From Frateuria hangzhouensis (GTDB taxonomy: Bacteria; Pseudomonadota; Gammaproteobacteria; Xanthomonadales; Rhodanobacteraceae), in contig NZ_JAPMIU010000002.1 in assembly GCF_026410505.1 (NCBI RefSeq), forward strand, positions 248,001-312,000: a DNA stretch of 64,000 nucleotides, in the 5' to 3' direction. Within the stretch, counting starts at the first letter, position 1. The number at the start of each line of letters is the position of its first letter. Positions 1-64,000 of this stretch are shown in pieces. The translations under genes were made by a program, and so were the position numbers. Below the pieces are notes generated by a model. The model did not search any database and had not been told where the DNA came from. It saw only the letters and a program-made list of their open reading frames with translations.

Positions 1-67
1 CGAAGCGGGGAACATGGTGAAGGGGGAGGACGCGAAACGCCAGATTGTAGCGGCCGGAGGTGCCGCC

Positions 68-691
68 TCAATCGTCCTTGCGCTCGTGCGCGCAGCGTCG
101 GTGGCGCCACCACAACACCAGCGCCACCAGCGCGGCAAGCCCGGCGAGCAGCCAGATGCCGTTCTGTCCGCGGCCGATCCACATCGCCAGCCACTCGCGG
201 TTGTTGGCGCCGAAGTAGCCCAGGTACACCCACACCGGCACGCTGATCAGCGCGGCGAGCCCGTCCAGCAGGAAAAAGCGCAGGAACGACACGCGGTGGG
301 TCGCGCCTGCGGTGACGTAGACCGCCGTACGCATGCCCGGCAGAAACCGCGCCAGGAACAGCAGACGGTTGCCGTAGCGGGCGAACTTCTCCTGCACCCG
401 GGCATAGCGCGCCGGGGTGAGCAGCCGCGCCACCAGCGGCCAGCGCATGATGCGCGCGCCATGGCGGTGGCCGAGCAGGAACATCGCCGCGTCGCCAACC
501 AGTACGCCGACCAGCGCGACCGCCGCCATCGCGTGCACGTTGGCAAAGCCCAGTCCGGCGATTACCCCGCCGGCGACCAGTGTGATGTCCTCCGGCAACG
601 GCGCGCCGGCGCCGCACAGCAGCAGCGCGGCGAACACCGCCAGGTAGCCGCTCTCGGCAAACAGCAGGATCAGCCGTTCAAGCAGCGCCAT
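68..691 (-). CDS. DedA family inner-membrane protein
   Basis: A 207-residue polytopic membrane protein of the DedA/SNARE-associated (VTT) family, whose members act in envelope homeostasis and have been linked to undecaprenyl-phosphate or phospholipid flipping. The family pattern is visible: an N-terminal hydrophobic segment with the G-A-P-L-P-E-D motif (about residues 28-35), a central LARFLPGMR motif (about 108-116) in a re-entrant region, then hydrophobic segments and a basic tail (WWRHRRCAHERKDD). Length is normal for DedA. It lies 67 bp downstream of dnaG on the same strand and may be the last gene of the rpsU-yqeY-dnaG transcript. The family is clear; the substrate is not determined by sequence. 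Confidence 0.9.
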   Translation of the reverse strand: MALLERLILLFAESGYLAVFAALLLCGAGAPLPEDITLVAGGVIAGLGFANVHAMAAVALVGVLVGDAAMFLLGHRHGARIMRWPLVARLLTPARYARVQEKFARYGNRLLFLARFLPGMRTAVYVTAGATHRVSFLRFFLLDGLAALISVPVWVYLGYFGANNREWLAMWIGRGQNGIWLLAGLAALVALVLWWRHRRCAHERKDD

Positions 692-758
692 CGGGGTTCC
701 AGGCTGGCGCGCGCGCCGATCGGTAAGGGCGCAGGCGCCCGGAAGCAGGAGCCATCGA

Positions 759-2543
759 TCAACCCTGCGCGGCGGAAGGACGGCGAGCCGCCAGCAGTTC
801 GCGCAGCTCGGCCTTTTCGGCCTGGCTCAAGCTGCCGTCGCGGTGCTTGGCGGTCAGCGCCTCGCGACGCAACGCGACGGCCTGGTCCTCCATCCGCGCC
901 AGCGCGTCGAGGAATTCCATGCGCTGGATCTCCGGTTCGCCCACCACCATCGCCGCCATCAGCTTCTGCAGCGCGGGGTATTCCGCACGCTCGGCGAAAT
1001 GTTCGACCAGCATCGCCGGGTTGATCCCCGGTCGCGCGCGGCACAGGTCCACCAGCTCGGCCAGCAGCCCCACGCCCGGTTTGTCCAGGCGCAGGAAGCG
1101 GTAGGGCGGCTCGACCTGGTCAGCCAGCCCGGGCTGGGCCAGCAGCAGCGCGATGGCGCTGCGCACCAGCGAACGCTGCACCGCCACCGGCCGCTGCACG
1201 GCGCGGCGCGCGGCCGGCTCGGCCGGCACGTTGGCGCTCGCGCCGGTGCGTTTTTCCAGTTCCTGCGCCATCAGGTCGCGGAAGGCGCCGTCGGGGAGCC
1301 GGGCGATCAGCGGCCGCGCGCGCTCGGCCAGCCGTGCACGGCCGCCCAGGTTCGCGGTGTCGACATCGTGCGCCAGCTCGCCGAAGAAATAATCCGACAG
1401 CGGCGTGGCTTCCTTCATACGTTGCTCGAAACCCTCCTTGCCCTCCTTGCGCACCAGCGTGTCCGGATCCTCGCCCTCGGGCAGGAACAGGAAATACGCC
1501 TGGCGGCCGTCGCGCAGCCGTGGCAGCGCCGCCTCCAGCGCCTTCCAGGCGGCGGCGCGGCCGGCGCGGTCGCCGTCGAAACAGAACACCACGTCCGGGG
1601 CGGCCCGGAACAGCACTTCGGTGTGCTCGGGGGTGGTCGCCGTGCCCAGCGTCGCCACCGCAATCGGCAGGCCCGCCTGGTGCAGCGCGATCACATCCAT
1701 GTAGCCCTCGACCACCACGATGCGCGCGAGCTGGCTGTTGGCCTGCTTGACCTGCCACAGCGCGAACAGCTCGCGGCCCTTGTGGAACAGCGGGGTTTCG
1801 GGGGAGTTGAGGTATTTGGGGCCATCGCCCTTGCGCGCATCCTGGGCGCGGGAATCGGCCGTCGCGGATCCATCGCCGGCCTTTGCGAGCACCCGCCCGC
1901 CGAACGCGATCACGCGCCCGCGGCGGTCCAGGATCGGAAACATCAGGCGTTCGCGAAAGCGGTCGTAGCGGTGCCCGCGTTCGCCGGTGGCGACCATGCC
2001 GGCCTCGGTCAACAGCTGCATGCGCCTGTCGTTGCCTCCCAGCGCCTTGATCAGTCCGTCATAACCGGCGGGCGCCCAGCCCAGGCGGAACCGCGCGATG
2101 GTGTCGGCATCGAGCCCGCGCCTTTCGCAATAGGCCCGCGCCTCGGCGCTGCCGGGCAACGCGTTTTCGTACCAGCGTGCGGCGCCGTCGAGCAGCGCGT
2201 AGAGGTCGCTCTTGTCCTCGCGCGGCGCCGCCTCGCGGCCGCCCTCGCGCGGCACGGTCAGGCCGACCGATTGGGCCAGTTCCTCCACCGCGTCGGGGAA
2301 TTCCAGCCGCTCGTAGTCCATCAGGAACTTCACTGCGCTGCCGTGCGCGCCACAGCCGAAACAGTGGAAGAACTGCTTGGCCGGACTGACGTAGAACGAG
2401 GGCGTACGCTCGTTGTGGAACGGACAGCAGGCCGTCCATTCGCGCCCGGCCTTCTTCAACGGCACGCGCCGCTCGATCACGTCGACGATGTCGACGCGGG
2501 CAAGCAATTCGTCAATGAAGCTGTCGGGGATACGGCCGCGCAT
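759..2543 (-). CDS. dnaG: DNA primase
   Basis: Primase makes the RNA primers for leading- and lagging-strand replication and acts with the DnaB helicase. The 594-residue product has the expected order: an N-terminal zinc-binding domain (CCPFHNERTPSF about 39-50, then FHCFGCGAHG about 59-68), a TOPRIM core (VVVEGYMDV about 275-283; CFDGDRAGRAA about 322-332) and a C-terminal helicase-binding region. The ATG start gives the canonical N-terminus MRGRIPDSFIDELLARVDIV. Length agrees with proteobacterial DnaG. It lies in the conserved rpsU-dnaG neighbourhood on the same strand, but rpoD, often the next gene, is replaced here by dedA. Identification is secure. Confidence 0.97.
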   Translation of the reverse strand: MRGRIPDSFIDELLARVDIVDVIERRVPLKKAGREWTACCPFHNERTPSFYVSPAKQFFHCFGCGAHGSAVKFLMDYERLEFPDAVEELAQSVGLTVPREGGREAAPREDKSDLYALLDGAARWYENALPGSAEARAYCERRGLDADTIARFRLGWAPAGYDGLIKALGGNDRRMQLLTEAGMVATGERGHRYDRFRERLMFPILDRRGRVIAFGGRVLAKAGDGSATADSRAQDARKGDGPKYLNSPETPLFHKGRELFALWQVKQANSQLARIVVVEGYMDVIALHQAGLPIAVATLGTATTPEHTEVLFRAAPDVVFCFDGDRAGRAAAWKALEAALPRLRDGRQAYFLFLPEGEDPDTLVRKEGKEGFEQRMKEATPLSDYFFGELAHDVDTANLGGRARLAERARPLIARLPDGAFRDLMAQELEKRTGASANVPAEPAARRAVQRPVAVQRSLVRSAIALLLAQPGLADQVEPPYRFLRLDKPGVGLLAELVDLCRARPGINPAMLVEHFAERAEYPALQKLMAAMVVGEPEIQRMEFLDALARMEDQAVALRREALTAKHRDGSLSQAEKAELRELLAARRPSAAQG

Positions 2544-2610
2544 AGGCGGCTAGTCTAGGGCTTGTGCCTGCGCTGCGGTGCGCCTGCGACCTCGCGTAAC
2601 GCAAGCGCGG

Positions 2611-2628
2611 GGTGGGTTTCAGCCCACC
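2611..2628. repeat. Degenerate copy of the GGGTGGGCTTCAGCCCACC palindrome
   Basis: GGTGGGTTTCAGCCCACC, between dnaG and the DUF1328 gene, differs by one base from the core of the repeat seen intact at 13853, 32738 and 44184. A partial second arm (CTGAAAGCCGCCC) follows about 30 bp later, so this is probably a decayed two-arm copy. Confidence 0.6.
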
Positions 2629-2680
2629 CTCCAGCGTGCGGCGAGGATGCAGTGGACTGAAAGCCGCCCTGCGCGGAGGC

Positions 2681-2851
2681 CTACAGAATGTGGAATACCC
2701 CGATCACCGCCAGCAGGGCGATGATGAACAGGATGATGAAGATCACGAACAGCACCTTGGCGATCGTGCCGGTGATGCCCGAGATGCCACCGAAACCGAG
2801 CCAGCCGGTGACCAGCGAGATGATGGCGAAAATGATGGCCCACTTGAGCAT
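2681..2851 (-). CDS. DUF1328 (YtjA-type) small membrane protein
   Basis: A 56-residue protein, shorter than a usual ORF cut-off, read from ATG at 2851 to TAG at 2681. It begins [20 protein letters not shown] and consists of two hydrophobic segments joined by a [12 protein letters not shown] linker, which is the hallmark of DUF1328 (E. coli YtjA). Family members are predicted inner-membrane proteins of unknown function, often seen with stress-induced genes. It lies between yqeY and dnaG on the same strand. Identification as a real gene is strong because the whole product follows the family pattern; function is unknown. Confidence 0.88.
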
Positions 2852-3086
2852 GCGGCTTCTCCCTGTGTCGCGCGGCCGGGGGCGGATGCTTCCCGATCAG
2901 GCGACGCCGGGCCGTTGTAGGCGATCCGGCGTGAAGGGTGCGCATCAGCTCGCTGTGCGGAACGTGAGGGCTTTAGGGCGCCGTCTACCGCCGCGGCGGG
3001 GGCGGCGGGAAGGCACTCTCGCCATGGCATGCCGCCCCCTTCGCGCCCCCTTCGCCTACTTCGATGCTTCGGGAGGACGAGCGGGC

Positions 3087-3533
3087 TCAGCCGCCCAGGC
3101 GCGCCTTGATCCGGGCCGACACCTGCGCCATGTCGGCGCGACCGGCGGCCTGTTGCTTCACAGCGCCGACCACTTTGCCCATGTCGCGCGGTGAACTGGC
3201 GCCGGTCTGCGTGATGGCGTCGTCGATCAGCGCGTCGACCTCGGCCTCGGAAAGCTTGGCCGGCAGATAGGTGTCGATCACCACCATCTCGGCGCGTTCG
3301 ATGTCCGCCAGGTCGACCCGGCCGGCGGCGTCGAACTGCACGATGGAGTCGCGCCGCTGCTTGAGCATCTTTTCCAGCACGGCAAGCGTTTGCGCTTCGT
3401 CCAGTTCGATGCGCTCGTCCACCTCGCGCTGCTTGATCGCGGCCAGGATCAGCCGGATAACCGCCAGGCGCTCCTTCTCGCCGCCGCGCATGGCGGCCTT
3501 CATGTCGTCGCTGATGCGCTGCTTGAGGCTCAT
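3087..3533 (-). CDS. GatB/YqeY domain-containing protein
   Basis: A 148-residue YqeY-family protein, homologous to the tRNA-binding tail domain of the GatB amidotransferase subunit. Stand-alone YqeY proteins are thought to bind tRNA or translation components, but no reaction is established. I chose the ATG at 3533 (MSLKQRISDDMKAAMRGGEK) because this is the usual family N-terminus; the upstream in-frame start at 3584 would add 17 unconserved residues lying inside the rpsU-yqeY hairpin. The gene follows rpsU on the minus strand, the conserved arrangement in gammaproteobacteria. Confidence 0.93.
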   Translation of the reverse strand: MSLKQRISDDMKAAMRGGEKERLAVIRLILAAIKQREVDERIELDEAQTLAVLEKMLKQRRDSIVQFDAAGRVDLADIERAEMVVIDTYLPAKLSEAEVDALIDDAITQTGASSPRDMGKVVGAVKQQAAGRADMAQVSARIKARLGG

Positions 3534-3556
3534 GGTCTGGACTCCGGAAATGCGAA

Positions 3557-3590
3557 AGGCCGGCGTTGCCTTGGATGGCAACACCGGCCT
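3557..3590 (-). terminator. Strong hairpin between rpsU and yqeY (attenuator-like)
   Basis: On the minus strand the RNA would fold AGGCCGGTGTTGCC - six-base loop - GGCAACGCCGGCCT, a 14-bp stem containing one G-U pair, followed by TTTCGCATTTCC. The plus-strand version has a C-A mismatch at the G-U position, so the structure favours minus-strand transcription. The U tract is broken, so partial termination or attenuation between rpsU and the downstream yqeY-dnaG genes is more likely than a full stop. Confidence 0.55.
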
Positions 3591-3638
3591 CGAGGATGTG
3601 TAACCACCGTGCCGCGCGCTACGCAGCGGCAGCGGGAA

Positions 3639-3854
3639 TCAATACATCCGGGTCTTGCGCGAAACGTCGCGCGAGAGGCGACGCAGGTGGCGCTTCACCG
3701 CGGCGGCACGCTTGCGCTTGCGCTCCTGGGTCGGCTTCTCGTAGAACTCCCGCTTGCGGGTCTCGGCGAGGACGCCGGCCTTTTCGCAGGTACGCTTGAA
3801 ACGGCGCAGGGCAAGCTCGAACGGCTCGTTCTCGCGAACTTTTACGCTGGGCAT
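3639..3854 (-). CDS. rpsU: 30S ribosomal protein S21
   Basis: A 71-residue, strongly basic small-subunit protein located near the anti-Shine-Dalgarno region of 16S rRNA and needed for efficient initiation. The sequence starts [20 protein letters not shown] and ends in a long Arg/Lys-rich tail ([18 protein letters not shown]), exactly the S21 pattern and length. The ATG at 3854 is the family start; longer in-frame upstream reading has no homologous character. It is the first gene of the minus-strand rpsU-yqeY-dnaG run and is preceded by a recognisable sigma-70 promoter. Confidence 0.97.
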
Positions 3855-3919
3855 GAAAACTCCGGGTGGTAAACTGGCCCGCCAACCTGGCGCGCCTTGA
3901 GAAATAGGGCGAGCCGCGA

Positions 3920-3949
3920 AGTATAGCGTGCATACCAGCGAACTTTCAA
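3920..3949 (-). promoter_or_regulatory. Sigma-70 promoter of rpsU
   Basis: Read on the minus strand, TTGAAA (3949-3944) is separated by 18 bp from TATACT (3925-3920), about 65 bp before the rpsU ATG. Both hexamers are close to consensus. The -35 lies within 3 bp of the tsaD ATG at 3952, so the divergent pair share a very compact control region, and the GTG at 3928 sits inside this promoter. Confidence 0.7.
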
Positions 3950-3951
3950 AC

Positions 3952-5007
3952 ATGTCCAGCAAGCCCGTCCTGGGCCGCCCCGTGCTCGGCGTGGAGACCT
4001 CCTGCGACGAGACCGGCGTGGCGGTGCTGCGCTGGGAGCCCGGGGCGCCCGGTCGCGGCCTGCTGGCGCACACCCTGTACAGCCAGATCAAGCTGCATGC
4101 CGAGTACGGCGGCGTGGTGCCGGAACTGGCCAGCCGCGACCACGTGCGCAAGCTGATGCCGCTGGTGCGCGAAGTGCTGGCGCAGGCGGGCATGACGCCC
4201 GCCGACCTCGGCGGCGTGGCCTATACCGCCGGGCCCGGCCTGGTCGGCGCGCTGCTGGTGGGCGCGGCCGCGGCGCGGGCGATGGCCTGGGCGCTGGACG
4301 TGCCGGCGATCGGCGTACACCACATGGAGGGCCATCTGCTGGCGCCGCTGCTGGAGGCCGATCCGCCGGAGCCGCCGTTCGTGGCGCTGCTGGTATCCGG
4401 CGGGCATTCGATGCTGGTCGAGGTCAGGGCGATCGGCCAGTACCACCTGCTTGGCGACACCCTGGACGACGCCGCCGGCGAGGCCTTCGACAAGACCGCC
4501 AAGCTGATGGGCCTGCCGTACCCAGGCGGGCCGGCGCTGGCGAAGCTGGCCGAACAGGGCCGGCCGGGTGCGTTCCGTTTTTCCCGTCCGATGACCGACC
4601 GGCCGGGGCTGGATTTCAGCTTTTCGGGCCTGAAAACCCAGGTGCTGCTGGCCTGGCAGAAATCGGACCAGGCCGAACAGACCCGCGCCGACGTCGCCCG
4701 CGGCTTCGAGGAGGCCATCGTCGACACGCTGGTGATCAAGTGTCGCCGGGCGCTGGAAGCCACCGGCACGCAGCGGTTGGTGATCGCCGGCGGCGTCGGC
4801 GCCAACAAGCGGCTGCGCGAGACGCTCGCGGCGGCCGGCGAAAAGGACGGTTTCCGCACCTACTTCCCGCGCTTGCAGTTCTGCACCGACAACGGCGCGA
4901 TGATCGCGCTGGCCGGCGCGATCCGGCTGGCCGCGGGGCAGGGCCAGGACGAGGCGGTGCGCGTGTCGCCGCGGTGGGACCTCGAAAGCCTGCAGCCGGT
5001 CGTGTAG
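3952..5007 (+). CDS. tsaD: tRNA N6-adenosine threonylcarbamoyltransferase TsaD
   Basis: TsaD (formerly Gcp) transfers the threonylcarbamoyl group to A37 of ANN-decoding tRNAs, working with TsaB, TsaE and TsaC. The 351-residue product shows the ASKHA-fold start [16 protein letters not shown], the metal-ligand motif [11 protein letters not shown], the substrate region [11 protein letters not shown] and the C-terminal TDNGAMIA motif. A GTG at 3928 would lengthen it by 8 residues but lies within the divergent rpsU promoter, so ATG 3952 is preferred; no good ribosome site is visible for either. The stop codon lies inside a mini-palindrome (5003-5017). folB follows after 36 bp. Confidence 0.95.
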
Positions 5008-5017
5008 GGCTCCTACA
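5003..5017. repeat. Mini-palindrome TGTAGG-GCT-CCTACA overlapping the tsaD stop
   Basis: The 15-bp palindrome carries the terminal bases of the GTAGGAGCCCAC repeat family on both sides of a three-base centre, so it may be a collapsed copy of that repeat. The tsaD stop TAG is positions 5005-5007 within it. It is short enough that independent origin cannot be excluded. Confidence 0.45.
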
Positions 5018-5043
5018 AAAGGCGAATGGCCTAGACTGGTGCG

Positions 5044-5403
5044 ATGGATATCGTTTTCATCGAAGACCTGCGCATCGACGCGGTGATCGGCATCTACGAC
5101 TGGGAGCGGCGCGTGCGCCAGACGCTCGCGTTCGACATCGAAATGGCGTTCGACAACACCGTGCCGGCCGCCAGCGACGACATCGCGCACACGCTCAACT
5201 ACAAGGACGTGTCCAAGCGGCTGATCGAGTACGTCGGCAGTTCCAGCTTCGGCCTGGTCGAGACACTGGCCGAGCGCTGCGCGACGATCATCCGCGAGGA
5301 GTTCGGCGTGGCCTGGGTGCGGTTGAAGCTGTCCAAGCCCGGCGCCGTGCGCGGCGCGCGCTCGGTGGGCGTGCGCATCGAGCGCGGCGTCCGGCCGCAA
5401 TAA
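5044..5403 (+). CDS. folB: Dihydroneopterin aldolase
   Basis: FolB cleaves 7,8-dihydroneopterin to 6-hydroxymethyl-7,8-dihydropterin and glycolaldehyde in folate synthesis. The 119-residue protein has the family landmarks: IEDLRIDAVIGIYDWER at the N-terminus (pterin-binding Glu region), LNYKDV (catalytic Tyr, about residue 54) and KLSKPGAVRGA near the C-terminus (catalytic Lys). Length is typical. The next enzyme of the pathway, folK, lies one gene downstream, and a pteridine reductase lies within 4 kb. Confidence 0.95.
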   Translation: MDIVFIEDLRIDAVIGIYDWERRVRQTLAFDIEMAFDNTVPAASDDIAHTLNYKDVSKRLIEYVGSSSFGLVETLAERCATIIREEFGVAWVRLKLSKPGAVRGARSVGVRIERGVRPQ

Positions 5404-5491
5404 CCATTCGCTGGCGCCAGCGGCGCCACCCGCGGCCCGAGGCCGCCCGGACGCGCCCGCGCGCGCCGAGCCGAAGAGGAAACCGACGCCC

Positions 5492-6748
5492 ATGTCCGAA
5501 TTGATCGACCATCCCTGGATGCGCACGCTGCTGGGTGTGCTGGCGCTGTTGCTGCTGGCCTGGCTGGCCGGCGAGCTGTGCCGTCGCCTGCTGCTGCGGC
5601 TGGTGCGCGGCCTGGCCCGGCGCACCGCGTGGCACTGGGACGACGCGCTGTTGCAACGCGGCGCCTTCCGCTGGCTGGCGCGGCTGGTGCCGCCGTTGGC
5701 GGTGCAATACGGCCTCGCGCTGGTGCCGGGCGTGCCGGAAACGGCCGAGGCGGTGGTGGGCAAGGCGATGCTGGCGCTGGTAGTGCTATGCGTGGTGATG
5801 GCGCTCGATGCCGCGCTGTCGGCGGCGGAGGACGTCTACCGGCAGACGCCGGCCGGCCAGCAGCGCTCGATCAAGGGGGTGTTGCAGCTGATCAAGCTGG
5901 GCCTGTTCCTGGTCGGCGCGCTGGTGGTGATCGCGGCGGTGACCGGAAAGCAGGTGGGCCTGTTGCTGTCCGGACTGGGCGCGATGTCGGCGGTCCTGAT
6001 GCTGATCTTCAAGGACACCATCCTGGGCTTCGTCGCCGGCGTGCAGCTGTCGTCCAACGACATGCTGCGCGTGGGCGACTGGATCGAGATGCCGCAGCTC
6101 AACGCCGATGGCGACGTGATCGACATCGCCCTGCACACGGTCAAGGTGCGCAACTGGGACAAGACCGTCACCAGCATCCCGAGCTGGCGGCTGATCTCGG
6201 ACTCCTACAAGAACTGGCGCGGCATGCAGGAGACCGGCGGGCGGCGGATCAAGCGCGCGCTGGCCATCGACGCGGCCAGCGTGCAGTTCCTGGACGACGC
6301 ACAGATCGCGCGGCTGTCCAGCCTGCGCCTGCTGGCCGACTACCTGCCGCCGAAGACCCGCGACGTGGCGCAGTGGAACCAGGCGCTGGGCGAAGCCGGC
6401 ACGGTGCCGGCCAACCGTCGTCGACTGACCAACCTGGGCACCTTCCGCGCCTACGTGCAGGCCTATCTGGACGGACATCCACGCATCCACCACGGCCTGT
6501 TCTGCCTGGTGCGCCAGCTGGCCAGCGGGCCTCAAGGGATCCCGCTGGAGCTCTACTGCTTCACCAATACGGTGGCCTGGGCCGAGTACGAGGGCATCCA
6601 GGCGGACATCTTCGACCACCTGTTCGCGCTGCTGCCGGAGTTCGGACTGGCGCTGTACCAGCAGCCCTCGGGGCAGGACGTGCGCACGGGGCTCATCGCG
6701 GCGGGGCCGGCGCGCGCACCTGCCGCCGCGGCGCTTGCCGGAGCCTGA
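5492..6748 (+). CDS. Mechanosensitive channel, MscS family (YbdG-like)
   Basis: A 418-residue MscS-family protein close in length and pattern to E. coli YbdG, a small-conductance osmotic-shock channel. It has several N-terminal hydrophobic segments, a pore-lining helix region (LLLSGLGAMSAVLMLIFKD, about 167-185), then the cytoplasmic beta domain with VGDWIEMP and the family signature DGDVIDIALHTVKVRNWDKT. The insertion after the beta domain, GRRIKRALAIDAASVQFL, is also YbdG-like. It sits between folB (88 bp gap) and folK (3 bp gap), and is probably cotranscribed with folK. Confidence 0.9.
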   Translation: MSELIDHPWMRTLLGVLALLLLAWLAGELCRRLLLRLVRGLARRTAWHWDDALLQRGAFRWLARLVPPLAVQYGLALVPGVPETAEAVVGKAMLALVVLCVVMALDAALSAAEDVYRQTPAGQQRSIKGVLQLIKLGLFLVGALVVIAAVTGKQVGLLLSGLGAMSAVLMLIFKDTILGFVAGVQLSSNDMLRVGDWIEMPQLNADGDVIDIALHTVKVRNWDKTVTSIPSWRLISDSYKNWRGMQETGGRRIKRALAIDAASVQFLDDAQIARLSSLRLLADYLPPKTRDVAQWNQALGEAGTVPANRRRLTNLGTFRAYVQAYLDGHPRIHHGLFCLVRQLASGPQGIPLELYCFTNTVAWAEYEGIQADIFDHLFALLPEFGLALYQQPSGQDVRTGLIAAGPARAPAAAALAGA

Positions 6749-6751
6749 GCG

Positions 6752-7234
6752 ATGGCGCGCGCCTATCTCAGCCTGGGCTCCAACCTCGAGCCGCAGCGCC
6801 ACCTGCGCGCGGCGCTGGACGAACTGCGCGCACGCTTCGGCGAGATCACGGTGTCGGCAGCCTACCGCAGTCGTGCGGTGGGCTTCGATGGCGCTGATTT
6901 CGTCAACCTGGCGGTGGCACTCGATACCGCACTGGAGCCCGAGGCGCTGAACGACTGGCTGCACGCGCTGGAGGATCGCCACGGCCGTCGCCGCGACGTG
7001 CCGCGCTACTCCGATCGCACGCTGGACGTGGACATCGTGCTGTATGACCGGCGCGTGGTGGACGGGCCTGGCCACCTGCAGATTCCTCGCAGGGAACTGC
7101 GCCATGCCTTCGTGCTGCGGCCGCTGGCGGACATTGCGCCGGATCTGCGCCATCCGCTCGATGGGCGCAGCATGGGCGAGCTGTGGGCGGCGTTTCCGCA
7201 TGACAGCGAGCCGCTCGAGCCCGTGCCCTTGTAG
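6752..7234 (+). CDS. folK: 2-amino-4-hydroxy-6-hydroxymethyldihydropteridine diphosphokinase
   Basis: FolK transfers pyrophosphate from ATP to 6-hydroxymethyl-7,8-dihydropterin, the step after FolB. The 160-residue protein shows the N-terminal AYLSLGSNLEPQRHLRAAL motif and the signature PRYSDRTLDVDIVLYD with the magnesium-binding D-x-D, followed by the PRRELRHAFVLRPLADIAP segment. Length is normal. The start is 3 bp after the channel gene. Its TAG stop (7232-7234) is provided by the first bases of a palindromic repeat, so the last codons abut the repeat boundary. Confidence 0.95.
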   Translation: MARAYLSLGSNLEPQRHLRAALDELRARFGEITVSAAYRSRAVGFDGADFVNLAVALDTALEPEALNDWLHALEDRHGRRRDVPRYSDRTLDVDIVLYDRRVVDGPGHLQIPRRELRHAFVLRPLADIAPDLRHPLDGRSMGELWAAFPHDSEPLEPVPL

Positions 7235-7305
7235 GAGCCCACTGGTGGGCGACGCTTTTGGTGGGCATCAAGGCAAGAGCATCGCCCATCAGTGGGCCCC
7301 TGCAG
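7231..7305. repeat. Family A palindromic repeat (GTAGGAGCCCAC type)
   Basis: Two arms, GTAGGAGCCCACTGGTGGGC and a divergent inverted partner ending AGTGGGCCCCTGC, flank a short centre containing GCATCGCCC. The element would form a long hairpin on either strand. Its first bases contain the folK stop codon. Confidence 0.85.
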
Positions 7306-7373
7306 GATCTGGCTGGCGGGCCCGGCCGGTGCTAGAAAGGCAGCGGGTATTCACGGAGCGAAGGGGGAAACCG

Positions 7374-8231
7374 ATGGCTGGCAAGTTTGCGCGTAGTTGG
7401 GCCCTGATGAAGGCGAGCGCCGCGGTGTTGCGGTCGGACAAGGCGCTGCTGGCCTTTCCGCTGCTGTCGGGGCTGTGTTCGCTGGTGGTGGCGGCGAGCT
7501 TCATGATCCCGGTGGCGGTCGTGGCGGTCGCCAGCGACGGCGCCGCGATCGACCACGACCGCTGGTCGCCGGCCACCTGGCTGGTGATGTTCGCCTTCTA
7601 CCTGGTGCAGTACTTCGTCATCGTGTTCTTCAACACGGCGCTGGCCGGTTGCGCGTTGCGCCACCTGCGCGGTGAACCCACCAGCCTGTCCGATGGGCTG
7701 GCCCTGGCGCGCTCGCGCTGGGCCGCCATCCTGGGCTATGCGCTGATCGCCGCCACGGTAGGCCTGCTGCTGCGCGCCCTGCAGGAACGGCTGGGCCTGA
7801 TCGGGCGGTTGATGGTCGGCCTGCTCGGCCTGGCCTGGACCGTGGCGACGTTCCTGGTGGTGCCGGTGCTGGCCAGCCAGTCGGTCGGGCCGGTCGATGC
7901 GGTCAAGCGCAGCGTGGACCTGCTCAAGCGCACCTGGGGTGAGAACCTGATCGGCAACGTGGGCCTGGGCGCGGTGTTTACCCTGGTCACCTTCGTCGCC
8001 CTGCTGCTGGGCGCGGCGCTGGTCGGCGGTGCGTTCGCGCTGCATTCGATGCCGGCGGTGCTGGTCGCGGTGATCGTGGCGGTGCTCGGCCTGATGCTGC
8101 TCAGCCTGGTACAGGCCTCGCTGCAAGGTATCTATGCCGCGGCGCTGTACCGCTACGCCGAGGACGGCGTGGTCGGTGCCGGCTTCGACCCGGCGCTGCT
8201 GGAAGGCGCCTTCCGCCAGAAGAAGAAATAA
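7374..8231 (+). CDS. DUF6159 family polytopic membrane protein
   Basis: A 285-residue integral membrane protein of unknown function matching the DUF6159 pattern: a short cytoplasmic N-terminus (MAGKFARSWALMKASAAVL), about six hydrophobic segments, a conserved loop around FFNTALAGCALRHLRGE, a central DAVKRSVDLLKRTWGENL segment and a C-terminal YAAALYRYAEDG motif before a basic tail. The ATG at 7374 is preceded by AAGGGGGAAA, a workable ribosome site; in-frame upstream ATGs would run back through the repeat and folK. It stands alone between two copies of the same palindromic repeat. Confidence 0.85.
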   Translation: MAGKFARSWALMKASAAVLRSDKALLAFPLLSGLCSLVVAASFMIPVAVVAVASDGAAIDHDRWSPATWLVMFAFYLVQYFVIVFFNTALAGCALRHLRGEPTSLSDGLALARSRWAAILGYALIAATVGLLLRALQERLGLIGRLMVGLLGLAWTVATFLVVPVLASQSVGPVDAVKRSVDLLKRTWGENLIGNVGLGAVFTLVTFVALLLGAALVGGAFALHSMPAVLVAVIVAVLGLMLLSLVQASLQGIYAAALYRYAEDGVVGAGFDPALLEGAFRQKKK

Positions 8232-8242
8232 GCCTCGACCTT

Positions 8243-8319
8243 GCAGGGGCCCACTGGTGGGCGATGCCCTGGCTCTGAGGTCACGTCACAGAGCATCGCC
8301 CACAAGTGGGCCGCTACAG
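8243..8319. repeat. Family A palindromic repeat
   Basis: GCAGGGGCCCACTGGTGGGC at the left pairs with GCCCACAAGTGGGCCGCTAC at the right; inner arms GCGATGCCCT and AGAGCATCGCC also pair. It lies between the convergent DUF6159 and pteridine reductase genes, where a long hairpin could help terminate both transcripts. Confidence 0.85.
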
Positions 8320-8331
8320 ACGCAGGGCTGG

Positions 8332-9075
8332 TTACACGGCGAGAGTGCGGCCGCCGTCCACGCGGATGATCTGGCCGGTGACGAAGGGGGCATCGCGCAG
8401 CAGCCACAGCACGGCGGAGGCGACATCCTCCGGCGTGCCGGCGCGCTGCAGCGGGGTGCGCGCCAGCAGCGTGGCGCGATCGTCGTAATCCTTGCCTTCG
8501 GCCGGCCACAGCACCGCGCCGGGGGCGACGCCGTTGATGCGCACCTCGGGGGCGAGGTCCTGCGCCAGGGTGCGGGTCATCGCGGCCAGCGCGGCCTTGG
8601 CCATCACGTAGATGGGGTGTCCGGGCAGCGCGCGCTCGGCGTAGATGTCGATCAGGTTGACGATGGCGCCGCGCGCCTCGCGCAGCGCCGGGCCGGCGGC
8701 CTGGACCAGGAAAAACGGTGCCTGCGCATTGGAGGCGAACAGCTCGTTCCATTGCGCTGGCGTGGCATTGCCTATGGGCGTGGGATAGAACGCGGAGGCG
8801 TTATTGACCAGTGCGTCCAGCCGGCCGTAGCGCGCCAGCACCTGTTCGACCAGCGCCGGCAGGTGCGCCACGTCGGCCAGGTCGGCCTGAATGCCCAGCG
8901 TGCTGCCGGGGCGCGCGCGCTCCAGCTCCGCCATCAACGCGTCGGCGTCATCGGCCGAATGGCGGTAGTGCAACGCCAGGTCGTAGCCGGCCGCGTGCAG
9001 GGTGCGGGCGATGCTGGCGCCGACGCGGCGTGCGGCGCCGGTGACCAGCGCGACGGGAGCGGTTGCGGTATCCAT
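8332..9075 (-). CDS. Pteridine reductase (SDR family)
   Basis: A 247-residue short-chain dehydrogenase whose cofactor motif is TGAARRVG. The T-G-x3-R-x-G form distinguishes pteridine reductases (PTR1/FolM type), which reduce dihydropterins or dihydrofolate with NADPH, from ordinary SDRs (TGxxxGxG). Further motifs are LVNNASAFYPTP, the catalytic Y-x3-K as YVMAK, and the C-terminal TGQIIRVDGGRTL. The ATG at 9075 (MDTATAPVALVTGAARR) is chosen; one at 9093 would add six residues. Proximity to folB and folK supports a pterin substrate. Confidence 0.85.
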   Translation of the reverse strand: MDTATAPVALVTGAARRVGASIARTLHAAGYDLALHYRHSADDADALMAELERARPGSTLGIQADLADVAHLPALVEQVLARYGRLDALVNNASAFYPTPIGNATPAQWNELFASNAQAPFFLVQAAGPALREARGAIVNLIDIYAERALPGHPIYVMAKAALAAMTRTLAQDLAPEVRINGVAPGAVLWPAEGKDYDDRATLLARTPLQRAGTPEDVASAVLWLLRDAPFVTGQIIRVDGGRTLAV

Positions 9076-9138
9076 GCGCCGAGCTTGCCGCAAAGCGGCC
9101 GGGGCGTCATCGCTCCTGCGGCTGAAGCTAAGCGATTT

Positions 9139-9810
9139 CTATGGGCCGGGCTCCCGGGCGTCCGCGTCGGGCTCGATCACCTCGCCGCTCTCCGCCAGCG
9201 GTTCGGTGCGCACCAGGCTGCCGCTGCCGAACAGGTCGATCGCGGTACGCGCCACGCTGCGCGTGTCGTACCAGGCGTAGGCGCCCACCCCGGCTGCGCC
9301 GACCACCGGCAACCAGCGCGAGATGCCGGCGCCGACCGCGCGCTGCGACAGGCTGACACCGATCCGCCGCGCCACCCGCTCGGCCAGCGTGGCCGAGAGC
9401 CGGCGGAACAACAACCGGTCGCCCATCCGCACCACCAGGTCGCGGAACGCCTGCGCCGCGGTGTGCCGGAACAGGCACCACAGCATCTGCTCGCGGCCCA
9501 GGCTGGCGTGCTGGCCGAAGGCGGCGGCGATGTCGCTGACCATCTGTGCCTGGATGCGCCAGATCGCCACCAGCTCCGGCAGCACGGTCAGCCAGCCCAG
9601 CGGGCCCGGCGGCAGCGCCAGCGAACCGGCGGTGAGCGCCGCCTTGCGCGCGGCCTGGGAGGCCAGCTCGCGTGCCTGCGCTTCCGGATGGATGCCGCGA
9701 TGCACGTGGCTGCCGGGGATCTGGCTGGCGAAATCGAGGATCGCGGCGGTGATCCGGCCATGCTCGACCGGGGCGGGTACGGCGGGGACCTGGGTGGGCG
9801 GATCGGCCAT
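9139..9810 (-). CDS. EcsC family protein
   Basis: A 223-residue protein resembling the EcsC family, named after the third gene of the Bacillus ecs locus; biochemical function is unknown. A glycine/proline-rich stretch (ALPPGPLGWLTVLPELVAIWRIQ, about 75-97) precedes a long helical region, and a second hydrophobic segment (WLPVVGAAGVGAYAWYDT) lies toward the C-terminus. ATG 9810 (MADPPTQVPAVPAP) is preferred over 9873, which would add 21 residues reaching into the control region shared with the divergent TonB receptor gene. Confidence 0.75.
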   Translation of the reverse strand: MADPPTQVPAVPAPVEHGRITAAILDFASQIPGSHVHRGIHPEAQARELASQAARKAALTAGSLALPPGPLGWLTVLPELVAIWRIQAQMVSDIAAAFGQHASLGREQMLWCLFRHTAAQAFRDLVVRMGDRLLFRRLSATLAERVARRIGVSLSQRAVGAGISRWLPVVGAAGVGAYAWYDTRSVARTAIDLFGSGSLVRTEPLAESGEVIEPDADAREPGP

Positions 9811-9900
9811 GGCTGCTCCTGGCGAACGGGACGACCAGTGTGGGCGACGACCCGTGAATGAGGCATGGGCCACGGCGTGACTTCCGGCCTAGGTCGGTCG

Positions 9901-9923
9901 TGAGAGTTATATTATAACATTCC
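9901..9923 (+). promoter_or_regulatory. Candidate Zur (zinc uptake regulator) operator
   Basis: The core GTTATA-T-TATAAC (9906-9918) is a perfect inverted repeat around one base and continues ATTCC on the right. It matches the gammaproteobacterial Zur consensus GTTATA-N-TATAAC flanked by GAAAT and ATTTC, with all 12 core bases identical. It lies 28 bp before the TonB-dependent receptor ATG in otherwise very GC-rich DNA, where it would overlap the promoter, so repression by Zur-Zn is the natural reading. Confidence 0.75.
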
Positions 9924-9951
9924 ACTTACCCCGCCTCTGGACCGCCCGCCG

Positions 9952-12084
9952 ATGACCCGTACGTTGCTTGCCCTGAGCCTTGCCCTCGCCCTGAGTCCCG
10001 CCGTCGCCGCCGTGGCGCCGGGCGATGGCGATGCCGCCGTCGTGCCCGCCCCTGCGCAAGTGCGGCAACTGGGCACGGTCGACGTCAGCGCCGCGCTGGA
10101 CCTGTCGCGCAACGCGCTCTCGCCGGACACCGGCTCCAGCCAGTACGTGATCGACCAGCAGGCCATCGCGCAGTTGCCGCTGGGCGCGTCCACGCCGGTC
10201 AACCAGGTGCTGCTGCAGGCGCCGGGCGTGGTGCAGGACTCCTATGGCGGCCTGCACGTGCGCGGCGACCACGGCAACCTGCAGTACCGCATCAACGGCG
10301 TGATCGTGCCCGAATCGATCTCCGGCTTCGGCCAGACGCTGGATGCGCGCACCATCCGCAGCATCAAGCTGCTCGACGGCGCGCTGCCGGCGCAATACGG
10401 CCTGCGCACCGCCGCGGTGGTCGACATCACCACCAAGAGCGGCCACCAGCTCGGCAACGGCGGCAGCGTCGGCGTGACCGGCGGCTCCTTCGGCACGCTC
10501 AACCCGAACGTTTCGCTGTGGGGTAGCAGCGATCGATGGAGCGCGTTCGTTACCGCCAACTATCTGGAAAACGACGCCGGCATCGAAAACCCCACCGCCA
10601 GCCGCAAGCCGATCCACGACCACACCAACCAGGCCAAGGGCTTCGGCGACGTCAGCTACCTGCTCGACGCCGACACGCGGCTGAGCTTCCTGTTCGGCGC
10701 GGCGAACAACCGCTTCGAGATCCCCAACGTGCCGGGCCAGCAGCCGCAGTTCGGCTACCTCGACCGTACCGCGTTCGATTCGGCGACCATGGACGCACGC
10801 CAGCGCGAGAACACGCGTTTCGGCATCCTTGCCCTGCAGGGCAAGCTCGGCCGCACCGACTACCAGGTCTCGCTGGGCCAGCGTTACACCGCGGTCGACT
10901 ACGCGCCCGACCGGGTCGGCGAGCTGATGTTCAACGGCGTGGCCACCCACGTCACCCGCAGCAACCGCGCCAGCACCCTGCAGACGGATTTCGCCACCCC
11001 GCTGGGCGATGACCACACCTTGCGCTATGGCCTCTACGGCAGCTTCGAACACGCCGCCAGCGGCAACGACGCCTGGGTGTTCCCGGCCGACGCCCAGGGC
11101 AACCAGGCCAGCACCACGCCGTTGAACATCGTCGACGACGGTGGGCTCACCGCCCGCACCTGGTCGGCGTACGTGCAGGACGAATGGAGCCTGGGCGAGG
11201 CCTGGACGCTCAACCTCGGCCTGCGCGGCGACCGCTACCAGCTGACCCGCACCGAGAGCCAGTTGAGCCCGCGCCTGGGCGTGGTGTGGCAGGCCACCGA
11301 CAGCACCGTGGTGCACGCCGGCTACGCGCGCTACTTCACGCCGCCGGCGAGCGAGATGATCACCAGCGAGAACATCGCGCGCTTCGACGGCACCACCAAC
11401 GCGGTGCCGGACCTGGGCAACAACACCCCGCTGGCCGAGCGTTCGGACTACTTCGACGTGGGCGTCCAGCAGAGCCTCGGCAGCGCCTGGACGCTGGGCC
11501 TGGACAGCTACTACCGCAAGGTCGATCGCCTGCAGGACGAGGGCCAGTTCGGCTCGGCGCTGGTGTACTCGACCTTCAATCTCGCCAAGGGGCGGGTCAA
11601 GGGCGTGGAGTTCACCGCCGACTACAGCGCCGGCCCGCTGTCGGCGTACTTCAACGTCGCGCTCAGCAAGGCGGTCGGCAAGGGCATCATCACCAGCCAG
11701 TACAACTTCGACCCGGACGACCTGGCCTACGTGGCCGAGCACTGGATCGCGCTGGACCACGACCAGAAACTGGCCTCCTCCGGCGGCTTCAGCGTCGCGC
11801 TCGGCGAGCGCACGCGGATCGGCGCGGACTACCTGTTCGGCAGCGGCCTGCGCCGCGACGGCGAAGTGCCCAACGGCGACCACCTGCCAGCGTACTTCCA
11901 GCTCAACCTGAGCGTGGCGCACGATTTCGCCTTCGACCGCCTTGGCGACCTGCACACCCAACTGGCCCTGATCAATGCGCTGGACCGCGGCTACGAGCTG
12001 CGCGACGGCAGTGGCATCGGCGTGGGCGCGCCGCAGTTCGGCCCGCGGCGTGGGGTGTACCTGAGCGTGCAGAAGGATTTCTGA
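9952..12084 (+). CDS. TonB-dependent outer-membrane receptor, putative zinc uptake
   Basis: A 710-residue outer-membrane receptor. It has a signal peptide (MTRTLLALSLALALSPAVAAVA), a plug domain (VNQVLLQAPGVVQDSYGGLHVRG; IRSIKLLDGALPAQYG; VVDITTKSG) and a beta-barrel ending in the typical terminal phenylalanine (SVQKDF). Such receptors import metal chelates, free metals or nutrients using TonB-ExbBD energy. The substrate is not readable from the barrel, but the near-consensus Zur operator just upstream points to zinc, as for ZnuD-type receptors. No periplasmic or inner-membrane zinc transporter is adjacent. Family is certain; the zinc role is inferred from regulation. Confidence 0.93.
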   Translation: MTRTLLALSLALALSPAVAAVAPGDGDAAVVPAPAQVRQLGTVDVSAALDLSRNALSPDTGSSQYVIDQQAIAQLPLGASTPVNQVLLQAPGVVQDSYGGLHVRGDHGNLQYRINGVIVPESISGFGQTLDARTIRSIKLLDGALPAQYGLRTAAVVDITTKSGHQLGNGGSVGVTGGSFGTLNPNVSLWGSSDRWSAFVTANYLENDAGIENPTASRKPIHDHTNQAKGFGDVSYLLDADTRLSFLFGAANNRFEIPNVPGQQPQFGYLDRTAFDSATMDARQRENTRFGILALQGKLGRTDYQVSLGQRYTAVDYAPDRVGELMFNGVATHVTRSNRASTLQTDFATPLGDDHTLRYGLYGSFEHAASGNDAWVFPADAQGNQASTTPLNIVDDGGLTARTWSAYVQDEWSLGEAWTLNLGLRGDRYQLTRTESQLSPRLGVVWQATDSTVVHAGYARYFTPPASEMITSENIARFDGTTNAVPDLGNNTPLAERSDYFDVGVQQSLGSAWTLGLDSYYRKVDRLQDEGQFGSALVYSTFNLAKGRVKGVEFTADYSAGPLSAYFNVALSKAVGKGIITSQYNFDPDDLAYVAEHWIALDHDQKLASSGGFSVALGERTRIGADYLFGSGLRRDGEVPNGDHLPAYFQLNLSVAHDFAFDRLGDLHTQLALINALDRGYELRDGSGIGVGAPQFGPRRGVYLSVQKDF

Positions 12085-12101
12085 GCCGGATGCGTTTTTT
12101 T

Positions 12102-12127
12102 GTAGGAGCCCACACGTGGGCTCCTAC
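12102..12127. repeat. Family A repeat, minimal form
   Basis: GTAGGAGCCCAC - AC - GTGGGCTCCTAC: a 12-bp perfect stem with a two-base loop, immediately after the TonB receptor gene. It represents the outer arm of family A with the inner arms deleted. It could act as a transcription or mRNA-3'-end hairpin, although the T tract (TTTTTTT) precedes rather than follows it. Confidence 0.85.
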
Positions 12128-12197
12128 AGGGACGGCGCCTTGCCGCGGGGCTGACACGCCATCGGCTACTCTTTTGGTTTGACTACGCACCCGACGC

Positions 12198-13391
12198 ATG
12201 GCCTCCCGACTCCCCGATCCCGGTCCCGACGAGCGCACCCATTCCGATCGCCTGTTGCAGCTGCTGCGCAGCCAGATCGCCTCGCAGGGGCCGATCCCGT
12301 TCGCCCAGTACATGGAGCGCTGCCTGTACGCGCCAGGGCTGGGCTACTACAGCGCCGGCAAGACCAAATTCGGCGAGGGTGGCGATTTCGTCACCGCGCC
12401 GGAACTGGGTGGCATGTTTGCGCAGTGCGTGGCAAACGCGGTGCAACCGATGCTGGCGATGCTGGGCGAGGAGGCCGACGTGCTGGAGCTCGGCGGCGGC
12501 ACCGGCGCGTTCGCCGAAGCGGCGCTGCGGGCCTTCGCCGAGGCCGGCACGCTGCCGCGCCGCTATTTCATCCTCGAACCCAGCGCCGACCTGCGCGAGC
12601 GCCAGCGCGGGCGGCTCGCCGCGGCGCTGCCGGCCGGGCTGAACGCGCGGGTGGCCTGGCTGGACCGCCCGCCCGAGGAAAGCTGGCGCGGCGTGCTGTT
12701 CGCCAACGAGGTGGTCGACGCACTGCCGACCACGCGCTTCACCCTGCGCGCGGGCGAGGTCTACGAGGAACACGTCGCACTCGACGGCGAAGGCCGGCTG
12801 ATGCGCACCGACCGCCCGGCCGATGCACTGGTCAGCGGCGCGGTGCGTCATCTGGAGCGCGACCTTGGCGGTGCGTTCGCCGACGGTTACCGTTCGGAGG
12901 TGTTGCCGCAGCTGCCGTACTGGGTCCAGGCCGTGGCCGGTACGCTCGAGGCGGGGGTGATGCTGTTCATCGACTACGGCTACGTACGCCGCGAGTACTA
13001 CCTGCCCGAGCGCACCGACGGCACGCTGATGGCGCACTACCGCCACCACGCGCACAACGACCCGTTGCACTGGCCGGGCCTGAACGACCTGACCGCCTCG
13101 GTCGACTTCACCGCCCTGGCCGAGGCCGGCAACAGCGCCGGCTTCGGCGTGGCTGCCTATCTGCCGCAGGCGCAGTTCCTGCTTGCCAGCGGCCTGCAGT
13201 CGGCGTTCGAACGCGCCTACGCCGAGGCGGGCGATGACCTGGCCCGGCATCGGCTGGCGCAGGAAGTGCGCCGGCTGACGATGCCCGAACAGATGGGCGA
13301 GCGCTTTCAGGCGATGCTGTTCGCGCGCGGTCTGGAGGTGGTGCCGCTGGCCGCCGAACTGCTCGCGGCCGACCAGGGCGGGCGGCTGTGA
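12198..13391 (+). CDS. MidA/NDUFAF7-like SAM-dependent methyltransferase
   Basis: A 397-residue class I methyltransferase of the DUF185/MidA family. The eukaryotic homologue NDUFAF7 dimethylates an arginine of a complex I subunit; the bacterial substrate is not established. Visible features are the N-terminal GPIPFAQYMERCLYAPGLGYY block, GEGGDFVTAPEL, the SAM-binding glycine motif VLELGGGTGAFAEA (about 94-107) and LFANEVVDALP. The sequence continues into a C-terminal SVDFTALAEA segment typical of the family. It overlaps the following VanZ-like gene by 4 nt, so the two are probably translationally coupled. Confidence 0.9.
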   Translation: MASRLPDPGPDERTHSDRLLQLLRSQIASQGPIPFAQYMERCLYAPGLGYYSAGKTKFGEGGDFVTAPELGGMFAQCVANAVQPMLAMLGEEADVLELGGGTGAFAEAALRAFAEAGTLPRRYFILEPSADLRERQRGRLAAALPAGLNARVAWLDRPPEESWRGVLFANEVVDALPTTRFTLRAGEVYEEHVALDGEGRLMRTDRPADALVSGAVRHLERDLGGAFADGYRSEVLPQLPYWVQAVAGTLEAGVMLFIDYGYVRREYYLPERTDGTLMAHYRHHAHNDPLHWPGLNDLTASVDFTALAEAGNSAGFGVAAYLPQAQFLLASGLQSAFERAYAEAGDDLARHRLAQEVRRLTMPEQMGERFQAMLFARGLEVVPLAAELLAADQGGRL

Positions 13392-13813
13392 ACCCGGCCG
13401 CGGCCCCCGTGCCCCATTGGCGCACCGGCTGGTCGGTGCTGGGCTTGCTGCTGATGCTGGCGGTGCTGGCCTCCGCGCTGCTGCCGGTGACGCGCCAGCT
13501 CACCGCGATGGCGATCTCGCTGACGCCCGAGGGCGACAAGCTGCTGCACGTGGCCGCCTTCGCCGGGTTGATGCTTTGGTGGGGCAACGTCTACCGCCGC
13601 ACCGGCGTGCGGCTCGGCGTGGCGGCGGCGTGCCTGGCATTCGGCGTGCTGATCGAATGCGCGCAATGGCCGGCCGATCCGGACGATGCCAGCGCCTGGG
13701 ACGTGCTGGCCGACCTGGTCGGACTGGGGCTGGGCGTGTTGCTGTTGCGCACGCCGCTGGCCGACATGCTCGTGCGCGCCGAGGACTGGTTGGGTTTGCG
13801 GCAAACCCGCTGA
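13388..13813 (+). CDS. VanZ-like family protein
   Basis: A 141-residue small membrane protein with about four hydrophobic segments and the VanZ-family motifs DKLLHVAAFAGLMLWW (about 43-58) and IECAQ (about 84-88), followed by DPDDASAWDVLADLVGLGLG. VanZ gives low-level teicoplanin resistance in enterococci, but most chromosomal homologues have no known role. It starts at a GTG overlapping the stop of the methyltransferase gene by 4 nt, which decides the start. Confidence 0.85.
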   Translation: MNPAAAPVPHWRTGWSVLGLLLMLAVLASALLPVTRQLTAMAISLTPEGDKLLHVAAFAGLMLWWGNVYRRTGVRLGVAAACLAFGVLIECAQWPADPDDASAWDVLADLVGLGLGVLLLRTPLADMLVRAEDWLGLRQTR

Positions 13814-13852
13814 TCCGCGCGCAGGGCCGGCTTTGGTCCGGCATCCCGCGAC

Positions 13853-13875
13853 GGTGGGCTGAAGCCCACCCTACC
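13853..13875. repeat. Family B palindromic repeat, single arm
   Basis: GGTGGGCTGAAGCCCACCCTA between the convergent VanZ-like and hemH genes. It is the right arm of the two-arm element at 32738-32804; the left arm is missing. Confidence 0.8.
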
Positions 13876-13887
13876 TGGCCGATCCGT

Positions 13888-14943
13888 TTACGGGCTGCCG
13901 CCGAAACCGGGCCAGCCCTGTGCATGTCGCCGGACCAGTACGGCCAGGCTGGCCACCTGCTCGGGCGAATCGTTGAGCGCCGGGATATATCGCAGCTCCT
14001 CGCCGCCGGCCTCGACGAAGAAATCGCGGTTTTGCATGGCGATTTCCTCCAGCGTCTCCAGGCAGTCCACCGCGAAGCCGGGGCAGGCCACGTCCAGTCG
14101 CCTGATCCCCTCGCCGGCGAGCCGCCGCACGGTAGCGTCGGTATACGGCTGCAGCCACGGCTCGCGACCCACCCGCGACTGGAAGCTTACGAGCAGTTGC
14201 GTCGAATCCAGGCCCAGCCGCTGGCGCAACCGCGCGGCGGTGGCCTGACAGTGCGCCAGGTAGGGGTCGCCCAGCCGCACGTAGCGTTCGGGAATGCCGT
14301 GGAAGGACAGCAGCAGCTTCTCGCTGCGGCCGTGCTCGCCCCACCAGCGCTCGATGCGCCGCGCCAGCGCCTCGATATGCGCCGGATCGTCGTGGTAATC
14401 GTTGATCAGCCGCAGTTCCGGCGGCCAGCGCAGCGCCTTCAACGCGTCGGCCACCGCGTCGATCACCGAGCCGGTGGAGGTGGCCGAATACTGCGGGTAC
14501 AGCGGCAGCACCAGCAGCCGGCGCACGCCGGCCGCCTGCAGCTCTGCGATCTTCGCGGCCACCGACGGCGCGCCGTAGCGCATCGCCAGCGCCACGTGCG
14601 CCTGGCCGGCCAGTTCCGCCTGTAGCGCCCCGGCCAGCGCTTCGCTCAGCACGCGCAAGGGCGAGCCGGCCTCGCTCCAGATACGTGCGTAGGCATGCGC
14701 CGAGCGGCGGGGGCGGATCGCCAGGATCACCTGCAGGATCGGCCACCACCGCCAGCGCGGGTAATCGATCACCCGGCGATCGCCCAGGAACTCGGCCAGG
14801 TAGGGCTTGAGCGCGCGCGACGTGGGCGCCTCGGGCGTGCCCAGGTTGACCAGCAGCACGCCCGTCTCGCAGGCAGCGCCTGGCTGAACGTTCTGGTCAG
14901 GGGCGTGGTCTGAAGGGCCGGTATAGTGGTCGTGCTGTGACAT
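13888..14943 (-). CDS. hemH: Ferrochelatase
   Basis: Ferrochelatase inserts ferrous iron into protoporphyrin IX, the last step of protoheme synthesis. The 351-residue product has the N-terminal GVLLVNLGTPEAPT motif, the central YPQYSATSTGSV, the catalytic histidine motif LLSFHGIPERYV, and the C-terminal CPGFAVDCLETLEEI block. About 25 polar residues precede the conserved core; the ATG at 14943 or 14952 are equally possible starts. Further upstream reading lacks family character. It is convergent with the VanZ-like gene and divergent from the SYLF gene. Confidence 0.94.
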   Translation of the reverse strand: MSQHDHYTGPSDHAPDQNVQPGAACETGVLLVNLGTPEAPTSRALKPYLAEFLGDRRVIDYPRWRWWPILQVILAIRPRRSAHAYARIWSEAGSPLRVLSEALAGALQAELAGQAHVALAMRYGAPSVAAKIAELQAAGVRRLLVLPLYPQYSATSTGSVIDAVADALKALRWPPELRLINDYHDDPAHIEALARRIERWWGEHGRSEKLLLSFHGIPERYVRLGDPYLAHCQATAARLRQRLGLDSTQLLVSFQSRVGREPWLQPYTDATVRRLAGEGIRRLDVACPGFAVDCLETLEEIAMQNRDFFVEAGGEELRYIPALNDSPEQVASLAVLVRRHAQGWPGFGGSP

Positions 14944-15025
14944 CGAAGGCATCGGCGGCGTGCAGGCGATGGAGTCTGCCACAAGCCGTCCGGCGCGCCC
15001 CGGCAACCCGCCAAAGGAGTACCCC

Positions 15026-15712
15026 ATGTTCAAGGCATTGCGTCGTTGTTCGCTGATCGCGCTGGCGCTGTGGCTGCCCGCGATGGCCGCCCATGCCGAG
15101 GATCCGCCGCTGGTACGCGCGCAGAACGCGGTGCGCGTGCTGCACGAGATCATGCAGGCGCCGGACAAGGCGATCCCGAAGGACCTGCTGGGCAACGCCA
15201 AGGCGATCGCGGTGATCCCGGACATGGTCAAGGCCGGCTTCATCTTCGGTGGCCGTCGCGGCGAAGGCCTGATCTCGGTGAAGACCCGCGACGGCACCTG
15301 GTCCAACCCCAGCTTCATCACGCTCACCGGCGGCAGCGTGGGTTTCCAGGCTGGCGTGTCGGCGACCGACGTGGTCCTGGTGTTCCGCACCCAGCGCGGG
15401 GTCGATTCGATCGTCCACGGCAAGTTCACCGTCGGCGCCGATGCCGCCGCCGCGGCCGGCCCGGTCGGGCGCACCGCCAGTGCCTCCACCGACGCGCAGA
15501 TGAAAGCGGAGATCTATTCCTACTCGCGCTCGCGTGGCCTGTTCGCCGGCGTGGCGGTGGACGGCTCGGTGCTGCGCATCGACTACGACGCCAACGCCGC
15601 CGTGTACGGCGAGGGCATCACCCCGCGGCGCATCTTCGAAGGCGGCGTGAGCAACGTGCCGAGCCCGGTCGTGGACTTCCGCGACCAGCTCGAGGAGTAC
15701 ACTGCGCGTTGA
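15026..15712 (+). CDS. Exported SYLF (YSC84) domain lipid-binding protein
   Basis: A 228-residue secreted protein of the SYLF/YSC84 family, whose eukaryotic members bind phosphoinositides; bacterial members are of uncertain function. There is a clear signal peptide (MFKALRRCSLIALALWLPAM ending AHAEDPP), then the family elements: AKAIAVIPDMVKAGFIFGG, GEGLISVKT, WSNPSFITLTGGSVGFQ and, near the C-terminus, YSRSRGLFAGVAVDGSVL. The start is fixed by AAAGGAGT at a good distance before the ATG; an in-frame ATG at 14960 would destroy the signal-peptide position. Confidence 0.88.
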   Translation: MFKALRRCSLIALALWLPAMAAHAEDPPLVRAQNAVRVLHEIMQAPDKAIPKDLLGNAKAIAVIPDMVKAGFIFGGRRGEGLISVKTRDGTWSNPSFITLTGGSVGFQAGVSATDVVLVFRTQRGVDSIVHGKFTVGADAAAAAGPVGRTASASTDAQMKAEIYSYSRSRGLFAGVAVDGSVLRIDYDANAAVYGEGITPRRIFEGGVSNVPSPVVDFRDQLEEYTAR

Positions 15713-15779
15713 TCGCGTTGCTGGCATAGCGCCTGGCAACCCCAACGTTTTCGGCATAGTCCGTCAGAGGTTTGAAGTC

Positions 15780-16028
15780 ATGGGTCTGGACAGTTTTTGG
15801 CATTGGATCATCCTGCTGGTCGTGGTGCTGGTGATCTTCGGTACCGGCAAGCTCTCGAAGATCGGCCCGGACCTGGGCAACGCCCTGCGCGGCTTCAAGA
15901 AGGCCATGCAGGGTGACGACGAGGACGAAGCGGAAGCCAAGCGCAAGGCGCAGGAGCATCTGCGCGCCGATCCGCCGCCGACGCAGGACACGGCCAGCAA
16001 GGCGCGCGACACCAGCGAAACCAAGTAA
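15780..16028 (+). CDS. tatA: Twin-arginine translocase subunit TatA
   Basis: TatA multimers form the translocation element for folded proteins with twin-arginine signals. The 82-residue protein has one N-terminal transmembrane helix (SFWHWIILLVVVLVIFG), the FGTGKL hinge, an amphipathic helix (IGPDLGNALRGFKKAM) and a highly charged tail, the usual TatA plan. It is the first gene of a tatABC operon, 18 bp ahead of tatB. Confidence 0.95.
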   Translation: MGLDSFWHWIILLVVVLVIFGTGKLSKIGPDLGNALRGFKKAMQGDDEDEAEAKRKAQEHLRADPPPTQDTASKARDTSETK

Positions 16029-16046
16029 GCGCGCGGTGGCGCGACC

Positions 16047-16511
16047 ATGATCGAGATCAGCTTCGGCAAGCTGCTGCTGCTGGCGCTCATCGCGCTGCTC
16101 GTGCTCGGCCCGGAGAAGCTGCCCGGCGCCGCACGCACGGCCGGCGCGCTGGTGCGCCGCGTGCGCAACAGCTGGGACAGCGTGCGCGCCGAGGTCGAGC
16201 GCGAACTGGAAGTGGAGGAGATCAAGCGCACTGCGCGCCAGGCCGCCGCGCGCGCCGAGGCGGCGCAGACGCAGATGAACGCCACGGCGCGCGAGGTGCG
16301 CGAGGCAGTCGGTTCCGTGGCCGCCGCGGCGCAGCCCGATCCGGAGTCCCCGCCGGCCGCCGGCGAACCGATGCGCCTGGACCAGGAGCCTTCGGAGCAG
16401 CTCGCGCCCGCCGACGAGGCGCCGCCCGAGCGCGACACGTTGACGGGCGATCTGTTTGCGCAAGACCCCGAGCACGCGCCGGTGAAGGAACCCCCGCATG
16501 GCATCGCCTGA
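16047..16511 (+). CDS. tatB: Sec-independent protein translocase subunit TatB
   Basis: TatB forms the signal-recognition complex with TatC. The 154-residue product begins MIEISFGKLLLLALIALLVLGPEKLP: a membrane helix starting with the TatB-typical E-I-S-F and ending G-P-E-K-L-P, followed by an amphipathic helix (AARTAGALVRRVRNSW) and a long acidic/proline-rich cytoplasmic tail. It is longer than TatA, as expected. It overlaps tatC by 14 nt. Confidence 0.95.
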   Translation: MIEISFGKLLLLALIALLVLGPEKLPGAARTAGALVRRVRNSWDSVRAEVERELEVEEIKRTARQAAARAEAAQTQMNATAREVREAVGSVAAAAQPDPESPPAAGEPMRLDQEPSEQLAPADEAPPERDTLTGDLFAQDPEHAPVKEPPHGIA

Positions 16512-17253
16512 GTCCGAGCCGCAGGTCGACCTGCAGCAGGGCCTGTTCTCCCATCTGATCGAACTGCGCTCGCGCCTGCTCAAGGCGACGGCGATGGTGC
16601 TGATCGTGCTGCTGGCGCTGATTCCCTTCGCCAACCGGCTTTATTCGCTGCTGGCCGAGCCGCTGGTGGAGCGGCTGCCGCAGGGCTCGCACCTGATCGC
16701 CACCGAGGTCGCCAGCCCGTTCATCACGCCGCTGAAGCTGGCCTTCTACACCTCGCTGTTCGTCAGCATGCCGGTGATCCTCTACCAGTTGTGGGCGTTC
16801 ATCAGCCCCGGCCTGTACCGCCACGAGAAGCGCCTGGCGCGGCCGCTGCTGCTGGCGGCACTGGCGCTGTTCTACATCGGCTGCGCATTCGCCTACTTCC
16901 TGGTGCTGCCGGCGGCGTTCCGCTTCCTCACCGCGGTGACGCCCGAGGGTGTGGAGATGATGACCGACATCACCCACTACCTCGATTTCGTCATGCTGAT
17001 GTTCTTCGCCTTCGGCCTGTGCTTCGAGGTGCCGGTGGCGGTGGTGATCCTGGCGGCGGTCGGCGTGGTGGACGTGGCCAAGCTGCGCAGCATCCGCCGC
17101 TACGCCATCGTCGGTGCGTTCGCGATCGCGGCGGTGATCACGCCGCCGGACATCACCTCGATGATCATGCTGGCCGTGCCGATGTGCCTGCTCTACGAAG
17201 TCGGCGTGCTGGCGGTGCGCTGGCTGATCAAGCCGCGCGACACCGACGAATAA
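16498..17253 (+). CDS. tatC: Twin-arginine translocase subunit TatC
   Basis: TatC is the six-helix membrane core that binds twin-arginine signal peptides. The 251-residue protein shows SHLIELRSRLLKA near the N-terminus (family S-H-L-x-E-L-R), the MPVILYQLWAFISPGLY motif, LVLPAAFRFL and FGLCFEVPVAVVILA, with helices spaced as in TatC. The ATG overlaps the tatB 3' end by 14 nt in another frame. ftsE follows after 161 bp on the same strand. Confidence 0.96.
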   Translation: MASPESEPQVDLQQGLFSHLIELRSRLLKATAMVLIVLLALIPFANRLYSLLAEPLVERLPQGSHLIATEVASPFITPLKLAFYTSLFVSMPVILYQLWAFISPGLYRHEKRLARPLLLAALALFYIGCAFAYFLVLPAAFRFLTAVTPEGVEMMTDITHYLDFVMLMFFAFGLCFEVPVAVVILAAVGVVDVAKLRSIRRYAIVGAFAIAAVITPPDITSMIMLAVPMCLLYEVGVLAVRWLIKPRDTDE

Positions 17254-17414
17254 CGTTTCCGCGGCCGCACAACGCAACGCCTGCGTCGGAATGCCCGCCG
17301 GCGTCGGCGGGCCGCCTCGCCAGAAGAACCGGAATCGGCGCGCGGACGGGGGCGCCAAGCACCGCGCGCATCCCGTATCCTCTGCCGCTGGTGCGCGACA
17401 AGGAACCAGACGCG

Positions 17415-18092
17415 GTGATCCGCTTCGACCAGGTGAGCAAGCGCTATGAGGGCGGCCACGAGGCGCTCTCGCAACTGTCCTTCGAGGTGGCGGCGGGCGA
17501 GATGGCCTTCGTCACCGGCCATTCGGGCGCCGGCAAGAGCACGCTGCTCAAGCTGATCGCGCTGATCGAGCGGCCCTCGCACGGGCAGATCGTGGTCGAT
17601 GGCCAGAGCCTGGCCAAGGTCGGCCGCGGCGGCATTCCCCGGCTGCGGCGCCGGCTGGGCATGGTGTTCCAGGACCATCGGCTGCTGATGGACCGCACCG
17701 TGTTCGCCAATGTCGAACTGCCGCTGATGATTGGCGGCATCGCGCCGGCCGAACGCAGCCGTCGCGTGCGCGCGGCGCTGGAGAAGGTCGGCCTGCTTTC
17801 GTACGAGCGACAATTGCCCGACTCGCTGTCCACCGGCGAGCAGCAGCGCGTGGGCATTGCCCGTGCCATCGTGGCGCGCCCGGCGGTGCTGATCGCCGAC
17901 GAGCCCACCGGCAACCTCGACCCGCAACTGGCGGTGGAGATCATGGGACTGTTCGCCGAGTTCCAGGACATCGGCACCACCGTGCTGGTGGCCAGCCACG
18001 ACCTGCCGCTGATCAAGCGCATGCGCAAGCGCGTGGTGGTGCTCGACCACGGCCGGCTGGTGGCCGACATCGCCTCAGAGGAAGTGCTGTGA
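17415..18092 (+). CDS. ftsE: Cell-division ABC transporter ATP-binding protein FtsE
   Basis: FtsE, with FtsX, forms an ABC-type complex that couples divisome assembly to septal peptidoglycan hydrolase activation. The 225-residue ATPase has Walker [10 protein letters not shown] (about 36-44), a Q-loop in [22 protein letters not shown] (the D-H-R-L-L form typical of FtsE), signature [14 protein letters not shown] and Walker [13 protein letters not shown]. The start is a GTG at 17415 giving (M)[13 protein letters not shown], the standard FtsE N-terminus. It overlaps ftsX by 4 nt. Confidence 0.95.
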
Positions 18093-19060
18093 ACGCGCCC
18101 GTCGATCCGGAAAACGCCGTCCCGCGCAGCGAGCGCAGCCAGGCGCGCCGGTTCGGTGGCTGGCGCGAACACCACGGCTGGAGCGCCGCCGCCAGCCTGC
18201 GCCGCCTCGGCGGGCGACCGCTCGGCACGCTGATGACCGTCGCGGTGCTGGGCCTCGCGCTGGCACTGCCGCTGGCGTTCTACCTGTTGTTGGCCAACGT
18301 GCAGGCGATGGGTAGCGCGCTGGGCCAGAACCCTGCTGTCAGCGTGTTCCTGAAAGCCGACCAGGCCGGCGCGCAAGCCAAGTTGCTGGCCGGCGAGTTG
18401 CGCGATCGCACCGACGTGGCGGCGGTGACCCTCAAGACCCCGCAGCAAGGCTTGGACGAACTGGCCACGTTGCAGGGGTTCTCCGGCGCGGTGCATGCGC
18501 TGGACGACGCCAATCCGCTGCCGTGGGTGCTGGTGGTTCAGCCCAGGGCCGGCCTGGATGCCGCCGCGGTGGATGCGCTGGTGCAGGCCCTGCGCAGCGA
18601 GCGCTCGGTCGACCTGGTGCAGGACAGCGGCCAGTGGCGGCAGCGGCTCGACGCACTGCTGGGCGCGGGCCACCGCGTGGTGCTGGTGTTGGCCGGACTG
18701 CTCGCGCTGGCCGCGCTGCTGGTGGTCGGCAACACCGTGCGCACCGACATCGCCAGCCGCAGCGAGGAAATCGGCGTGTTGCTGCTGCTCGGCGCCAGCC
18801 GCGCGTTCGTGCGCCGACCCTACCTGTATGCGGGCATCTGGTACGGCTTGTTCGGCGGCGTGCTTGCCTCGCTGCTGGCGCTGGCGATCGAGCTGGCGCT
18901 GGCCGGCCCGGCCGCCGAGCTGGACCGCGCCTATGGCGGTGCCCTGACCCTCGGCGCGCTGCCCTGGTGGCTGTTGTTCGCCGCTCCGCTGGCGGCGGCC
19001 GTGCTCGGCTGGATCGGCGCGCGTCTGGTCAGCGCATGGCAGCTGCGCAAGGCCGCCTGA
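18089..19060 (+). CDS. ftsX: Cell-division permease FtsX
   Basis: FtsX is the membrane partner of FtsE and relays signals to periplasmic amidase activators (EnvC or equivalents). The 323-residue protein has a basic cytoplasmic N-terminus, a first membrane helix ([23 protein letters not shown]), a periplasmic domain (about 75-195), a [25 protein letters not shown] segment characteristic of FtsX, and three further helices. The GTG start overlaps ftsE by 4 nt. Confidence 0.95.
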
Positions 19061-19188
19061 TCGCGGCGTCCGGTTGCCGATGACCGAACGGGTGACCGCC
19101 TTCGCAACCGGCGAACGGCGTGATGGTGCAAGATAAGCCCCGGGTTGCGCGCGGGGCGCACGGGGTGTTCGATGTGGATGGGTGGGGC

Positions 19189-20028
19189 ATGAATGCAGGC
19201 ATTGGCAGCCGTAGCGCCGACACCGCTCCGCGGGTGCTGGTGGTGGACGGCTCCAAGGTGGTGCGGCAGCTGATCACGCGCGTGCTCAAGGCCGAGCTGC
19301 CGGAGGCCGAACTGGTCGGTTGCGGCAGCGGCGCCGAGGCGCGCGAGCTGGTCGAGCAGGGTCCGTTCGACTTCGTTACCGTCGCGCTGCGGCTGCCGGA
19401 CATGGACGGGCTGGAACTGGCCCGCCACGTGCGCGAATCGGCGCAGGCCTACGTGCCCATCGTGGTGGTCTCCGGCGACGTCGACACCCGCCTGCACAAG
19501 CGCACGCTGGGCGAACACGTCACCGACTATTTCGACAAGTCGCTGGGCTTCCAGGCCCTGGCCGACTTCATCCGCGGCTACGTGCGCCCGGAAGCCACCG
19601 CCGAGGGCACCGTGCTCTATGTCGAGGACAGCCGCGTGGTGGCGCTGGCCACCCGCCGCATCCTGGAGAAGATCGGCTTGACCGTGCGCCACGTGGTCAG
19701 CGTCGAGGACGCCCTGGCCATGCTGGAAACCGATCGCGCCCAGGGCAACATCGGCGCCGACGTGGTGCTTACCGATGTCAGCCTGAAGGGCGAGCTCACC
19801 GGCGGCGATCTGCTCGACCGGGTGCGCAGCCAGTTCGGCTACGGCAAGGGCCAGTTGCCGGTGCTGGTGATGACCGGCGACGAGAATCCGGCCAACCAGG
19901 CGGCGCTGCTGCGCGCCGGTGCCAACGACCTGGTCGAGAAGCCGGTCGAGGAAAAACTGCTGGTGACCAAGCTTCTGTTCCAGTTGCGCGTGGCCCGGCA
20001 CCTGCGCGAGCGGACGCGGGCGTCGTGA
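19189..20028 (+). CDS. Tandem response-regulator receiver protein, first receiver degenerate
   Basis: A 279-residue protein made of two receiver (REC) domains and no recognisable output domain. REC1 (about 15-130) reads [10 protein letters not shown] and [15 protein letters not shown]: the second acidic-pocket residue is Gly and the phospho-acceptor Asp position is Ala, though the Ser and Lys switch residues remain. REC2 (about 142-270) is intact: [28 protein letters not shown] and LVEKPV. So only REC2 should be phosphorylated. Stand-alone REC proteins act by protein contacts. The start is uncertain (ATG 19189, or 19120/19123 upstream). It overlaps ung by 4 nt. Confidence 0.85.
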
Positions 20029-20741
20029 GAGAAACGGCCGAGGCCGAGCGCATCCGCCTGGAGCCTTCCTGGAAGGCGCGCCTGGGCGATTACCTGGAAC
20101 GTCCGGACATGCGCGCGCTGGCCGGCTTCCTGCGCGAGAGCAAGCGCGCCGGCAAGGTGCTCTACCCGCCGGGACCGGACATCTTCAACGCGTTCGCGCA
20201 CACGCCGTTCGACAAGGTGCGCGTGGTGATCCTGGGCCAGGATCCGTATCACGGCCCCGGCCAGGCGCACGGACTGTGTTTCTCGGTGCGGTCGGGCGTG
20301 CGGGTGCCGCCGTCGCTGGCCAACATCTTCGCCGAGATCGAGCGCGACCTGGGCCTGCCCCGTCCCGACCACGGTTGCCTGACGCCCTGGGCCGACCAGG
20401 GCGTGCTGCTGCTCAACAGCGTGATGACGGTCGAGCAGGGTCATGCCGGCGCGCACCAGAACAAGGGCTGGGAAGGTTTCACCGATGCCGCCATCGAGGC
20501 GCTCGACCGCGAGCGCGAGGGGCTGGTGTTCCTGCTGTGGGGCGCCTATGCGCAGCGCAAGGGCAGGCTGGTCGATCCCTCGCGACACCTGGTGCTGAGT
20601 TCGGTCCATCCCTCGCCGCTGTCGGCGCACCGCGGTTTCATCGGCAACGGGCATTTCTCGGCGGCCAACCGCTATCTGGAAAGCCGCGGACAGGCGCCGA
20701 TCGACTGGTCGCTGCCGCCGCGTTCCGAGTTGAGCACCTGA
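20025..20741 (+). CDS. ung: Uracil-DNA glycosylase, family 1
   Basis: Ung removes uracil from DNA in base-excision repair. The 238-residue protein has the water-activating motif [14 protein letters not shown] (about 72-85), the uracil-binding [22 protein letters not shown] segment and the DNA-intercalating loop [11 protein letters not shown]. The GTG start at 20025 overlaps the stop of the receiver protein by 4 nt and gives a normal N-terminus ([19 protein letters not shown]). Length is as expected. Confidence 0.96.
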
Positions 20742-20913
20742 GCCATGGCGGGGGCCGCAATGGAGTGATGCCCGCCCCGGAGTGGCCAGTTCACGGCCGA
20801 TAGATCGCCGTTGTGAACAATGGCCGCATGACCGCGCGGCGAGGGCTGGCAGTGTCGCCTTCATTGCTGTACGATTCGGTACAATAAATCCCGCAGCCGA
20901 ACTTTTCGCCCCT

Positions 20914-20940
20914 TTAGCACTCTCAACATTGGAGTGCTAA
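20914..20940 (+). promoter_or_regulatory. CIRCE operator (HrcA binding site) upstream of rpoH
   Basis: TTAGCACTC - N9 (TCAACATTG) - GAGTGCTAA is a perfect copy of the CIRCE inverted repeat with the canonical nine-base spacer. It ends 28 bp before the rpoH ATG. HrcA binding here would repress rpoH until heat stress removes HrcA. A TACAAT (20880-20885) lies just upstream and could be the -10 element, placing CIRCE in the transcribed leader, its usual location. A second small inverted repeat, TGTAC-N6-GTACA (20868-20883), overlaps that hexamer. Confidence 0.92.
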
Positions 20941-20968
20941 GCTGCGATTTACTTACCGGAGGTTTCAC

Positions 20969-21820
20969 ATGTCCCAAGCCCTGGTGACCGCCAACCTGCC
21001 GATTCCCAGCGTCGTCGGCAGCCTGGATGCCTATATTTCGGCCGTGCACCGGATCCCGGTGCTCAGCCACGACGAGGAGCAGGCGCTGGCGCGCAGCTTC
21101 ATCGAGGCGGACGACCTCAATTCGGCCAAGAAGCTGGTCATGGCGCACCTGCGTTTCGTGGTGCACGTGGCGCGTGGCTACTCCGGCTACGGCCTGCAAC
21201 TGGGCGACCTCATCCAGGAAGGCAACATCGGCCTGATGAAGGCGGTCAAGCGCTTCGACCCGGACCAGGGCGTGCGCCTGGTCAGCTTCGCGGTGCACTG
21301 GATCCGCGCCGAAATGCACGAGTTCATCCTGCGCAACTGGCGCATCGTCAAGGTCGCCACCACCAAGGCCCAGCGCAAGCTGTTCTTCAACCTGCGCAAG
21401 AGCAAGAAGCGCCTGGGCTGGATGAACGCCGAGGAAGTGCGCGTGGTGGCCCATGACCTGGGCGTGCCGGAGGCGACCGTGCGCGAGATGGAATCGCGCC
21501 TGTCCGGCCGCGACATCGGCTTCGAGGCCCCCACCGACGCGGACGACGATGCCCGCCCGGCGCCGGAGGCGTTCCTGGTCGACGACGGCGCCGATCCGTA
21601 CGACAACGTGTCCGACGCCGACCAGGCCGATAACCAGATGGAAACGCTCTCCAGCGCGCTGTCCAAGCTGGACGATCGCTCGCGCGACATCATCCAGCGG
21701 CGCTGGCTCAACGAGGACAAGGCCACCCTGCAGGACCTGGCCGACGAGTACGGCGTGTCGGCCGAGCGCATCCGCCAGGTCGAGGCGAACGCGATGAAGA
21801 AGATGCGCGCGGTGTTCTGA
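20969..21820 (+). CDS. rpoH: RNA polymerase heat-shock sigma factor (sigma-32)
   Basis: RpoH directs RNA polymerase to heat-shock promoters. The 283-residue product contains region 2 ([57 protein letters not shown]) and, decisively, the RpoH box [10 protein letters not shown] (about residues 132-141). Region 4 ends in a helix-turn-helix ([26 protein letters not shown]). The ATG is preceded by CCGGAGG at a good distance. The perfect CIRCE operator in its leader implies HrcA control of the sigma factor itself. A strong terminator follows. Confidence 0.97.
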
Positions 21821-21842
21821 AGGATATCCGGCCATCGGTGCA

Positions 21843-21868
21843 AAAACGGCCCCGCGAGGGGCCGTTTT
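21843..21868 (+). terminator. Intrinsic terminator of rpoH
   Basis: AAAACGGCCCC - GCGA - GGGGCCGTTTT, an 11-bp perfect stem with a tetraloop followed by GCTTTG, 22 bp after the rpoH stop. The A-rich left arm and T-rich right arm make it usable in both directions, also for the convergent tal gene. Confidence 0.88.
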
Positions 21869-21907
21869 GCTTTGACGCGGCAACACCGCCATGACCATCG
21901 GCGCTCC

Positions 21908-21937
21908 TTGCAGGAGCCCACTTGTGGGCTCCTGCAA
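21908..21937. repeat. Family A repeat, minimal form
   Basis: TTGCAGGAGCCCAC - TT - GTGGGCTCCTGCAA: 14-bp perfect stem with a two-base loop between the convergent rpoH and tal genes, 20 bp past the tal stop. The outer bases vary from the GTAGG form but symmetrically, so pairing is kept, which suggests the hairpin rather than the bare sequence matters. Confidence 0.85.
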
Positions 21938-21957
21938 AGGGCGGGTGTCGAGACCGG

Positions 21958-22911
21958 TTACAGCCGCTCGGCCAGCAGCTTCTCCAGCTGCCGCTGGTCC
22001 GCTGCGAACTTGCGGATCCCCTCGGACAGCTTGTCGGTGGCCATCGCGTCCTCGTTCATGCCCCAGCGGAAGCGCGCCTCGTCGATCGCCGGCGGGCGTT
22101 GCGTGCGGGTGCCGTCGTCGGACAGGCGCCGCGGCAGTTCCTCGTCGGAGGCATCAAGCTCCTTCAGCAGGTCCGGGCTGATGGTGAGGCGATCGCAGCC
22201 GGCCAGGGCGTGGATCTGGCCCACGTTGCGGAAGCTCGCGCCCATCACCACGGTCTCGTAGCCGTGGGTCTTGTAGTAGCGGTAGATGCGCCGCACCGAT
22301 TGCACGCCCGGATCTTCATCCGGCGCATATTGCTTGACCCCGGTGTTGGCCACGTACCAGTCCATGATGCGGCCGACGAACGGCGAGATCAGGAACACCC
22401 CGGCCTCGGCGCTGGCCACCGCCTGCTCGAAGGCGAACAGCAGGGTCATGTTGCACTGGATCCCGCGGCGCTGCAGTTCGCGCGCGGCGCACACGCCTTC
22501 CCAGGTGGAGGCGAGCTTGATCAGCACGCGGTCGCGGCCGATACCCTCGGCGTCGTACAGCCCGATCAGCCGCTCGGCCTTGGCGATGCTGGCGTCGGTG
22601 TCGAATGACAGCCGCGCGTCCACCTCGGTGGAGATGCGCCCGGGGATCAGCTCCAGGATCTTGCGCCCGACCGCCACCGCCAGATGGTCGCCGGCGTCCA
22701 CCAGCTGCTGCTCGCGCGCATTGCCCTGTGACCGGGCCCAGGCCAGCGACTCGTCCAGCAGCGATGCGTAGGCCGGCTGGGTAACGACCTTGAGCAGCAG
22801 CGAGGGGTTGGTGGTGGCATCGACCGGTTTGTAGCGGGCGATCGCGTCGATGTCGCCGGTGTCGGCGACGACGGTGGTGTATTGGCGCAATTGTTCGAGT
22901 TGGGAAGGCAC
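21958..22911 (-). CDS. tal: Transaldolase
   Basis: Transaldolase exchanges dihydroxyacetone units between sedoheptulose-7-phosphate and glyceraldehyde-3-phosphate in the pentose phosphate pathway. The 317-residue product begins with the family pattern [28 protein letters not shown]; the Schiff-base lysine is in [12 protein letters not shown] (about 125-136), and [26 protein letters not shown] follows. Length matches the E. coli TalB class. The start codon is GTG. It lies 24 bp downstream of ndh on the same strand, probably in one transcript. Confidence 0.96.
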
Positions 22912-22935
22912 GGCAGGGTCCGGAAGTGGGGGAGG

Positions 22936-24228
22936 TCAGGAAGGCCGCTCGTCCGCGGCGGGCACGGCGTCCGCGTCGGCGCCGGTGACGATGCGGGCAT
23001 GCCGCTGGTAGGTCCAGTAGGCCCAGGCCCAGTCCAGCAACACGACCAGCCGGTTACGGAAGCCGATCAGGAAATAGATGTGGGCGACCAGCCACACCCA
23101 CCAGGCGGGCGGGCCGGAGAGCCGCAGCCGTCCGAATTGTGCCACCGCGGCCATGCGGCCGATGGTCGCCAGCGCGCCTTGGTCCTTGTAGTGGAACGGA
23201 GCGGGCGTCGAGTCGGCGTCGAGACGGCCGCGAATGCGGCCGGCCACATACTGGCCCATCTGCTTGGCGGCTGGCGCCACGCCGGGCACCAGCGTACCGT
23301 CGCCGCGCTCGACACATGCCAGGTCGCCGATGACGAACACATCCGGATGCGCCGGCAGGCTGAGGTCGCCGGCTACCCGCACGCGACCGGCACGATCGAT
23401 CGGCGCACCCAGTTGACGCCCCAGCGGCGAGGCGGCCACGCCGGCGGCCCAGAGCACCGTGTAGGCCGCCAGCGGCGTATCGCCCAGGCACACCCCGTCG
23501 CCGTCGATGGCGGTGACCGCGGTGCCGGTGCGGACCTCCACGCCCAGCTCTTCGAGTTGGCGCTGCGCCTTGGCCGACAGTGCCGGGTCGAATGCCGCCA
23601 GCAGCCGCGGGCCGGCTTCCACCAGCAGCACCCGCGCGGCGCTGGGGTCGCTGCGGCGAAACTCGCGCGGCAGCGTGTGCCGGGCGATCTCGGCCAGCGT
23701 GCCGGCCAGCTCCACGCCGGTCGGGCCGCCGCCGACCACCACGAAGGTGAGCCATGCCCGGCGCTGGTCTGCATCGGTTTCGCGTTCGGCCCGTTCGAAG
23801 GCGAGCAGCACGCGGCGGCGGATCGCGAAGGCATCGTCCAGCGTCTTCAGGCCCGGCGCCCAGCGCGCCCATTCGTCGTGGCCGAAATAGGCGTGCGTGG
23901 CGCCGGTGGCGACGATGAGGAAATCATAGTCCAGCGTGCCGTGCTCGAAACGCACGCGGCGCGCGGCGAGGTCCACCTCGAGCGCCTCGTCCAGCAGCAC
24001 GGTGACGTTGTCCTGCCGACGCAGGATCTGCCGCAGCGGCGCGGCGATGGACGGCGCCGACAGTCCGGCGGTGGCGACCTGATAGAGCAGCGGCTGGAAC
24101 AGGTGATGGTTGCGCCGGTCGACCAGGGTGATGCGCACAGGTGCGCCGGCCAGCTTGCGCGCGGCGGCCAGGCCGCCGAAACCGCCGCCGAGGATCACGA
24201 CGTGGGGAGGCGTCGGGCCTTCGTCCAT
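22936..24228 (-). CDS. ndh: Type II NADH dehydrogenase (NAD(P)/FAD-dependent oxidoreductase)
   Basis: A 430-residue pyridine-nucleotide disulfide oxidoreductase-fold enzyme of the NDH-2 type, which transfers electrons from NADH to quinone without proton pumping. FAD-binding VVILGGGFGGLAAARKL is at the N-terminus, NAD-binding VVVGGGPTGVELAGTLAE is near residue 165, and the second FAD contact VFVIGDLACVERGDG is near 310. The quinone-site motif appears as APAAKQMGQYVA. The C-terminal WVWLVAHIYFLIGFRNRLVVL segment is the amphipathic/hydrophobic membrane anchor of NDH-2. It precedes tal (24-bp gap) and follows priA. Confidence 0.9.
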   Translation of the reverse strand: MDEGPTPPHVVILGGGFGGLAAARKLAGAPVRITLVDRRNHHLFQPLLYQVATAGLSAPSIAAPLRQILRRQDNVTVLLDEALEVDLAARRVRFEHGTLDYDFLIVATGATHAYFGHDEWARWAPGLKTLDDAFAIRRRVLLAFERAERETDADQRRAWLTFVVVGGGPTGVELAGTLAEIARHTLPREFRRSDPSAARVLLVEAGPRLLAAFDPALSAKAQRQLEELGVEVRTGTAVTAIDGDGVCLGDTPLAAYTVLWAAGVAASPLGRQLGAPIDRAGRVRVAGDLSLPAHPDVFVIGDLACVERGDGTLVPGVAPAAKQMGQYVAGRIRGRLDADSTPAPFHYKDQGALATIGRMAAVAQFGRLRLSGPPAWWVWLVAHIYFLIGFRNRLVVLLDWAWAYWTYQRHARIVTGADADAVPAADERPS

Positions 24229-24362
24229 GGGCTTGTCTCATGCAAGGATGCGTCCGCCCATTGTCCCACCTGCGCGTGCGGAACCGAATGGGGCTCTGGC
24301 TGCGTCCCCTGCAAGCAGGGCAGGGGACGATCCACCGCTACAAAAGGCAAGCCGCCCGGCGC

Positions 24363-26528
<2,166 letters not shown>

Positions 26529-26650
26529 GGGCACCTCGTGGGCGGCCCAGTGTAGCGGCTCGCCGACGGTGTCCTGCGGCCGCGCGCGGGCGTGCTGCCG
26601 CGTCATCTAGGAATCGTGCCTAAGTGACTCTCCTCCGGCGGAAATTCCGC

Positions 26651-26682
26651 TTATCCACAAAGGCTGTGGATAAGTCTGTGGA
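26651..26682. promoter_or_regulatory. Inverted pair of perfect DnaA boxes plus a partial third
   Basis: TTATCCACA (26651-26659) and its exact reverse complement TGTGGATAA (26665-26673) are separated by five bases, and a partial box TGTGGA follows at 26677-26682. Both full boxes are identical to the strongest DnaA-binding 9-mer. Two perfect copies in inverted array by chance in such GC-rich sequence is unlikely. Confidence 0.8.
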
Positions 26683-26793
26683 CGGGCCGGGGAGAGCGCC
26701 GTCAAAGCCCCGTTACGATGCCCTCGGGCACGCGCTGGGCAAAAAATAACCAGTAAATTTAGGTAATAAAAATCAAAGACTTGCAAAAGCATA

Positions 26794-26809
26794 TGTGACG
26801 GTGTTCACG
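26794..26809. promoter_or_regulatory. CRP/Clp-like binding site
   Basis: TGTGA-CGGTGT-TCACG matches the CRP (Clp in Xanthomonadales) consensus TGTGA-N6-TCACA at nine of ten half-site bases. It borders the AT-rich stretch and sits about 265 bp upstream of the priA start on the minus strand. A single site of this kind is suggestive only. Confidence 0.45.
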
Positions 26810-26908
26810 TACCGCTCATGCTTCCCGAAGCGGCCTTGACAGGTTCATGGCGCTGTGCAAAACCGCCATGACAGGCAGTGTCCGACCCACGCCCGGCGGC
26901 CGCCGGTT

Positions 26909-28078
26909 TCAGTGCCCGGCGCCCAGCAGCATCGCCACGCCCAGCACCGCCAACAGCAGCCAGAAATAGCACCAGCCCACGCACCAGTACTTGAGCAGGG
27001 TCATCGGCCAGCCCTGGCGATAGATGCGTTTCTGCATGATCAGCAGGTAGACGGGCATCCAGCACAGCACCACCGCCCCGACATTGCTGAGGCCGCTGCT
27101 CGCCCAGCCCGCGTACGGCTGCAGCCAGGCAGACAACAGGCTCAGCAGGCCGACCAGCAGCAGCGCCAGGAACAGGAAGGCATGGCTGTGCAGCGCCACG
27201 ATCAGGTGCTCCATGTAGAGCCGGCGCCGGAACACGTAGAACAGCTTCAGCAACAGGGCGAAGATCGGGATCATCACCACCATCGCCTGCGGCAGCAGGC
27301 TGAAGATGCCCGTGATCATCCGCGCGCGTGCCTCGTGACGCTTGGCCGGCGTGGACGCATCGTCGAACGCGTCGTGCACGTTGGCCTTCACGTTGGCGAG
27401 CAGGTGCGCCAGGCGCTGGTCCGCAAAATCGGGCAGCCATGGAACGTCCACTTTCGGCAGATGTTGCTCTTCGGCCACGGCCGGGACGGCCCGGGCCGGG
27501 GCCGGCGCGCCGAAATCCGCGGCCAGCGGCGCGGCACCCAGCGCGGCGAGCCGCGCGTTGGCAAGGCGCCGCAGCTCGTGCTCCTTGCCGTCCAGCACGC
27601 CGGACATGGCGCCGGGCATGGTCCGGCGGGCGGTGGCCAGCCCGTCCAGGCGTTCCCGCAGGGCGTCGCGCACCTCCGCGGCGTCGTCCGCGTCGGCGAA
27701 CGCATCGGCCTGGACGGTCAGCTGCGCCTTCTGCATGGTTGCCTCGGCGCGTGCCACGCCCCATTCCAGCGCGATGTGGAAGGCGAAGAACGCCAGCAGG
27801 CACAGCACGAACATCAGCCGGAAAGGCGCCACATAGCTTTGCCGGCGCCCGGCGAAGTACTCCAGGGTGAGGAAGCCCGGCTTGGTGAACAGCGGCGGCA
27901 GCGTATGCACGATGCGCCCGTCCACGTGCAGGAACATGTCCATGCTGTCTTCGAGCATGTGGTGCACCGGCTTGAGCACGCTGTGCACGGACTGGCCGCA
28001 GTGGTGGCAGAACTCGCCCTCGAGCGGCGTTCCGCAGTTGGCGCAATGCAGCGTGCCGGCTTCGCTCAGCTCGTTCAT
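26909..28078 (-). CDS. DUF3667 zinc-ribbon membrane protein
   Basis: A 389-residue protein of unknown function matching DUF3667. It opens with a zinc ribbon (CANCGTPLEGEFCHHCGQ, about 12-29), then VHHMLEDSMDMFLHVDGRIVHTLPPLFTKPGFLTLEYFAGRR, a block diagnostic of the family, and a first membrane segment (RLMFVLCLLAFFAFHIAL). A charged, probably soluble middle region (about 115-260) is followed by four to five more hydrophobic segments. The ATG at 28078 (MNELSEAGTLHC) places the ribbon at the N-terminus and is preferred over 28117. It is divergent from the MATE gene. Confidence 0.85.
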   Translation of the reverse strand: MNELSEAGTLHCANCGTPLEGEFCHHCGQSVHSVLKPVHHMLEDSMDMFLHVDGRIVHTLPPLFTKPGFLTLEYFAGRRQSYVAPFRLMFVLCLLAFFAFHIALEWGVARAEATMQKAQLTVQADAFADADDAAEVRDALRERLDGLATARRTMPGAMSGVLDGKEHELRRLANARLAALGAAPLAADFGAPAPARAVPAVAEEQHLPKVDVPWLPDFADQRLAHLLANVKANVHDAFDDASTPAKRHEARARMITGIFSLLPQAMVVMIPIFALLLKLFYVFRRRLYMEHLIVALHSHAFLFLALLLVGLLSLLSAWLQPYAGWASSGLSNVGAVVLCWMPVYLLIMQKRIYRQGWPMTLLKYWCVGWCYFWLLLAVLGVAMLLGAGH

Positions 28079-28184
28079 GGACGCGACGTCTTTCTGGAAA
28101 GCGTGCGATCTTGGCACAGCGCGGCGGCCGGGGCAGCCCTGCCGACTCGGCTAGAATGATCGGCCGTTCGAAGATCCTGGAACC

Positions 28185-29600
28185 ATGAGAACCATCGACC
28201 GCGCGCGTGTCGTGCATGAGGTCGGCGCCACCGTGCGCCTGGCCCTGCCGCTGGTGCTCGCGCAACTGGCGGCGGTCGGCACCAACGTGGTCGACGCGCT
28301 GCTTTCGGGTCATTTCAGCGCGCACGTGCTGGGCGCGGTGGCGGTGGGCACCAGCGTGTGGTCGCTGGCCATCGTCAGCGGCATCGGCGTGATGATGGCG
28401 GTGCCACCGTCGGTGGCCCAGCTCGACGGCGCCGGCCGGCGCGCGGACGTGGGCGCGGTGTTCCGCCAGGCGGCCTGGCTGGCGGTGGCGCTGGGCGTGC
28501 TGCTGTGGTTCGGCGTGCGCCATGCCGAGCCGCTGGTCAACCTGATCGGGGTGACGCCGAGCCTGCGCGACGACGTCAACGCCTTCCTGCATGCGATCAG
28601 CTGGGGCGCACCGGCGCTGGCCTGCTATTTCACGCTGCGCGGGTTGTCCGAGGGGCTTTCGCTGACGCGCCCGTCGATGATGTTCAGCCTGGGCGGGCTG
28701 GCGATCCTGGCGCCGCTGGGCTACGTGTTCATGTTCGGCAAGCTCGGGCTGCCGCCGCAGGGTGCGCGTGGCTGCGGCATCGCCACCGCGATCGTGCTGT
28801 GGCTGGAAATGCTGGGTTTCCTCGCCTATGTGCTGTGGCATCCCAACTATCGCGGGCTCCGCCTGTTCGAGCGCTTCGAGTGGCCGCACTGGCGGCGCAT
28901 CGGCGCGTTGCTGCACGTCGGCCTGCCGATGGCGGTGACGCTACTGGCCGAGGCCGGGTTGTTCGTGGCCACGGCGTTGCTGATCGGCACCATGGGCGAG
29001 AACGTGGTGGCCAGCCACCAGGTGGCACTCAACGTGGCCTCGGTGTTCTTCATGATCCCGCTGGGCATGGCGATGGCGATCACCGTGCGGGTGGGCAATG
29101 CGGTCGGGCGCAACGACGAGCGCGGCGTCCGCTACGCCGGCTTCTGCGGCATCGCCCTGGCGCTGCTCACGCAACTGCTCTCGGCCGGGCTGATGCTGGG
29201 CTTGCCGCATGCGATCGCCTCGCTGTACACGGACAACGCCACGGTGATCAACCTGGCCGCGCAACTGCTGGTGCTGGCCGGGCTGTTCCAGTTCTCCGAC
29301 GGCATCCAGGTGGCGTCCAACGGCGCGCTGCGGGGACTGAAGGACACCCGCGTGCCGATGGGCATCACCCTGTTCGCCTACTGGGGCGTGGGCATGCCGG
29401 TGGGCTGGTGGCTGGCCTTCCGCCATGACCTGGGCGCGCGTGGCATGTGGATGGGGCTGATCGCGGGCCTGAGCGTGGCGGCGGTGCTGCTGTTCGCGCG
29501 CTTCTGGCGCAGCGCCTGGCGCCACCGCTGGCACGCCGGCCCGCCCGAAGACCCCATGACGGTGCATGCGCAAGCGGTTACGCTCAACGATCATTTGTGA
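28185..29600 (+). CDS. MATE family multidrug efflux transporter
   Basis: A 471-residue, 12-helix MATE (NorM-type) antiporter that exports cationic compounds using sodium or proton gradients. Family features include VLAQLAAVGTNVVDALLSGHF in the first helix, the N-terminal-half acidic region, and the repeat of the motif in the second half (GLPMAVTLLAEAGLFVATALLIGTMG; VASHQVALNVASVFFMIPLGMAMAITVRVGNAVG). Length is normal. It starts 106 bp from the divergent DUF3667 gene and sppA begins 10 bp after its stop, so the two may be cotranscribed. Confidence 0.92.
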   Translation: MRTIDRARVVHEVGATVRLALPLVLAQLAAVGTNVVDALLSGHFSAHVLGAVAVGTSVWSLAIVSGIGVMMAVPPSVAQLDGAGRRADVGAVFRQAAWLAVALGVLLWFGVRHAEPLVNLIGVTPSLRDDVNAFLHAISWGAPALACYFTLRGLSEGLSLTRPSMMFSLGGLAILAPLGYVFMFGKLGLPPQGARGCGIATAIVLWLEMLGFLAYVLWHPNYRGLRLFERFEWPHWRRIGALLHVGLPMAVTLLAEAGLFVATALLIGTMGENVVASHQVALNVASVFFMIPLGMAMAITVRVGNAVGRNDERGVRYAGFCGIALALLTQLLSAGLMLGLPHAIASLYTDNATVINLAAQLLVLAGLFQFSDGIQVASNGALRGLKDTRVPMGITLFAYWGVGMPVGWWLAFRHDLGARGMWMGLIAGLSVAAVLLFARFWRSAWRHRWHAGPPEDPMTVHAQAVTLNDHL

Positions 29601-29610
29601 GGAACGACCG

Positions 29611-31488
29611 ATGAGCACCCCGCCGCCGCTGCGCCGCCCGAACGGATTCTGGGCCTTCCTTCGCGTGATCGGCCGCGGCTTCAACATGGTGCGGCTGGTG
29701 ATCCTCAACCTGGTGTTCTTCGTGCTGCTGTTCTTCGTGCTGCTGCTGATCGTCGGCGGCGTGGCCGGCAACCGGCTGGCGCACACGGTCAAGGACGACA
29801 GCGTGCTGGTGCTGCAGCCCAAGGGCGAGCTGGTCGAGCAATACAGCATCGAGCCGCTGCAGCGGGCGCTCCAGAGCCTTTCGGGCGAGCCGCCGAAGCA
29901 GGTGCAGATGCGCGACCTGGTCGGCGCCATCGACGCGGCCGCGCAGGACAAGCGGATCAGCCGCATCCTGCTGCTGCCGGATGAACTCAAGAGTGGCGGC
30001 TTTGCCGCGCTGCGCGAGGTGGGCGCAGCGCTGGACCGCTTTCGCGCCAGCGGCAAGCCGGTGATCGTGTGGGGCGTGAACCTGGACCAGGGCCAGTACT
30101 ACCTGGCCGCGCACGCCGACCGGATCCTGCTCGATCCGCAGGGTGGCGTGCTGATCACCGGCCTGGCCAGCTACCGGCTGTTCTACAAGGACCTGCTCGA
30201 CAAGCTCGGCGTGGACGTGCACCTGTTCCGCGTCGGCCGCTTCAAGAGCGCCGCCGAGCCGTACATCCTCGACCATGCCTCGGACGATTCGAAGGCGGCC
30301 GACCGCTACTGGATGGGCGGCCTGTGGGACGAATACATCGCCGAGGTGGCGCGGCTGCGCAAGCTCGACCCGGCCGCCGTGCGCGCCGACATCGACAACC
30401 TGCCGGCGGCCATCGAACGCACCCGCGGCGACCTGGCCCGACTGGCGCAGGACCAGCACCTGATCGATGGCACCGCCACCCGCGCGCAGCTCGACGCGAT
30501 GATGCGCAAGGCCGGCGTACCGGCCGGCGACAAGCCGCAGCAGGGCTTCCGCCAGATCGATCTTTCGCGGTACGCGGCCAACCTCGGCCACGGCGGCGCG
30601 TTCGCCTCCGGCGTGGCGGTGGTGGTCGCCGAAGGCGAGATCGTCGGCGGCCGCCAGCCGCAGGGCAGCGTCGGCGGGGAATCGACCGCCGCCTTGATCC
30701 GCGCGGCGCGGCAGGACCGGCGCACCAAGGCGCTGGTGCTGCGGATCAACTCGCCCGGCGGCGAGGTCTACGCCGCCGAGCAGATCCGCCGCGAAGTGGC
30801 GCTGACCCGTGAGGCCGGCATCCCGGTGGTCGTGTCGATGGGCAACGTGGCGGCCAGCGGCGGTTACTGGATCGCGATGAACGCCAACCGCATCCTTGCC
30901 GATCCCAACACCATCACCGGTTCGATCGGCATCTTCGGCATGTACTACGCGGTGCCCGGCACCCTGGACAAGCTCGGCATCCACAGCGACGGCGTGGGCA
31001 CCGGGCCGATGGCCGGCGCCTTCGACATCACCCGGCCGCTTGACCCACAGGCCGGCCAGGTGATCCAGGCGATCATCGACAAGGGCTACCGCGACTTCGT
31101 CGGCAAGGTGGCCAAGGCGCGCGGCAAGAGTTTCGAGGCGATCGACGCGATCGCCCAGGGCCGCGTGTGGACCGGTCGCCAGGCGCTCGCGCGCGGGCTG
31201 GTCGACCAGCTCGGCGGCATGGACGCCGCGCTCGACCAGGCGGCTGCACTGGCCAAGCTGGGCAAGGACTACCCGGTGCATTACATCGAAGCGCCGCTGG
31301 GTGGCTTCGAGCAGTTCCTGGTCGGCATGAACCGCAGCGCGATGGTGCAGGCGGCCCGCAGCTACGGTCTGCACTTGCCCGCATGGCTGGCCGAACTGCC
31401 GCGCCTGGCGCCGGAGCTGAAGCTGTTGCGACACGCGCAGGCCGGCCGGCCGAACGTCTACGCCTACTGCTTCTGCGCGCCGCGCTGA
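29611..31488 (+). CDS. sppA: Signal peptide peptidase SppA, 67K type
   Basis: SppA is a membrane-anchored serine protease with a Ser-Lys dyad that degrades cleaved signal peptides. The 625-residue protein is the long tandem-domain type: an N-terminal anchor (VRLVILNLVFFVLLFFVLLLIVGG), then two homologous halves. The lysine is in RVGRFKSAAEPY (about 213) and the nucleophile serine in MGNVAASGGYWIAM (about 418), as in E. coli SppA. ATG 29611 is preceded by GAGGAACG. A family A repeat follows the gene. Confidence 0.93.
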   Translation: MSTPPPLRRPNGFWAFLRVIGRGFNMVRLVILNLVFFVLLFFVLLLIVGGVAGNRLAHTVKDDSVLVLQPKGELVEQYSIEPLQRALQSLSGEPPKQVQMRDLVGAIDAAAQDKRISRILLLPDELKSGGFAALREVGAALDRFRASGKPVIVWGVNLDQGQYYLAAHADRILLDPQGGVLITGLASYRLFYKDLLDKLGVDVHLFRVGRFKSAAEPYILDHASDDSKAADRYWMGGLWDEYIAEVARLRKLDPAAVRADIDNLPAAIERTRGDLARLAQDQHLIDGTATRAQLDAMMRKAGVPAGDKPQQGFRQIDLSRYAANLGHGGAFASGVAVVVAEGEIVGGRQPQGSVGGESTAALIRAARQDRRTKALVLRINSPGGEVYAAEQIRREVALTREAGIPVVVSMGNVAASGGYWIAMNANRILADPNTITGSIGIFGMYYAVPGTLDKLGIHSDGVGTGPMAGAFDITRPLDPQAGQVIQAIIDKGYRDFVGKVAKARGKSFEAIDAIAQGRVWTGRQALARGLVDQLGGMDAALDQAAALAKLGKDYPVHYIEAPLGGFEQFLVGMNRSAMVQAARSYGLHLPAWLAELPRLAPELKLLRHAQAGRPNVYAYCFCAPR

Positions 31489-31513
31489 GCACAGCCGGCT
31501 TCGCACGCTTTTT

Positions 31514-31586
31514 GTAGGAGCGCGCTTGTGGGCGATGCTTTTGCCTTGGCGCTGCCGAAGAGCATCGCCCACAAGTGGGCTCCTAC
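31514..31586. repeat. Family A palindromic repeat, full form
   Basis: GTAGGAGCGCGCTTGTGGGC - GATGCTTTT - centre - AAGAGCATC - GCCCACAAGTGGGCTCCTAC. Outer and inner arms both pair. It separates the convergent sppA and lipoprotein genes. Confidence 0.88.
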
Positions 31587-31601
31587 AGGAGGGAACCGGT
31601 G

Positions 31602-31811
31602 CTATTGCCCGGCTTCGTCCAGCGCCTTCCGTTGCGCCTTGGCGCGGTCGTCGACCAGCTTCTGCACGTCCCGGGCCTTCTGCTCGTCCTTCTTCATGTC
31701 GTCCCACGGCGTGGCGACGCGCTCGGACGCGGCGGTGGCCTGCGGTTCGGGCGCCTTGTTCGAACAGCCGGCGAGTGCCAGCAGGCAGGCGAGTGGCAGC
31801 AGATGTTTCAC
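31602..31811 (-). CDS. Small lipoprotein of unknown function
   Basis: A 69-residue protein starting at GTG 31811 with a lipoprotein signal (VKHLLPLACLLALAGC, lipobox LALAGC), leaving a mature peptide of about 54 residues. The mature part is charged and helical (VATPWDDMKKDEQKARDVQKLVDDRAKAQRKALDEAGQ), resembling a short coiled coil. An in-frame ATG at 31877 would bury the signal behind 22 residues, so the GTG start is preferred. I do not recognise the family. It lies between sppA and an SDR gene. Confidence 0.72.
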   Translation of the reverse strand: MKHLLPLACLLALAGCSNKAPEPQATAASERVATPWDDMKKDEQKARDVQKLVDDRAKAQRKALDEAGQ

Positions 31812-31895
31812 GGGCGGATCCCCTGGGTATCGACCAGCCGGCAGTGTCCCGCCGCCACGCGATCGCGGCAAGCGCATCGGCTAAGCTCTGCGCCC

Positions 31896-32678
31896 ATGAA
31901 CCTGCGCACCGACGCCTGGCAGCTCACCGGCCACACCGCCCTGATCACCGGCGCCAGCAAAGGCATCGGCCTGGCCGTCGCGCGCGAGCTCGGTGGGCTG
32001 GGCGCGGACCTGCTGCTGGTGGCGCGCGACGAGGTGCATCTGGAACAGGTGCGCGCGGAGCTGGCCGAGGAACTGCCCGGGCGCGAGGTGCTCGCCTTCG
32101 GCGCCGACCTGGCCGAGGAGGAGGATCGGCTGGCGGTGTTCGACTGGATCGCCGACCTCGATGCGTCGCTCTCGCTGCTGATCAACAACGCCGGCGGCAA
32201 CGCGCCGGAGTCCACGCTCGCCTACGCCAGCGACGACTACCGCGCCATTTTCGAGCAGAACCTGTTCAGCGCTTTCGAGATGTGCCGGCTGGCGCATGCG
32301 CACCTGGTCGAGCACGGCAACGCGGCGATCGTGAACGTGGGTTCGGTCTCCGGCACCACGCACGTGCGCACCGGCTCGCCCTACGGCATGAGCAAGGCGG
32401 CGCTGCACCAGCTCACCCGCAACCTGGCCGCGGAATGGGCGATCGACGGCATCCGCGTCAACGCGGTGGCGCCCTGGTACATCCGCACCCAGCGCTCGGA
32501 GGCGGCGCTGGCCGATCCGGATTACCTCGAGGAAGTGCTCGAGCGCACGCCGCTCAAACGCATCGGCGAGCCGGAGGAGGTCGCCGCCGCGGTGGCCTTC
32601 CTGTGCCTGCCGGCGGCCGGCTACATCACCGGCCAGGTGCTGGCGGTGGACGGCGGCTTCCTGAGCTTCGGTTTCTAA
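31896..32678 (+). CDS. SDR family oxidoreductase (tropinone-reductase-like)
   Basis: A 260-residue classical short-chain dehydrogenase with TGASKGIG cofactor motif (about 19-26), LINNAGGN, the catalytic serine in VGSVSGTTHVRTG, Y-x3-K as YGMSK, and a C-terminal GYITGQVLAVDGGFLSFGF typical of FabG-like and tropinone-reductase-like enzymes. The extra W-x-L-T-G opening (DAWQLTGHTALITGASKGIG) is seen in the tropinone-reductase-like group. The substrate is unknown. It is divergent from the lipoprotein gene and followed by a family B repeat. Confidence 0.9.
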   Translation: MNLRTDAWQLTGHTALITGASKGIGLAVARELGGLGADLLLVARDEVHLEQVRAELAEELPGREVLAFGADLAEEEDRLAVFDWIADLDASLSLLINNAGGNAPESTLAYASDDYRAIFEQNLFSAFEMCRLAHAHLVEHGNAAIVNVGSVSGTTHVRTGSPYGMSKAALHQLTRNLAAEWAIDGIRVNAVAPWYIRTQRSEAALADPDYLEEVLERTPLKRIGEPEEVAAAVAFLCLPAAGYITGQVLAVDGGFLSFGF

Positions 32679-32737
32679 CGATCTGCGAAGATCGGTCATC
32701 CTCCGCAGTGGCCAACTGCGGATCGCGCTTCTCCAGT

Positions 32738-32804
32738 CGTAGGGTGGGCTTCAGCCCACCACGGTTCGTGCGGAAGAGCATGGTGGGCTGAAGCCCACCC
32801 TACG
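32738..32804. repeat. Family B palindromic repeat, full two-arm form
   Basis: CGTAGGGTGGGCTTCAGCCC-ACC (32738-32760) and its exact inverted copy ending CCCACCCTACG (32782-32804) flank a 21-bp centre. Each arm is itself a small palindrome (GGTGGGCT/AGCCCACC type), so cruciform or double-hairpin structures are possible. It lies between convergent genes. Confidence 0.9.
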
Positions 32805-32810
32805 AAGCGG

Positions 32811-33479
32811 TCACCCGCCGCAGTTGGCGAGCTGGGCGCGCAGTTGTGCCTCGCGTTTCTCCAGCGGCGGGCGCTGGCTCTTGAAGGCGTTGCGCAGCTT
32901 GTGCTCGTTTTCGTCGCGTGCCTCCTGCAGGGCCTGGCAGGTTTCGTCGATGTCCAGTTCGCGGCACTGGTCCTGCACCCACACGTAGTTGTTCGCCACC
33001 AGGCCGGAGCTGACGCGGCCGCGGTTGGCTTCGGGCGCCGAGATGCCGGCGCCGCCACGGTCGGGGCCGTAGACGTCCGAGAGCGGCTGCTGCCAGGCGC
33101 CCAGCACGCCCAGGGGCGCCTGGTAGGGCGCCGGGTTGCCGTTGTCGCTGAGGTAGCTCTTGCCGTCGGTGGCACGGACGCAGGTGTACATCAGCGGCAG
33201 CGGCGCCGACGGTGGTTCGGGCGCTGGCGGTGGCGAGGCCGGCGCCGGCGGCTCGGGTGCGGATGGCGCGGCGGCGGCTGGCGGCGCCGAGGGCGCATCG
33301 GCCACTTCCATCGTGCGTTGCTTCTGGCCAGCGCGGCAGGGCGTGTCCTGGTAGATCAGCCGCCCGTCGGCGGTGGTGCATTCGTAGATGGTGGTGGCGG
33401 CGGCGGTGCCGTGCCAGCCCAGCCCGCCGGCGAGCAGGCCGGGGCCGAGCAGGAAGAGGGCAGACGGGAGGCGGCGCAT
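32811..33479 (-). CDS. Exported DUF4124 domain protein
   Basis: A 222-residue secreted protein. After a signal peptide (MRRLPSALFLLGPGLLAGGL, cleavage near TAAATT) comes the short DUF4124 motif IYECTTADGRLIYQDTPC, common in periplasmic proteins of Xanthomonadales and Pseudomonas. An alanine/proline-rich linker (about 62-92) leads to a Cys-containing C-terminal domain (YTCVRATDGKSYLSDNG; QDQCRELDIDETC) with a charged helical end. Function is unknown; the paired cysteines suggest disulfides in the periplasm. Confidence 0.8.
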   Translation of the reverse strand: MRRLPSALFLLGPGLLAGGLGWHGTAAATTIYECTTADGRLIYQDTPCRAGQKQRTMEVADAPSAPPAAAAPSAPEPPAPASPPPAPEPPSAPLPLMYTCVRATDGKSYLSDNGNPAPYQAPLGVLGAWQQPLSDVYGPDRGGAGISAPEANRGRVSSGLVANNYVWVQDQCRELDIDETCQALQEARDENEHKLRNAFKSQRPPLEKREAQLRAQLANCGG

Positions 33480-33575
33480 GGACCGATTCTAGGAGCGTAC
33501 GGGTGAACCCTGCGCTTCGGCTCCCCCCGGCGAGGCCGGCCCTCTCGCCGGAGGGGAGGAGCAGGGCGGTCCAGG

Positions 33576-34517
33576 CTAGAAATCGGCCTCGTGTTCCTCG
33601 GCGGCGAATCCCAGCGTGACGGCGCCTTCGCCCACGTTGACCATGCCGGTGATGCTCATCGGCGCCTCCAGCAGAGTGATGCCGGCCTCCTCACAGGCCT
33701 GGCGCAGGCCGTCGTAGCCGGGCAGCCTGGCCAGTTCGGCCAGGTCGCCGCCGTAACTGACGCACACCACCGGCACCATCAGCCCTGCGCGCACGCGGCG
33801 GGTGGCGTAGCCGAACAGCGTCTCGGCGCCGTGCTCGAAGCCGCGCACCTTGCCGACCGGGCCGGTTTCGCCGCGGAAGCAGCGCAGCAGCGGCTTGATG
33901 TCCAGCGCCGTGCCGACCACCGCGCTGAACAGGCTGACGCTGCGGTCGCCCCGCTTCCTGGTACGGCTGCGCAGGTGGTGCAGGTCGCGCGGCAACATGT
34001 AGCCGTAGGTATGGTTGGCCACCGCGCCCAGCCGTTCGCGGATCACCGGCGGCGTCTCGCCGGCCCGGATCAGGCGCGCCGCCTCGAACACCGCCGGGCC
34101 TTCGCCAGCGAACACGTTGCGGGTATCGACCACGCGCATCAGGAACGGCCCCGGCACGCCGGCGCGGTCGCGCGCCTCGCGATAGTTCTTCAGGATCGCG
34201 AAGCTGGCTTTCAGCACGTGGTCGTGGATCGGGCTGCGCGTGGCGGTGATGGTCAGGCAGAAGACGCAGTCGCGCTCCAGCACCAGCTTGTCCAGGAACA
34301 GCCGCTGCACGTCCTCGACCGAACACGGCTCGGTCTCGGCCGCGTGCGTGCCGGCCAGCTTCATGTAGAGGAAGCGCTCGATCTCTTGCTGGTCGCGGTC
34401 GTCCTTGAAGACGGTGCCGTCGAGCTTCACCGCGATCGGCATCACCGCGATATCGTGTTCTTCGATGAACGCCTGCGGCAGGTCGCAGGACGCATCAATA
34501 GCCAGCCCCATCCGCAT
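33576..34517 (-). CDS. DegV family protein
   Basis: A 313-residue DegV protein. The family binds a fatty acid; in Gram-positives DegV-type FakB presents it to the kinase FakA. Motifs are the N-terminal MGLAIDASCDLPQAF, the fatty-acid contact region SITATRS-like segment here CLTITATRSPIHD, and the C-terminal GMVNVGEGAVTLGF. No fakA-like kinase gene is adjacent. ATG 34517 is preceded by GGGGGA and gives the family N-terminus; an in-frame start at 34583 is not conserved. It is divergent from the AMP nucleosidase gene. Confidence 0.88.
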   Translation of the reverse strand: MRMGLAIDASCDLPQAFIEEHDIAVMPIAVKLDGTVFKDDRDQQEIERFLYMKLAGTHAAETEPCSVEDVQRLFLDKLVLERDCVFCLTITATRSPIHDHVLKASFAILKNYREARDRAGVPGPFLMRVVDTRNVFAGEGPAVFEAARLIRAGETPPVIRERLGAVANHTYGYMLPRDLHHLRSRTRKRGDRSVSLFSAVVGTALDIKPLLRCFRGETGPVGKVRGFEHGAETLFGYATRRVRAGLMVPVVCVSYGGDLAELARLPGYDGLRQACEEAGITLLEAPMSITGMVNVGEGAVTLGFAAEEHEADF

Positions 34518-34745
34518 CGTGTCATCCCCCTGGTCATGACGCGCCGAACATAACACGCGCATCAATGCTGTGACCTGAGTCATGTGGCGCGGGTTTCCTG
34601 ACAGTTATCGGCCAGCTTCGAACGCGCTTGAGTGACCGCCGCGGGCCGCACCCCGTACAATGGCGGTACTCGAGAAATGGCTCCTGCCGGCGTGGCGTCG
34701 CCGGCGCGCGTGCCGCCGACGCGGTGCGCTTTCGTCGGATACCCC

Positions 34746-35537
34746 ATGAAGGACAAGCAAGAGATCGTCTCCAACTGGCTGCCGCGCTACACCGGCACGC
34801 CACTGGAGCAGTTCGGCCGGCACGTGCTGCTGACCAATTTCGGCCTGTACGTGGACATGTTCGCGCAATGGCATGGCGTGGAAGTGCAGGGCCGCGACCG
34901 GCCGATGCCCAATGCCACCGCCGACGGCATTACCCTGATCAACTTCGGCATGGGCAGCCCCAACGCCGCCACGGTGATGGACCTGCTCAGCGCGGTGCAG
35001 CCGCAGGCGGCGCTGTTCCTGGGCAAGTGCGGCGGGCTCAAGAAGAAGAACCAGCTCGGCGACCTGGTGCTGCCGATCGCCGCGATCCGCGGCGAGGGCA
35101 CCTCGGGCGACTACCTGCTGCCGGAAGTGCCGGCGCTGCCGGCGTTCCAGTTGCAGCGCGCGGTCTCCACGATGATCCGCGACCTCGGCCACGACTACTG
35201 GACCGGCACGGTCTACACCACCAACCGGCGCGTGTGGGAGCACGACGAGGCGTTCAAGGATTACCTGCGCCGCACCCGCTGCATGGCGGTGGACATGGAA
35301 ACGGCCACCATCTTCGCCGCTGGCTTCGCCAACAAGATCCCGGTCGGCGCGCTGCTGCTGGTGTCCGACCAGCCGATGATCCCCGAGGGCGTCAAGACCG
35401 AGGCCAGCGACCGCAGCGTGACCGAGAAGTACGTCGAGGCGCACATCCGCATCGGCATCGAGGCACTCAAGCTGGTCCGGCGCAACGGCCGCAGCGTCAA
35501 GCACCTGCGCTTCGAGGACGACACGGACGGCGACTGA
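34746..35537 (+). CDS. amn: AMP nucleosidase (short, phosphorylase-fold form)
   Basis: A 263-residue enzyme of the nucleoside phosphorylase superfamily resembling the short AMP nucleosidases that hydrolyse AMP to adenine and ribose-5-phosphate. The sequence has FLGKCGGLKKKNQLGDLVLPIAAIRGEGTS, the WTGTVYTTNRRVWEHDE block, and MAVDMETATIFAAGF, the conserved purine/ribose-binding M-E-x-A-T motif, followed by ALLLVSDQPM. It lacks the long N-terminal regulatory domain of E. coli Amn. The ATG at 34746 is chosen because upstream in-frame sequence has no homology-like character. Confidence 0.85.
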   Translation: MKDKQEIVSNWLPRYTGTPLEQFGRHVLLTNFGLYVDMFAQWHGVEVQGRDRPMPNATADGITLINFGMGSPNAATVMDLLSAVQPQAALFLGKCGGLKKKNQLGDLVLPIAAIRGEGTSGDYLLPEVPALPAFQLQRAVSTMIRDLGHDYWTGTVYTTNRRVWEHDEAFKDYLRRTRCMAVDMETATIFAAGFANKIPVGALLLVSDQPMIPEGVKTEASDRSVTEKYVEAHIRIGIEALKLVRRNGRSVKHLRFEDDTDGD

Positions 35538-35547
35538 ACCCGCCCCT

Positions 35548-35621
35548 GTAGGAGCCACTTGTGGGCGAGGCTCTTTCGCCGCATCCGGCCAGAAACGCAT
35601 CGCCCACAAGTGGGCTCCTAC
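35548..35621. repeat. Family A palindromic repeat, full form
   Basis: GTAGGAGCCACTTGTGGGCG on the left and CGCCCACAAGTGGGCTCCTA on the right, with a centre containing CTCTTTCGCC and a reduced GCATCGCCC inner arm. Eleven bp after the AMP nucleosidase stop. Confidence 0.88.
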
Positions 35622-35867
35622 ACAGGCGTCGTCGCAGGAACCTGCGCCAGGCATAGCGCCTGCATCGCGCCTCTTTCACCCGCAGATGACCGCCTGCGCG
35701 GCAAGGTAGGGCGGTCCGATCCCGCGCGCATCGGTAGCGGCGTCCCCCTGCCGTGGCACCGATCCTTGCCAGACCCCGCAGCTCTGACAGGCACGCGCTT
35801 TTTCGCGCGAGGCGAAGCCTTGCGCCCCGTCCGCGGCGCCACGCGCCCGCAAGGAGCCAGGCCTTCC
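35622..35867. other. Upstream region of the accessory block
   Basis: About 245 bp without a gene between the repeat and the ThDP enzyme ATG. Apart from the AAGGAGCC ribosome site at about 35850, I see no clear promoter, operator or terminator. Confidence 0.5.
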
Positions 35868-37658
35868 ATGAGCGACACCGTCGGCGACTTCATCCTGCAA
35901 CGCCTCACCGACTGGGGCATCCGGCGCATCTTCGGTTTTCCCGGCGACGGCATCAACGGGATCATGGGTGCGATGGGTCGCGCCGCCGAGCGCTTCGACT
36001 ACGTGCGCGTGCGCCACGAGGAAATGGCCGCCTTCATGGCCGGCGCGCACGCCAAGTTCACCGGCGAGATCGGCGTATGCATGGCCACCTCCGGGCCCGG
36101 CGCGATCCACCTGTTGAACGGCCTGTACGACGCGCAGATGGACCACATGCCGGTGCTGGCCATCGTCGGCCAGTCCGCGCGCAGCGCGATCGGCAGCGAC
36201 TACCAGCAGGAGGTGGACCTGCAGGTGCTGTTCCAGGACGTTTGCGGCTACGTCGAAACGGTGCTGTCGCCGGTGCAGGTGCGCCAGGTGATGGACCGCG
36301 CCATCCGCGTCGCCGCGGCGCGGCGCACGGTCACCTGCGTGATCGTACCCAACGACATCCAGGAGCTGCCGGCGGTCAAGCACCCGCCGCGCAAGCACAA
36401 CGACATCTACACCGGCGTGGGCTACGCCAACCCCTGCCCGGTGCCCAGTGACGCAGACATCCAGCGCGCCGCCGACCTGCTCAACGATGGGCGCAAGGTG
36501 GCGATCCTGATCGGCGCGGGCGCGATGGCGGCCGGCGACCAGGTGGTCGCGGTGGCCAACCGGCTCGATGCCGGCGTGGCCAAGGCGCTGCTCGGCAAGG
36601 CGGCGCTGCCGGACGAGCTGCCCTTCGTCACCGGCTCCATCGGCCTGCTCGGCACCAAGCCGAGCTGGGACATGATGAACGACTGCGACACCCTGTTGAT
36701 GGTCGGCACCACCTTCCCGTATTCGGAATTCCTGCCCGAGGAAGGCCAGGCACGCGCGGTGCAGATCGACATCGACCCGCGCAACGTGTCGATGCGTTAT
36801 CCCACCGAAGTGAATCTCATCGGTGACAGCGCGCAGGTCCTCGAACGGTTGCTGCCCCTGCTGCGTCCCAAGGACAACCCGGACTGGCGCGAGCGCATCG
36901 AGCTCAACGTGCGCAAGTGGTGGCGCGACCTGGAAGCCAAGGCGATGGAGCCGGCCAATCCGATCAATCCGCAGCGTATTTTCTGGGAGCTGTCGCCGCG
37001 GCTGCCGGACAACACCATCATCTGCGGCGACTGCGGCTCGCATACCAACTGGTACGCGCGCGATGTGAAGATCCGCAAGGGCATGAAGGCCTCGCTCTCG
37101 GGCAAGCTCGCCACCATGGGCAGCGGCATGCCCTACGCGATTGCGGCGAAGTTCGCCTATCCCGACCGCCCGGTGCTGGCGATCGTCGGGGACGGCGCCA
37201 TGCAGATGAACGGCAACGCCGAGATGATCACCGTCAAGCAGTACTGGAAGCAGTGGGGCAACCCGTGCTTCGTGGTGATGGTGCTGCACAACGACGACCT
37301 CAACCAGGTCACCTGGGAGCAGCGCGCGCTGGGCGGTGATCCGAAGTTCTCCGAGTCACAGGATGTAGAGGAGTTCTCCTACGCCAAATACGCCGAGCTG
37401 CTCGGTTTCAAGGCGATCCGCGTGGACCGGCCCGAAGACCTCGGCACCGCCTGGGAGCAGGCTTTCGCCGCCGACTGCCCGGTGCTGCTGGACATCATCG
37501 CCGACCCTGACGTGCCGCCGCTGCCGCCGCACATCACCTGGAAACAGGCCAAGGACTACATGACCGCGCTGGCCAAGGGCGATCCCGACGAAGCGGGCAT
37601 CATCAAGCAGAGCCTGCGCCAGGTACTGGCCGGCATCCTCCCGAACAACCCGCGATGA
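35868..37658 (+). CDS. ThDP-dependent enzyme of the pyruvate oxidase/acetolactate synthase family
   Basis: A 596-residue thiamine-diphosphate enzyme with the three-domain POX/AHAS layout. The N-terminal pyrimidine-binding domain carries FGFPGDGINGIMGA and the activating Glu in RHEEMAAFMAGAHAK (about 50). The middle domain includes LIGAGAMAAGDQVVAVANRL. The C-terminal domain carries the ThDP/Mg motif GDGAMQMNGNAEM with HNDDLNQVTWEQR (about 441-472). It resembles pyruvate oxidase more than the biosynthetic synthase, but donor and acceptor are unknown. The ATG 35868 follows AAGGAGCC. Its stop overlaps the next gene by 4 nt (ATGA), implying coupled expression. Confidence 0.9.
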   Translation: MSDTVGDFILQRLTDWGIRRIFGFPGDGINGIMGAMGRAAERFDYVRVRHEEMAAFMAGAHAKFTGEIGVCMATSGPGAIHLLNGLYDAQMDHMPVLAIVGQSARSAIGSDYQQEVDLQVLFQDVCGYVETVLSPVQVRQVMDRAIRVAAARRTVTCVIVPNDIQELPAVKHPPRKHNDIYTGVGYANPCPVPSDADIQRAADLLNDGRKVAILIGAGAMAAGDQVVAVANRLDAGVAKALLGKAALPDELPFVTGSIGLLGTKPSWDMMNDCDTLLMVGTTFPYSEFLPEEGQARAVQIDIDPRNVSMRYPTEVNLIGDSAQVLERLLPLLRPKDNPDWRERIELNVRKWWRDLEAKAMEPANPINPQRIFWELSPRLPDNTIICGDCGSHTNWYARDVKIRKGMKASLSGKLATMGSGMPYAIAAKFAYPDRPVLAIVGDGAMQMNGNAEMITVKQYWKQWGNPCFVVMVLHNDDLNQVTWEQRALGGDPKFSESQDVEEFSYAKYAELLGFKAIRVDRPEDLGTAWEQAFAADCPVLLDIIADPDVPPLPPHITWKQAKDYMTALAKGDPDEAGIIKQSLRQVLAGILPNNPR

Positions 37659-38803
37659 ACGACGGGCGGCCAGCGGCCCCCGCGACCGTTCCCGCAACGC
37701 GCCGCATCGCTCGCATCGAGGCGAGCGCCTACCGCATCCCCACCGATGCGCCGGAGGCCGACGGCACCATTGCCTGGAACGCCACCACGATGGTGCTGGC
37801 CCGGATCTCCGCCTGCGGCCAGACCGGCCTGGGTTGGACGTACGCGCATGCCGCCGCGGCCGCGGTGATCGCCGATCCACTACGCGATTGCCTGCTCAAT
37901 CGCGACGTCGACGACATCCCCGGCGCCTGGCACGCCATGAACCGCAGCCTGCGCAACATCGGCCGTCCCGGCGTGGGGTTGATGGCCATCAGTGCCCTCG
38001 ACGTGGCCATGTGGGATCTCAAGGCGCGCCTGCACGGCGTCGCGGTGGTGCGCCTGCTCGGCCGTGCGCGCCAGGCGGTACCGGTGTACGGCAGTGGCGG
38101 CTTCACCTCCTACACGCTCGAGCGCCTGCAGCAACAACTGTCAGGCTGGGTGGGGCAGGGCATGAAGCGGGTCAAGATGAAAGTGGGCACGCATCCGGAG
38201 CAGGACCCGGCCCGCGTGCACGCCGCGCGCCAGGCCATCGGCAGCACGCCCGAACTGATGGTCGACGGCAACGGCGCCTACGAGCGCAAGCAGGCCCTGG
38301 CGCTGGCCGAGCGCTACGCGCACGAGGGCGTGGGCTGGTTCGAGGAGCCGGTGTCGTCGGACGACCTGGAAGGCCTGGCGCTGTTGCGCGACCGCGCGCC
38401 GGCCGGCATGGCGATCGCCGCCGGCGAATACGGCTGGGACGCCTTGTACTTCCGCCGCATGCTGCAGGCCGGCGCGGTCGACGTGCTGCAGATCGACGGC
38501 ACCCGCTGCGGCGGCTTCACCGGCTTCCTGCATGCCGCGGCACTGGCGCACGGCTTCGGCATTCCGGTCTCGGCGCATTGCGCGCCGCACCTGCACGCGC
38601 ATGTGTGCAGCACGGTCGGGCACCTCGAGCACGTCGAGTATTTCCACGATCACGCGCGCATCGAGTCGATGTTCTTCGACGGCCTGCCCGAGCTGCGCGA
38701 CGGCGCGCTGGTGGTCGACGCCCATGCCATGGGGTTGGGCCTGACCTTCAAACAGCGCGACGCGGAGCGCTACCGCGTTTCGCCGGAAGAAACCCTGAGA
38801 TGA
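37655..38803 (+). CDS. Enolase-superfamily enzyme, mandelate racemase type
   Basis: A 382-residue enzyme of the mandelate-racemase subgroup, which abstracts the alpha-proton of a carboxylate; many members are acid-sugar dehydratases. Catalytic features are visible: K-x-K in RVKMKVG (about 168-174), metal ligands in LMVDGNGAY, FEEPVSSDD and AAGEYGWD, the D of LQIDGTRCGGFTG and the catalytic His in SAHCAPHLHAH (about 307-317). Its ATG overlaps the ThDP enzyme stop by 4 nt. The His-Asp dyad plus K-x-K predict racemase or syn/anti-dehydratase chemistry on a hydroxy or sugar acid; the exact substrate is unresolved. Confidence 0.9.
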   Translation: MNDGRPAAPATVPATRRIARIEASAYRIPTDAPEADGTIAWNATTMVLARISACGQTGLGWTYAHAAAAAVIADPLRDCLLNRDVDDIPGAWHAMNRSLRNIGRPGVGLMAISALDVAMWDLKARLHGVAVVRLLGRARQAVPVYGSGGFTSYTLERLQQQLSGWVGQGMKRVKMKVGTHPEQDPARVHAARQAIGSTPELMVDGNGAYERKQALALAERYAHEGVGWFEEPVSSDDLEGLALLRDRAPAGMAIAAGEYGWDALYFRRMLQAGAVDVLQIDGTRCGGFTGFLHAAALAHGFGIPVSAHCAPHLHAHVCSTVGHLEHVEYFHDHARIESMFFDGLPELRDGALVVDAHAMGLGLTFKQRDAERYRVSPEETLR

Positions 38804-38900
38804 TTGCCAGAACTCACCGTTGCCAAACACGCCGCGCTCACGAGGTGGGTCGACGCGCCCCGCCATGGAACATGCCGAATGGCCCCATCGGCCGACATTT

Positions 38901-38974
38901 CTGTAGGAGCGCACCCTGTGCGCGACCGCCTGGGGCGGCAGGCCCACGGTCGCGCACAGGGTGCGCTCCTACAG
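38901..38974. repeat. Perfect 27-bp inverted repeat (GTAGGAGCGCACCCTGTGCG type)
   Basis: Arms 38901-38927 and 38948-38974 are exact inverted copies over 27 bp (outer bases CTGTAGGAGCGCACC, inner TGTGCGCGACC) around a 20-bp centre. The outer CTGTAGGAGC is shared with family A but the rest differs, so it is a related third subtype. It ends 37 bp before the flavin/Fe-S dehydrogenase ATG and could affect passage of transcripts from the upstream pair. Confidence 0.9.
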
Positions 38975-39011
38975 GAAATCCCTCGCGCTACCTGCAAGGA
39001 GGGGCGGCATC

Positions 39012-42000
39012 ATGACCAAACAGCGAGAGCATGGCTCCGTCCCCTCGTTCCCGCACAATCCCGACGCATCCGGCGCCGAGGCGTCTTCTTCTTCCACCGA
39101 CGGCCGCGACCGCCGGGACAGCCACCGCGATGCCGCGGTATTGCCGCTGGCGCCGCCGCGCGTGCGCCACTCGCACAGCAGCCGCTTGGCCTTCTCCAGC
39201 GCCGCTGCCGCGGTGCTGGCGCAGGACCTGGCCGCGGCGATCGAGGGCGAGGTGTGCTTCGACGACGGCAGCCGCGCGCTGTACGCCACCGACGGTTCGA
39301 TCTACCGCCAGGTGCCGATCGGCGTGGTCAAGCCGCGCCATGCGAAAGACGTGGAAGCCGTGCTGCGCATCTGCCGCGAACACGACGCGCCGGTGCTCTC
39401 GCGCGGCGGCGGCACCAGCCTGGCCGGGCAGTGCTGCAACACCGCGGTGGTGATGGATTTCTCCTTCCACCTGAACCAGATCGTCGCGATCGACCCCGAA
39501 CGGCGCCGCGCCCGCATCGAGCCCGGCTGCGTGCTGGACGACCTGCGCGACGAGGCGGAAAAACACCACCTGACCTTCGGCCCCGACCCGTCCACCCACG
39601 CGCACAACACGCTGGGCGGCATGATCGGCAACAACTCCTGCGGCGTGCATTCGGTGATGGCCGGGCGCACGGCCGACAACGTGCACGCGCTGGAGATCGT
39701 CACCTACGACGGCTTGCGCATGCGCGTGGGGCCAACCAGCGAAGAGGAGCTGGAACGGATCATCGGCGAGGGCGGCCGGCGCGGCGAAATCTATGCGGGC
39801 CTCAGATCCATCCGCGACCGCTACGCCGACCAGATCCGCGCGCGCTACCCCAAGATCCCGCGTCGCGTTTCCGGCTACAACCTGGATGAACTGCTGCCCG
39901 AGAACGGCTTCAACGTGGCGCGCGCGCTGGTCGGCACCGAAGGCACCTGCGTCACCATCCTGGAGGCCGAAGTACGGCTGGTGCCCAGCCCGCCGGTGCG
40001 CTCGCTGCTGGTGCTCGGCTACCCCGACGTGTTCGAAGCCGGCGACCACGTGCCGCAGATCCTGTCTTTCGGCCCGACCGGCCTGGAGGGCATCGATGAT
40101 GCGCTGATCGCCGACATGAAGCGCAAGGACATGCACCCGAAGGACCGCGCCCTGCTGCCGCCCGGCGGCGGCTGGCTGATGGTCGAGTTCGGTGGCGACA
40201 GCAAGCAGGAGGCCGACGCCAAGGCGCGCAAGCTGATGCAGGCGCTGAAGGCGGAAGACCATCCGCCCAGCATGAAGCTCTTCGACGACCCGGCCGAAGA
40301 GGGCATGTTGTGGATCATCCGCGAGTCGGGCCTGGGCGCCACCGCGCGGGTGCCCGGCCAGCCGGACGGCCATCCCGGTTGGGAGGACGCCGCCGTGCCG
40401 CCGGACAAGGTCGGGCCGTACCTGCGCGACTTCCGCAAACTGCTGGCCAAGTACACCTATACCTGCGCGCTGTACGGCCATTTCGGTGACGGCTGCATCC
40501 ACTGCCGCATTGCCTTCGACCTGTCCACGCCCGAAGCCGTGGCGCAGTGGCGCGCGTTCATGGACGAGGCCTCCGACCTGGTGCTGTCCTACGGTGGCTC
40601 GCTCTCCGGCGAGCACGGCGACGGCCAGGTGCGCGCGTCCTTCCTGCCCAAGATGTTCGGCGACGAGCTGGTGCAGGCCTTCGGCGAGTTCAAGGCGCTG
40701 TGGGACCCGCGCGGGCGTATGAACCCCGGCAAGGTGGTCGATCCCAATCCGATGGACGCGGACCTGCGCGACGGTCCCGGCTACCAGCCGCCCAAGCTCA
40801 GGACCGCGTTTGCCTACCCGGCCGACGGCATGAGCTTCGCCCAGGCCGCGCGCCGCTGCGTGGGCGTGGGCAACTGCCGCAACAAGCACAAGAACGTGAT
40901 GTGCCCGAGCTACCGCGCCACCCACGAGGAGAAGTGGTCGACGCGCGGGCGCTCGCACCTGCTGTTCGAGATGCTCGAAGGCGATCCGCTCAAGGACGGC
41001 TGGCGCAGCGAGGCGGTGCGCGACGCGCTGGACATGTGCCTGGCCTGCAAGGGCTGCAAGAGCGACTGCCCGGTCAACGTGGACATGGCCACCTACAAGG
41101 CCGAGTTCATGCACCACCACTACGAAGGCCGCCTGCGCCCGCGCGCGGCCTACGCGATGGGGCGCATCTTCGACATCGCCCGCGTCGCTTCGCACGTGCC
41201 GTGGCTGGTCAACGCGGTCCTTCAGACGCCGGGCCTTTCCCATTTGGCCAAGGCGATCGGCGGCATCGCCCAACAGCGCACGATGCCGCACTTCGCCAGC
41301 GAGACCTTTCGCGACTGGTTCGCCGCGCGCACGACCCCGCGCGCGCGCGGGCCCGAGGTGCTGTTGTGGCCGGATACGTTCAACAACTACCTGCATCCGG
41401 AGCCGCTCAGGGACGCCGTGGGCGTGCTGGAGGCGGCCGGCTACCACGTAGTGGTGCCGCGGGCGACGCTGTGCTGCGGCCGGCCGCTGTATGCCGAGGG
41501 CATGCTGGACAAGGCGCGCCGCCAGCTCGGCGACATCCTCGATGCGCTCTCGCCACAGATCGACCGCAGCGTGCCGGTGGTGGGGCTGGAACCTTCCTGC
41601 GTGGCGGCGTTCCGCGACGAGCTGCCCAACCTCTTCCCAGGCGACGAGCGCGCGCACTGGCTCTCGCGCAACACCTTCCTTTTCAGCGAGTACCTCGACC
41701 GCGTCGGCTACGCGCCGCCGCCGCTCAAGCGCAAGGCGCTGGTGCACGCGCATTGCCATCACCACGCGGTGATCGGCACCGACGCGGAGAAGCGGCTGCT
41801 GGCCAAGACGGGACTGGATTTCGAATGGCTCGATGCCGGCTGTTGCGGCATGGCCGGTTCGTTCGGCTTCGACGCAAAGAAGGTGGACGTGTCGCTCGCC
41901 ATCGGCGAACTGCAACTGCTGCCGGCGATCCGCGCGGCCGATCCGGACACGCTGATCATCACCAACGGCTTCTCCTGCCGCCAGCAGATCGAGCAGTGCA

Positions 42001-42164
42001 CCGGGCGCACCGCGCTGGACGTGTCGCAGGTGCTGGCGATGGCCCTGGCGCAGGGCACGTCCAACCTCGATGACATTCCGGCCCGCGAACGCGAGGCCTC
42101 GCTGCCGGCCGCGCGGCCGGAGCCCGGGCGTGGCGGGGAAGGTCGGGGAGGAACGCCGCCGTGA
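39012..42164 (+). CDS. FAD- and Fe-S-containing 2-hydroxyacid dehydrogenase fusion (GlcD/GlcF-like)
   Basis: A 1050-residue fusion of a flavin dehydrogenase and an iron-sulfur electron-transfer subunit, the layout of YdiJ-type and D-lactate/glycolate dehydrogenases. After an unconserved polar N-terminus (about 60 residues) comes the FAD domain (LSRGGGTSLAGQCCNTAVV; GGMIGNNSCGVHS; LVGTEGTC), then the substrate-domain signature SLSGEHGDGQVRASFLP (about 530). A 4Fe-4S segment follows (CVGVGNCRNK; CLACKGCKSDCP about 676-687), then two CCG domains (CCGRPLYAEGM; CCGMAGSFGF). It should oxidise a 2-hydroxyacid and pass electrons to the respiratory chain. The ribosome site is AAGGAGGGG. Confidence 0.9.
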   Translation: MTKQREHGSVPSFPHNPDASGAEASSSSTDGRDRRDSHRDAAVLPLAPPRVRHSHSSRLAFSSAAAAVLAQDLAAAIEGEVCFDDGSRALYATDGSIYRQVPIGVVKPRHAKDVEAVLRICREHDAPVLSRGGGTSLAGQCCNTAVVMDFSFHLNQIVAIDPERRRARIEPGCVLDDLRDEAEKHHLTFGPDPSTHAHNTLGGMIGNNSCGVHSVMAGRTADNVHALEIVTYDGLRMRVGPTSEEELERIIGEGGRRGEIYAGLRSIRDRYADQIRARYPKIPRRVSGYNLDELLPENGFNVARALVGTEGTCVTILEAEVRLVPSPPVRSLLVLGYPDVFEAGDHVPQILSFGPTGLEGIDDALIADMKRKDMHPKDRALLPPGGGWLMVEFGGDSKQEADAKARKLMQALKAEDHPPSMKLFDDPAEEGMLWIIRESGLGATARVPGQPDGHPGWEDAAVPPDKVGPYLRDFRKLLAKYTYTCALYGHFGDGCIHCRIAFDLSTPEAVAQWRAFMDEASDLVLSYGGSLSGEHGDGQVRASFLPKMFGDELVQAFGEFKALWDPRGRMNPGKVVDPNPMDADLRDGPGYQPPKLRTAFAYPADGMSFAQAARRCVGVGNCRNKHKNVMCPSYRATHEEKWSTRGRSHLLFEMLEGDPLKDGWRSEAVRDALDMCLACKGCKSDCPVNVDMATYKAEFMHHHYEGRLRPRAAYAMGRIFDIARVASHVPWLVNAVLQTPGLSHLAKAIGGIAQQRTMPHFASETFRDWFAARTTPRARGPEVLLWPDTFNNYLHPEPLRDAVGVLEAAGYHVVVPRATLCCGRPLYAEGMLDKARRQLGDILDALSPQIDRSVPVVGLEPSCVAAFRDELPNLFPGDERAHWLSRNTFLFSEYLDRVGYAPPPLKRKALVHAHCHHHAVIGTDAEKRLLAKTGLDFEWLDAGCCGMAGSFGFDAKKVDVSLAIGELQLLPAIRAADPDTLIITNGFSCRQQIEQCTGRTALDVSQVLAMALAQGTSNLDDIPAREREASLPAARPEPGRGGEGRGGTPP

Positions 42165-42237
42165 GATTCGTCCGGAACCTTCCCCCCCCAAGCCCCTCTC
42201 CCGGTGGAAGAAGGGAGACAAGCAGGAGCGTCCACCC

Positions 42238-42684
42238 ATGCACTACCAACTGATCCACCAAGGCGACACGCGCACCTGGGCCGTCGTGCTCGAGACCGGC
42301 GACGAGGCCAACGCCTGCCTGCTCGCGTTCGCCAAGGCGCAGCAGCTGTCCGCCGCGCACCTGACCGCCATCGGCGCCTTCCAGCGCGCCATGCTGGGCT
42401 ACTTCGACTGGGACACCAAGGCCTACAAGCGCAACCCCGTCGACGAACAAGTGGAGGTGGTGTCGCTGATCGGCGACGTGGCGCTCAAGGGCGAGGAGCC
42501 CAAGCTGCACATGCACGCGGTGCTGGGGCAGTCCGATGGCCGCGCGCTCGGCGGCCATCTGCTCGAAGGCCACGTGCGCCCCACGCTGGAAGTGATCGTC
42601 ACCGAGGCGCCCGCGCACCTTCGCCGGCGCCACGATCCGGTGTCCGGCCTCGCGTTGATCCAACCTGACAAGGAGCTGCCATGA
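42238..42684 (+). CDS. PPC/DUF296 domain protein
   Basis: A 148-residue single-domain protein of the PPC (plants and prokaryotes conserved, DUF296) family, a trimeric fold found alone in bacteria and fused to AT-hooks in plants. Family features are the N-terminal YQLIHQGDTRTWAVVLETGD, LTAIGAFQRAMLGYFDW, VVSLIGDVAL, the histidine-containing LHMHAVLG and GGHLLEGHVRPTLEVIV. In bacteria the function is unknown; the conserved histidines are thought to bind a ligand or metal. The start follows CAGGAGCG. It overlaps the next gene by 4 nt. Confidence 0.9.
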   Translation: MHYQLIHQGDTRTWAVVLETGDEANACLLAFAKAQQLSAAHLTAIGAFQRAMLGYFDWDTKAYKRNPVDEQVEVVSLIGDVALKGEEPKLHMHAVLGQSDGRALGGHLLEGHVRPTLEVIVTEAPAHLRRRHDPVSGLALIQPDKELP

Positions 42685-43061
42685 CCACGCCAGAACCGAT
42701 CGGCGAACGCCGCTGGGCCATCGCCGAGGGCTACATCCCGCCCGGCGGCACCCATGCCGACGACCCGCGCTTCCTCAGCCACGAGACCGCCTGCCTGCTC
42801 AACGCCAACGACCGCGACGCGCAGGTGACCATCACCATCTATTTCAAGGATCGCGAACCGGCCGGCCCCTACCGCATCATGGTGCCGGCGCGGCGCACGC
42901 TGCACCTGCGCTTCAACGACCTGAAAGACCCCGAGCCGATCCCGACCGATACCGACTATTCCAGCGTGATCGAGTCCGACGTGCCCATCGTCGTCCAGCA
43001 CACGCGCCTGGATTCGCGCCAGGCCGCGCTCGCGCTGCTTTCCACCATCGCCTACAGCTAG
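42681..43061 (+). CDS. Sensory-rhodopsin-transducer (ASRT) family protein
   Basis: A 126-residue soluble beta-sandwich protein matching the Anabaena sensory rhodopsin transducer family over its full length: RWAIAEGYIPPGGTHADDP, FLSHETACLLNANDRDAQV, IYFKDREPAGPYRIMVPARR, TLHLRFNDLKDPEPIPTDTD, and YSSVIESDVPIVVQHTRLDS. In Anabaena it binds a photosensory rhodopsin, but no rhodopsin gene is near here. The broader superfamily has been proposed to bind small molecules such as sugars, which would suit the sugar-acid-like enzymes upstream. It is translationally coupled (4-nt overlap) to the PPC gene. Confidence 0.9.
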   Translation: MTTPEPIGERRWAIAEGYIPPGGTHADDPRFLSHETACLLNANDRDAQVTITIYFKDREPAGPYRIMVPARRTLHLRFNDLKDPEPIPTDTDYSSVIESDVPIVVQHTRLDSRQAALALLSTIAYS

Positions 43062-43069
43062 CCGCCCTT

Positions 43070-43149
43070 GTAGGAGCCCACTTGTGGGCGATGCTCCTGT
43101 TGCTGGTGCCGCATCGAACAAAGAGCATCGCCCACGAGTGGGCTCCTAC
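43070..43149. repeat. Family A palindromic repeat, full form
   Basis: GTAGGAGCCCACTTGTGGGC - GATGCTCCTG - centre - AAGAGCATC - GCCCACGAGTGGGCTCCTAC, between the ASRT and SDR genes. The right edge runs into AGGAGG, 25 bp before the SDR ATG; the SDR ribosome site proper is CAGGAG at about 43161. Confidence 0.88.
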
Positions 43150-43174
43150 AGGAGGCGTTCCAGGAGTCCCGCCC

Positions 43175-44188
43175 ATGCATCGCAGCAAACCCGAAGTCGT
43201 CGTCATCACCGGCGCCTCCGCCGGCGTCGGTCGCGCCACCGCCCACCGCTTCGCCCGCGACGGCGCCCGCATCGCGTTGCTCGCACGTGGCAGCGATGGC
43301 CTGGAAGTCGCCGCGGACGAAGTCCGCAAGCTCGGTGGCGAGGCCCTGACGATCCCGCTCGACGTGTCCGATGCCGAGGCCGTGGAAGCCGCCGCCGAAC
43401 GCATCGAACAGCAGCTCGGTCCGATCGACATCTGGATCAACGACGCCATGGCGACGATCTTCGCGCCCGTGCACGAGATCAGTCCGGCCGAGTTCCGCCG
43501 TTCCACGGAAGTGACTTACCTGGGCACCGTGTACGGCACCATGGCGGCGTTGAAACGCATGCGCGAGCGCAATCGCGGCACCATCGTGCAGGTGGGCTCG
43601 GCGCTGGCCTATCGTGCAATCCCGCTACAGGCGCCGTACTGCGGGGCAAAGTTCGCCATCCGCGGTTTCACCGACGCGTTGCGGGTGGAACTGATGCACG
43701 CCCGAAGCGACATCCACATCACCATGGTGCAACTGTCCGCCTTCAACACGCCGCAGTTCCAGTGGGGCCGCACCACGCTGCCGCGCCGGCCGCAGCCGGT
43801 GCCGCCGATCTTCCAGCCGGAGGTGGCCGCCAAGGGCATCCACTGGGCGGCGCATCATCGCCGGCGCGAGCTGCGCGTGGGCTTTCCGGCGGTCAAGGCG
43901 ATCGTCGGCAACAAGCTGTTCCCGCGCCTGGCCGACCGCGACCTGGTCAAGCTCGGTTTTGACGGCCAGATGGGCAAGCTACCGCTGCCGCAGGACCGGC
44001 CCGACAACCTGTTCGAGGCGGTGCCCGGCGACTACGGCACGCACGGGCGCTTCGACGCACGCTCGAAGGCCTACAGCCTGCAGTTGTGGGCGACCACGCA
44101 CCACGGCCTGGTGGCGGCCGGCGTGCTGGCCGCCGGAGCGCTGCTGTGGGCCGGCCGGCGCGGACTGCGCCGGCCGGAGCGCACGTAG
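43175..44188 (+). CDS. SDR family oxidoreductase with C-terminal membrane segment
   Basis: A 337-residue SDR, longer than the classical type. Cofactor motif TGASAGVG (about 12-19), the usual N-N-A-G is altered to INDAMATIF, and the catalytic residues are in VGSALAYRAIPLQAPYCGAK (Ser and Y-x3-K). After the core, about 100 further residues end in a hydrophobic segment (GLVAAGVLAAGALLWAGRRGL), suggesting membrane association. Such long SDRs often recur in stress or accessory loci; the substrate is unknown. It is the last gene of the accessory block, and its TAG stop lies within a family B repeat. Confidence 0.88.
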   Translation: MHRSKPEVVVITGASAGVGRATAHRFARDGARIALLARGSDGLEVAADEVRKLGGEALTIPLDVSDAEAVEAAAERIEQQLGPIDIWINDAMATIFAPVHEISPAEFRRSTEVTYLGTVYGTMAALKRMRERNRGTIVQVGSALAYRAIPLQAPYCGAKFAIRGFTDALRVELMHARSDIHITMVQLSAFNTPQFQWGRTTLPRRPQPVPPIFQPEVAAKGIHWAAHHRRRELRVGFPAVKAIVGNKLFPRLADRDLVKLGFDGQMGKLPLPQDRPDNLFEAVPGDYGTHGRFDARSKAYSLQLWATTHHGLVAAGVLAAGALLWAGRRGLRRPERT

Positions 44189-44244
44189 GGTGGGCTTCAG
44201 CCCACCGCCACGGTGCAGGAAGGTGGGCTGAAGCCCACCCTACG
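44184..44244. repeat. Family B palindromic repeat, two arms, overlapping a stop codon
   Basis: CGTAGGGTGGGCTTCAGCCC-ACC and inverted arm GGTGGGCTGAAGCCCACCCT-ACG around a shorter centre than at 32738. The TAG at 44186-44188 is the stop codon of the upstream SDR gene. Convergent Grx4 gene ends 15 bp further. Confidence 0.9.
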
Positions 44245-44258
44245 TCCGTCGCGGTTGC

Positions 44259-45182
44259 TCAGTAGCGCGGGACGGTCGGGTCGATCTCGCTCGCCCACGC
44301 GTCCATGCCGCCTTCGACGTTGAACACGTGGGTGAAACCATGCGCAGCGAAGCGCTCGGCCACGCCGCGGCTGGAATTGCCGTGGTGGCAGATGAAGGCG
44401 ATCGCGGTGTCCTTGGGCAGCGTGGCGAGCGTGTCGTAACCCTCGTCCTCCAGCACGCGTGCCTGCGCCAGCGGGGCGGCTTGGGCGCGGCCGGCGGCCG
44501 GACGCACGTCGACCAGCATCACGCTGCCGTCGGCCAGGCGCTGCTTCAGTTCCTGCACGCTGAGCGAGCCGATCGTCTGCGCACCGGGGAACTTCAGGCT
44601 CAGGCCTTCGCCCTGCACGGTGGAAACCCAGTCGATCACGATGCCCCTGGCGCGCTGCGCGCTGCCCGGGTCGAAGTGCACCTCGATGCCGTTGGCGCTC
44701 ACCACGATGTCATGGTCGCCGGCCGGCGCCAGCTGGAAGCCGGCGCTGTGGTCCGGGCCGATCTCCAGGTGCAGGGCCAGGCCCTGTGCGCTGGCGATGC
44801 CGGCCTGGATGGCCTCGGCGGCCTTGTCGGTAATCGTGATTTCCGGCGGCGTGCGGTCCGGCGGCGCAGCGCCGAACAGCGTGTGCAGCTCGCCGCTGGC
44901 GTACATCTGGCGAATGATGTCGGCGCCGCCGACCAGTTCGCCCTCGACGTAGAGCTGCGGGATCGTCGGCCAGTCGCCGAAGGCCTTGATGCCCTCGCGG
45001 ATCTCCGGATCCTCCAACACGTTGACCGTGTGGTACTCGGGGACCAGTTCGTTGAGCGTGTTGGTGGCCGCGGCGGAGAAACCGCACATCGGCTGCTGGC
45101 GGTCGCCCTTCATGAACAGCACCACGCGGTGCTCCTTGAGCAGGGTTTCGATGCGTTCGCGGGTGGCGGGGTCGAGGGACAT
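44259..45182 (-). CDS. Grx4-type monothiol glutaredoxin fused to A-type-like and rhodanese domains
   Basis: A 307-residue, three-domain protein. Residues 1-105 form a monothiol glutaredoxin with the CGFS motif (FMKGDRQQPMCGFSAA), which normally carries a [2Fe-2S] cluster with glutathione. Residues 112-200 resemble an A-type (IscA/HesB) Fe-S scaffold (ITITDKAAEAIQAGIA; GIVIDWV) but lack its cluster cysteines. Residues 210-307 form a rhodanese (VMLVDVRPAAGR; active Cys in FICHHGNSSRG; FNVEGGMDAWASEID). The combination suggests Fe-S trafficking linked to sulfur transfer. The ATG 45182 is the family start. Confidence 0.9.
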   Translation of the reverse strand: MSLDPATRERIETLLKEHRVVLFMKGDRQQPMCGFSAAATNTLNELVPEYHTVNVLEDPEIREGIKAFGDWPTIPQLYVEGELVGGADIIRQMYASGELHTLFGAAPPDRTPPEITITDKAAEAIQAGIASAQGLALHLEIGPDHSAGFQLAPAGDHDIVVSANGIEVHFDPGSAQRARGIVIDWVSTVQGEGLSLKFPGAQTIGSLSVQELKQRLADGSVMLVDVRPAAGRAQAAPLAQARVLEDEGYDTLATLPKDTAIAFICHHGNSSRGVAERFAAHGFTHVFNVEGGMDAWASEIDPTVPRY

Positions 45183-45256
45183 GGGAAAGCTCCGGCAAAG
45201 AGGATCAATGATACCCCCGGAGCTTGGGGCAGGCGCCGGCGATCCCAACGGCCGCG

Positions 45257-45856
45257 CTATTTCACCGCAGCGGCGGCCACCGGTTCGATTGCCTCGGTCC
45301 ACAACGAGTACTGCGCGGCCGAAGGGTGCAGCCCGTCCTCGGCCACCTGCTCCGGATGGCGGCGCGAGATCGGCGTGATGTCCACCCAGCGCGCGCCCGC
45401 GCGGTCGGCTTCATCACGGGCGACGGCGTTGTAGGCGTCCAGCTCGTGGGCGATCGGCGCAGCATCCCGGCCCTGTTCGCGCGCGAAGCGGGTGACACCC
45501 CAGTCGGGGATCGAGACCACCACCACGTGCGAGGGACGGCCGCCAACCAGCTCGATGGCGCGTGCGAGCAGGGCTTTGAACTGTGCGCGGTATTCGTCGG
45601 CCTCGCGTCCGCGGTACTGGTTGTTGACGCCGATCAGCAGGGTGACCAGGTCGTAGGGCGGCGTCAGCGCGGCCGCATCCATGCCGGCGGAAAGCTCGTC
45701 GGTGGCCCAGCCGGTGACGGCGACGATCTGCGGGTCGTCGACGGCCACGCCGCGCGCGCGCAGTTGCCGCACCAGTTGCGCGGGCCAGCGGCCGGCGGCC
45801 GGCACGGCTTCGCCGATGGTGTAGGAATCGCCCAGGGCGAGGTAGTGCAGGGGCAT
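45257..45856 (-). CDS. SGNH/GDSL hydrolase
   Basis: A 199-residue SGNH-fold esterase/lipase-type protein. The four blocks are visible: block I LALGDSYTIGE with the nucleophile Ser (about 11), block II Gly in VTGWATDEL, block III GVNNQYRG with the oxyanion Asn, and block V DGLHPSAAQY with catalytic Asp and His. No signal peptide is evident, so it appears cytoplasmic. Its substrate (acyl ester, possibly carbohydrate acetyl) is not determinable. Confidence 0.9.
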   Translation of the reverse strand: MPLHYLALGDSYTIGEAVPAAGRWPAQLVRQLRARGVAVDDPQIVAVTGWATDELSAGMDAAALTPPYDLVTLLIGVNNQYRGREADEYRAQFKALLARAIELVGGRPSHVVVVSIPDWGVTRFAREQGRDAAPIAHELDAYNAVARDEADRAGARWVDITPISRRHPEQVAEDGLHPSAAQYSLWTEAIEPVAAAAVK

Positions 45857-45884
45857 GGCAAGTCATCCGTTTCGGTAGTGAGGG

Positions 45885-45988
45885 CCCTTCGACTCCGGCG
45901 CTGCGCGCCTACGCTCAGGGCAAACGGCATTTCTCCGAACCCTGAAAAGGCCCGTTCGCGCTGAGCGTAGCCCGAAGGGCGAAGTCGA
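45885..45988. repeat. Imperfect inverted repeat (CTACGCTCAG ... CTGAGCGTAG)
   Basis: CTACGCTCAG (45909-45918) and CTGAGCGTAG (45961-45970) are exact inverted 10-mers, with outer TCGACT (45890) and AGTCGA (45983) also pairing. The GCGTAGCCCGAAGGGCGAAG wording resembles a dispersed intergenic repeat of xanthomonads and pseudomonads. It lies between two minus-strand genes. Confidence 0.55.
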
Positions 45989-46044
45989 TGCGCCAACCTC
46001 GAGCCCCACGCCAAACGCCTCTCCCGACGGGAAAGGGTCCTGGA

Positions 46045-47289
46045 TCAAGCCACCGCCGACTCGCGCGCCTGCTCCTGCGCCATCCGCGACAGCACCCGCT
46101 CGATCCGAACGAACACCTCCGCCAACTGCGCCGGCGGCGGCAACAGGGTCAGGCGGAAATGGCGGCTCGCCGGCACGTTGAAGCTGGAGCCGGGCACCAC
46201 CAGCACGGCCTCCTCTTCCAGCAGGCGCAGGGCGAAGGCGTTGTCGTCGAACTGCGGCAGTCGTTCGGTGCGCACCCGCGGGAAGGCGTAGAGCGCGCCC
46301 GCGGGGGCGACCAGGTCGAGGAAACCGCTCGCCGCCACGCCTTCCAGCACGGCGCGGCGGGCGTCATGCAGGCGCCCGCCCGGCGCGGTCAGCGCGGCAA
46401 TGGTGGCGCGGCCACTCAGCGCCGGCTCGATCGCCCACTGGGCGGTGACGTTGGCGCACAGGCGCAGCGCCGCGAGCAGCTGCAGCGCGTCGCGATAGCT
46501 GCCGGTGCGCGCCGGATCACCGGACAGGCTTACCCATCCGACGCGGTAGCCGCAGGCGCGGTGCACTTTGGACAGGCCGCCGAAGCTGAGGCAGGGATGC
46601 GCGCCGGCGACTTCGGCCAGTGGCTGGAACGATGCCTCGTCGTAGAGGATCTCATCGTAGATCTCGTCGGCCAGCAACAGCAGTCCGTGCCGCTCGGCGA
46701 TCGCCACCAGCCGTTCCAGCAGCGCGCGCGGGTACACCGCGCCGGTGGGGTTGTTCGGATTGATCAGTACCAGCGCGCGGGTGCGCGGGGTGATCAGCGC
46801 CTCGATCGCCGCCGGATCGGGCAGGTGGCCGTTTTCCGCCAGGCATCGGTAGTAGCGGGGCCGGCCGCCGTTGAGGATGGTGGCGGCACTCCACAGTGGA
46901 TAGTCCGGGCTGGGCAGCAGCACCTCGTCGCCCGGCTGCAGCAATGCGCGCAGCGAAAGGTCGATCAGTTCGCTGACGCCGTTGCCGATGAAGATCCGCT
47001 CCACCGCCACGTCCCGGGCCCCGCGGGCGCGCTGCTGCGCCGCGATCGCCTCGCGCGCCTCCTCCAGCCCCTGTTCGTGGCCGTAGCCCTCGCTGTCGGC
47101 CAGGTGCGCGGCAATCGCCTCACGCAGGTGCATCGGCGTTTCAAAGCCGTAGCGGGCCGGGTTGCCGATGTTCAGCTTGACGATGGCGCGGCCGGACGAC
47201 TCCAGCTCGCGGGCACGGCGGGTAAGCGCGCCGCGGATCTCGTAGCGCACGTCGGCGAGGTGGGGGCTGGGGATGATCGGAACCGGCAC
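46045..47289 (-). CDS. alaA: PLP-dependent aminotransferase, AlaA-like
   Basis: A 414-residue class I/II aminotransferase of the glutamate-pyruvate (AlaA) type, which makes alanine from pyruvate. The PLP lysine is in SFGGLSKVHRACGYRVGW (S-K-x3-R-x-x-G-x-R), preceded by LINPNNPTGAVYPRALL and LLADEIYDEILYD. The N-terminus (IRGALTRRARELESSGRAIVKLNIGNPARYGF) is characteristic of AlaA rather than AspC. Length is normal. Substrate assignment rests on the N-terminal pattern. Confidence 0.85.
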   Translation of the reverse strand: MPVPIIPSPHLADVRYEIRGALTRRARELESSGRAIVKLNIGNPARYGFETPMHLREAIAAHLADSEGYGHEQGLEEAREAIAAQQRARGARDVAVERIFIGNGVSELIDLSLRALLQPGDEVLLPSPDYPLWSAATILNGGRPRYYRCLAENGHLPDPAAIEALITPRTRALVLINPNNPTGAVYPRALLERLVAIAERHGLLLLADEIYDEILYDEASFQPLAEVAGAHPCLSFGGLSKVHRACGYRVGWVSLSGDPARTGSYRDALQLLAALRLCANVTAQWAIEPALSGRATIAALTAPGGRLHDARRAVLEGVAASGFLDLVAPAGALYAFPRVRTERLPQFDDNAFALRLLEEEAVLVVPGSSFNVPASRHFRLTLLPPPAQLAEVFVRIERVLSRMAQEQARESAVA

Positions 47290-47346
47290 GTGCGTCCTCG
47301 GCGGCGGGCGAAAGCGGCGATCCTAACAGCGCCCCCCGCCTCACTT

Positions 47347-47390
47347 GTAGGAGCCCATTTGTGGGCGGTGCTCTATTGGTGGGCTCATAC
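47347..47390. repeat. Family A palindromic repeat, shortened
   Basis: GTAGGAGCCCATTTGTGGGC - GGTGCTCTATT - GGTGGGCTCATAC. The inner right arm is missing and the outer arm carries a mismatch, so it is a decayed copy between the divergent aminotransferase and rsgA genes. Confidence 0.8.
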
Positions 47391-47463
47391 AGGAAACGGA
47401 GCCCAGTGCAGCACACAAAGCCAATGCAGGAGCCGGCACGGGAAACGGGCATAATCGGCAGCC

Positions 47464-48516
47464 ATGAGCGATGCCGCGACGATCGAACGCCTGCGCCACA
47501 TCGGTTGGCGCGGCGACCTGCCGCCCGGCGGAAAACGCATCGTGCGCGTGGTGGCGCAGCACCGCGCCGGCTACGAACTTCACGACGGCCAGGCGCTGTT
47601 CGGCGCGCAGCCGGCCGGACACTTCCTCAAGCGCACGCTGGATCCGGCCGAGCGCCCGGCGGTGGGCGATTTCGTGGAAGTGGAAGACGGCCGCCCGCCA
47701 CACATCGTCACCGTGCTGCCGCGGCGCAGCGTGCTCTCGCGCGCGGCCGCCGGCGAGCGCTACGAACGGCAGGTGATCGCCACGAATATCGATTATGTCC
47801 TCGTCCTTACGGGGCTGGACAACGACTTCAATCCGGCGCGCATCGAGCGCTACCTGTCGCTGATCGAGGACTCCGGTGCCCAGCCGGTGGTGCTGCTGAG
47901 CAAGCTCGACCTGCGCGCCGATGCCGAGGAACGCCAGGCGGCCCTGCGCGAGCGGCTGCCGGAGCACACGCCGATCCACGCCATCAACGGCAAGGACCCG
48001 GCCAGCGCCACCTTGCTGGCGCGCTACCTGCAGCCGGGCGACAGCGCGGTGCTGGTGGGTTCCTCCGGCGCGGGCAAGTCCACCCTGACCAACACGCTGC
48101 TCGGCGACGAGCGCATGGCCACCAGCGAAGTGCGCGCGCATGACAGCCGCGGCCGTCACACCACCACCCACCGCGCGCTGCTGATGCTGCCCTCCGGCGG
48201 CTGCCTGATCGACACGCCCGGCATGCGCGAGCTCAAGCTCACCGGCGAGGAAAACCTCGACCTGTTCGCCGACATCGAGGCGCTGGCCGAAACCTGCCGC
48301 TTTGCCGACTGCGGCCACGGCAGCGAGCCGGGCTGCGCCGTGCAGTCGGCGCTGGACCGCGGCGAACTGACCGCCGAGCGCTGGCGCAATTACCTGAAAC
48401 TGCGCGACGAGCGCGAGGAGCAGGCCGCCACGCTCGAAGCGCGGCTGCGCCGCCAGCGCGGCGGCCGCCCGCCCGATCGCCCGCACGGCCATCGCGGCCG
48501 GCGCGAGCGCGAATAG
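47464..48516 (+). CDS. rsgA: Ribosome small-subunit-dependent GTPase RsgA
   Basis: RsgA is a circularly permuted GTPase that aids late 30S maturation. The 350-residue protein has an N-terminal OB fold (VGDFVEVEDGRPPHI), then motifs in permuted order: G4 LLSKLDL (about 142-148), G1 [12 protein letters not shown] (about 199-210), switch DSRGRHTTTHR and G3 DTPGMREL. The C-terminal zinc finger is CRFADCGHGSEPGC. A basic tail (RRQRGGRPPDRPHGHRGRRE) ends the protein. The ATG at 47464 precedes the OB fold directly. Confidence 0.95.
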   Translation: MSDAATIERLRHIGWRGDLPPGGKRIVRVVAQHRAGYELHDGQALFGAQPAGHFLKRTLDPAERPAVGDFVEVEDGRPPHIVTVLPRRSVLSRAAAGERYERQVIATNIDYVLVLTGLDNDFNPARIERYLSLIEDSGAQPVVLLSKLDLRADAEERQAALRERLPEHTPIHAINGKDPASATLLARYLQPGDSAVLVGSSGAGKSTLTNTLLGDERMATSEVRAHDSRGRHTTTHRALLMLPSGGCLIDTPGMRELKLTGEENLDLFADIEALAETCRFADCGHGSEPGCAVQSALDRGELTAERWRNYLKLRDEREEQAATLEARLRRQRGGRPPDRPHGHRGRRERE

Positions 48517-48588
48517 AGGCGCCGACGTGCAGCCGGCACTCGCCCCTGCGACCCACCGGCGCGTCACCGCGCCCGCGCCGCCTGGGCG

Positions 48589-49860
48589 ATGAACATCGAC
48601 GCCTCCGCGCATCGCCACTACGCCGCGCTGGACCAGCGCCTGCTCGCCGCCACCCGTGCGATCAACATCCTGCCGACAGTGACCTGGCCGGCCTCGCTCG
48701 AGCAACGCATGATCGCGGCCTACGACCAGGGCCGGTTCACGCTGCCGCAGGTGCATTACGAGCGACCGGACCTGGCCGATACGCGCGCCGAACTGACGGC
48801 GATCGAGCGCGAGGCCGAAACGGTGCTGATGGGCGACCCGATCGGCGATTACCTGTGCCGGACCGCCACCTCCTGGCGCATCGCCGCGGAGATGCTCGAG
48901 GCGGTCGGCAGCGTGGGCGTCACGGCGCCCTCCATCGCGCTGTACGGGCGGCCGGGCGATTCGATCCCGGGCAGCCAGAAGAGCAACCTGGACGCGGCAC
49001 GCTACTTCGTCGAGCTGTCCGACGAACTGGGCGCGGACCTGCTGGCCGACGCCGTCACCATGGATCTCACGGCCGAGCAACTGCGCGCGGATCTCGGCGG
49101 CGTGCTGGACGACTTCTTCGGCCCCGGCCGCATCGCCGTGGAAGTCGACCCCGAGCTCACCGCCAAGGCCGCCGCCGGCGCCACCCGCATCCGCCTGCGC
49201 GGCGGCGCCCACTTCAGCGAATACGACCGCCACCAGCTGCTGGCGCACGAGGCCTTCGTCCATTCGCTGACCGCGCTGAACGGCCGCGAGCAGCCGCTGC
49301 TGACCTCGCTCGGGCGCACCTCGCCCCGCGTCACCGCCACCCAGGAAGGCCTGGCGGTGTTCGCCGAACTGATGTCCGGTGCCATCGACATCGCCCGGCT
49401 GAAGCGCATCAGCCTGCGCATCCTGGCCATCGACATGGCGCTCAACGGCGCCGATTTCGTCGAGGTCTACCAGTACTTTTGCCAGTGCGGGCAGGGCGCG
49501 GCCGACAGCTTCCATTCGGCGCAGCGGGTGTTCCGCGGCGTGCCGCTGACCGGCGGCGCGGCCTTCGCCAAGGACAACGTCTACCTGTCCGGCCTGCTCA
49601 CCGTGCACACCTTCTTCCGCTGGGCGTTCAAGCAGCAGCGCATGGACCTGCTGCGCTACCTGTTCGCCGGCAAGCTGGCGCTGCACGACGTGATCACCCT
49701 GCAACCGCATTTCGAAGCCGGCACGCTGCTGCCGCCGCGCTGGCTGCCGCCGTGGATGCAACACGTCCATGGCCTGGCCGGGAAGCTGGCGTTCTCGCTG
49801 TTCGTCAACGGCATCCACATGGGCCGTGTGCAGGCCGACGAGTTGAACCTGCAGTTGTAG
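48589..49860 (+). CDS. DUF1704 (QEGLA motif) metallopeptidase-like protein
   Basis: A 423-residue protein of the DUF1704 family, annotated elsewhere as flavohemoglobin-expression-modulating QEGLA protein. It has an H-E-x3-H motif (LLAHEAFVHSLTAL) followed by TATQEGLAVFAELMSG, i.e. the metal ligands of a gluzincin-like site. Eukaryotic homologues with this arrangement include the tubulin tyrosine carboxypeptidase MATCAP, so a carboxypeptidase-type activity is plausible; the bacterial substrate is unknown. No signal peptide is seen. It is followed after 104 bp by the acyltransferase gene. Confidence 0.85.
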   Translation: MNIDASAHRHYAALDQRLLAATRAINILPTVTWPASLEQRMIAAYDQGRFTLPQVHYERPDLADTRAELTAIEREAETVLMGDPIGDYLCRTATSWRIAAEMLEAVGSVGVTAPSIALYGRPGDSIPGSQKSNLDAARYFVELSDELGADLLADAVTMDLTAEQLRADLGGVLDDFFGPGRIAVEVDPELTAKAAAGATRIRLRGGAHFSEYDRHQLLAHEAFVHSLTALNGREQPLLTSLGRTSPRVTATQEGLAVFAELMSGAIDIARLKRISLRILAIDMALNGADFVEVYQYFCQCGQGAADSFHSAQRVFRGVPLTGGAAFAKDNVYLSGLLTVHTFFRWAFKQQRMDLLRYLFAGKLALHDVITLQPHFEAGTLLPPRWLPPWMQHVHGLAGKLAFSLFVNGIHMGRVQADELNLQL

Positions 49861-49964
49861 AAGCGGGTGTTCCGGCCAGGAGAATGATTCACGGGTACGT
49901 GACGCCGGGACCGCTACAACCACCCCTTCGGCGAGTTGCGGCCGATCGTCAGGCGAGACCAGGG

Positions 49965-52001
49965 ATGACTCTGAAATACCGGGCCGACATCGATGGACTG
50001 AGGGCGGTGGCTGTACTGTCGGTGCTGCTTTACCACGTGGGCAGCGGCGTCTTCAGCGGGGGCTATGTCGGCGTCGACATCTTCTTCGTGATCTCGGGCT
50101 ACCTGATCACCACGATCATCCTGCGCGAGGTGGAGAACGGCAGCTTTTCCATCGTCCGCTTCTACGAGCGGCGCGCGCGGCGGATCCTGCCCGCGCTGGC
50201 CGCGGTCATGCTGGTGGCGTTGCCCCTGGGCACCGTCCTGCTGACGCCCTTCCAACTACGAAAGCTGGCAGAGAGCGCCGTGGCGGCCGCGGCGTTCTGC
50301 TCGAACGTGCTGTTCTACGCCACCTCGGGCTACTTCGACGGCCCGGCCGCGTTCAAGCCGCTGCTGCACACCTGGTCGCTGGCGGTGGAGGAGCAGTACT
50401 ACATCTTCTTCCCGCTGATGCTCCTGCTGATCGCACGCTACGGCGGGCGCCGCTACTTCCGGTGGGTGGCCGGGCTGGGCCTGCTTTCCTTCCTCGGCTG
50501 CGTGCTGGTCACGCGCGTCGATGCGACGGCGGCGTTCTACCTGATACCCACGCGCGCCTGGGAGCTTTTCATCGGCAGCGTGCTTTCGCTCAAGGTGTTC
50601 GCCGAACCTCGCAACCGAGGCACGCGCGAAGCGATCGCGGCGCTGGGCGCTGCGCTGGTGGCCTGGGCCGTCTTCGGATACACGCCGGACACGAGCTTCC
50701 CCGGCGTCGCGGCCGCCGTGCCGACGCTGGGCGCGGCGCTGATCATCCACGCCGGCACCGGGGGCACTTCGCTGGTTTCGCGCGTGCTCAGCCTGCGCCC
50801 GATGGTCTTCGTCGGCCTGATTTCCTACTCGCTGTATCTGTGGCACTGGCCGGTGATCGTCTACACCGAGCTGTACCTGATAGGGGCGCGGAGCCTGACC
50901 GGCTCGGCTCTCATCGTGGCCGCCAGCTTCATCCTGGCGGTGCTGTCGTGGAAGTACGTCGAGACGCCGTTCCGCACCAAGCGGTTGCTGCCGCGCACCG
51001 GTCCCTTGCTGGGTGCCGCGGCCGCCACGCTGTTTGTCATCGCCTGCGCCGGCGTGTCGCTCTGGGCGCTGCGCGGCCTGCCCAACCGCCAGTACGTGCG
51101 CGACGTCGCCGGCGCAGGCGACGCCCGGTGGAAGCACTGGGGGCGATGCGACAAGGCCTTCGACAGCAAGCACAACCTGAGCGAGCTGTGCAGCCTGGGC
51201 GTGGCCGATGGCAAGGCCCGCTTCCTGCTGTGGGGCGATTCCCATGCACGCGCGCTCGCCACGGGCATCGACAAGGGCGCTGCGCGGCACGGCTTCAAGG
51301 GCAAGTACGCCAGTCATTCCGGTTGCCCGCCGCTGACGGGCGTCGGCGTGGTCCATCATCCGGAGTGCAGCGCGTTCAACCGCGCCGTGCTGGGCATGCT
51401 TGCAAGTGCGCCCAACATCAAGACCGTCGTCCTGGCGGCGCGCTGGCCGCTGGATGCGGAGGGAAAGCCCAGCCCGCACGAGGGCGGCGAGACCGTTCGG
51501 CTGGTGGACCTCAAGGCCGCGGACGGTGCGCGCCTGCCCAACCCGGTCGTCCTGCAGGCCGGCCTCAAACGCACGATCGACGCGTTGCATCGCCTGGGCA
51601 AGCACGTCGCCGTGGTCCGCTCGATACCCGAAATCGACTACAGCGTGCCATCGGCCTATCTCATCGCGCAGATGACCGGTCGCGATGCCAACGCCGCCAT
51701 TTCGCCACCCATCGCGTCCTACCAGTCCCGCAACCTCAAGGTCGATCCGATCTTCGCGCGCATCGCCAGCCGGGGGGCGGTCGAGTTCGTGGATCCCTCC
51801 AGCTACCTCTGCACCGAACGTTGCATGGTGGTCCACGACGGGCGGCCGCTGTATCGGGACAACGACCACCTTTCCGAGTTCGGGGCCACCTATCTCGTCC
51901 GCTCAGGTGCCTTCGACGACGTATTCGCCAAGCTGACCCAGGCACCCGACAAGTCGCTGGCGACCGAGCCGGTGGCCACCATGGGCGCCCACCAGCCATA
52001 G
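49965..52001 (+). CDS. OafA/YrhL-type O-acyltransferase with C-terminal SGNH domain
   Basis: A 678-residue, two-part membrane acyltransferase. The N-terminal AT3 domain (about 1-340, roughly ten helices) begins YRADIDGLRAVAVLSVLLYH and includes GGYVGVDIFFVISGYLI, FYERRARRILPAL and TWSLAVEEQYYIFFPL, all diagnostic. The C-terminal periplasmic SGNH domain has LLWGDSHARAL (nucleophile Ser) and DNDHLSEFGA (catalytic Asp-x-x-His). Such proteins O-acetylate O-antigen, peptidoglycan or other surface glycans. The start ATG 49965 is the family N-terminus. The acceptor glycan is unknown; no polysaccharide locus is adjacent, only a GT2 gene 3 kb downstream. Confidence 0.92.
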   Translation: MTLKYRADIDGLRAVAVLSVLLYHVGSGVFSGGYVGVDIFFVISGYLITTIILREVENGSFSIVRFYERRARRILPALAAVMLVALPLGTVLLTPFQLRKLAESAVAAAAFCSNVLFYATSGYFDGPAAFKPLLHTWSLAVEEQYYIFFPLMLLLIARYGGRRYFRWVAGLGLLSFLGCVLVTRVDATAAFYLIPTRAWELFIGSVLSLKVFAEPRNRGTREAIAALGAALVAWAVFGYTPDTSFPGVAAAVPTLGAALIIHAGTGGTSLVSRVLSLRPMVFVGLISYSLYLWHWPVIVYTELYLIGARSLTGSALIVAASFILAVLSWKYVETPFRTKRLLPRTGPLLGAAAATLFVIACAGVSLWALRGLPNRQYVRDVAGAGDARWKHWGRCDKAFDSKHNLSELCSLGVADGKARFLLWGDSHARALATGIDKGAARHGFKGKYASHSGCPPLTGVGVVHHPECSAFNRAVLGMLASAPNIKTVVLAARWPLDAEGKPSPHEGGETVRLVDLKAADGARLPNPVVLQAGLKRTIDALHRLGKHVAVVRSIPEIDYSVPSAYLIAQMTGRDANAAISPPIASYQSRNLKVDPIFARIASRGAVEFVDPSSYLCTERCMVVHDGRPLYRDNDHLSEFGATYLVRSGAFDDVFAKLTQAPDKSLATEPVATMGAHQP

Positions 52002-52113
52002 CGCACCCCTGCGCGCTTTTCCCGCGCCACGATGGATACCGGGCTTTCGCTGGCCCGGTACGGCTGCCTGCTACCATGTAAGGCCGCTTCCCCACGCAGA
52101 AAAGCCGCCACCC

Positions 52114-54426
<2,313 letters not shown>

Positions 54427-54905
54427 TGCGCCGTCGGGTGGGGACGGTCCGCCCAGGGCCGCCCTGCCGTGCCTGAACAGGACGTAGCCCTCCGTCGGGC
54501 GTGCGCTCCCGGCTCGGGTGTGCCGCGAACCTGGCCGCGCAAGGCGCGCCAGGGTGCCGGCTGCGCCTGAAAGAAGAAACCTTCCCCGACCGCGGCCTCT
54601 GGTCGCCCGGGCGCCGCCTGTCTCGCCGAAAGCACCTGTTGCGGTGCACGCGCACCGGGCGCCAGTACGGCGTATGCTGCGCCCGGCGCACCGGGTGGAC
54701 GTGCGGACGCGGGGGGCGTCCGGCCGGCCGGCGGGAATCCGGGATGGCGCGAGGGGATAGATAAGGATAAGCATGGTTGCCGCGCCTGCGGGCGCGCTTC
54801 GAGCCCCTGTGGGCGCGGGCGCGACCGGCCGGGGCGGCGGCACGGCGGGATCACGGCCATGGAGCGGCGTTGGCAACGCAAGGCGTCCTTGGGGTCGGGT
54901 GAGCC
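54427..54905. other. 479-bp intergenic region without a supportable gene
   Basis: GC-rich DNA between maeB and the glycosyltransferase. Short ORFs exist in several frames but none has a ribosome site plus protein-like composition. GATAGATAAGGATAAGC at about 54758-54774 is a small purine-rich island; no terminator or palindromic repeat is evident. Confidence 0.5.
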
Positions 54906-55889
54906 ATGTCTGATACCGCACTTTCCGCCAGCATCCTGGTGCTTTGCTACCGGGATGCGCCTTACATCCGCGCGGCGCTGGAATCGGCACTGGCACAGAC
55001 CGTGCCGTGCGAGATCATCGTCTCCAACGACGGCTCCGACGATGGCACCTTCGAGCTGGCGCAAGACATGGTGGCCAACTACCGCGGCCCGCACCGGGTC
55101 GTCGTGCGCCGGAACGCACAGAACCTGGGGGTCGCGGCGCACGTCAATGCCACCGTGCCGATGACCCGCGGCGACATCGTGGTGATGATGGCGGGCGACG
55201 ACATGTCCCATCCTCATCGCGTGGCGACCATCCTGGAGGCGTTCCGGCAGCGGCCGCAGGCGACCGTGCTGGGCAGCGATTTCGACGGTATCGATGACAA
55301 CGGTCGCCCGTGCGAGGTCTCCTTCCGCCAGCGGCCGGAGGTGTTCGGGCTGGACTACTACGTCAACATCGGCCGGTTGATCGGCCTGCTGGGCGCGACG
55401 CTGGCATTCCGGCGCGAGGTGTTCGAGCGCTTCGGCCCGCTGCGGGGGCCGATCGAGGACAACGCCCTCAGCCTGCGCGGCGCGCTGCTGGGAGACTGCC
55501 TCAACCTGCGCCAGCCGCTGGTCCGTTACCGCCAGCACGCCAACAGCGTCAGTGCCGGCGTGTTCGCGCGCCACGAGCCGCCGACACTGCGCATGCAACG
55601 GCGCTACGAGCGCACCATCGGCTTCTACCGCGGCACCGCCGACGACCTGGAGTACTGCCTGGCGCAATTGCCCGAGCTGACACCTCGCAAGCGCGCGCAG
55701 GCCCGCGATGTGGTGGCGATGTACCGGATCGAGGCCGACGCCCGCGAGGCGTTATTGCACAAGGCCCGCCGCCACTGGCTCAAGCCGATCGGCCGCGGCC
55801 TGCTGCAACTGGGCCTGCGCCGCAAGAGCGCCGAGCGCGCGCTGAAGCTGTTCGTGCCGCGGCGCTGGTTTGGGCTGTACGGCCGCTAG
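54906..55889 (+). CDS. Family 2 glycosyltransferase
   Basis: A 327-residue GT-A fold glycosyltransferase (GT2). The N-terminal catalytic half shows SILVLCYRDAPYIRAALESA, the nucleotide-binding VSNDGSDDGTFELA (about 38-51) and the metal-binding D-x-D-like motif as VVMMAGDDMSHPHR (about 93-106). The C-terminal part is helical and basic (RRHWLKPIGRGLLQLGLRRKS), possibly contacting the membrane. Sugar donor and acceptor cannot be told. It stands alone, with large gaps on both sides. Confidence 0.88.
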   Translation: MSDTALSASILVLCYRDAPYIRAALESALAQTVPCEIIVSNDGSDDGTFELAQDMVANYRGPHRVVVRRNAQNLGVAAHVNATVPMTRGDIVVMMAGDDMSHPHRVATILEAFRQRPQATVLGSDFDGIDDNGRPCEVSFRQRPEVFGLDYYVNIGRLIGLLGATLAFRREVFERFGPLRGPIEDNALSLRGALLGDCLNLRQPLVRYRQHANSVSAGVFARHEPPTLRMQRRYERTIGFYRGTADDLEYCLAQLPELTPRKRAQARDVVAMYRIEADAREALLHKARRHWLKPIGRGLLQLGLRRKSAERALKLFVPRRWFGLYGR

Positions 55890-56174
55890 CCCGCCTGCAT
55901 CCTGCGGGAAACCTCGAAAGTTTTTTACGACGACCTGTAGGAGGGCGTCGGCGGAACGCGGCCGTGCGCGTTTCCGGCAGGGCGCCTTGGGCGCGACCGC
56001 GGCGCCCGACCAGCCGACCGGCCATCGCCGTGCCCCGCACGGCCCGGTCGCCCCCGGACGCGGAAACCCGCACCCGCAGGCCTCATCTGGCGGCCCCGCA
56101 CCCCGAAAGCTAGAATCGGGGGCTCCCCACACGTCGAATACATCAGGCGCCCCGTTGCGCCGCGGAGAAGCTTC

Positions 56175-58898
56175 ATGGATCAGTTCGATGACATCCTGAA
56201 CCAGGATCTCGACCCCACCGAAACCCGCGAGTGGGTCGAATCGCTCAATGCGGTCATCCAGCACGACGGCACCGAGCGGGCGCATTACCTGCTCGAGCGC
56301 ATGGTCGACTCCACGCGGCGCTCCGGCGGCTACCTGCCGTTCGATCCGACCACCGAATACGTCAATACCATCGCCCCCGCCAACGAGGCCAAGAGCCCGG
56401 GCGACGCGGCGATGGAATGGCGCATCCGCTCGCTGATCCGCTGGAACGCGATGGCGATGGTGGTGCGCGCCAACCGCAAGCCGGGCGAGCTGGGCGGACA
56501 TATTGCCAGCTTCGCTTCGTCCGCCACGCTTTACGACGTCGGCTTCAACCATTTCTGGCGCGCCCCCAGCGCCGAGCACCCGGGCGACCTGGTGTTCCAC
56601 CAGGGCCATTCCAGCCCCGGCATCTATGCCCGCTCCTTCCTCGAAGGGCGCATCGGCGAAGACCAGCTCGACCTGTTCCGCATGGAAGTGGTCGGCAAGG
56701 GCCGCGCCTTGTCCTCCTACCCGCACCCGTGGTTGATGCCCGACTACTGGCAGGTGCCGACGGTGTCGATGGGCCTGGGCCCGATCCAGGCCATCTACCA
56801 GGCGCAGTTCTGGAAGTACCTGGAGCATCGCGGCCTGATGCCCAAGACCGACCGCAAGATCTGGTGCTTCATGGGCGACGGCGAATGCGACGAGCCCGAG
56901 TCGCTCGGCGCGATCTCGCTGGCCGGCCGCGAAGGCCTGGACAACCTGGTGTTCGTGATCAACTGCAACCTGCAGCGCCTGGATGGCCCGGTGCGCGGCA
57001 ACGGCAAGATCATCCAGGAGCTGGAGGGCGTGTTCCGCGGCGCCGGCTGGAACGCGATCAAGGTGATCTGGGGCTCGTACTGGGATCCGCTCCTGGCGCG
57101 CGACAAGGACGGCGTGCTGCGCAAGCTGATGATGGAAACGCTCGATGGCGAGTACCAGGCCTGCAAGGCCTTCGGCGGCGCCTACACGCGCGAGCATTTC
57201 TTCGGCAAGTACCCGCAGACCCGCGAGATGGTCGCCAACCTGTCCGACGAGGACATCTGGCGCCTCAACCGCGGCGGCCACGATCCGCACAAGGTCTATG
57301 CCGCCTACCACGCGGCGTCGAACACCAAGGGCATGCCCACGGTGATCCTGGCCAAGACGGTCAAGGGCTACGGCATGGGCCTGGGTTCGGGCGAATCGCA
57401 GAACCCCACCCACCAGCAGAAGAAGCTGGACGAAGACGCCGTGCGCGCCTTCCGCGACCGCTTCAACATCCCGGTGGCGGACGACAAGCTCGCCGACGTG
57501 CCGTACTTCCACCCGGGCAAGGATTCGCCGGAAGCGGAGTACATGATGGAGCGTCGCCGCGCGCTCGGCGGCTCCCTGCCGCAGCGCCGGCGCAAGACCG
57601 ACGTCAAGCTGCAGGCGCCGGAACTGTCGGCGTTCGAACAGATCACCAAGGGCACCGGCGAGCGCGAGATCTCCACCACCATGGCGCTGGTGCGCGGCAT
57701 GAACCTGCTGCTGCGCGACAAGGCGATCGGCCCGCGCGTGGTACCGATCGTCGCCGACGAGGCGCGCACCTTCGGCATGGAGGGCATGTTCCGCCAGATC
57801 GGCATCTACGCGCCGTTCGGCCAGAAATACCGCCCGCAGGACGCCGACCAGTTGCTGTACTACCGCGAGGACCAGAAGGGGCAGGTGCTGCAGCAAGGCA
57901 TCAGCGAGGCCGGCGGCATGGCGTCGTGGATAGCCGCGGCCAGCAGCTACTCGATCAGCAACCAGCCGATGCTGCCGTTCTTCATCTACTACTCGATGTT
58001 CGGCTTCCAGCGCATCGGCGACCTGGCCTGGGCGGCCGGCGACATGCGCGCGCGCGGCTTCCTCATCGGCGGCACCTCCGGCCGCACTACCTTGAACGGC
58101 GAAGGCCTGCAGCACGAGGACGGCCAGTCGCACCTGCTCTCCGGCGTGATCCCGAACGTGAAGTCCTACGATCCGACGTTCTCCTACGAGATCGCGGTGA
58201 TCATGCAGGACGGCACCCGCCGCATGCTGCAGGAACAGGAGGACGTGTACTACTACATCACCGTGATGAACGAGAACTACCAGCACCCGGATCTGCCCAA
58301 GGGTTGCGAGGAAGGCATCATCAAGGGGATGTACCTGTTCCGGGATTCGGGATTGGGGAATCGGGAATCGGGTAAAGCCAAGGGCAAGAGCAAGGCACCG
58401 TGCGTGCAGTTGCTCGGCTCCGGCACCATCCTGCGCGAGGTGATCGCGGCGGCCGAGTTGCTGGAGAAGGATTTCGGCGTGGCCTCGGACATCTGGTCCT
58501 GCCCGAGCTTCAGCGAACTGCGCCGCGACGGCTTCGACGCCGAGCGCTGGAACCGCCTGCATCCGGAAGACAAGCCGCGGCTGCCGTACGTCACCGAACT
58601 GCTGCAGGGACGCGCCGGCCCCGCGATCGCCGCCACTGACTACGTGCGCGAGTTCGCCGACCAGATCCGCGCCTTCATGCCCGACGGCATGCGCTACACG
58701 GTGCTGGGAACCGACGGCTACGGCCGCTCGGATACCCGCGAGCACCTGCGCGGGTTCTTCGAGGTCGACCGCTACTGGATCGCCCACGCCGCGCTGGCCG
58801 CGCTGGCGAAGGACGGCCTGGTCAATGCCAAGGACGTGGCCCGCGCGATCAAGGAGTACAAGCTCGATCCGGAGAAGCCCAATCCGCTGACGGTCTGA
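56175..58898 (+). CDS. aceE: Pyruvate dehydrogenase E1 component (homodimeric type)
   Basis: AceE decarboxylates pyruvate and passes the acetyl group to the lipoyl domain of E2. The 907-residue protein is the single-chain gammaproteobacterial E1: ThDP/Mg motif FMGDGECDEPESLGAISLA with NLVFVINCNLQRLDGPVRGN (about 230-285), and the conserved FASSATLYDVGFNHFWRA and TSGRTTLNGEGLQHEDGQSH blocks. It is about 20 residues longer than E. coli AceE; residues about 723-733 (RDSGLGNRESG) and a following Lys-rich stretch derive from a repeat inserted in frame. aceF and lpd are not adjacent. Confidence 0.96.
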   Translation: MDQFDDILNQDLDPTETREWVESLNAVIQHDGTERAHYLLERMVDSTRRSGGYLPFDPTTEYVNTIAPANEAKSPGDAAMEWRIRSLIRWNAMAMVVRANRKPGELGGHIASFASSATLYDVGFNHFWRAPSAEHPGDLVFHQGHSSPGIYARSFLEGRIGEDQLDLFRMEVVGKGRALSSYPHPWLMPDYWQVPTVSMGLGPIQAIYQAQFWKYLEHRGLMPKTDRKIWCFMGDGECDEPESLGAISLAGREGLDNLVFVINCNLQRLDGPVRGNGKIIQELEGVFRGAGWNAIKVIWGSYWDPLLARDKDGVLRKLMMETLDGEYQACKAFGGAYTREHFFGKYPQTREMVANLSDEDIWRLNRGGHDPHKVYAAYHAASNTKGMPTVILAKTVKGYGMGLGSGESQNPTHQQKKLDEDAVRAFRDRFNIPVADDKLADVPYFHPGKDSPEAEYMMERRRALGGSLPQRRRKTDVKLQAPELSAFEQITKGTGEREISTTMALVRGMNLLLRDKAIGPRVVPIVADEARTFGMEGMFRQIGIYAPFGQKYRPQDADQLLYYREDQKGQVLQQGISEAGGMASWIAAASSYSISNQPMLPFFIYYSMFGFQRIGDLAWAAGDMRARGFLIGGTSGRTTLNGEGLQHEDGQSHLLSGVIPNVKSYDPTFSYEIAVIMQDGTRRMLQEQEDVYYYITVMNENYQHPDLPKGCEEGIIKGMYLFRDSGLGNRESGKAKGKSKAPCVQLLGSGTILREVIAAAELLEKDFGVASDIWSCPSFSELRRDGFDAERWNRLHPEDKPRLPYVTELLQGRAGPAIAATDYVREFADQIRAFMPDGMRYTVLGTDGYGRSDTREHLRGFFEVDRYWIAHAALAALAKDGLVNAKDVARAIKEYKLDPEKPNPLTV
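58341..58373 (+). repeat. GGGATTCGGGATT-type dispersed repeat inside aceE
   Basis: GGGATTC-GGGATT-GGGGAATC-GGGAATC-GGG is the wording of an intergenic repeat widespread in xanthomonads. Here it lies in frame within aceE, encoding RDSGLGNRESG at a position where E. coli AceE has a shorter linker of similar phase (after GIIKG-x-Y). The reading frame stays open through it. Confidence 0.75.
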
Positions 58899-59524
58899 TC
58901 GGCTCAAGGACTTTCTTCCTTCCGGGGAGGGTTGGGTTTTCGCCGGGCGGCTCCGGCGCGCTTTGCTCCCTCTCCCTCCGGGGAGGGGGTTGGGGTGAGG
59001 GGCCGGGGCTCGCGGGCTCCGCGGGGGCGTTGCTTTGTTTGTCGCTCTTTCGGAACCTTCCCGTGATTTGGCAGGGTGCGAAGAGCTTCCGATCGCCTGC
59101 GGCGCTCGGGTCACTTTCTTGCTGGCCCAAAGAAAGTAACCAAAGAAACGGCCTGGCGCGGCCCGGGGTGAGTAAAGAGCTAGATGCCTCCTCGCCTTGG
59201 CGGGATCGTCTCTTGCTCTTAGAGGAGCTGCCGCCGCTTTACCGCGGGCGCTCGGGAGCTGCAGCGAGGGAGCTGCGGCGAGGGAGGCATGCGTGCGCTT
59301 CAGCCCATCGTTAAGTCACCGGACATGAGCGACGAACGTGATCTGCCCGTCGTGCGTCAGCGCGGTGAACCACACACGACCAACAACCCTCCCTTGCCTC
59401 AGCTCCCGAGCGCCGCAGGCGATCGGAAGCTCTTCGCATCCAGCCAACCACGAAAGCGAACGCAGGCACGCAGCTCTTCGCCGGCCCGCCGGAAAAGCAC
59501 CCCGTGCGCGCCTACGCTCACCCG
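58899..59524. other. 626-bp repeat-rich intergenic region
   Basis: No gene is supportable. It holds GGGGAGGG-type purine runs at 58921-59003 (CCGGGGAGGG twice, a common xanthomonad intergenic repeat), the inverted-repeat-bounded element at 59077-59438, the inner hairpin ACTTTCTT-GCTGGCCCA-AAGAAAGT at about 59113-59137, and a 14-bp tandem (GAGCTGCAGCGAGG / GAGCTGCGGCGAGG) at about 59255-59282. Confidence 0.6.
59077..59438. mobile_element. Candidate non-autonomous element bounded by perfect 34-bp inverted repeats
   Basis: The left end (59077-59110, starting TGCGAAGAGCTTCCGATCGC) and right end (59405-59438, its exact reverse complement) match over all 34 bp and diverge on both sides. The 294-bp interior has no protein-like ORF but contains a strong hairpin and a tandem duplication. 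Terminal inverted repeats with a non-coding centre are MITE-like. No target-site duplication is obvious (GGG before, TCC after). Confidence 0.55.
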
Positions 59525-61126
59525 CTACTCGGACAACACCTGCTGGATCGCCTCCAGCCCGCGCCCGCGCGTCTCGATGCCGCGCCTGACCAGCAGCCAC
59601 GCCGCGAGCCCCATTGGCAAAGCGATCAGCAGCGCCGACAGCATGAAGTACTCGAACAGTCCGAGCACCCCCAGCAGCGCGCCGAGGATGCCGCCCAGTT
59701 TGGACCCTCCGGCGATCAACCCGGCGCCCGTGCTGCGCAGGTGCACGGGGTAGATTTCCGCCGCGTAGGGAATCAGCGTGGCGATCACTCCGCTGATGCT
59801 CAGGAGCAGCGCCACCGTGGCGGTCGTGGTAAGCGTGTCGGAACGCAGCTGCGTCCAACCGATTGCGAAGAACAGCAACAACGACGCGGCCGTCAGCGCG
59901 ATGAACAACACCAGCGTGCGGATGCTGCTCCAGCGCTGGTAGCAAGCCACCACCACGGCAATGCCGGGCAGGGCCAGGATCGCCGAGCGCGCCAGCAGCG
60001 CGGCGCTGGCCTGCGCATCGATGCCGAGCACGACCAGGTTGGCCGGCAACCACAGCAGGAAGCCGAAATTGGCCAGTCCCCATGCCACGGCGCAGACCAT
60101 CAAGCCCCAGGTGATCGCCGCATGGCGGCCGCGCAGCAGCTGGCGCATGCCGATCCGCTCCACACCGTGCGCGTGCGCCCCGGCCGGCACTGCCGCCGGC
60201 TCGCACACCGGCGGCCGGTTGCCGGAAAACTTCGACAGTACCGCGCGCGCCTGCTCCTCCAGCCCGGCCAGCGCCAGGAAGCGCGGCGATTCGGGAATGT
60301 AGCGGTTGAGCAACACGATCAGCGCGCCGGTCGGCAGGTTGAGCAGCCACAGCGCGCGCCAGCTGTAGGCCGGTTCGAACAGCGTCGCCGCGCCCGAGGC
60401 AAGCAGATAACCGGCCGACGTGCCGACGCCGCCGAGGGCCACCAGCAGCCAGCCGCGGTGCGCGGTGGGTATGGTCTCGGCCATCAGCGTGAAGGTGATC
60501 GGCAGCATGCCGCCGGCGGCCGCGCCCATCATGAAGCACATCACCAGGTTCCAGCCGAACGCCGGCATCGCGCCGCAGATCGATGTGCCCATGAACATCA
60601 GCGCCGACAGCAGGATCGTGGCGCGCCGCCCGAACAGGTCGCCCAGCCGCCCCCACACCACCGAGCCCACCGCGGTGCCGATGAGTGCCGCCAACGCCAG
60701 CAGCCCGCCGGTGGCGGCGCTGATACCGTATTCGGCCGACATGCCGGGCATGACGAAGCCGATCGTCGCCGGCTTCATCACGTCTACCGCCAGCGCCAGG
60801 GTCAATACGCCCACCAGTTTCCAGTGCTCGCGGTTGAGCGGCACGTGGTCGGCCACGTGGAACGGCAGCGGCGGCGCGTCGGCATGCCGCGCGCGGCGCA
60901 TCTGTGCCAGCCGCGGCATCAGTCCGTAACCGGCCAGCAACACGCCCAGCGGCACCAGCGCCATGCCGGACAGCATCAGGTTGTCCATCGGCATGCCGGC
61001 GAGCCGGTAGTGCATCGGCGCGGCCATCGCCAGCATCGGCAGGTGCGCCAGCACGCCCGCCACCACGCAGGCGCAGCCGGACCAGAAGGCGAGCGGGTGA
61101 TGAAAGGTGACGCTCGTGGAGGGCAT
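59525..61126 (-). CDS. MFS transporter with N-terminal hydrophobic extension
   Basis: A 533-residue major facilitator of the sugar/organic-acid porter type. The MFS core starts near residue 105 (LVGVLTLALAVDVMKPATIGF) and contains GRLGDLFGRRATILLS (the loop 2-3 signature), MAETIPTAHRGWLLV, WRALWLLNLPTGALIVLLNR, PESPRFLALAG and PYAAEIYPVHLRSTGAGLIAG. Before the core there are about 100 residues with two extra hydrophobic segments (SGCACVVAGVLAHLPMLAMA; LMLSGMALVPLGVLLAGYG), unusual for a 12-helix MFS protein. The substrate is unknown. Confidence 0.88.
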   Translation of the reverse strand: MPSTSVTFHHPLAFWSGCACVVAGVLAHLPMLAMAAPMHYRLAGMPMDNLMLSGMALVPLGVLLAGYGLMPRLAQMRRARHADAPPLPFHVADHVPLNREHWKLVGVLTLALAVDVMKPATIGFVMPGMSAEYGISAATGGLLALAALIGTAVGSVVWGRLGDLFGRRATILLSALMFMGTSICGAMPAFGWNLVMCFMMGAAAGGMLPITFTLMAETIPTAHRGWLLVALGGVGTSAGYLLASGAATLFEPAYSWRALWLLNLPTGALIVLLNRYIPESPRFLALAGLEEQARAVLSKFSGNRPPVCEPAAVPAGAHAHGVERIGMRQLLRGRHAAITWGLMVCAVAWGLANFGFLLWLPANLVVLGIDAQASAALLARSAILALPGIAVVVACYQRWSSIRTLVLFIALTAASLLLFFAIGWTQLRSDTLTTTATVALLLSISGVIATLIPYAAEIYPVHLRSTGAGLIAGGSKLGGILGALLGVLGLFEYFMLSALLIALPMGLAAWLLVRRGIETRGRGLEAIQQVLSE

Positions 61127-61376
61127 GCCGGCGAAAGTGGAGGCGAAGGCTGAAGCTTACCTGCGTGCGGCACGGGATTTGCGCCCTTGCCCGGCGTCGG
61201 CGGCGTCGTTCGCCGGCCACGCGGACGTCCGAGGTTCCGGTTCCGCGCGAGCTCGCCCCTCCCCGGCCGAAAGAGCCGCTGGGGGGGGGATCGTGGCGAA
61301 AGTGAACACGCCTTTCGCGCCGTGCGCACGAAGGGCTGCCGATACTGCGCGTCCAGGCAGCCACACGCAGGTTTTC

Positions 61377-61601
61377 ATGATCCAGCGCATGCAGGGCGCC
61401 GCCGCTGGCGCGCCGACATCCCCTTCCGGCCAGAGTCACCCGGGCGGTTCGCCCAACGGGCCGCCCGGCGAGCCGGAACATCCGCAACAGGACCCGGCGC
61501 CGCAGCGACCGCGCGATCCGGTGGACCCGGGCCGGCCGCAACAGCCGGAGTTGCCGCCGATCGATCCGCACACGCCAACCTTGCCCGAGCCGAACATGTA
61601 A
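61377..61601 (+). CDS. Small proline-rich hypothetical protein
   Basis: A 74-residue ORF starting at ATG 61377. After MIQRMQGAAAGA it is almost entirely proline, glutamine, glycine and aspartate (PGEPEHPQQDPAPQRPRDP, PELPPIDPHTPTLPEPN), so it would be disordered. Weak support: GCAGG before the start, a stop just before a hairpin, and similar small P-rich ORFs being common in this order. In GC-rich DNA such composition can arise by chance, so this stays tentative. Confidence 0.45.
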   Translation: MIQRMQGAAAGAPTSPSGQSHPGGSPNGPPGEPEHPQQDPAPQRPRDPVDPGRPQQPELPPIDPHTPTLPEPNM

Positions 61602-61604
61602 AAA

Positions 61605-61631
61605 CGCGGACGCCGCTGGCGGGCGTCCGCG
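61605..61631 (-). terminator. Intrinsic terminator for the minus-strand DUF883-like gene
   Basis: CGCGGACGCC - seven-base loop - GGCGTCCGCG, a 10-bp perfect stem. On the minus strand it is followed by TTTTAC, giving an intrinsic-terminator shape for the gene ending at 61692. On the plus strand there is no T tract. Confidence 0.7.
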
Positions 61632-61642
61632 CAAGGAATCAT

Positions 61643-61677
61643 CGAGGCCCCCTCGCCCCAACGGCAGAGGGGCCTCG
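61643..61677. terminator. Second hairpin (CGAGGCCCC ... GGGGCCTCG)
   Basis: A 9-bp stem CGAGGCCCC/GGGGCCTCG with a further CTC/GAG pairing inside, between the DUF883-like gene and the terminator. It could reinforce termination; no T tract follows on either strand. Confidence 0.45.
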
Positions 61678-61691
61678 GGTGTTCGTACGAG

Positions 61692-62024
61692 TCAGTCCTC
61701 GTCGCTGCGCAGCAGTTTGCGCAACAGCAGGAACGCGCCAACGGTGCCGGCCACCACGGCGACCGTGGCCACCGGATGGCGGCTGGCATGGCGGCGCACG
61801 CGGCGGTACTGGTAGCTCGCCTCGTCGGCCAGGTCCTCGGCCGCGTGCGAAAGCTGCCTGCCGTAGCCGCTGGTGCGGCGGCCGAGGCGGCCGGTGATGC
61901 GGCGGCCGCGCTCGATCAGGTCGTTGGCGGTGTCGGCCGTGCCGTTGGCATACTGGCGCACGCGATCGCGTACGCGTTCGCTGGCGCCATCGAAGCGCTG
62001 CTCGATATCGCGGTGTCGGTTCAT
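61692..62024 (-). CDS. DUF883/ElaB-YqjD-like membrane-anchored protein
   Basis: A 110-residue protein with the plan of the ElaB/YqjD/DUF883 family: a charged helical N-terminal part (MNRHRDIEQRFDGASERVRD; YANGTADTANDLIERGRRI) and a single C-terminal membrane helix (HPVATVAVVAGTVGAFLLLRKLL) preceded by the basic RRVRRHASRHP. YqjD-type proteins associate with ribosomes at the membrane in stationary phase. The ATG 62024 follows AGGAGGC and is chosen over 62063. Similarity is by architecture; the exact family is uncertain. Confidence 0.72.
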   Translation of the reverse strand: MNRHRDIEQRFDGASERVRDRVRQYANGTADTANDLIERGRRITGRLGRRTSGYGRQLSHAAEDLADEASYQYRRVRRHASRHPVATVAVVAGTVGAFLLLRKLLRSDED

Positions 62025-62113
62025 GATGCCTCCTGTGCGTCGAGGCCCCAGCCTGACCGCCACGGCGTGAGCGATGCGTCGAAACGCGGCGCGCGATTCA
62101 GGCGTACCTCACG

Positions 62114-62782
62114 CTAACCGAGCGCGTAGTCGCCGCCGCGCTCGAGCGCGCGCCGATAGGCCGGGCGCGCGTGGATGCGCTCGAGCCACGACTGCAGCCG
62201 CGGCCGGCTGCCGTCTAGGCCGCCGCGTGCGGTGGCCGCTTCCAGCGGAAAGCTCAGCGCGATATCGGCCACGCTGAACTGCGTGCCGGCGAACCAATCC
62301 TGCTTGCCGAGCTCGCCTTCCAGGTAATCCAGGTGCAGCGCGATCTGCGGATCGACGAAGGCGCGCTGTACCTTGGCCGCGATTGCCCGCGCCACCGGGC
62401 GGACGAAAAACGGCGCGGGTGCGCTGGCCACGCGTCGGAATACCAGCTTGAGCAGCAGCGGCGGCATCGCCGAACCTTCGGCGTAATGCAGCCAGTAGCT
62501 GCAACGGCGGCGTGCGGCGGTGCCGTGGGCGGGCATCAGCGTACCCGCGCCGTAGGTATCGCCGAGGTACTCGATGATCGCGCCGGACTCGGCCAGCACG
62601 AGCTCGCCGTCGACGAGCACCGGCGCCTTGCCCAGCGGATGGAGCGCCCGCAGCGCCGGCGGCGCCAGCAGGGTCTTGGGATCGCGCCGGTAGTGTTCGA
62701 TGCGGTAGTCGAGCCCGAGCTCCTCCAGCAGCCAGAGGATGCGCTGGGAGCGCGAGTTGTCGAGATGGTGGACGGTGATCAT
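62114..62782 (-). CDS. Glutathione S-transferase family protein
   Basis: A 222-residue GST. The thioredoxin-like N-terminal domain (MITVHHLDNSRSQRILWLLEELGLDYRIEHY) has the Ser-x-R-S-Q-R variant of the active-site region, then the glutathione-contact cis-Pro loop GKAPVLVDGELVLAESGAIIEYL. The C-terminal helical domain ends with FSVADIALSFPLEAA (N-capping motif). Substrate is unknown. It lies 89 bp upstream of the DUF883-like gene on the same strand. Confidence 0.9.
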   Translation of the reverse strand: MITVHHLDNSRSQRILWLLEELGLDYRIEHYRRDPKTLLAPPALRALHPLGKAPVLVDGELVLAESGAIIEYLGDTYGAGTLMPAHGTAARRRCSYWLHYAEGSAMPPLLLKLVFRRVASAPAPFFVRPVARAIAAKVQRAFVDPQIALHLDYLEGELGKQDWFAGTQFSVADIALSFPLEAATARGGLDGSRPRLQSWLERIHARPAYRRALERGGDYALG

Positions 62783-62905
62783 CCGGCCATCTGAGCGGAT
62801 CGGCGTCAGCGGCGCAAGCGCGAGGCGGTCCGGCGGCCGATAGCTTCGACGACCGCGTCGAGAAGCGGAAGGCGGTCAGGCGGGTGGCGGCTTGCCGCGT
62901 CCCCT

Positions 62906-62978
62906 GTAGCAGCCCGCTTGCGGGCGATGCTCTTCGCTCGGCGTGGACGAAACGCATCGCCCGCAAGCGGGCTTCCAC
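62906..62978. repeat. Family A palindromic repeat, full form with compensatory changes
   Basis: GTAGCAGCCCGCTTGCGGGC - GATGCTCTTC - centre - ACGCATC - GCCCGCAAGCGGGCTTCCAC. Relative to the other copies, CCCAC/GTGGG has become CCCGC/GCGGG on both sides, so the pairing is preserved by compensatory changes. Between the GST and arginine-deiminase-like genes. Confidence 0.85.
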
Positions 62979-62993
62979 AAGTTGCCCTCGGCG

Positions 62994-63911
62994 TCAGAAG
63001 ATTTCGGCGACGCAGCACCGCAGGCTGCCGCCGGCCTTCTCGATTTCGTCCAGCTCGACCGCGCCGATGCGGAAACCCCAACCGGCCAGCGCCTGGCGCT
63101 GCGGCTCGGTCAGCGCCGTCGCCGCCGCCGTGCTCATCCATACCCGATCGTCGGCCAGCGCGATCGCGTTGCCGGCGAAGGCCCGTTTCTGCGCCGGCGT
63201 AAGCCGCAGCGCACGCTCGCCATAGGCGGTAGCGATCGCCCGCGGCACCGCCGGGTCGGCGAAGCCGTCCGGCGCCACGATCGCCGCGCGGCCGGCCAGC
63301 AGCGCCAGCACCACATTGGTGTGGTATTCGCCCGCGGCGAGTGGAAAACAGAATGTCAGGCGCAAGCCGAATGCCTCGTGCATGGCGCGTGCGCCGGTCT
63401 CGTCGCAACGCTCGGACAGGCCGCAGTAGCCGACGCCGCGGGCGCGGTCGATCACCAGCGCGCCGGTGAGCTCGGCCACGCAGTCGTCGCGGCCGGACAG
63501 GTCGACTTCCTCGTAGCCGAGCACCTGGGCGAAGAACCCGCGCACGTCGCGCCGGGCCGCCTCGCGCTGCCGTACCGCGTGGCGCATGCGGCCCACCACC
63601 AGCCGGCCGGGCGCGGTGGCGAACACGTTGTTGGGAAACACCGCGTCGGGCGTGCTGGCGTCGCCCGGGAAGGTGACCACCGGGCAATCGGCGCGCAACG
63701 CCTGCGCCAGCGCCGCGTGCTGGGCCAGCGCGCGCAGCGGGTCGACGCTGTCGGCCAGGTCCATGTAGCGGTTGTCGCTGGCCGATTCGGCAGCCAGCGC
63801 GAACTCCGCTGGCGCCAGCAGGAAAGCCGCGCGCGCCGTGGCGCGGGCACCCGGCAGCGGCGACAATGCGGCAAAGGCCTCGAGGAAGGCGTCGGGCGAG
63901 GTGGTGATCAC
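62994..63911 (-). CDS. Arginine-deiminase-family hydrolase (amidinotransferase/DDAH-like)
   Basis: A 305-residue pentein-fold enzyme. Motifs are the N-terminal MITTSPDAFLEAF, SDNRYMDLADSVDPLRA, the substrate-binding PDAVFPNNVFA (about 89-99), SGRDDCVAELTGALVIDR, the catalytic His in AGEYHTNVVLALL and the nucleophile cysteine pair in GGSLRCCVAEIF at the very C-terminus. Such enzymes act on guanidino or ureido compounds (arginine, citrulline, dimethylarginine). Close homologues are annotated as arginine-deiminase-related or CtlX-type citrulline hydrolases; I cannot separate these. Confidence 0.88.
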   Translation of the reverse strand: MITTSPDAFLEAFAALSPLPGARATARAAFLLAPAEFALAAESASDNRYMDLADSVDPLRALAQHAALAQALRADCPVVTFPGDASTPDAVFPNNVFATAPGRLVVGRMRHAVRQREAARRDVRGFFAQVLGYEEVDLSGRDDCVAELTGALVIDRARGVGYCGLSERCDETGARAMHEAFGLRLTFCFPLAAGEYHTNVVLALLAGRAAIVAPDGFADPAVPRAIATAYGERALRLTPAQKRAFAGNAIALADDRVWMSTAAATALTEPQRQALAGWGFRIGAVELDEIEKAGGSLRCCVAEIF

Positions 63912-63938
63912 GGCAGGCTCCTGGCAGCACCGGCCATG

Positions 63939-64000
63939 TTAAAGCGTCCTGGCGGTGGCCTCTTCGGCCTGTCCGATCGCCTCCGCTTCGAGCTGCAACC
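63939..64000 (-). CDS. 3' end of a minus-strand gene (partial)
   Basis: The last 20 codons of a probable gene that continues beyond the window, ending LEAEAIGQAEEATARTL before TAA. It is inferred from an open frame with protein-like composition just upstream of the deiminase-like gene. Too short to assign. Confidence 0.4.
   Translation of the reverse strand, partial: LQLEAEAIGQAEEATARTL

Follow-up and report, generated by a model that had tools for sequence, protein, structure and literature searches.

A CIRCE operator in front of rpoH appears to overlie a sigma-E type promoter in Frateuria hangzhouensis and related bacteria

The rpoH locus and the CIRCE sites of the host genome

The window, a 64,000-nucleotide stretch of a Frateuria hangzhouensis contig, carries between 16047 and 22911 a tatB-like gene, a tatC-like gene, ftsE, ftsX, a two-receiver protein gene, ung, rpoH and a transaldolase gene, in this order. 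The tatB-like and tatC-like reading frames were named by eye, the protein encoded between ftsX and ung contains two response-regulator receiver stretches, and the transaldolase gene sits on the opposite strand. In E. coli, ftsE-ftsX are also found upstream of rpoH. Compared with that arrangement, the window has two genes between ftsX and rpoH.

The rpoH reading frame was identified by TIGR02392 (408.2 bits, cut-off 323.1). Five genomes of the host's own genus have rpoH with 94-96% identity, and the closest named relative among the 80 matches listed, where near records may be missing, is Dyella flagellata with 88%. As listed in Table 1, rpoH is preceded by a Shine-Dalgarno sequence and by the inverted repeat TTAGCACTC-TCAACATTG-GAGTGCTAA, which ends 28 nt before the gene and matches CIRCE with 0 mismatches. 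Allowing up to 3 mismatches, it is the sole CIRCE in the window, and 100 shuffles give an expectation of 0.00. The perfect CIRCE in the rpoH leader, on which the original prediction was built, is thus confirmed.

Table 1. Elements read in and upstream of rpoH, with positions in the window.
Feature	Position	Strand	Basis
Possible sigma-70 -35, TGGCAG (family TGGACA)	20847-20852	+	family logo
TGTAC-N6-GTACA inverted repeat (family TGTACNATTNGGTWCA)	20868-20883	+	family conservation
Possible sigma-70 -10, TACGAT (family TACNAT)	20870-20875	+	17 nt after the -35; suggested by the family logo
-35 of sigma-E type promoter, CGAACTT (consensus GGAACTT)	20898-20904	+	fixed place at -16/-17 before CIRCE
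CIRCE, predicted HrcA operator, TTAGCACTC-N9-GAGTGCTAA	20914-20940	+	exact match, unique in the window; kept in the family
-10 of sigma-E type promoter, TCTCA, inside CIRCE	20921-20925	+	16 nt after the -35; A12 conserved
Shine-Dalgarno, GGAGG	20958-20962	+	read in the sequence
rpoH, heat-shock sigma factor sigma-32, 283 aa	20969-21820	+	TIGR02392 above cut-off

The repressor that would bind this operator is encoded in the host genome. An hrcA gene was found at 305 bits (cut-off 197.2), with grpE adjoining it. When the whole genome was searched at up to 3 mismatches, two CIRCE sites were obtained, the perfect one at rpoH and a second one with 1 mismatch located 52 nt upstream of groES, in front of groESL; the reversed control pattern had no match. 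Upstream of hrcA-grpE, no CIRCE was seen at up to 5 mismatches within 4 kb around hrcA, so the visible CIRCE sites of this genome are those of groESL and rpoH. By eye, the groESL site overlaps TTGCAG-N16-TAGAAT, that is, the classical position at a sigma-70 -10.

Conservation of the operator and co-occurrence with hrcA

We analyzed 117 genomes of the family, and hrcA was above the cut-off in all 117. One genome (G037) was left out because its best rpoH match was at most 33%, which gave 116 rpoH genes. CIRCE (up to 3 mismatches) was found before 114 of them and was perfect before 88. Its distance to the start of the RpoH alignment is 20-42 nt, and 26-32 nt in 95 of the 114. The operator is therefore kept at rpoH in close relatives, as would be expected from the original prediction. 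The two rpoH genes with no recognisable CIRCE (G006 and G055) are in genomes with hrcA; in the second of these leaders (L157), visual inspection shows a diverged repeat, TTGGCGCAC...GAGCGCCAA, perhaps a decaying operator. Exactly two CIRCE sites with no more than 2 mismatches are present in 97 of the 117 genomes, one in 15 and three in 5, while the reversed control gave one match (in G046). The identity of the family's other site as that of groESL was confirmed in the host genome and in G055.

Beyond the family, 80 named rpoH loci were taken, two of which (L060 and L073) were dropped for too little upstream DNA. The remaining 78 were scored for CIRCE with up to 3 mismatches within 350 nt of rpoH, and weak or partial hrcA matches (L023, L058 and L070) were scored as present. 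Both CIRCE and hrcA were found in 40 loci, CIRCE only in 2, hrcA only in 6 and neither in 30 (Fisher p 4e-13, shared ancestry ignored). The two loci with CIRCE and no hrcA found (L012 and L049) are both from metagenome bins, the six with hrcA and no CIRCE at this threshold are L005, L009, L024, L043, L080 and L083, and the group with neither includes the Vibrio, enteric, Haemophilus and Shewanella loci. In Pseudoalteromonas luteoviolacea (L023), a perfect CIRCE at rpoH is accompanied by an HrcA relative whose 117.5 bits fall short of the family cut-off.

These counts bear on the size of the effect. HrcA might bind and yet have a small effect on rpoH if the sigma-32 level depends mainly on translation and turnover. 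Control of sigma-32 in E. coli is indeed chiefly post-transcriptional. However, selection on the site is suggested by the 88 of 116 family members whose arms are perfect and by the lack of CIRCE in 30 of the 32 named loci without hrcA, and we consider such a small effect very unlikely.

The operator also occurs in other forms. A symmetric variant, TTAGCAGTC-N9-GACTGCTAA, was found with 0 mismatches in 9 of 121 genomes of the order, 8 of the 9 being in one family (f2). The gene behind it was checked in 5 of the 9 genomes, and in all five the variant stands before rpoH (L201, L238, L240, L244 and L249). Hybrids of the two forms make up 7 of 10 groESL sites taken from variant genomes and from four named relatives. 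A hybrid of TTAGCACTC with GACTGCTAA, which breaks a base pair, is present in 7 of 8 rpoH leaders of one genus (g10). One of the hrcA-only loci above, Xanthomonas pisi (L005), has a diverged, related form of CIRCE, and L009 perhaps has one too. Of the 53 loci drawn from the variant search and a second search, six (L207, L221, L230, L236, L247 and L251) matched neither rpoH nor groES; in the second search the rows with 1 mismatch are partly due to chance, since the control matched in most genomes as well. Together, the variant and hybrid operators fit a slow drift in the preference of one repressor, and they suggest a changed HrcA specificity in the variant-bearing genomes.

Instead of serving as a DNA operator, an inverted repeat in a leader might work in the mRNA, as a stability hairpin or a thermometer. 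The predicted fold of the leader, at -37.5 kcal/mol, is more stable than those of its shuffles (z -3.83). CIRCE forms a stem in it, and the Shine-Dalgarno is likewise paired, its partner being the beginning of the coding region. Against a role in RNA, the arm letters themselves are conserved (106-114 of the 114 family sites at each position), and the presence of CIRCE follows hrcA. The broken pair of the hybrid sites likewise argues against a conserved RNA hairpin. We regard this possibility as extremely improbable. A search of 20700-21300 gave no Rfam match up to E 1. An RNA family in the leader, such as a thermometer, was rejected on this result and because, in spite of the stable fold, it is the letters of the arms and not their pairing that are kept.

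A sigma-E type promoter form across the operator

Promoters for sigma-E have the form GGAACTT-N16-TCnnA. When the 114 family sites were aligned on CIRCE, a second block, GGAACT, was seen at -16 to -11, and 103 of the sites have an A at position 12, within the otherwise free N9 spacer. In the window, the -35 matches GGAACTT at 6 of 7 bases and is followed after 16 nt by TCTCA, which is formed by the last two bases of the left CIRCE arm and three bases of the spacer, its final A being position 12. CIRCE at rpoH thus looks like an operator laid over a sigma-E type promoter. This overlap was absent from the original prediction. HrcA, sigma-E and sigma-32, three stress systems, appear to meet here on about 43 base pairs.

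The geometry is conserved. A -35 with at least 6 of 7 bases is located at -16/-17 in 86 of the 114 family sites. At -16 alone, at least 5 of 7 bases were matched in 76 sites, compared with a mean of 1.49 and a maximum of 8 in shuffles, and 11 sites have fewer than 5 of 7 bases. Within the family, the -35 and A12 occur together in 77 sites, the -35 only in 9, A12 only in 26 and neither in 2. There is no association between them (p 1), because both are near fixation.

Such an association is seen among the named loci. With up to 5 mismatches allowed in CIRCE, 43 named sites were available, 25 of which have a -35 at -16/-17 (6 or all of the 7 bases); every other adjacent pair of positions tested from -10 to -58 gave at most 1. 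A12 is present in 23 of these 25 and in 4 of the 18 sites without the -35 (p 3.5e-6, Fisher, shared ancestry ignored). In twelve of the 18, CIRCE stands 93-233 nt upstream of the RpoH match; a Rhodanobacter locus (L075) is also among the 18. At 15 groESL CIRCEs with 0 to 5 mismatches, the -35 was found in none and A12 in one. Class-wide, a composite pattern of CIRCE plus promoter, with 3 mismatches allowed, occurs in 104 of 274 genomes, and its reversed control in 0. This control tests the composite pattern and not the -35 alone, which is supported by the family, named and groESL comparisons. When 30 of the composite matches were checked for the gene, 28 stood before rpoH, one stood at groES and one was on a short contig that matched neither.

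The promoter form is also present where the operator is missing. GGAACTT-N15-17-TCnnA occurs within 350 nt of rpoH in 18 of 35 loci without CIRCE, compared with 1.1% per locus in shuffles. In G006, which has lost CIRCE at rpoH, GGAACC is kept and, by eye, TCGAA follows 18 nt on. Three enteric loci (L038, L055 and L061), in which neither CIRCE nor hrcA was found, have GGAACTT-N16-TCTGA; the window has CGAACTT-N16-TCTCA, with its -10 inside the operator. We take GGAACTT-N16-TCTGA at the rpoH of Kluyvera and Lelliottia to be the counterpart of E. coli P3. The promoter of the window looks like a counterpart of P3 as well.

A real promoter of this form might be read by an ECF sigma factor other than RpoE, given that the RpoE family model has 10 matches in the host genome. 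One of the 10 is above the cut-off (314 bits against 236.15), and this rpoE is itself preceded by the same form, TGAACTT-N16-TCTGA. That form recurs at the enteric rpoH loci, and P3 of E. coli rpoH is sigma-E dependent, both of which speak against another ECF factor. We think its use here decidedly unlikely.

Farther upstream, the original prediction had placed a second inverted repeat, TGTAC-N6-GTACA, over a putative -10. The repeat is present as described, and the motif around TGTAC is strongly conserved in the family, 25-59 nt upstream of CIRCE. The palindrome itself is not conserved, since GTA and GTT are equally frequent in its right half (49 each in 101 family members aligned on it). A sigma-70 -10 accounts better, though not fully, for what is kept: the family logo anchored on this motif reads TGGACA-N17-TACNAT. 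A generic sigma-70 scan of 20740-20990 gave 0 promoters, so this promoter is read from the family logo, and it may give basal transcription of rpoH. To the right of its -10, the conservation of GGTWCA exceeds the needs of a -10 and start region. A regulon for TGTAC-N6-GTACA was also considered and rejected. With 3 mismatches allowed, the pattern matches the host genome 36 times on the forward and 32 times on the reverse strand, against 34 and 32 for the control, which leaves nothing above background apart from the rpoH copy.

HrcA might control rpoH solely by blocking a polymerase that starts at this upstream sigma-70 promoter, with the sigma-E-like sequence inactive or minor here. The conservation of TGGACA-N17-TACNAT in the family is in favor of this, and so is the one base by which CGAACTT in the window differs from GGAACTT. 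However, across genera the sigma-E type -35 holds a fixed place and has A12 as its partner in an otherwise free spacer, it is absent from the groESL CIRCEs examined, and its block persists in G006 without CIRCE. We judge blocking of sigma-70 polymerase as the only route to be unlikely.

Proposed control of rpoH

Our preferred reading, which we hold to be very probable, is that CIRCE here is an HrcA operator that controls rpoH and covers both the -10 and the likely start site of a sigma-E type promoter. The analysis establishes the elements with their constant spacing and their conservation, and it finds hrcA, rpoE and a groESL operon with its own CIRCE in the genome. HrcA binding, the use of sigma-E, the link to GroEL and the feedback are inferred, as follows. 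In Bacillus, HrcA needs GroEL for activity. Free GroEL would keep HrcA active and CIRCE occupied, and sigma-E polymerase would be excluded from rpoH, as the two proteins are unlikely to sit on the same bases together and HrcA should veto the promoter. HrcA on CIRCE may also stop polymerase arriving from the upstream sigma-70 promoter. Unfolded protein would titrate GroEL, HrcA would release CIRCE, and rpoH would be transcribed if sigma-E were active too. New sigma-32 would then raise the chaperones, GroEL included, and HrcA would shut the promoter again. The net effect would be a coincidence gate on rpoH that opens upon envelope stress plus GroEL shortage. The HrcA-rpoH connection of the original prediction is thus supported by CIRCE, by hrcA and by conservation, whereas its wiring of HrcA in series with sigma-32 is likely to be replaced by HrcA gating a sigma-E input, because the operator overlies a sigma-E type promoter.

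CIRCE at rpoH is widespread and not new as such. A survey by Permina and Gelfand from 2003, cited in PMC545781, covered beta-, gamma- and epsilonproteobacteria and may well describe such sites there. With that possible report and the Geobacter prediction below, we count CIRCE at rpoH as known. In Geobacter sulfurreducens, CIRCE before rpoH was predicted in 2004 (PMC545781, Table 8); according to the accessible parts of that report, a perfect CIRCE stands 51 nt before rpoH and another is found at groESL, as in the host. Unlike the host, Geobacter also has CIRCE before hrcA-grpE-dnaK-dnaJ, and no mention of a sigma-E promoter at its rpoH was found in those parts (PMC545781). Likewise, CIRCE laid over a sigma-E promoter appears undescribed in the open-access literature on CIRCE, HrcA and rpoH searched, as far as the accessible parts of these papers go (PMC545781, PMC3989490, PMC11764788, PMC3224663 and PMC3135505). 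Compared with HrcA/CIRCE control of groESL, the operator is the same, with 1 mismatch in the host's groESL copy. At rpoH, however, HrcA would act on the gene for a sigma factor, and its operator covers a sigma-E type -10, unlike at the 15 groESL sites examined.

More broadly, rpoH might carry a two-key lock in much of the gamma- and betaproteobacteria: its HrcA operator and sigma-E -10 would have bases in common, and the stress promoter would fire only under envelope stress and GroEL shortage together. We propose this tentatively, with the balance tipped slightly against it. On this proposal, the enterics, for which HrcA was searched and not found, would retain the promoter but not the lock, having lost it or never acquired it, and their reliance on translation and turnover for rpoH control may follow.

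Most accounts present HrcA and sigma-32 as alternatives for heat-shock control, and the model for rpoH is E. coli, which is not known to have HrcA. Since the visible CIRCE sites of the host are at groESL and rpoH, HrcA would reach the entire sigma-32 regulon by way of rpoH. The bases shared by operator and promoter give a sharp and testable prediction on how two stress signals are combined, and they suggest what E. coli lacks.
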